A stretch of 40,889 nucleotides of DNA from Bacteroidota bacterium (GTDB taxonomy: Bacteria; Bacteroidota; Bacteroidia; Bacteroidales; VadinHA17): assembly GCA_030706785.1 (NCBI GenBank), contig JAUZNW010000011.1, forward strand, positions 1 to 40,889. The letters are read 5' to 3'. The position numbers were made by a program, and so were the translations under genes. Below are positions 1 to 40,889 of this stretch, one piece after another (the first letter of the stretch is position 1; the number at the start of each line of letters is the position of its first letter). The notes beneath the pieces were generated by a model. That model saw only the letters and a list, made by a program, of their open reading frames with translations. It made no database searches and was not told the origin of the DNA.

Positions 1-1
1 C

Positions 2-2140
2 CGGAATCTGAAGGCAGCTTTCGCAGGAAGCAAAGCAGGTGTTGTTTTTGATGAGGAAAAGAGGTTCGATCTTGTCGTCCGGCTGGATAAAGACTACAGA
101 CAGAACCTTGAAGATATTGACAATCTGCTGGTTGCGCTGCCAGGAGGAGGTCAGATCCCGTTCGATAACCTTGCCAGTATTGAGATTAAGTCAGGCCCTG
201 CACAAGTGTCCCGCGAGAATACCAAAAGGAGGATATCTGTCGGATTTAATGTCCGTGGCAGGGATGTCCAAACCGTAATTTCAGAAGTTTCCGGGTTAAT
301 AGATAAAAACATGAAGCTACCAACCGGTTATTATATCACCTATGGGGGACAGTTTCAGAATCTTGAAGCTGCAAAAGCACGTCTTTCCGTTGCTGTTCCG
401 GTCGCCCTTCTGATGATCTTCATACTTCTTTACTTTACATTCAAGTCCGTGATACAAACACTTCTTATCTACACCGCCGTTCCCCTCGCTGCTATAGGAG
501 GTGTCTTCGCTCTTTGGATACGGGGAATGAATTTTTCAATTTCAGCCGGAATTGGATTCATTGCACTTTTTGGTGTTGCCGTGCTTAACGGAATTGTTCT
601 GATTGCCGAGTTCAACCGCCTTGAAATAGAAGGTATTACCGATATCGACCAGCGTGTTATAAAAGGATTAAAAAATCGACTACGGTCTGTAATTCTGACA
701 GGTATAGCCCCAATGCTGGGTTTTTTGCCTATGGTCATTTCGACATCAGCAGGTGCTGAGGTTCAGAAACCTCTTGCAACGGTGGTAATCGGAGGACTTA
801 TTACAGCCACATTACTGACTCTGGTTATTCTACCCATATTGTATATTGCTATTTCTTCAAAGAAGTTAAAACTCCCAGGAGTCCGAAAAACATCAAAAGC
901 GGTATTGGTGCTACTAATTATTTCTAGCTCATCTTTTCTGATTAAAGCAGGTGCCCAGGAGGCAAAACCGATCTACCTGCAGGAAGCAATCCGCATAGCC
1001 CTTGATAATAATCTTAGTCTTAAATCATCTGCTTTATCAGTCAATGTCCAGAGAGCCCTTAAAGGTGCATCATGGGATATCGAAAAGACAGATGTTGATT
1101 TTGAATACGGGCAAATGAATTCATTTTTAAAAGATAATAGTTTTACGATTTCACAGTCGTTCTCATTTCCCTCGGTTTATATCAACCAGAAAAGGCTTGC
1201 CAATGCCAGGGTGACCAGTAGCGAACTTCAGCTCAGGGAGTCACAGGTTGATGTTTCAACACAGATCAAACAGATTTACTGGAAACTGGCGTACCTATAT
1301 TCGAAACAGAAGCTCCTCCTTTTTCAGGACAGCCTTTTCTCCCGATTTCTCAGAGCTGCCGAGCTAAGGGCAAAATCCGGTGAAACGAACCGGCTTGAGA
1401 TGATCACTGCACGGTCGCAGAGTCTCGAAATCAAAAATCAGCTTCTGCAGAACTCCTCTGATATCGGGATTTCTGTACGTGATTTCAATACCCTTATGAA
1501 TAGTGATATTCATTATATCCCGGCTGATACGGTTTTACGTAAGGCCGGAAAGATTCCTTCCAGAGACAGCGCCGGTATAAAGCAAAATCCGTCGCTCGTA
1601 CTTTCAGAACACGAGGTGGAGGTATCGAAGCTGGAAAGGAATCTTGAGCAAAGCCGGATCCTGCCAGATCTGAAAGTAGGATACTTCAACCAATCAATCC
1701 AGGGAACACAGGAGATAAACGATATTGCACGTCTTTTCGGCCCGGGAGACAGATTTACCGGATTCCAGGCCGGAATTTCAGTGCCGCTCTGGATATTGCC
1801 TCACACTTCAAAGGCAAAAGCTGCCAGGATAAATGAAAATATCGCAAGAAACAACACCGCGCTATTTGAAAAATCCCTGTCAGCCGCATACCAGTCCGTG
1901 CTGGACGAATACACCAAGTATTCCGGTACCGTTGAATATTATGAGAAGCAGGCATTGCCGGAAGCCAACCTAATTGTTGATCAATCGTCAAGAAGCTACA
2001 GGGCCGGTGCCATGGATTATCTTGAATACGTATTCAGCCTTAACAGGGCGCTCGAAATCAAACAGCATTATCTCGATGCACTCGACAATTATAACCAGAC
2101 TATTATTAAAATTGAATATTTAACCGGTAATACATTCTGA
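2..2140 (+). CDS. CusA/CzcA-family RND efflux transporter (C-terminal part, 5' truncated by window) fused in frame to a TolC-family outer membrane efflux domain
   Basis: Frame 2 is open from the window edge. The RND C-terminal part (GGQFQNLEAAKARLSVAVPVALLMIFILLYFTFKS...GAEVQKPLATVVIGGLITATLLTLVILPILY) continues without a stop into TolC-like sequence (YLQEAIRIALDNNLSLKSSALSVNVQRA...). The listed ORF at 206 is an internal start. Confidence 0.9.
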   Translation, partial: RNLKAAFAGSKAGVVFDEEKRFDLVVRLDKDYRQNLEDIDNLLVALPGGGQIPFDNLASIEIKSGPAQVSRENTKRRISVGFNVRGRDVQTVISEVSGLIDKNMKLPTGYYITYGGQFQNLEAAKARLSVAVPVALLMIFILLYFTFKSVIQTLLIYTAVPLAAIGGVFALWIRGMNFSISAGIGFIALFGVAVLNGIVLIAEFNRLEIEGITDIDQRVIKGLKNRLRSVILTGIAPMLGFLPMVISTSAGAEVQKPLATVVIGGLITATLLTLVILPILYIAISSKKLKLPGVRKTSKAVLVLLIISSSSFLIKAGAQEAKPIYLQEAIRIALDNNLSLKSSALSVNVQRALKGASWDIEKTDVDFEYGQMNSFLKDNSFTISQSFSFPSVYINQKRLANARVTSSELQLRESQVDVSTQIKQIYWKLAYLYSKQKLLLFQDSLFSRFLRAAELRAKSGETNRLEMITARSQSLEIKNQLLQNSSDIGISVRDFNTLMNSDIHYIPADTVLRKAGKIPSRDSAGIKQNPSLVLSEHEVEVSKLERNLEQSRILPDLKVGYFNQSIQGTQEINDIARLFGPGDRFTGFQAGISVPLWILPHTSKAKAARINENIARNNTALFEKSLSAAYQSVLDEYTKYSGTVEYYEKQALPEANLIVDQSSRSYRAGAMDYLEYVFSLNRALEIKQHYLDALDNYNQTIIKIEYLTGNTF

Positions 2141-2142
2141 AT

Positions 2143-3336
2143 ATGAATAAACTATCCAAAAGTAACCTGCAAGCAAACATAAAATATGCTGTAATTGTTA
2201 TCCTTTGCGTCTCGTGCAGCGGAAGGAAGGCACCTAACAATAAAGCAGAAAAGAATGAAATGATTCCGGATGATATTGTTGAAATGAGGTTTGACCAGAT
2301 AAAAACTGCAGAAATAGATACCGGCCCGGTTCAACTCAGATCTCTCAACAGAACTCTGAAAGTAAGCGGCAAAATTACTGTCGCTCCCCAGAACTATGCA
2401 ACAGTCTGTGCACCACTTGGTGGCTTTGTTAAAAGCACCACGCTGATACCCGGTAATACCATTAGGAAAGGTCAGCCTCTTGCGCTGATAGAAAACCAGG
2501 AGTTTGTTGACATTCAGGAAAATTACCTTGAAGCAAAAAGCCGGATGGAATTTGCCGAAGCTGAATACAGAAGGCATACTGATCTTTTCAAGGAAGATGT
2601 TTATTCAGAACAAAACCTGCAGCAGGTGACCGCAGATTATAAGAGCCTGAAAGCTCAGGTCACAGCGCTCGAGCAGAAACTTCAACTGATCGGGATCAAT
2701 CCCTCAGGGCTCAATGAAAACAATATCAGTCGTTATGTTTCACTGGTCTCTCCCATTGACGGGTACATTAAAACAGTGAATGTAAATCTTGGCAAATCAA
2801 TTACTTCAACCGACATTCTGTTTGAAATAGTCAACCTTGACAACTTGTTCCTTGAGCTTACAATATTTGAAAAGGATGCCAGCAGGGTGTCTGCAGGGCA
2901 GAAGATCAGCTTCTATATAAACAACGAAACCGAGGAACATGAAGCCTTGATAACCCAGACCGGGAAATCGATCGGAGACGACAAAGCCTGTAAAGTATAT
3001 GCAAGGGTTACCCGGGCTTGTAAAAATCTTATGCCAGGCATGTATGTGAATGCAATTATACAGACCTCAGGCAACATGGTCACCACCCTGCCTGCAGATG
3101 CTGTTGTTAATTTCGACGATAAGGATTATATCTTTATTTTCGACAGGAACAAGGAAGAAAACGGAAACATGTTCACAGAATACAGGATCATAGAAATACA
3201 CAAAGGGGTTTCTGAAGGTGGCTATACAGAGATCATCCTGCCCGATGGCTTTGATGTAAGGAGTGCCAGGGTAGTGATAAAGGGAGCTTACAACCTTCTC
3301 TCAGCCAAAAAGAACGCCGGAGAGATGGCCTGCTGA
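2143..3336 (+). CDS. RND efflux periplasmic adaptor subunit (CusB/CzcB-like, HlyD family), predicted lipoprotein
   Basis: 397 aa with N-terminal hydrophobic segment and lipobox-like VSCSG, barrel-sandwich motif (VCAPLGGFVKSTTLIPGNTIRKGQPLALIENQEF). Directly downstream of the RND-TolC fusion. Confidence 0.9.
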   Translation: MNKLSKSNLQANIKYAVIVILCVSCSGRKAPNNKAEKNEMIPDDIVEMRFDQIKTAEIDTGPVQLRSLNRTLKVSGKITVAPQNYATVCAPLGGFVKSTTLIPGNTIRKGQPLALIENQEFVDIQENYLEAKSRMEFAEAEYRRHTDLFKEDVYSEQNLQQVTADYKSLKAQVTALEQKLQLIGINPSGLNENNISRYVSLVSPIDGYIKTVNVNLGKSITSTDILFEIVNLDNLFLELTIFEKDASRVSAGQKISFYINNETEEHEALITQTGKSIGDDKACKVYARVTRACKNLMPGMYVNAIIQTSGNMVTTLPADAVVNFDDKDYIFIFDRNKEENGNMFTEYRIIEIHKGVSEGGYTEIILPDGFDVRSARVVIKGAYNLLSAKKNAGEMAC

Positions 3337-3351
3337 TTAATAATTAATTAC

Positions 3352-4242
3352 ATGGAATACGAACATTCGGGGAAATCAGGTACGTACTACAGTAATGCAT
3401 TCAAAGCAGGCATCGCCGTTAATATCGTATTCGTTGTGGTTGAGGCCGTATTTGGCAAAATATCAAATTCCATGGCGCTTGTCTCAGACGCAGGGCATAA
3501 TTTCAGCGATGTTCTTGTTCTTGTTTTTTCATGGATCGCAATTCTTCTCTCGCAGAAAAAGCCAAGTATTAAATTTACATATGGCCTTCGCAGATTAACC
3601 ATTCTTGCAGCTCTGTTAAATACTCTTATACTTATAGCTGCTGTTGTGCTTATCGCTATCGAAACTATTAACCGGATCAGGCATCCCGTTTCAGTGGATT
3701 CATCCCTGGTGATCATAGTTGCTCTCATTGCAATTCTGATCAACGGCATAACCGCATGGCTCTTCAAAAAGGGACAGAAAGAAGATCTTAATATCCGCAG
3801 TGCATTTCTGCATTTCATCGCTGATACAATTGTCTCTCTTGGAGTTGTTATTACAGGATTAATTATATCTCTGACAGGAATATACTGGATAGATTCCATT
3901 GTTTCATTCATAATACTTATTGTTATACTTTACAGCACTTACAGGCTGATGCTTGATTCTGTAAATCTTGCGCTTGATGCTGTTCCGGAAAACATAAACA
4001 TAATGGAGGTAAGGTCCTTCCTTGAGAACCTTCCGGAAGTTTCCGATTTTCACGATCTGCATATCTGGGCAATGAGTACAACTTCTGCAGCTCTGACAGT
4101 GCACCTAACAACCAAGATCCCCACTGATGTAAAATTTATCAGGACGATACAGGCGAACCTGCGTGATAAATTCAATATTGAACATTCAACCATACAGGTC
4201 GAATTCGGAGAAAATGCCAGTTCATGCAACAACTGCAACTAA
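3352..4242 (+). CDS. Cation diffusion facilitator (CzcD-like) transporter
   Basis: 296 aa with CDF motifs (NSMALVSDAGHNFSDVLVLVFSW; HFIADTIVSLGVVITG) and C-terminal domain LHIWAMSTTSAALTVHL. Confidence 0.92.
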   Translation: MEYEHSGKSGTYYSNAFKAGIAVNIVFVVVEAVFGKISNSMALVSDAGHNFSDVLVLVFSWIAILLSQKKPSIKFTYGLRRLTILAALLNTLILIAAVVLIAIETINRIRHPVSVDSSLVIIVALIAILINGITAWLFKKGQKEDLNIRSAFLHFIADTIVSLGVVITGLIISLTGIYWIDSIVSFIILIVILYSTYRLMLDSVNLALDAVPENINIMEVRSFLENLPEVSDFHDLHIWAMSTTSAALTVHLTTKIPTDVKFIRTIQANLRDKFNIEHSTIQVEFGENASSCNNCN

Positions 4243-4279
4243 ATCAATACCCTGATCATAATTCACAATACAAATTCTG

Positions 4280-4933
4280 ATGGAAATCATAATTACTGCT
4301 GATGGTTCCGATACCCTGTTCGTACCCGAGATCAATGAACACTATCATTCAACGCTGGGAGCTGTCCAGGAATCAGATTTTATCTTTATTAAGAACGGCC
4401 TCGGTTTCTGCACGGCTGATCCTGTCAGAATATTCGAGGTCGGTTTTGGCACAGGCCTGAATGCCCTTCTTTCAGCGGTTTACAGCTTAAAGAATGACAG
4501 AAGAGTATACTATACATCTATTGAAAAAGACCCTTTGCCTGAATATATAATTAAGCAGCTGAATTACCCGGAATTCGTAGATGAAGATGGGCAGGAACTT
4601 TTCAGATCGATACATTCATGCAATTGGAACATCCGGCAAAAAATTCACTTAAACTTCTTCCTTGAAAAGATCGATGCAGATTTGCTTGGCTGGGACCCGG
4701 AAGGTGAATATGACCTGATCTATTTTGATGCGTTCTGCCCGGATAAGCAACCTGAATTATGGACCAGAGATATATTCACAAAGATCGAACAAATTACAGT
4801 CAGGGGCGGAATCCTGGTGAGTTATTCAGTAAAGGGTGAAGTAAAACGGGTCTTGCGACAAAACGGATTCAGAGTGAACAGGTTACCCGGTCCCCCTGGC
4901 AAAAGACACATTCTGAGGGCAATAAAAATTTGA
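4280..4933 (+). CDS. MnmD-like tRNA (5-methylaminomethyl-2-thiouridine) methyltransferase
   Basis: 217 aa with SAM-binding VGFGTGLNALLSA and YDLIYFDAFCPDKQPELWT, typical of the MnmC/MnmD family. Confidence 0.85.
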   Translation: MEIIITADGSDTLFVPEINEHYHSTLGAVQESDFIFIKNGLGFCTADPVRIFEVGFGTGLNALLSAVYSLKNDRRVYYTSIEKDPLPEYIIKQLNYPEFVDEDGQELFRSIHSCNWNIRQKIHLNFFLEKIDADLLGWDPEGEYDLIYFDAFCPDKQPELWTRDIFTKIEQITVRGGILVSYSVKGEVKRVLRQNGFRVNRLPGPPGKRHILRAIKI

Positions 4934-4974
4934 AAATAAGTTTCAGAGGCACTTTTTTCATAGACTCAAAGTGC

Positions 4975-4982
4975 TATCTTTG
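4975..4982 (+). promoter_or_regulatory. Bacteroidota -7 promoter element (TATCTTTG) upstream of the FKBP gene
   Basis: TATCTTTG matches the TAnnTTTG consensus, with a T-rich -33-like stretch (acttttttca) about 20 nt upstream. Confidence 0.55.
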
Positions 4983-5009
4983 CGGAATTAAAAATCTAAA
5001 AAAAATCAA

Positions 5010-5723
5010 ATGAAAATCAATGGATTAATAGTTCTGACAGGTGTTATTGCCCTGACGCTTGGCTCCTGCGGCAAGAGTTATGTATCGAGTGCTAAGATGA
5101 AAACCAGTCAAGATTCACTCTCTTATGCTTTTGGAATCATTAACTACAATGCTCTTCAAACTGACAGTCTTAAGCTCGATCCTGTTCTTGTGGCTAAGGC
5201 CATGCTGGACGGCGAAAAGGGTAAGCCAGATATGTCGGATGAAGTTGCCAGAGGAGTCATAATGGCATTTGTCAATAAGCGACAGGCTGATCAGACAGCA
5301 AAAAAATCAGAACAGGATAAGATCTTATACAAGGATTATATAGCTGAGAATGAGGCATTCCTGGCAAAGAACAAGGAAAAACCGGGTGTTACTGTAACCC
5401 CCAGCGGGCTTCAGTATGAAGTTATCAAAATGGGAACCGGCACCAAGCCAACCAAGGACAATACCGTCAAGGTAAACTATGTGGGCACACTTATCGACGG
5501 GACTGAATTTGATTCATCGATTAAAAGAAATGAACCGGCTACTTTCCCAGTAAGCGGAGTAATTCCTGGCTGGACAGAAGCTCTTCAGCTTATGCCTGTA
5601 GGATCAAAATTTAAACTGTATATTCCGGAAAACCTGGCATACGGGAGCAACCAGGCAGGGTCGGTGATCAAGCCGTTTTCAACCCTGGTATTTGAAGTTG
5701 AGCTTCTTGAAATCGTCAAGTAG
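5010..5723 (+). CDS. FKBP-type peptidyl-prolyl cis-trans isomerase (lipoprotein signal)
   Basis: 237 aa with lipobox LGSCGK and FKBP domain ([60 protein letters not shown]). Confidence 0.93.
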
Positions 5724-5725
5724 CA

Positions 5726-6184
5726 ATGAGAAGCGCAGAGATACATACTGCAAAAGGGATAATGCATGTCTGCTTTTACGAGGATGACGCACCTCGCACA
5801 GTTGAGAATTTTGTAAAGCTTGCCAGGGAAGGATTTTATGACGGGCTGGCCTTTCACAGGGTAATTCCTGATTTCGTAATACAGGGTGGCTGTCCTTATT
5901 CAAGAGATATGAGCGACCCGAGAGTAGGTACCGGAGGTCCGGGCTATAAGATCAATTGTGAGCTTACTGGTGGCAACCAGTATCACGACAGAGGCGTTCT
6001 TTCAATGGCTCATGCTGGAAGAGATACAGGTGGCTCCCAGTTTTTTATTTGCCATGGCAGGACAAACACAAAACATCTCGACAGACAGCATACCTGCTTC
6101 GGAAAGGTTACCTCAGGATTGGAGGTCATTGATAAGATCAGAAAGGGTGACAGGATCGAAAAAATTGTTATAAACGAAGAATAA
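5726..6184 (+). CDS. Cyclophilin-type peptidyl-prolyl cis-trans isomerase
   Basis: 152 aa with FHRVIPDFVIQGG, GGSQFFICHG and TCFGKVTSGLEVIDKI motifs. Confidence 0.93.
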   Translation: MRSAEIHTAKGIMHVCFYEDDAPRTVENFVKLAREGFYDGLAFHRVIPDFVIQGGCPYSRDMSDPRVGTGGPGYKINCELTGGNQYHDRGVLSMAHAGRDTGGSQFFICHGRTNTKHLDRQHTCFGKVTSGLEVIDKIRKGDRIEKIVINEE

Positions 6185-6185
6185 G

Positions 6186-6566
6186 ATGGCATTCGAAATC
6201 ACAGGGAAAGTGATCGATATAATGCCTGTGAACCAGGTGAGCGACAAATTCAGAAAAAGGGAATTCGTTATTGAAAAAAAAGATACCGGAGGCCCGAATG
6301 TCTTCGTTGATTATTTAAAATTTCAGCTTGTTCAGGATAAATGTGATCTGATAAACGAATCATTTCTCAATGAAGAAGTAAAGATCTGGTTTAATCTGAA
6401 AGGCAACAGGTGGGAGCGGGACGGGAAAGTGAATTATTTCACAAATCTCGATACCTGGAAGATAGAAAAGATCTCGTCTGCCGGCAAAGATCAGGATACC
6501 CGGCAACAGAGCGCTCCTGAAAGCTTTCCAGCTGATTTGGACGAGATGAGCGATCTGCCTTTCTGA
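6186..6566 (+). CDS. DUF3127 family protein
   Basis: 126 aa with MAFEITGKVIDIMPVNQVSDKFRKREFVIE...NEEVKIWFNLKGNRWERDGKVNYFTNLDTWKIE. Confidence 0.75.
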   Translation: MAFEITGKVIDIMPVNQVSDKFRKREFVIEKKDTGGPNVFVDYLKFQLVQDKCDLINESFLNEEVKIWFNLKGNRWERDGKVNYFTNLDTWKIEKISSAGKDQDTRQQSAPESFPADLDEMSDLPF

Positions 6567-6599
6567 TCAGCACATTTTTGATTTCATTCTTTTCACGCC

Positions 6600-9251
6600 A
6601 TGAGATATCTTTTAATACTCCTGCTTGCTTTTCCTTTTATCTGCGCTCAATCGCAGATCACTCCGGTGGAGGTGGTTACCGATTCCAACCGCATTCTTCT
6701 CCCATACAACCGGATAATTAATCCGGCAGGTGTTCAGATTACTTTCGGTGATGCATCCGTTGAAAGCCATGCCATGGATGCTTCTCTTTCCCCTGACGGG
6801 CAATGGCTTGCGGTAGAGGAAAGATCGAGCGTGGTGTTCATTAGCACCGCTGACAATAGTGTTAAGTTCGTACTCAGAAACGCGTTTCATCCTGATCTGA
6901 GAGGAGGAATGAACACCTATTCCGGGATAACCTGGCATAATATAAACGGTAAACCCGGCGTATACTGGAGTGCGGTCGGAACAGCGGACAGATCATTTGT
7001 TGCATCAGCTATATGGGACGGGACAAATGCTGAGTTCGGAAAGCTCATCCAGTTTAAAAGAATCCCGCCGGCTGATATGGCTCTGCCTAATGAGTTCCTT
7101 ATCAGAAGGGAATCCGGCCATGAGTACCTGTATGTTGTCCTGAACGGGAATAATCAGGTGATCAAACAGGATCTTGCGTCCCTCGATACCGTGTGGATCA
7201 CTGATCCCGGTGTTGCTCCTTACGGCCTGACAATGGCCGCTGGTAAACTCTATGTCACCAACTGGGCTGGCAGACATCCCATGCCCGGCGACACAGAAGT
7301 TGCAGGCGTTCCGTGGGGAAATGCAAGGGTCAATAATAAAGCCGGTGGCGGTACCAGAGAAGGGAGTGTTACAGTCATTGATCCTAAGACAGGCGCACTT
7401 ATAAAGGAGCTGATTGTAGGGCTTCATCCGAATGCAATCCTGAGTGACCGGAGTGGCGAATTCGTCTATGTCACAAACTCAAACAGCGACAATGTCTCTG
7501 TAATAAATGCCCTTATAGATGAAATTACTGAGACATTTAGTGTCAGGCTCCAGCCGGAAACAAATCCTTTTTTCGGGGATTCACCAAACGGTCTGTGTCT
7601 CTCATCGGATGAAAAATACCTGTACGTCGCAAACGGGATGGACAACGCACTTGCAGTAATCCGGTTGTCAGCGAGGGCAGCAAGAAGAGGAACAGGGAAC
7701 TCAAGCCTGGTTACCGGTTTCATACCCACGGGAGCATATCCCTCAGGGCTATGTCTTTCACCGGGAGGTACCCTTTATGTTACTAATCTTGAAGCCTCCG
7801 GAGCAAGATTGGGACTACCCTATTCCACCACCAAAAATATTATCTACAATGCCCACAGCATGGGCGCTTCAGTGTCTGCTATACCTGTTCCAGGTGTTAA
7901 AAAGCTCAAAGCTTACACTGATACAGTGGTTGCTGTCAATAATCTGAAAAGAGCCGCACTAGCCAGGGAAATGCCAAGAGTGAATGTAAAGCCCGCCGCG
8001 GTTCCTGAAAGGATCGGTGAACCATCAGTTTTCAAACATGTAGTTTATATAATCAAGGAAAACAGGACATATGATCAGGTGCTGGGTGACATATCTCAGG
8101 GTAACGGTGATCCTGCAATTTGTACATATGGTGCAAAAATAACCCCTAACACCCATAAGCTCTGTGAGGAATTTCTGCTCCTTGATAATTTCCATGTTTC
8201 CGGAAAATGTTCTGCAGAGGGCCATCAATGGACTGATGCCTCCATAGTCACAGACTATATCGAAAAAAACATGAGAGCGTGGTTCCGCAGTTACCCGCAT
8301 GTACAGACCGATGCGCTTGTTTACGCACCCACCGGATTCATATGGGACAATGCCTTGGCAAAAAAGAAATCGGTGAGGATTTATGGTGAAGCCTCATCTC
8401 CGGTGACAGTCGGAAACCTCAGATGGACTGACATATACAAAAAATATAAGAATGGGGAAAAGGTTGAATTCCAAAACATAACTACTATCGAACCCGTTAA
8501 AGCCATTCTTTGTCTGACATATCCTTCATTTGGCAACCACGAGTTTTCAGATGCTATGAGGGCTGATGCATTGATAACCGAACTGAGGCATTTCGAAAGT
8601 ATGCCGGGTGACCAGCTTCCGGAACTTATGGTAGTGGCCCTTCCAAATGACCATACAGCGGGCGTGCGCCCCGGAAGTCCTACACCAAGGGCAATGGTTG
8701 CAGACAACGATGCAGCGCTCGGAAAGATAGTAGAGGCATTTACCAGAAGCAGGTTCTGGGAAAATACTGTCATTTTTGTCGTGGAAGATGATTCGCAGTC
8801 AGGATGGGACCATGTTTCGGCTTACAGGACCGTGGCTCTTGTCATAAGCCCCTATTCAAGGCTTAAGAAGACCATTCACACCTATTATACACAGCCTTCA
8901 ATGGTAAGGACAATTGAACAGATCCTTGGCCTTCCGCCAATGAACATCCAGGATGCAATTGCGAATCCGATGACAGACTGTTTTACAACCGCACCGGATA
9001 AAACTCCCTACAATGCGCTTCCAAGCAATATTCCTATTGATGAAATGAATCCGCAGATCAGCTCCCTGAAGGGAAGAGCATTGTATTATGCAAAAAAAAG
9101 CATGCTGCCGGAATTTGATGGTGTCGATTCCGGCAACGATGATCTCCTTAACAGGATATTATGGTTTGCGGCAAAGGGTCATGAACCTTATCCCTCAAAA
9201 TACGCAGGAACAGGAAACACGGAAGCTGAAAGCGGGGATGATGATGATTGA
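6600..9251 (+). CDS. Bifunctional YncE-like beta-propeller / alkaline phosphatase-like phosphoesterase, secreted
   Basis: 883 aa with signal peptide, repeated propeller motifs (FVYVTNSNSDNVSVIN; LYVANGMDNALAVI), then phosphoesterase motifs (HVVYIIKENRTYDQVLGD; VIFVVEDDSQSGWDHV). Confidence 0.85.
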   Translation: MRYLLILLLAFPFICAQSQITPVEVVTDSNRILLPYNRIINPAGVQITFGDASVESHAMDASLSPDGQWLAVEERSSVVFISTADNSVKFVLRNAFHPDLRGGMNTYSGITWHNINGKPGVYWSAVGTADRSFVASAIWDGTNAEFGKLIQFKRIPPADMALPNEFLIRRESGHEYLYVVLNGNNQVIKQDLASLDTVWITDPGVAPYGLTMAAGKLYVTNWAGRHPMPGDTEVAGVPWGNARVNNKAGGGTREGSVTVIDPKTGALIKELIVGLHPNAILSDRSGEFVYVTNSNSDNVSVINALIDEITETFSVRLQPETNPFFGDSPNGLCLSSDEKYLYVANGMDNALAVIRLSARAARRGTGNSSLVTGFIPTGAYPSGLCLSPGGTLYVTNLEASGARLGLPYSTTKNIIYNAHSMGASVSAIPVPGVKKLKAYTDTVVAVNNLKRAALAREMPRVNVKPAAVPERIGEPSVFKHVVYIIKENRTYDQVLGDISQGNGDPAICTYGAKITPNTHKLCEEFLLLDNFHVSGKCSAEGHQWTDASIVTDYIEKNMRAWFRSYPHVQTDALVYAPTGFIWDNALAKKKSVRIYGEASSPVTVGNLRWTDIYKKYKNGEKVEFQNITTIEPVKAILCLTYPSFGNHEFSDAMRADALITELRHFESMPGDQLPELMVVALPNDHTAGVRPGSPTPRAMVADNDAALGKIVEAFTRSRFWENTVIFVVEDDSQSGWDHVSAYRTVALVISPYSRLKKTIHTYYTQPSMVRTIEQILGLPPMNIQDAIANPMTDCFTTAPDKTPYNALPSNIPIDEMNPQISSLKGRALYYAKKSMLPEFDGVDSGNDDLLNRILWFAAKGHEPYPSKYAGTGNTEAESGDDDD

Positions 9252-9274
9252 CAAATCAGCTGAACATTCAGGTC

Positions 9275-11320
9275 ATGGCAAACCCTCTTTTGGAGCACTG
9301 GGATACACCATTTGAAACTCCCCCGTTTCACCTGATTGAACCGGCATATTTCAAGCCTGCAATTGAAGAAGCTATAAGATCAGCAACTGAAGAAATAAAC
9401 AGTATTGCAGAAAACAGCGAACCAGCGTCCTTTGATAACACGGTCGGTGCTCTGGAAAGATCCGCTGAACTTCTTGGACGGATAACCCTGATCCTGTATA
9501 ATCTGAACAGTGCGGACACATCGAAGGAGATCCAGGCTGCAGCACAGGATTCTGCACCCCTGCTTTCACGATTTTCAAACGATATCACCCTCAACGCCAC
9601 ACTTTTTAAAAGAATAAAAGCGGTCTGGGACCAGAGAGACTCACTAGCGTTATGTACAGAAGACAAAATGCTTCTTGAGAAAAAATATAGAAGCTTTCTG
9701 CTCGGAGGGGCTCTACTCGATGACTCAAAAAAAGCCCGGTTCAGGGAGATATCTGAAGAGCTTTCAAAGCTGACCCTGAAGTTCGAGGAAAACGTCCTTG
9801 AAGAAACAAATGCTTTTGAGCTGCAACTTACGGATAAAGACAACCTTGCTGGACTACCCCGGGATGTTGTGAATCAGGCTGCAGCTGAAGCGTCAAACAG
9901 AAAAAAGGAGGGATGGGTGTTCACCCTCAATTATCCTAGTTACATTCCCTTTATGCAGTATTCAGAAAAGAGGGAGCTCCGCGAGAAAATGTTAAAAGCA
10001 TATACTTCGCGGGCATTTCATGGCAACGAAAGAGATAACAGGTCACTTGTGGTCAGTATAGTGAATTATCGCCTTGAAATGGCAAAGATGCTCGGATTCA
10101 GGAATTTCGCCGAGATGATACTGGGGGACAGGATGGCTGACACTCCTGAGAAAGTTCAGAAATTCCTTGAAGACCTGTTCAAAGAATCACATAAGGGTGC
10201 TTTAAGGGATCTCAGGAACATTGAGGAATTTGCTTCAGGTATGGGGCATCATGAAGGAATTGAAAGATGGGACTGGGCATACTATTCGGAAAAGCTCAAG
10301 AAAGCCATGTTCAAGATAGATGATGAAGTCCTGAAACCTTATTTTTCACTCGATAAGGCCCGGGAAGCGGTATTCGTACTGGCTTCAAAGCTTTACGGGC
10401 TTAGTTTCAGGGAAAATAAAGGAATCCCGGTTTATAACGATGAAGTGCATGTATGGGAGGTATTTGATAATCATAATGAGATACTTGCAATTCTTTATCT
10501 CGATTTTCATCCAAGGAAGGGAAAAAACGGTGGAGCCTGGATGACTGCCTTCAGGGAACAAAAGATTATAAACGGACGTAGGATCATTCCTCTGATTTCG
10601 GTCGTTTCAAACTTTGCAAGACCATCCCTGGATAAGCCTTCACTGCTGACTTTCACGGAGCTTACTACTTTCCTGCATGAATTCGGGCATGCTCTTCATG
10701 GCATGCTTTCACAGTGCAGATGGGAAAGCCTTTCAGGGACCAGCGTAGCCCGTGACTTTGTGGAGTTGCCTTCCCAGATAATGGAGAACTGGGCATTTGA
10801 GCAGGAGTGGCTCGATACATGGGCAGAGCATTATGAAACTGGCGAAAAGATACCCGGTGAATATGTCCAAAGGATAAAGGAAGCTTCAGCATTCAATGAA
10901 GGGTACGCGTGCGACAGGCAACTGGGATTTGCATTCCTCGATATGGCCTGGCATAAGATTACACAGCCGGTTACCGGCAATATCGAAGAGATAGAGGCTG
11001 CAGCACTTGAAAAGACCGAACTCTTTCCGAAAATCAAAACATCAAATATGAGCTGTTCATTTACTCACCTGTTCGGAGGAGGATACGCTGCAGGCTATTA
11101 CGGGTATAAGTGGGCTGAGGTTCTCGATGCAGATGCATTCAGCCTTTTCAGAGAAAAGGGAATATTCAACAGGGAAATTGCCCGGTCATTCAGGGAAAAT
11201 ATCCTTGAGAAGGGCGGCTCCGACAAGCCGATGAACCTGTATTTAAAGTTCAGAGGCAAAGAACCTACAATGGATGCTTTCCTTGAAAGAAGCGGACTTA
11301 AATTAACCTCATCCCCATGA
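9275..11320 (+). CDS. M3 family zinc metallopeptidase (oligopeptidase A / dipeptidyl carboxypeptidase-like)
   Basis: HEFGHALHGML active-site motif and M3 N-terminus MANPLLEHWDTPFETPPF. The ORF track begins at a TTG at 9248; ATG 9275 is preferred. Confidence 0.93.
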   Translation: MANPLLEHWDTPFETPPFHLIEPAYFKPAIEEAIRSATEEINSIAENSEPASFDNTVGALERSAELLGRITLILYNLNSADTSKEIQAAAQDSAPLLSRFSNDITLNATLFKRIKAVWDQRDSLALCTEDKMLLEKKYRSFLLGGALLDDSKKARFREISEELSKLTLKFEENVLEETNAFELQLTDKDNLAGLPRDVVNQAAAEASNRKKEGWVFTLNYPSYIPFMQYSEKRELREKMLKAYTSRAFHGNERDNRSLVVSIVNYRLEMAKMLGFRNFAEMILGDRMADTPEKVQKFLEDLFKESHKGALRDLRNIEEFASGMGHHEGIERWDWAYYSEKLKKAMFKIDDEVLKPYFSLDKAREAVFVLASKLYGLSFRENKGIPVYNDEVHVWEVFDNHNEILAILYLDFHPRKGKNGGAWMTAFREQKIINGRRIIPLISVVSNFARPSLDKPSLLTFTELTTFLHEFGHALHGMLSQCRWESLSGTSVARDFVELPSQIMENWAFEQEWLDTWAEHYETGEKIPGEYVQRIKEASAFNEGYACDRQLGFAFLDMAWHKITQPVTGNIEEIEAAALEKTELFPKIKTSNMSCSFTHLFGGGYAAGYYGYKWAEVLDADAFSLFREKGIFNREIARSFRENILEKGGSDKPMNLYLKFRGKEPTMDAFLERSGLKLTSSP

Positions 11321-11371
11321 GTCCCTTTCTCCCATTATGAGAATGGAGTGTGATGAACTGAATTTCAATAG

Positions 11372-11415
11372 ATAAACCCCTCCCACACCGGGGGAGTGGA
11401 CTGGGGAGAGGTCCT
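11372..11415. repeat. C/G-rich intergenic palindromic repeat, copy 1
   Basis: taaacccctcccacaccgggggagtggactggggagaggtcc. Inverted CTCCC/GGGAG-type arms; its reverse complement resembles 35481-35527. Confidence 0.5.
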
Positions 11416-11430
11416 AAACTAAACATATAT

Positions 11431-11438
11431 TATCTTTG
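11431..11438 (+). promoter_or_regulatory. Bacteroidota -7 promoter element (TATCTTTG) upstream of purL
   Basis: TATCTTTG matches TAnnTTTG and lies 67 nt before the purL start. Confidence 0.45.
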
Positions 11439-11504
11439 CTGGAGCAAAATTATTTACATTAGTTTAATTTAAATCGCTATATTTCAATTCCATAACATAT
11501 TTTC

Positions 11505-14500
11505 ATGATCATCTACTTTAAAAGCAGCTCCGGAAATATCATTGCAGCAGGAACTTCAACCAAACTCCCCGGCAAAGACATCGAAAAGCTCAGGTGGCTA
11601 TTTGGTGAAGCTGAACTCCTTCAGAAAGAAACGATTGAAGGAACCTTCATCGGTCCCCGCAGGGAAATGATAACGCCATGGAGCACTAACGCGGTCGAGA
11701 TAACCCAGAATATGGGCATTACCAGCATCCAGCGGATCGAGGAGCTCTTCCCCTCAAAATCACCCTGTCCTGAATATGATCCCATGCTACAGGCTGTTTA
11801 TCAAAATCCTGACCAGTACATCTTTACCATCGAAAGAGTACCTGAAAAAGTCCTTTATATAAACGATATCAGGGAATATAATAAAAAGGAGGGTCTTGCA
11901 TTAAGCAATGAAGAGATCAGGTACCTTGAAGGGCTCTCGGCATCTATAGGACGGCCTCTCACAGACAGCGAGGTCTTTGGTTTTTCCCAGGTCAACTCCG
12001 AACATTGCCGGCATAAGATATTCAACGGCATCTTCATCATCGACGGTGAAGAGAGGGACTCAACTTTGTTCCAGCTCATAAAAAACACGACACATTCTAA
12101 CCGCAATAAAGTAGTTTCGGCATATAAAGATAATTGTGCCTTCCTACAGGGACCAGTTGCAGAACAATTTGCCCCTGGCGCCCAGGACAAGTCCGATTTC
12201 TTTACTGTAAAGAATTATGAATCTGTACTTTCCCTGAAAGCTGAGACACATAATTTCCCGACAACTGTTGAACCGTTCAACGGAGCTTCAACCGGGACAG
12301 GCGGCGAGATCAGGGACAGGATAGCAGGCGGAAAAGGGGCCTTCCCCATCGCCGGAACAGCTGTTTATATGACCTCCTACCCCAGGCCTGACGGGCCTAG
12401 ACCATGGGAAGAAGCCACCGAAGAAAGGCCCTGGCTTTACCAGACACCCGAAGATATCCTTATCAAAGCCTCAAATGGAGCCAGTGATTTCGGGAATAAA
12501 TTCGGGCAGCCACTCATCTGCGGATCACTTCTTACATTCGAACATTTTGAGGACTTGAGGCGATACGGTTATGATAAGGTCATAATGCTTGCCGGAGGCA
12601 TTGGTATAGGAAAAAAGAAAGACAGCCTTAAAAACACTCCTGAAAAGGGGGACCTGATCATTCTGCTCGGAGGTGATAACTACAGGATCGGGATGGGTGG
12701 AGGTGCTGTATCTTCAGTCGAAACCGGAAGATACGACACCTCAATAGAACTGAACGCAGTGCAGAGGGCAAATCCCGAGATGCAGAAAAGGATTTACAAT
12801 GCTATCCGCGCTATGGGAGAATCGGATATCAATCCGATCGTGTCGATCCATGACCACGGAGCCGGCGGGCATCTGAACTGCCTTTCTGAACTTGTTGAAT
12901 CTACCGGCGGGAAAATCGATATCAGCAAGCTGCCTGTTGGAGATCCTACCCTTTCGGCTAAAGAAATAATCGGAAATGAATCTCAGGAAAGGATAGGCCT
13001 GGTTATAAAGGCAGACAAGGTAGAAAAACTTAAACTGGTCGCGGAAAGGGAAAGAGCGCCGATATATATTATCGGTGAAATTACGGGCGATCACCAGTTT
13101 ACCTTCGAAAATAGCATTACAGGTGAAAAACCAATCGATATTGCAGTTGAATCACTTTTTGGCGATCCTCCCCGCACTACCATGGTCGACAGTACAGTAT
13201 CGGCTTCTTTTGGCAAGCCTGGATATTCGCAGGAAAGGATCCATGAGTATATTGAAAAAGTGTTGCAGCTCGAAGAGGTTGCATGCAAAGACTGGCTGAC
13301 TAACAAGGTCGACAGATCTGTTACCGGGCGGCTCGCTAAGCAGCAATGCGCCGGTCCATTGCAGCTACCGCTCAATAATCTAGGAGCTATCACACTTGAC
13401 TATCGCGGAAAGTCAGGCATGGCAACTTCGATCGGACATGCTCCTATAGCCGGACTAATTGATCCTGCTTCAGGATCAGTATTATCGATTGCTGAAGCCC
13501 TCACTAATATAATATGGGCACCCCTTGCTGATAAACTAAAAAGCGTCTCTCTTTCAGCCAACTGGATGTGGCCATGTAAAAATCCTGGAGAGGATGCCAG
13601 GCTTTATTCTGCCGTCCAGGCAGCCAGTAAATTTGCAATTGAGCTTGGTATAAATATTCCGACTGGGAAAGACAGCCTTTCAATGACGCAAAAATATAGT
13701 GATCAGATAGTTATATCCCCGGGTACCGTTATTATATCCGCTGCTGCAGAGGTACGTGACATCAGAAAGATCGTTGAACCTGTTGTAGTTCAGGATCCTT
13801 ATACCAGCCTGCTGTATATCGATATGAGCTGCGACAGTTTCAAAACAGGAGGAAGCTGCTTTGCCCAGATTCTCAATAAGATTGGTGGTGAAGTTCCAAC
13901 GGTCAGGAATCCTCGCTATTTCTCTTCAGTATTCAATACAATCCAGGAACTTATACACAGCGGGAAGATTCTTGCGGGCCATGATATTTCTGCAGGAGGA
14001 ATGATAACCACTCTGCTTGAAATGTGCTTTTCAAATACATCCGGCGGTCTGAGTATCAACCTGTCAGGAATGAATGATGAAGATACCGTCAGGCTGCTTT
14101 TATCACAGAATCCGGGAATTATCATACAGGTCAGGGATGTGAATGAGATCTCAGAGATCCTTCTTGAGCGGGGTATTTCGTATCTTTCAATAGGTCATCC
14201 CGTAACAGAAAGATCTATCCGGGTAATGAACCGCCAGGCAGTCCTCGAGTTCAATATTGACCGACTAAGGGATAAATGGTTTTACACCTCGTACCTTCAT
14301 GACCGCCGCCAGAGCGGACCGGAACTGGCATTTGAAAGATATCAGAATTATAAGAACCATTCAATCCATATTGAGACCGGTAGCTTTGACGGTAAATTCA
14401 AATCGCTGGGAATTTCACCTGACAGACGAAAGAAGTCAGGCATCAGGGCTGCAATAATCCGTGAAAAGGGGGTCAATGGCGACAGGGAGATGGCTTATGC

Positions 14501-15206
14501 CCTATGGCTGGCAGGCTTCGACGTGAAAGATGTACATATGACTGACCTTATCTCAGGCCGGGAAACGCTGGAGGATTTAAATATGATAGTATTTGTGGGA
14601 GGCTTCTCCAACTCTGATGTCCTTGGTTCTGCAAAGGGCTGGGCAGGAGCATTCACCTACAATGAAAAAGCCAGGACCGCACTTGAAAAATTCTATAAAA
14701 GAAGTGATACGCTTTCTCTGGGCGTTTGCAATGGGTGTCAGCTCATGGCTGAGCTTGGCCTGATCTATCCTGATCACGAAAAAGGGCCTAAATTATTGCA
14801 CAACAAATCAAACAAGTTCGAGTCAGGATTTTTAGGTGTGAGGATACCTCAGAACAATTCGGTAATGTTCGGGAATATGTCGGGCATGGAGCTCGGTATA
14901 TGGGTAGCTCATGGGGAAGGCCGGTTCAGCCTGCCCTACCCTGAAAACAAATACAATGTTGTACTTAAATACTCAAAAAGCACTTATCCGGCAAACCCGA
15001 ACGGGTCGGATTATGCCATATCGGGCCTGTGCTCGATTGATGGCCGTCACCTTGCAATGATGCCGCACATTGAAAGGGCCTTTTTCCCGTGGCAGTGCGG
15101 CTATTATCCGGCTGAAATGAAAAAAGATGACATAACCCCCTGGATGAAGGCTTTTGTGAACGCACGTAAATGGATTTCCAAGAAGATTAACGGGTCATCG
15201 GTGTGA
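11505..15206 (+). CDS. purL: Phosphoribosylformylglycinamidine synthase
   Basis: 1233 aa with HCRHKIFNG, KAETHNFPTTVEPFNGASTGTGGEIRD and C-terminal GATase motif GVCNGCQLMAELG. Confidence 0.96.
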   Translation: MIIYFKSSSGNIIAAGTSTKLPGKDIEKLRWLFGEAELLQKETIEGTFIGPRREMITPWSTNAVEITQNMGITSIQRIEELFPSKSPCPEYDPMLQAVYQNPDQYIFTIERVPEKVLYINDIREYNKKEGLALSNEEIRYLEGLSASIGRPLTDSEVFGFSQVNSEHCRHKIFNGIFIIDGEERDSTLFQLIKNTTHSNRNKVVSAYKDNCAFLQGPVAEQFAPGAQDKSDFFTVKNYESVLSLKAETHNFPTTVEPFNGASTGTGGEIRDRIAGGKGAFPIAGTAVYMTSYPRPDGPRPWEEATEERPWLYQTPEDILIKASNGASDFGNKFGQPLICGSLLTFEHFEDLRRYGYDKVIMLAGGIGIGKKKDSLKNTPEKGDLIILLGGDNYRIGMGGGAVSSVETGRYDTSIELNAVQRANPEMQKRIYNAIRAMGESDINPIVSIHDHGAGGHLNCLSELVESTGGKIDISKLPVGDPTLSAKEIIGNESQERIGLVIKADKVEKLKLVAERERAPIYIIGEITGDHQFTFENSITGEKPIDIAVESLFGDPPRTTMVDSTVSASFGKPGYSQERIHEYIEKVLQLEEVACKDWLTNKVDRSVTGRLAKQQCAGPLQLPLNNLGAITLDYRGKSGMATSIGHAPIAGLIDPASGSVLSIAEALTNIIWAPLADKLKSVSLSANWMWPCKNPGEDARLYSAVQAASKFAIELGINIPTGKDSLSMTQKYSDQIVISPGTVIISAAAEVRDIRKIVEPVVVQDPYTSLLYIDMSCDSFKTGGSCFAQILNKIGGEVPTVRNPRYFSSVFNTIQELIHSGKILAGHDISAGGMITTLLEMCFSNTSGGLSINLSGMNDEDTVRLLLSQNPGIIIQVRDVNEISEILLERGISYLSIGHPVTERSIRVMNRQAVLEFNIDRLRDKWFYTSYLHDRRQSGPELAFERYQNYKNHSIHIETGSFDGKFKSLGISPDRRKKSGIRAAIIREKGVNGDREMAYALWLAGFDVKDVHMTDLISGRETLEDLNMIVFVGGFSNSDVLGSAKGWAGAFTYNEKARTALEKFYKRSDTLSLGVCNGCQLMAELGLIYPDHEKGPKLLHNKSNKFESGFLGVRIPQNNSVMFGNMSGMELGIWVAHGEGRFSLPYPENKYNVVLKYSKSTYPANPNGSDYAISGLCSIDGRHLAMMPHIERAFFPWQCGYYPAEMKKDDITPWMKAFVNARKWISKKINGSSV

Positions 15207-15723
15207 GCATGAGCGACATCAGTTTGGTGTTGTCGGGATTCCCGGACCCGTTTTCCCTTGCTTCCTTCGAAAGGACCTTTTCGCTTATCACCTGGATACG
15301 GTACTCACCTGGATCTGAAATATAGAATGATCCCATATATGAATCCGTCTGGTAATAAGGATAAGAAACGTCCTTTGAATTGAGAACAACCCTGTCCGGT
15401 TCCGGAGTAACTTCCAGAAGATTATCAAGAAGGGCTATCTTGACTGAATTTATGTAGCTCAGATTGGTTGTATCTTTTGTCGCACTCGAGAGCCATACCT
15501 TGAACCGGCCCGGCTTCGAAACTACTACGTCCCATTCTGCAGTATTACTCGAGGGATTAATCAGATCACTGTAACAGGTTGCTTTATCCATCTTCAGAGC
15601 AAACGAACCATCAGGAGCCTGTAAAACAGCATTGCCTGATGCGCTCTCGTTTGATGCCTTATGCCCGCATGACCACAGCAACAGAAAACCCATCCCAATT
15701 ATGGTGAATATTGACTTCCTCAT
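15187..15723 (-). CDS. Predicted lipoprotein, possible beta-sandwich domain, function unknown
   Basis: 178 aa with signal peptide and lipobox (LLLWSCGHK). Its 3' end overlaps purL by 20 bp. Confidence 0.65.
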   Translation of the reverse strand: MRKSIFTIIGMGFLLLWSCGHKASNESASGNAVLQAPDGSFALKMDKATCYSDLINPSSNTAEWDVVVSKPGRFKVWLSSATKDTTNLSYINSVKIALLDNLLEVTPEPDRVVLNSKDVSYPYYQTDSYMGSFYISDPGEYRIQVISEKVLSKEARENGSGNPDNTKLMSLMLTPMTR

Positions 15724-15905
15724 CTTACTACTCTCCTAATATTAGACTATCCAAATTGACAACGCATTAAATTCATAACGGCATATTAACAAACAGAGTA
15801 TTTAATAAGTTTGCTAAAAAACAAAAAAAATACCAAAGTTATGCCAACTGGAAAATTAGTTATTAACAAAATGAAGCAAATAAGATTCTTATTAAGAATT
15901 CAGTA

Positions 15906-17813
15906 TTAGAATATCCCGGCTGATTCCCTGACAGGTATTTCACCATGCTTTACCTTTCCTGATGTGAATGGGACTGCTATTGCTTCTGCAACGATTTCTG
16001 AAATATCTGATATTCTGGTTTTTGTGGCCGGTGTAAGCGTCTTCTTGCACAACGGGCAGACAGTAATTATACAATCAGGCTCGCATTTCGCCAGCTCCCT
16101 TGTGACATTGACCGCAATCTTTCTTCTGTCAGCACTGCTTATTTTAATATTTCCCAGGCTTCCTCCGCAACACATAGAATTTTCATCATCAAACTCAGTA
16201 GGTTCAAGCCTGGCAACATGCTTTATTACCTCTTTAGGTTCATCATAAACTCCTGAATTCCTTCCAAGTTCACATGACGTATGATAGGTGACCTTTTTAT
16301 TCAGGAAATTCATTTTGACTGAACCCGTCTCAATCAGGTTCCAGATGAATTGTGAATGGTGCAGTACTTCTACATCGAGATAATAGCTCTCCCGGAACAC
16401 CTTGTAACAGATGGGGCATGAAGTGACGAGGGTATGTGCACCGGATTTCCAGATCACCTGCGAATTATAATTGATAAGCTCCCTCGCTTCCTTATCCTGT
16501 CCGGCCAGCATCAAAGGACGGCCGCAGCATACGCCTCCATTTTCATCCATGAACGACCATTTAAGTCCTGATGCGTTCATAATATTTACCATCGACCTCT
16601 TTATTGAAGGGGTAATATGGGTCATGCAGCCCGCAAAATAAAGGACATCAGCGCTTTGTGAATTAGTTACAGGAAGAAAGTCGAATGGATTACTATAGTT
16701 CTGCCTGGCAGACTGAACTATCTGCCTGTTGCGGAGATATCCCTTCCAGGTATTTGTGTAATTAATATCAGATTCTCCCTTTCTCCTCTGGATCATCCTG
16801 ATCTTTGTGAGTTCTATGCCAACAGGACATTTCAGGTCACACCTGCCGCAAAGCAGGCAGTTATGAGCTATTTCTCCGGTTTCATCCCCATTCCTTATCG
16901 CTTTCATCAGGTAAGCTGACTGGATATGATTTATCCCGGCTGAAAAATTCAGCTGACATTGATCTATACAGATCCCGCATGATGAGCATGAATGCACCTC
17001 CACTTCCGAAAAAGTCCCTGCTTTGTCGCCAGTTTTTATACCTGAATTTCTCATAAAAATGAGGAACAGTTCCACAGGGATGTGGAAATATCTTGTCAGG
17101 GGAAGCATGAAGAAGAAAGTTCCAAGTGACAGTGAATAGAGCCACCAGAACGGGTATGCCACCTCGCGGGCAGGTAAAAATGAAGCAAGGAGTGATCCGA
17201 GGGTCCCTGTAAGAAAGCTTCCTGTCCCGTAAGCTCCGCTTGTGAGGCTTTCTGCAAGAAGACGGCTTGGGAAAACCAGCCAAAGCGCTGTCATTGCTAT
17301 CTTATCCTTAACCTTCAGGTGTGTTGTCTTCTTCATCCCTACAACCTTGGGAGTGAACCGTTTTATTATTGCAAGGATAAGTCCTGAAAGAATAAAGGCC
17401 AGAATAAGGTCCATCATGAAGGAGTATGCTACCTCAGAAAATGTCTTCCCGTAATCGGGATTGAAGAATTTAAAGAAGATCGCCTTGTAGGGTGCATTAA
17501 GATGCCTTTCTCCGAAAATATCCGCTTCAAGTGTCCCGAACAGAATGAGCAGAAACCACCCGAAAGCCAGGCTCATGTGCATGTATCCAAGGCGCGGTTT
17601 TGTTTTCAGGATCTTACGGTGAATCAGGCTTTCGAGAAATATCTCTTTAAGGCTCTGTCCAAATGCCCTCCCGAAAAAGCCCCTCTGAAGCCTGAGCTTG
17701 TCAGGTCTTGAAAGTTCCCTGAACCAGATAATGCTCCTTGTTACAGCATAGATCAGTATGAAGTAAAGACCCAGGTTAAATGGTATGACAAACGGATCAA
17801 ATTGCATATCCAT
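15906..17813 (-). CDS. Membrane-anchored heterodisulfide reductase-like protein (NarI/DsrM-like membrane domain fused to HdrD/DsrK-like 4Fe-4S + CCG domains)
   Basis: 635 aa with several N-terminal TM segments, two 4Fe-4S motifs (CSSCGICIDQC; CLLCGRCDLKCP) and two CCG modules (CMTH...CCGRP...CPIC; CELG...CCGGS...CPLC). Confidence 0.88.
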   Translation of the reverse strand: MDMQFDPFVIPFNLGLYFILIYAVTRSIIWFRELSRPDKLRLQRGFFGRAFGQSLKEIFLESLIHRKILKTKPRLGYMHMSLAFGWFLLILFGTLEADIFGERHLNAPYKAIFFKFFNPDYGKTFSEVAYSFMMDLILAFILSGLILAIIKRFTPKVVGMKKTTHLKVKDKIAMTALWLVFPSRLLAESLTSGAYGTGSFLTGTLGSLLASFLPAREVAYPFWWLYSLSLGTFFFMLPLTRYFHIPVELFLIFMRNSGIKTGDKAGTFSEVEVHSCSSCGICIDQCQLNFSAGINHIQSAYLMKAIRNGDETGEIAHNCLLCGRCDLKCPVGIELTKIRMIQRRKGESDINYTNTWKGYLRNRQIVQSARQNYSNPFDFLPVTNSQSADVLYFAGCMTHITPSIKRSMVNIMNASGLKWSFMDENGGVCCGRPLMLAGQDKEARELINYNSQVIWKSGAHTLVTSCPICYKVFRESYYLDVEVLHHSQFIWNLIETGSVKMNFLNKKVTYHTSCELGRNSGVYDEPKEVIKHVARLEPTEFDDENSMCCGGSLGNIKISSADRRKIAVNVTRELAKCEPDCIITVCPLCKKTLTPATKTRISDISEIVAEAIAVPFTSGKVKHGEIPVRESAGIF

Positions 17814-18141
17814 TCATTTTTTGAAACATTTGCTTTGCCAGGAATACGACATTCCTTGTATTTACTCCCCGGGGGCAGACAAGAGAGCATTTCCCGCAAA
17901 GCATGCATTTTTTAAGCTCGTTCCATGGCTTCTCATTCTCCCCCCTGTGAATGAGAATATTAATCTCCCTGAGACTGAACTGTGTGTAATTACCGGCAGT
18001 GCAGGTCGCGGTACATCCTCCACAGGCAATGCAGAGCTTAAAGCTTGGTTCCTTCTCGCGAATGTAATCAGCCAGGCTTCTGTCGTTTGCTTCCCAATCG
18101 ATATACCTTACCTTTGATATTGAAAATCCGAATTTATCCAT
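17797..18141 (-). CDS. HdrC-like 4Fe-4S dicluster protein
   Basis: 114 aa with CIACGGCTATC and CMLCGKCSLVCP motifs. Overlaps the start of the next gene by 17 bp. Confidence 0.85.
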   Translation of the reverse strand: MDKFGFSISKVRYIDWEANDRSLADYIREKEPSFKLCIACGGCTATCTAGNYTQFSLREINILIHRGENEKPWNELKKCMLCGKCSLVCPRGVNTRNVVFLAKQMFQKMNGYAI

Positions 18142-18142
18142 C

Positions 18143-19171
18143 TCAGGAAGTCCTAATTCTCAAATAATTTATCACCTCTGTTGCTGCCGCCCGGGCATGC
18201 GATATTGTTTCTGTAATGTTCATGGGAGCAGTGCAGGTTCCGGCATAAAATACTCCTTTCAGATTGCTGCGATTATTTGCGTAATGATGATCAGAAGGTG
18301 CAAAGAACTTGTTTTCACCTCGCACCAGACCTGCCAAGCCGGCAATTTTACTTCCCCCTTCCGACATCTCCATCCCGGCCATCAGCACAAGCATGTCAAG
18401 TTCAATTTTTAGTGGTCTGCCTGCAAGAGTATCCTCCACTTTCACAACAAGTCTGCCATCAATCTTTTCGCTAGCTTCCGAGACTTTACCCCTGATAAAG
18501 TTGATGTTCCACTTTTCCTGCGCTTCCCTGTACAATTCTTCATAATGGGCCCCTCCCATTCTCATATCCATATAAAAGCAAAATACTTTTGATTGGGGAA
18601 GCTCTTCCCTGACCTCAATTGCCTGCTTTACTGCAGTCACACAACATAATTTGGAACAATAAATATTGCCCGCCTTCTCATCTCTTGATCCAACACAGTG
18701 TACAAAACCAATTGTTTTGGGTTCTTTCCCGTCAGAGCGTCGTATTTTACCATTTCTAAACATTCCCTCAAGGTCAGCTGATGTGATTACATTGTCGTAA
18801 ATACCATAACCGTATTCCTCTTTCCTTTCACATTTGAAAAGATCAAATCCTGTGGCAAGAACTACAGCATCACATTTTATCTCTTTACCATCGTGTGTGA
18901 GAAGTGAAAAGCCATTCTTGGTCTTTTTGAATTCTTCAATGTAGGTCCCTGTATGAATGCTGATCTTTTTCAGCATCAACTTCTTTTCGAGATAGTCCAG
19001 GACTTCAGAGCTATTTCTCCTGTCGGGAAAAAGCTTGTACCAGTCATTCAGGTGTCCTCCGGTCCTGTTTTCCTTTTCCACTACACTGACAGAGAAACCT
19101 GTTTCTGAGAGCTGACCGGCAACCTCTATCCCGGCTGGACCACCGCCTATTACAACTATATGTTTGTCCAT
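18143..19171 (-). CDS. HdrA-like FAD-dependent oxidoreductase (short form)
   Basis: 342 aa with GGGPAGIEVAGQL dinucleotide-binding motif and HdrA cysteine motif HCVGSRDEKAGNIYCSKLCCVTAVKQA. Confidence 0.87.
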   Translation of the reverse strand: MDKHIVVIGGGPAGIEVAGQLSETGFSVSVVEKENRTGGHLNDWYKLFPDRRNSSEVLDYLEKKLMLKKISIHTGTYIEEFKKTKNGFSLLTHDGKEIKCDAVVLATGFDLFKCERKEEYGYGIYDNVITSADLEGMFRNGKIRRSDGKEPKTIGFVHCVGSRDEKAGNIYCSKLCCVTAVKQAIEVREELPQSKVFCFYMDMRMGGAHYEELYREAQEKWNINFIRGKVSEASEKIDGRLVVKVEDTLAGRPLKIELDMLVLMAGMEMSEGGSKIAGLAGLVRGENKFFAPSDHHYANNRSNLKGVFYAGTCTAPMNITETISHARAAATEVINYLRIRTS

Positions 19172-19177
19172 TAATAA

Positions 19178-26727: not shown

Positions 26728-27829
26728 CCGGGATAAACTTCATATCAGAAGCCTGAGGGAAAGGAAGAACCAGCTGTCAGTTGAAAAAAACCTTATTCCC
26801 CTGTCATTCGTGCCTTCTGGAATTTCAAGAGAGAATAAGGATCTGATAAGAAAAACAGCAGGAAAAATCATAACCGCAAAGAATAACAGAAAGTCTGTAA
26901 TGCTGGCTTTTGGCGCACATACCGTGAAGAACGGGCTGGCGCCATTCCTGCAGGAGCTTATAAAGAAAGGATGGATCACACACCTCGCTACTAACGGAGC
27001 CGGCATTATTCATGACTGGGAATTTGCTTTCCAGGGGAAGACAGGAGAAGATGTCAGGGAGAATGTCAGGAAGGGGCAGTTCGGGATATGGGAAGAAACA
27101 GGTGTCTACATAAACCTGGCCCTGATTGTTGGAGCTTACGAAGGACTTGGGTATGGTGAGTCTGTGGGAAAGATGATTTCAAGGGAAGGGCTGCTTATCC
27201 CTGATCCGAATGTCCTTCGCAGGGAAGCTGTTGAGCTGATGGATACTGATCCGGAGTATGCAGCAGCTGCTATCGACTTCTCAGGTGTTATTGAAAGGAA
27301 CAACCTTGCATCCGGATTCCTTGATATACCTCATCCTTTCAAGGAATTTTCCGTCCAATGTGCTGCCTACGATCTTGGAATCCCGTTTACCGGGCATCCC
27401 ATGTTCGGCCATGATATCATTTACAATCATCCGATGAACCATGGAGCCGCGATAGGAAGAACTGCTCAGAGTGATTTCCTTGTATTCTCCCATAGCGTAT
27501 GCAACCTTGAGGACGGTGTTTATATTTCGGTAGGTTCGGCAGTAATGTCGCCAATGGTTTTTGAGAAGGCACTCTCTATGGCGCAAAATATTAAGATCCA
27601 GGAGAATACCTGCATAAGTAATCATTACATGGTTATAGCCGATCTGGCTGAAAATAACTGGGACTGGATGAAGAACGGTGAACCTCCTGCCGATAATCCT
27701 GCATATTATCTCCGTTATTGCAAAACCTTTTCAAGGATGGGAGGCGAAATGCATTACATCACCGCCGACAACAGGGATTTCATTCCGGAACTGTATCGCT
27801 GCCTGAAGGAAGCAGATCAATCCGGATGA
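26708..27829 (+). CDS. Conserved protein of unknown function, possibly distantly deoxyhypusine synthase-like
   Basis: The start at ATG 26708 (MPHPKFNRDK) overlaps the upstream gene by 20 bp. HLATNGAGIIHDWEFAFQGKTGEDVRENVRKGQFG is the most distinctive motif. Confidence 0.6.
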   Translation: MPHPKFNRDKLHIRSLRERKNQLSVEKNLIPLSFVPSGISRENKDLIRKTAGKIITAKNNRKSVMLAFGAHTVKNGLAPFLQELIKKGWITHLATNGAGIIHDWEFAFQGKTGEDVRENVRKGQFGIWEETGVYINLALIVGAYEGLGYGESVGKMISREGLLIPDPNVLRREAVELMDTDPEYAAAAIDFSGVIERNNLASGFLDIPHPFKEFSVQCAAYDLGIPFTGHPMFGHDIIYNHPMNHGAAIGRTAQSDFLVFSHSVCNLEDGVYISVGSAVMSPMVFEKALSMAQNIKIQENTCISNHYMVIADLAENNWDWMKNGEPPADNPAYYLRYCKTFSRMGGEMHYITADNRDFIPELYRCLKEADQSG

Positions 27830-27831
27830 TC

Positions 27832-29445
27832 CTATCTCAGCCAGACAAGGATCAGGACAGTGATTATTGTAAGTACTGCCAGGTGAAGCCTCCAGTCCGT
27901 TATCCCCTTGAATGCAGCAATCCCCTTTGAATAATCAATGGTTGTTTTTTCAAGCTTCGAAGGATCGGTTTTTTCAGTGAAGGCGGAAACTATAAAAAGG
28001 ACAGCAGTTATGAAAATCTCAGCCCAGAGGCCCCGGTATCCGAAATTAAGTGTCAGCGTATGGTGAAGGAATGGGAAAACATGCTGGCCGGCTTCAGGTC
28101 CCATAAGCTGATCAGAAACAAATATGGTGGCCAGGATTATTCCGGCAATTACTGAGGCAGCAGCCCCTTTCAATGTGACCTTTTTGCTGATGATACCAAA
28201 TAGTATTGAAGGAAAAACAGGAATTACCAGATAAGCTGAAATTGTTTGCAGATATTTATATAGTCCTTCCTCATTTTTATAGACCATATATGCAGCGCCT
28301 ATCCCTAGCAATGTGACAATAAGTATGACAATCCTTCCCAGTGAGACCTGTTTTTTCTCCGGTAAATCAGGTTTAAACTCAACAATAAAATCTCTGACTA
28401 CAAGAGTCGAAACTGAATTGAGAACTCCTATCAATGAGGTGATCATTGCGGCAAGAAGTGAAGCCATAAGGAGCCCGCGAAGACCTGAAGGCAGGAGTTT
28501 GTTCAGCAGAAGGACAAATGTCTGCTTAGTCTGATCACCCTGCAGCTCACCCGGGAATAATGCGAAAGCAATGACTCCGGGAAGCGCAAAGATAAAGACC
28601 GGCAGAAGCTTCAGCAATGTTGCGAACATGGCGCCCCATCGTGCATTTCTGAGGTCAGGGGCTGCAAGAACACGCTGAACGTTTACCTGGTCCATTCCCC
28701 AGTAAAATATACCAGCATAAAAAGCAGTTGCAAGTATTCCCCAGAATGGGTATACGGGATCATTGTATGGTTTTGCAATCGACATCATCTGAGGAGCTTT
28801 TTGCATAAGACCCTCAAATCCGCCAACTTTGATAAGTCCGATAACCAGCATTACAGCAGCGCCTCCGATCATAATTATTACCTGTAGCGCATCTGTATAT
28901 GCAACAGCTGTGAAGCCACCGATAATTGTAAATATAGCCACCGTGAGGCCGATATAGAAAATCGTTGACATGATATTCCATCCCAGCATACTGTTTAGAA
29001 CAAGCGCTCCTGCAAACAGTGTGAACGCCAGTTTTGTCATAATGCTTATCACCAGCATGAGGCCTGAGAAGAATGTCCTGGCACGGCGACTATATCGCAA
29101 TTCAAGAAATTCCGGGATAGTAAAGAGCCTGTTCTTCATGTAATATGGGAACAGGATGGCACAGGCAACCCCCAGAGTGATAACAGTGGTCAGCTCGACA
29201 AGTCCAGCCGACAGCCCATACCTGTATGAATCACCCGATAATCCCACAAGGTGTTCTGCACCGATATTTGTAGCAAAAAGAGAGGCTCCTATAATCGGCC
29301 AGGTTATTGATCTCCCGCCGAGGAAAAAACCGGAACTGTCCCTGGAGGATTTTTTCCTGTATGACATGTACATGCCGTATCCCAGGCTTCCGCAGATTAC
29401 GAATAGAAGTACAAACCAGTCGAGAGGCGACAATGTGAGAGTCAT
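27832..29445 (-). CDS. Sodium:solute symporter (SSS/SGLT family)
   Basis: 537 aa, multi-TM, with GASLFATNIGAEHLVGLSGDSYRYGLSAG, TGGFTAVAYTDALQ-like IIGGFTAVAYTDALQ and WGMDQVNVQRVLAA motifs. Confidence 0.93.
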   Translation of the reverse strand: MTLTLSPLDWFVLLFVICGSLGYGMYMSYRKKSSRDSSGFFLGGRSITWPIIGASLFATNIGAEHLVGLSGDSYRYGLSAGLVELTTVITLGVACAILFPYYMKNRLFTIPEFLELRYSRRARTFFSGLMLVISIMTKLAFTLFAGALVLNSMLGWNIMSTIFYIGLTVAIFTIIGGFTAVAYTDALQVIIMIGGAAVMLVIGLIKVGGFEGLMQKAPQMMSIAKPYNDPVYPFWGILATAFYAGIFYWGMDQVNVQRVLAAPDLRNARWGAMFATLLKLLPVFIFALPGVIAFALFPGELQGDQTKQTFVLLLNKLLPSGLRGLLMASLLAAMITSLIGVLNSVSTLVVRDFIVEFKPDLPEKKQVSLGRIVILIVTLLGIGAAYMVYKNEEGLYKYLQTISAYLVIPVFPSILFGIISKKVTLKGAAASVIAGIILATIFVSDQLMGPEAGQHVFPFLHHTLTLNFGYRGLWAEIFITAVLFIVSAFTEKTDPSKLEKTTIDYSKGIAAFKGITDWRLHLAVLTIITVLILVWLR

Positions 29446-29503
29446 AGGTTCAGGTTAACAAAGAGGCTGATTCATAAAAGGTATCCTTACCTGGACATCA
29501 ATC

Positions 29504-30775
29504 TTACATACTCTGAAGGATTTTATCCAGTCTCTGTATGCTCTGGATCATTGACCTGACTGTGTGGTAGTTGATTTTCCATGAATGACCCATATGGGTC
29601 CATATAGGCTCACCCTTCCTTGTCAGCAGGGGGTACCACTCTCCTACCGCTTTGTTCACAACCTTATCCATGACAAACCGGTGAACATTTTGGTAGGCTT
29701 CCCAGTAAACCGGATCCCGGAACATAATGTAAGCATCAAGAAGGGCTGTCAATACTTCTGCCTGCTGCCAGAATTCCTTTTCCATGTCGTAAACACCACC
29801 TGCATGAGAGCCCTCCACGAAGACACCTCCGTATTCGTAATCAATCCCGTTATTTACGGTATGATCGAAAATTGTCCTGAAGACATCTGCATATACATCA
29901 GGATTTGTCTTCAGGATATCGAGAGCATGGATCAGAAGCCAGGCAAACTCTGCGTTGTGTCCATAGCAGGTGTTATCGGTGAGATTTGCTTTCTGACCCT
30001 CTGCCGAGAACCTGTCCCACCCCCAGATAGTTTCAAATTTGATCTGAGGTGCTATTTCCCAGTTTTTGAAGAACTGGGGAATACCTGTTTTATATTTGGG
30101 ATGGATTATCCTGTACAGAAGAAGATCGATCACTTCTAGCAGTTTCCTGTGGTGCACATCCCTGCCGGTACATTCGTAAAGGGTAGTAAAGGCCTCCATA
30201 AGATGCATGTGCACATCGAGAGTCTTTCTGTCACCGCCCTGGCTACCCGGACCGCACAGGGTCCAGTCGCGATGGAACATTTCCCAGTATCCCCCGTACA
30301 TTGTATCAGTGCAGTATTTCTGGATCAGGTCAAAGACTTTCTGTGCATATTCAATCCCTCTTGGATCACCGGTTGAAAGGGTGTATTCACTGAGGGCATA
30401 AATTGCGAAGCTGTGTCCGTAAATTATCTTCCTGTCGATCTTAACATTTCCCTTCCTGTCCATCATCCAGTAAAATCCTTCATTTTCGTTATCCCACATT
30501 TTTCCTATGAGAAAATCAGCACCATGTTTTGCCATCCCGGCAAACCTGCCGTCCCCGTAACCCGCACGATGTACGGAAGATGCTGTATAGAGGCAGCGTG
30601 TCTGGGCGATCAGCGATTTTTCATCTTCTCCTGTATCTTTTCCGTCTTTGTCAAAATGGGTAATATAACCACCGTTCTTCTCATCTATCATCCTTGATTC
30701 CCAGAATGGCAATAATTCGTTAACAAGGTGATTTTGAGCCTCTTCTTTTAATTTTAATACTTCTTTCTTATTCAT
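29504..30775 (-). CDS. AGE-family epimerase (N-acylglucosamine/cellobiose 2-epimerase-like)
   Basis: 423 aa with GFYWMMDRKGN, KTLDVHMHLMEAFTTLYECTG, NTCYGHNAEFAWLL and C-terminal WKINYHTVRS. Confidence 0.88.
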   Translation of the reverse strand: MNKKEVLKLKEEAQNHLVNELLPFWESRMIDEKNGGYITHFDKDGKDTGEDEKSLIAQTRCLYTASSVHRAGYGDGRFAGMAKHGADFLIGKMWDNENEGFYWMMDRKGNVKIDRKIIYGHSFAIYALSEYTLSTGDPRGIEYAQKVFDLIQKYCTDTMYGGYWEMFHRDWTLCGPGSQGGDRKTLDVHMHLMEAFTTLYECTGRDVHHRKLLEVIDLLLYRIIHPKYKTGIPQFFKNWEIAPQIKFETIWGWDRFSAEGQKANLTDNTCYGHNAEFAWLLIHALDILKTNPDVYADVFRTIFDHTVNNGIDYEYGGVFVEGSHAGGVYDMEKEFWQQAEVLTALLDAYIMFRDPVYWEAYQNVHRFVMDKVVNKAVGEWYPLLTRKGEPIWTHMGHSWKINYHTVRSMIQSIQRLDKILQSM

Positions 30776-31025
30776 AATTAAAAATATTGCAGTTGAACAT
30801 CCATGACAGTATCTGAATATATATTGATCCAGAAGGCATTAATATTTCCGGTTACTGTTCTCTTTTCTGTGTTGGCCTGACCTCTTTACTGTAACCAGTG
30901 ATCCTCTAGCAAAGGAGAACTTTGTTTATTATCTGGGAATAAGAAGGACAGCCAAGCAGAAAGATACCGGCGACGGGAATCAAAAAACTTGCTTTTAAGT
31001 TGTAATTGAACAATTAGTATTTTCC

Positions 31026-31415
31026 TTAGTTTTTCGGATTATCTCTTGTGAGTGTAAGCGGTATCTCTCCCTCGGTATATACCGCCTTCCCGGTCATTTT
31101 TGAATTATCTTCGGCTTTGAGGCTTATCGCAACCTCAGTACCTTCAACTAATACAGTAAATGAAATTGTATCATTCTCAATTTTTGTTTTGTCACCGGGG
31201 ATCTTGTAATCACTTCCTGCGAAGGAAATGCTTGTTGAATACTTGTTGTCCGCCAGATTAATATCAATTGTTCCCGAAGTATAGCCTTCCGGAGCATAAG
31301 GAGCTTCAAATTTCCACTTGCCAACCGGGTTAGCTTTTTTGTCTGATGTTTGACCTGACACAGCAGCGAAAGTGAATAGCGAAATAATCAAAAGTGCAAG
31401 AATCCGTATTTTCAT
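31026..31415 (-). CDS. Small secreted protein, function unknown
   Basis: 129 aa with signal peptide MKIRILALLIISLFTFAAVSGQT and a low-complexity beta-rich mature region. Confidence 0.6.
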   Translation of the reverse strand: MKIRILALLIISLFTFAAVSGQTSDKKANPVGKWKFEAPYAPEGYTSGTIDINLADNKYSTSISFAGSDYKIPGDKTKIENDTISFTVLVEGTEVAISLKAEDNSKMTGKAVYTEGEIPLTLTRDNPKN

Positions 31416-31502
31416 AATAATAGGTTTAAGGTGAATTCAAATATAGAAATCAAAAGTGAAAATCAATAAGAACGACAAAAAAATCATTATCCTATGTCTC
31501 TC

Positions 31503-32123
31503 TTAATCTAAATTATTACCAGGAAAAGGCTGAATCCTGTCTATATCTGCCTGGTTATTAATGTTTGTGAAAGCTAATCTACTAACCTCATCTGCAGGAA
31601 ACTCGCAGTAAAAGGCATCCCTGGCAGCAACAAAATCCCTGACTGATCTGTTTGTCCCTTTCGACAGAAATTTTTCAAGTTTCAATATCAGTGATACTTT
31701 GTATATCGCATGGAGAGGTTCGATTAGAGATCCGACTTTCGGTACAATAATCTCATGATCCAAACTGGTATATCCATTAATAAGGTCTTCGATAATCTTC
31801 CTGTTAAGGAAAGGCATGTCACCGGCAAAGACAAAAACAGCTTCCCCTGATGAAGTCTTCATGCCAGCGTGAATGCCGCCCAGCGGACCGGATTTCAGAT
31901 ATATATCCTTTACCAGTTTGTAACTCTCAAAATCACTGAACTCTTCCGGGTTATTGGTTACTATTATTATTTCACTGAAAAAATCTTTTATCGTACAGAT
32001 TATTCTTGAAATAATCTTTTCTCCACCGACAACAATATTTGGTTTTATTATTCCACCGAACCTGCTGCTGTAGCCCCCGGCCAGTATTGCTGCGGATATC
32101 ATATGCGTGTTATCTCTTAACAT
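31503..32123 (-). CDS. mobA: Molybdenum cofactor guanylyltransferase-like (MobA) nucleotidyltransferase
   Basis: 206 aa with AAILAGGYSSRFGGI, GPLGGIHAGMK and VFAGDMPFLN. The true start may be the ATG at 32102 (MISAAILAGG). Confidence 0.82.
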   Translation of the reverse strand: MLRDNTHMISAAILAGGYSSRFGGIIKPNIVVGGEKIISRIICTIKDFFSEIIIVTNNPEEFSDFESYKLVKDIYLKSGPLGGIHAGMKTSSGEAVFVFAGDMPFLNRKIIEDLINGYTSLDHEIIVPKVGSLIEPLHAIYKVSLILKLEKFLSKGTNRSVRDFVAARDAFYCEFPADEVSRLAFTNINNQADIDRIQPFPGNNLD

Positions 32124-32312
32124 TAAATTTTTATAAAGAGCAGGAAACAGCTCAACTCTTACCTGGATTATATAAGGATCCTCCCAGGGAGTATTAATTA
32201 TGTAAATTTAAACTTAATCCATTTAAAATCAACGCACTTCAGATTAGAGTCAATAAATGTATCTTCAAGCCTCTTTTAGGATTGTGCTAAATATCATAAT
32301 TAACTGTCGTAC

Positions 32313-32326
32313 TTGATATAAATCAA
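32313..32326. promoter_or_regulatory. Perfect FNR/CRP-family type box TTGAT-ATAA-ATCAA
   Basis: Exact match to TTGATN4ATCAA, 5 nt upstream of the predicted -7 element of the SQR operon. Confidence 0.6.
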
Positions 32327-32330
32327 TCTC

Positions 32331-32338
32331 TACTTTTG
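32331..32338 (+). promoter_or_regulatory. Bacteroidota -7 promoter element (TACTTTTG) of the SQR-DsrC-DsrE operon
   Basis: TACTTTTG matches TAnnTTTG and lies 32 nt before the SQR start codon. Confidence 0.55.
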
Positions 32339-32340
32339 TG

Positions 32341-32358
32341 CTGTTAATTTTTTAACAG
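32341..32358. promoter_or_regulatory. Inverted repeat CTGTTAATTTTTTAACAG (Rex-like operator) in the SQR leader
   Basis: 7-bp perfect arms around TTTT; its core TGTTAAN4TTAACA (32342-32357) is identical in half-sites and spacing to 20985-21000. Confidence 0.65.
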
Positions 32359-32369
32359 ATCGGAGGATT

Positions 32370-33602
32370 ATGTATAAGCTATTAATTCTGGGTGCCGGCA
32401 CAGGTGGCACTATAATGGCAAATAAGATGCGTAAGGTATTGCACAGGAAAGAATGGCAGGTAACTATTGTTGATCAGGATAAAGCCCACTATTATCAACC
32501 TGGATTTTTGTTTATTCCATTCGGATTTGCAAAAAAATCGGGCATTGTAAAACCAAAACAAAATTTTGTTCCACCTGGAGTCGATTCTGTATATCAACAG
32601 GTGGAACTGATTGATCATGAATATAATAATGTGATCCTGGCTGATGGCAGAGTTCTTGAATATGATATTCTGATAATTGCCACTGGGGTCAAAACAAATC
32701 CGGAAGAAACACCCGGGCTTAAAGGAGAATTGTGGCATAAGGACATCTTCGATTTCTATACAATTGAAGGAGCTGAAGCTATGGCAGAATATTTTAAGGA
32801 CTGGAATGGCGGCAACCTTGTGATCGATGTTGCAGACAATCCAATTAAATGCCCTGTTGCACCTCTGGAATTTGCATTTTACGCTGATTACTTTTTTACA
32901 AGGAAAGGTATGCGTAATAAGGTGAATATCACCTTCGTAACACCTATGTCAGGAGCATTTACAAAACCAAAAGCATCGAAGGCGTTCGGATCACTCCTTG
33001 AAAGGAAGAATATCAATCTTGTCACTGATTTTTTCCTTGGAGAAGTAGATAATACAAGTAAAAAAATCCTGGATTTCGGAGGGAGGGAAGTTCCATTTGA
33101 CTGCCTTATCTCGATCCCGCTTCATTTCGGTGAACAGGTGATTTCGAAGAGTGGTCTGGGTGATGAATTCGGATTTGCAAAGGCAGATAAGTCGACACTC
33201 CAGTCACAGGTCAGAAATAATATTTTTGTAATCGGCGACGCAGGTAACTACCCTTCATCAAAAGCAGGATCGGTAGCACATTTCCAGGCTGACATTCTGG
33301 AACGGAATATCCTGGATTTCATAAATAATAAGCCTTTATCGAAATCATTCGACGGGCATTCGAACTGTTATATAGAAACCGGGTATGGCAAAGCCATCCT
33401 GATTGATTTCAATTATGTCACCGAACCCCTTATGGGATTATATCCATGGCCGGTTATTGGCCCTTTCTCTTTGTTGAGGGAGTCGCGGATTAATCACCTC
33501 GGGAAACTCGCCTTCGGTTGGATCTACTGGAATATTCTTTTAAAAGGACGGAAACTTCCGGTCACAAGTCATATGTCCATGGCAGGAAAGATCAACGATT
33601 AA
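32370..33602 (+). CDS. Sulfide:quinone oxidoreductase-like FAD-dependent oxidoreductase
   Basis: 410 aa with LGAGTGGTIMANKMRK, KCPVAPLEFAFYADYFF, FVIGDAGNYPSSKAGSVAHFQAD and HSNCYIETGYGKA. Confidence 0.88.
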   Translation: MYKLLILGAGTGGTIMANKMRKVLHRKEWQVTIVDQDKAHYYQPGFLFIPFGFAKKSGIVKPKQNFVPPGVDSVYQQVELIDHEYNNVILADGRVLEYDILIIATGVKTNPEETPGLKGELWHKDIFDFYTIEGAEAMAEYFKDWNGGNLVIDVADNPIKCPVAPLEFAFYADYFFTRKGMRNKVNITFVTPMSGAFTKPKASKAFGSLLERKNINLVTDFFLGEVDNTSKKILDFGGREVPFDCLISIPLHFGEQVISKSGLGDEFGFAKADKSTLQSQVRNNIFVIGDAGNYPSSKAGSVAHFQADILERNILDFINNKPLSKSFDGHSNCYIETGYGKAILIDFNYVTEPLMGLYPWPVIGPFSLLRESRINHLGKLAFGWIYWNILLKGRKLPVTSHMSMAGKIND

Positions 33603-33656
33603 TTTCCTGAACTTATTTAATACAGATAAAGATATAACTCACTTAATTTCAATATT

Positions 33657-33968
33657 ATGGCACAAAAAGTCTATGCAGGTGTAACTGTTGATGTAAATGA
33701 GGAAGGATATTTCACCAATCCTTCCCAGTGGACAAAGGAAATTGCTGTTGAAATAGCAAAACAGGAAGGTATTGTCCTTACGGAAAAGCATTTCGCAATC
33801 ATAGAATACTTACGAAACAGGTATAATAGCGGTGAAGCACTATCAATCAGGAGCATAAACCACTCCGGAGTAATTGATGTCAAAACTTTTTATCAATTGT
33901 TTCCTGGCGCTCCCTTGAAGAAAGCAACCAAAATTGGCGGAATACCAAAACCGGCCAGCTGTGTTTAA
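33657..33968 (+). CDS. DsrC/TusE-family sulfur carrier protein
   Basis: 103 aa with DsrC/TusE fold signature and C-terminus LFPGAPLKKATKIGGIPKPASCV carrying the penultimate Cys. Confidence 0.92.
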   Translation: MAQKVYAGVTVDVNEEGYFTNPSQWTKEIAVEIAKQEGIVLTEKHFAIIEYLRNRYNSGEALSIRSINHSGVIDVKTFYQLFPGAPLKKATKIGGIPKPASCV

Positions 33969-33986
33969 CATTTTAAATCTTAATAT

Positions 33987-34484
33987 ATGGAACAAGATCA
34001 CCCGATTAAAAAAGTAAATATCATATGCGCCAAAGGTGCAATTGAAGATGTCTATGCAACCCTTGTTCTGGGCAATGGCGCTGTAATGGAAGGTATCGAA
34101 ACTAATATCTTTTTTACCTTCTTCGGACTCGATGCAATCATGAAAGGCAGAATGGATAAGCTTCATACCGGAGTGGTTGGTAATCCGGCTTTAAGATTGC
34201 CGGGAGGTTTAAGAATGCCGACCCTCCTTGGAGCAATACCCGGAATTGAGTCCTTTACCTCATGGATGATGAAGAGTGAAATGGATAAACTCGACATTCC
34301 TCCGGTAAGTGAATTTCTTGACCTTATAACCGCAGGCGGCGGGAAAATCTATGCCTGCAAGCTTGCCTGTGATATGTTCAAGGTTAAAAAAGAGGATCTC
34401 TGGGATCAGGTTTCAGGTATACTGACAGTTGGAGAATTCTATGGCCTTGCCGGAGGGGAAGCATCACAGATAATATTCACCTAA
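33987..34484 (+). CDS. DsrE/DsrF/DrsH-like (DsrE2-type) sulfurtransferase-like protein
   Basis: 165 aa with KVNIICAKGAIEDVYATLVLGNGAVMEGIETNIFFTFFGL and GGKIYACKLACDMF. Confidence 0.9.
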   Translation: MEQDHPIKKVNIICAKGAIEDVYATLVLGNGAVMEGIETNIFFTFFGLDAIMKGRMDKLHTGVVGNPALRLPGGLRMPTLLGAIPGIESFTSWMMKSEMDKLDIPPVSEFLDLITAGGGKIYACKLACDMFKVKKEDLWDQVSGILTVGEFYGLAGGEASQIIFT

Positions 34485-34507
34485 AATACTGATCTCAGTT
34501 ATTAAGG

Positions 34508-35389
34508 TCAGATAGTCAGCACCCTGAATCCGAGAAGATTCATCAGGCTTTCACCGGGGCGGAACAACCTGTATGCATCAGGCCAGACTTTTGACAGGCA
34601 TTTGTCCTGTTCCTGTCTTATTACCAGGATAAGCTCATCCAAAGGGCCTGTGTCCTCCGGTCCAGAGTATTTATATCCGAGTGTACTGATCAGGACTGCG
34701 TAGTCATTGTACTGTCCGAGGTTCTGGGCCATTGAATCAAGCTTTTTCTCCAGGGTTTTTATCACTTTTGGATTCAGGGCCCTGAAAAAATAAAGCTGAT
34801 ACAGGAAATCCTTCGTCCTCTTCCTTAATTCATGAATGTTGGCCTGTTTTGGATAGTTACGGGATGTCAGGTAACATCCTGAAACAAGATGGTATGTAAA
34901 CTCCAACTCATGCAACAGGAGATGGGGATCAAGGGTGCCAAGCGACCGGAATCTCCACCTGTAGCCCGATTTAATCAGAATTCCGATAATCGTCTCAATG
35001 TCAGTCTTTAATTCCGGCGACAGACCGGTACTCGTTTGGTTATTGTTTAAAAGAGCGTTGATTTTCTCATTTGAGGCCAGCTGTGAAAAAAGGTCAGGGC
35101 ATTTTTTCTTAAGTGATTTCAGAACTTTCCTGTGAACGGAAGTCTCACGCCACAAACGCATTATCGTTCCTACTTCACGGAAAGCAGAGTACTCACGGTC
35201 GAATGCTGCCTCGTCGATCTGTGATTTCAGGAGCCTGACCGAAGCCCTTGATTTCTTCATAAGCACCCTGACATCATGAACCACTGTATCAGAAGGCATT
35301 ACCGAAGGATCGAGCATGGACCGGGCTTCCGTGATATAACCATGCAGAACAGGCTTGATCTCTTTCAGTTTTACAGCTTCCGGCGGCAT
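34508..35389 (-). CDS. CHAD-domain protein
   Basis: 293 aa with VHDVRVLMKKSRASVRLLK, HELRKRTKDFLYQLYFFR and LGQYNDYAVLI. Confidence 0.88.
   Translation of the reverse strand: MPPEAVKLKEIKPVLHGYITEARSMLDPSVMPSDTVVHDVRVLMKKSRASVRLLKSQIDEAAFDREYSAFREVGTIMRLWRETSVHRKVLKSLKKKCPDLFSQLASNEKINALLNNNQTSTGLSPELKTDIETIIGILIKSGYRWRFRSLGTLDPHLLLHELEFTYHLVSGCYLTSRNYPKQANIHELRKRTKDFLYQLYFFRALNPKVIKTLEKKLDSMAQNLGQYNDYAVLISTLGYKYSGPEDTGPLDELILVIRQEQDKCLSKVWPDAYRLFRPGESLMNLLGFRVLTI

Positions 35390-40889: not shown

Follow-up and report, generated by a model that had tools for sequence, protein, structure and literature searches.

The window analyzed herein, a 40,889-nucleotide stretch of a Bacteroidota genome (designated G000; 3.65 Mb in 299 contigs), carries two operons of presumptive sulfur metabolism, one for a sulfide:quinone reductase (SQR), a DsrC-family protein and a DsrE2-like carrier on the plus strand, and one for five Hdr-like proteins on the minus strand (20959-15906), none of which reached the cut-offs set by the named equivalog models for Hdr. 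The genes and control elements considered here are as follows.

15906..17813, minus strand: membrane protein with 4Fe-4S and double CCG domains (HdrD/DsrK-like); PF02754 above cut-off, DsrK model 68 bits, below cut-off
17797..18141, minus strand: HdrC-like 4Fe-4S dicluster protein (ferredoxin-like), from profile matches
18143..19171, minus strand: short HdrA-like FAD subunit; NF040770 247 bits, below cut-off
19178..20239, minus strand: HdrB-like subunit; NF041780 134 bits, below the equivalog cut-off, PF02754 above cut-off
20252..20959, minus strand: HdrC-like subunit, first gene of the Hdr operon; NF041779 91.6 bits, below the equivalog cut-off, PF13183 above cut-off
20985..21000, unstranded: predicted Rex-type operator of the Hdr operon, TGTTAATTAATTAACA
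32331..32338, plus strand: -7 element TACTTTTG of the Bacteroidota TAnnTTTG type; TAnnTTTG precedes the site in orthologs too
32341..32358, unstranded: predicted Rex-type operator, CTGTTAATTTTTTAACAG, over the predicted transcription start of the SQR-DsrC-DsrE2 operon
32370..33602, plus strand: type III SQR; NF049943 607.9 bits, cut-off 525
33657..33968, plus strand: DsrC/TusE-family sulfur relay protein; TIGR03342 and PF04358 above cut-off, C-terminal cysteine only
33987..34484, plus strand: DsrE2-like sulfur carrier; PF13686 above cut-off, NF047629 92 bits, below cut-off

The DsrC-family protein possesses only the penultimate C-terminal cysteine and misses the second cysteine of true DsrC, and is thus TusE/RspA-like in that respect.

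The original prediction had placed the same palindrome in the leaders of both operons, and its letters and coordinates for the SQR copy were exact. The core of that copy, TGTTAATTTTTTAACA, spans 32342-32357, and the identical half-sites and 4-nt spacing recur without mismatch in the Hdr copy. The distances given for the -7 elements were likewise correct, the core beginning at the fourth base after the SQR element (a gap of 3 nt) and a single nucleotide separating the palindrome from the Hdr element TAAATTTG on the minus strand. In both operons the palindrome immediately follows the -7 element and overlaps the predicted start, a placement that, as judged relative to these predicted starts, is that of a repressor.

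Within the window, a search allowing up to two mismatches returned two matches against 2.0 expected, both of them exact. The argument that coincidence is unlikely was substantiated at the scale of the whole genome, where TGTTAA-N4-TTAACA occurred 29 times exactly and the 14 other spacings between N0 and N14 gave 5 copies in total. A general surplus of hairpin-forming inverted repeats was rejected as the cause, since the reversed control with N4 gave 2 copies. Across the genus, another 35 genomes each contained 2-59 exact palindromes, whereas the reversed control gave 0-3; genomes from other families of the order contained 0-4. Two further candidate features were discarded, namely an additional flanking element (CCTGT, TGTTT), whose enrichment was weak, and a constant distance to the -7 element throughout. 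Among the 61 exact sites of G000 and its congener G010 examined for the latter, TAnnTTTG adjoined none but those of SQR, Hdr and a cytochrome cluster (one site) in G000 and that of Hdr in G010, and the -7 geometry is therefore specific to few promoters.

Comparison of the regions upstream of orthologous operons, the check proposed with the original prediction, showed that both sites are maintained across the genus. The palindrome was retained at a score of at least 11/12 in 17 of 18 SQR promoters (only G003 lacking it), generally 8-17 nt before the ATG (64 nt in one case) and mostly right after TAnnTTTG, and in 17 of 21 Hdr promoters, where it mostly abutted TAnnTTTG. In the SQR set, the information content was approximately 1.9 bits per base for the half-sites, 1.2 for the spacer and 0.5-0.9 for the flanks. 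The SQR and Hdr operons were neighbours in six or more genomes. Among 76 SQR loci with readable upstream DNA in named Bacteroidota MAGs, a genome set partly overlapping that of the genus, 34 carried the operator as GTTAA or GTGAA at 11/12 or better within 160 nt, while the GTTAA form reached 11 in 11 of 1520 random windows from these loci; the GTGAA form was seen at some SQR promoters outside the genus in genomes having rexA (L257, L273, L279, L280, L315). Further upstream of the -7 elements lay other conserved blocks, approximately ATCATAAATATCATA for SQR (32280-32330) and approximately TATAAATACC together with AAATAGGCTTTAAG for Hdr (21010-21100), which are probably the sites of other factors. 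Since each operon has a different block, regulation is not the same at the two promoters, and each is subject to further private control.

As for the protein that binds the palindrome, the Rex operator consensus TTGTKAA-N4-TTMACAA agrees with it genome-wide in both the core and the fixed N4. The outer base was C or T about equally rather than mostly T, which counts against a Rex assignment; the published Rex sites match the palindrome, and their outer bases vary too (PMC5886521; PMC5317091). The genome of G000 encodes two Rex proteins, RexA and RexB, in addition to several CRP/FNR proteins. RexA (contig C87) matched the winged-helix N-terminal domain PF06971 with 47-49.6 bits (cut-off 27), the NAD(H)-binding Rossmann domain PF02629 with 69.5 bits (above cut-off) and NF003995 with 196 bits (cut-off 126), and aligned with Rex chains of the PDB at E ~1e-30; by these sequence matches, it is a bona fide member of the Rex family. 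We consider it highly probable that the palindrome is the operator of this NADH/NAD+-sensing repressor. The idea that one redox regulator serves both operons is well supported, and the candidate is now a specific one. RexB was rejected as the binder because its divergent promoter has TGTGA-N6-TCACA-like sites instead; its gene (L041, G000:C295) is divergent from an apparent hydrogenase operon, with such sites both between the two and at its own start.

The rexA gene was nearly universal in the genus, with 69-86% identity; G029, in which it was not found, has 2 exact palindromes. The palindrome was found at 11/12 or better in 18 of the 20 rexA loci fetched, often as two copies 17 nt apart; of the two others, L202 was cut by a contig end and L203 had no such site. 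The usual order is a divergent operon, one or two palindromes, HydC-HydB-HydA, a fusion of a hydrogenase domain with a histidine kinase, often another palindrome, two response regulators and rexA. By their best-matching families, HydC-HydB-HydA constitute an NADH-dependent (bifurcating) [FeFe]-hydrogenase, and the palindromes at these loci read like taTTGTTAAnnnnTTAACAATg, the classical Rex operator. In G000 itself, the hydC promoter bears the tandem TGTTAATAAAATAACA and TGTTCATATAATAACA, scoring 11/12 and 10/12. In G046, which belongs to another family, the palindrome is found ahead of a Hox-type hydrogenase operon with rexA behind it, and in five relatives reached via their SQR loci (G082, G083, G084, G105 and G106) rexA itself has one or two sites within about 120 nt upstream. 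The operator thus stands both at rexA and at classical Rex targets within one lineage. The kinase fusion, exemplified by L186:6020-7975 of G010 and its orthologs, joins the C-terminal domain of the [FeFe]-hydrogenase large subunit (PF02906) to HisKA and HATPase_c, lies between hydABC and the response regulators/rexA, and is possibly an H2-sensing kinase.

The hydC tandem also bears on the suggestion that, as RNA, the palindrome could form a hairpin in the 5' leader. Folding did predict the proposed 7-bp stem with a 4-nt loop at the extreme 5' end of the leader, and the 80-nt stretch folded better than its shuffled versions (z -2.4). The hydC sites, however, lie upstream of the -7 element and hence outside the transcript, the nearly invariant stem letters show rare changes in SQR leaders (TGTGAA...TTAACA) that are uncompensated on the other side, and identical letters are also found at divergent promoters and within genes. 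The hairpin can accordingly form on paper, but the evidence points to a site in DNA, and we rejected a function as RNA, which is extremely improbable.

With respect to the distribution of the Rex gene, we compared 49 further genomes, scoring rexA as present at 45% identity or more. It was found in 21 of the 23 genomes with the operator at SQR versus 9 of the 26 without (Fisher P = 8e-5), the operator thus tending to occur where rex occurs. Phylogenetic dependence remains in this comparison. The association held when the SQRs were collapsed at 90% identity (P = 0.005) or 80% (P = 0.04) and was not significant at 75% or below (P 0.06-0.14). Exceptions were seen on both sides. The Hdr site was missing despite rexA in G025, G018, G009 and G031, and the SQR site in G003, and three relatives of the same order with rexA had zero exact sites (G041, G042, G054). 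Conversely, rexA was not found in G005 (11 sites; genome 81% complete), nor was it detected in the genomes of L265 and L276, which carry the site.

Regulators of the CRP/FNR family recognize operators such as TGTGA-N6-TCACA and TTGAT-N4-ATCAA, which resemble the palindrome in being two-fold and of similar length, and a member of this family could in principle read it as TGTTA-N6-TAACA and control the sulfur operons. The genome of G000 has seven matches to CRP-type HTH domains, five of them above cut-off, and in some relatives a CRP/FNR gene adjoins SQR, a Phs/Psr-like operon or one for DsrE-Hdr paralogs, and sites of hybrid TGTGA/TGTTA type occur at these places. The first candidate was CRP_C201, since an exact palindrome lies about 130 nt upstream of its gene, which is within a multiheme-cytochrome cluster. 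Nevertheless, it was rejected as the binder because G002, G010 and G027, which are among the most site-rich genomes (31-36 sites), yielded no ortholog, so that CRP_C201 does not track the site. The CRP/FNR proteins encoded at the sulfur loci of relatives had no close match among those of G000 (26-33%). Moreover, unlike CRP/FNR operators, the palindrome here is situated at +1, the position of a repressor, and recurs at rexA and hydABC. Control by a CRP/FNR-family protein is thus considered unlikely, and Rex remains the preferred candidate.

Some features of the CRP/FNR loci may be recorded separately. The CRP_C201 cluster (L026, G000:C201:1200-12200) contains two exact palindromes along with genes for MtrC-like, DmsE-type, DUF5777 barrel, cytochrome b and ResB proteins. 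The CRP/FNR genes adjoining the sulfur operons of relatives (L136:6404-7174, L138:6557-8079, L140:5264-5941 and L144:16066-16743) encode N-terminal cysteines, and several of the palindromes near them are TGTGA/TGTTA hybrids, as if two regulators shared them.

Rex proteins are known to bind DNA at low NADH/NAD+ (PMC5317091). On this basis, a Rex dimer would sit on the starts of the SQR-DsrC-DsrE2 and Hdr operons at a low ratio and, being placed just downstream of the -7 element, would block RNA polymerase. When NADH accumulates, Rex would take it up and leave the DNA, and both sulfur operons would be expressed with the bifurcating hydrogenase and other genes of electron disposal. Binding at low NADH/NAD+ combined with an operator on the start would thereby lead to co-expression of both operons with hydABC at an excess of reductant.

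The original prediction had further taken the shared site as support for a single pathway, a step that is supported only in part. A common NADH signal for the two operons would follow from the Rex assignment, but sharing the site does not necessarily imply one pathway, as it also occurs at genes for hydrogenase, pyruvate:ferredoxin oxidoreductase, fumarase, succinyl-CoA ligase, Phs/Psr-like enzymes and cytochromes. In G010, in particular, exact copies lie ahead of the genes for pyruvate:ferredoxin oxidoreductase, class I fumarase and succinyl-CoA ligase, and of that for a Phs/Psr-like molybdoenzyme, which adjoins a CRP/FNR gene; this list fits the central-energy targets known for Rex. Derepression at high NADH would be at least as compatible with disposal of reductant through sulfur compounds as with oxidation of sulfide. 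If repression is lifted at high NADH, the sulfur genes may help to dispose of reductant, a point relevant to the direction in which the pathway runs. Rex control would also give the regulation of SQR, DsrC, DsrE2 and Hdr-like proteins in uncultured Bacteroidales a name and a signal, NADH/NAD+, and predicts their co-expression with hydrogenase.

These predictions are comparable with known Rex systems. In Thermoanaerobacterium saccharolyticum (Firmicutes), Rex sites such as TTGTTAATAAATTAACAC at adhE and TTGTTAATAAATTAACTA at the hfs hydrogenase share the palindrome (TTGTTAATAAATTAACA) and its spacing, and the predicted targets include hydrogenase, fermentation/energy genes and sulfite reductase (asrABC) (PMC5886521); hydrogenase and energy genes are found here too, whereas the C or T at the outer base and the SQR-DsrC-DsrE2 and Hdr-like targets distinguish the present case. 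In Caldithrix abyssi, a rex-hydABC operon likewise combines rex with a bifurcating [FeFe]-hydrogenase under a site with C outside (cTGTGAATCAATTCACAt; general consensus TTGTGAANNNNTTCACAA; PMC5317091), but that operator is of the GTGAA form and sulfur genes are not among the targets named in the passages considered. In Desulfovibrio, Rex controls genes of sulfate reduction (Ravcheev 2012, as cited in PMC4215793) and coordinates sulfur-compound metabolism with energy genes such as Rnf, while the sulfur genes here are those for SQR, a single-cysteine DsrC and Hdr-like proteins instead of sulfate reduction. Our literature search found no paper linking Rex to SQR in Bacteroidales. The palindrome, as read from its letters and setting, is a known kind of operator with a new set of target genes.

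Not all sites are at promoters. Exact palindromes lay inside coding sequences in 15 of 29 cases in G000, 13 of 32 in G010 and 14 of 31 in G002, or about 40-50%. Of the 13 intragenic sites of G010, 12 were kept at 12/12 in the aligned gene of G002, as compared with 1.5 expected from same-phase windows in the same genes (P ~2e-11), even though the surrounding DNA was 79-88% identical and the spacers differed in three of the 12; this analysis covers two related genomes, simple ORF calls and exact sites, and conservation of the codons GTT, TTA and ACA may itself exceed the average. The outer base was a purine at 51 of 56 intragenic sites and at 69 of 96 isolated TTAACA words. The host genes are unrelated (GH92, GH28, GH106, GH32, PorZ, MutS2, Mfd, aconitase-family, response regulator and others), and one site, in a response-regulator gene, is common to G000, G010 and G002.

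We take the intragenic sites to be real, and ordinary promoter repression does not explain them, which counts against the palindrome being a Rex operator and nothing else; they may be bound as roadblocks by Rex or by a second protein. A search of the literature on the Rex regulon in Bacteroidetes and on intragenic Rex sites gave nothing usable. Tentatively, the Rex-type palindrome might also be selectively maintained within genes throughout the genomes of this genus, with Rex or a protein sharing its sites acting there on genes or the chromosome, although we lean against this extension. It is less likely still, if somewhat more conceivable than control by CRP/FNR, that the palindrome chiefly serves a second, chromosome-organizing or roadblock-type DNA-binding protein, the Rex operators being a subset or look-alikes. 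The frequency of intragenic sites in three genomes, their conservation from G010 to G002, their unrelated host genes and the location of some intergenic sites beside terminator-like repeats would be in line with such a protein. On the other hand, the counts range from 2 to 59 within the genus, the protein is hypothetical, the palindromes in the rexA, hydABC, SQR and Hdr promoters resemble Rex operators in behaviour, and Rex could also occupy the intragenic sites. Their constraint raises a separate question on transcription or chromosome organization in Bacteroidota. Examples of intragenic sites are found at L033:3021, L218:1682 and L237:1734.
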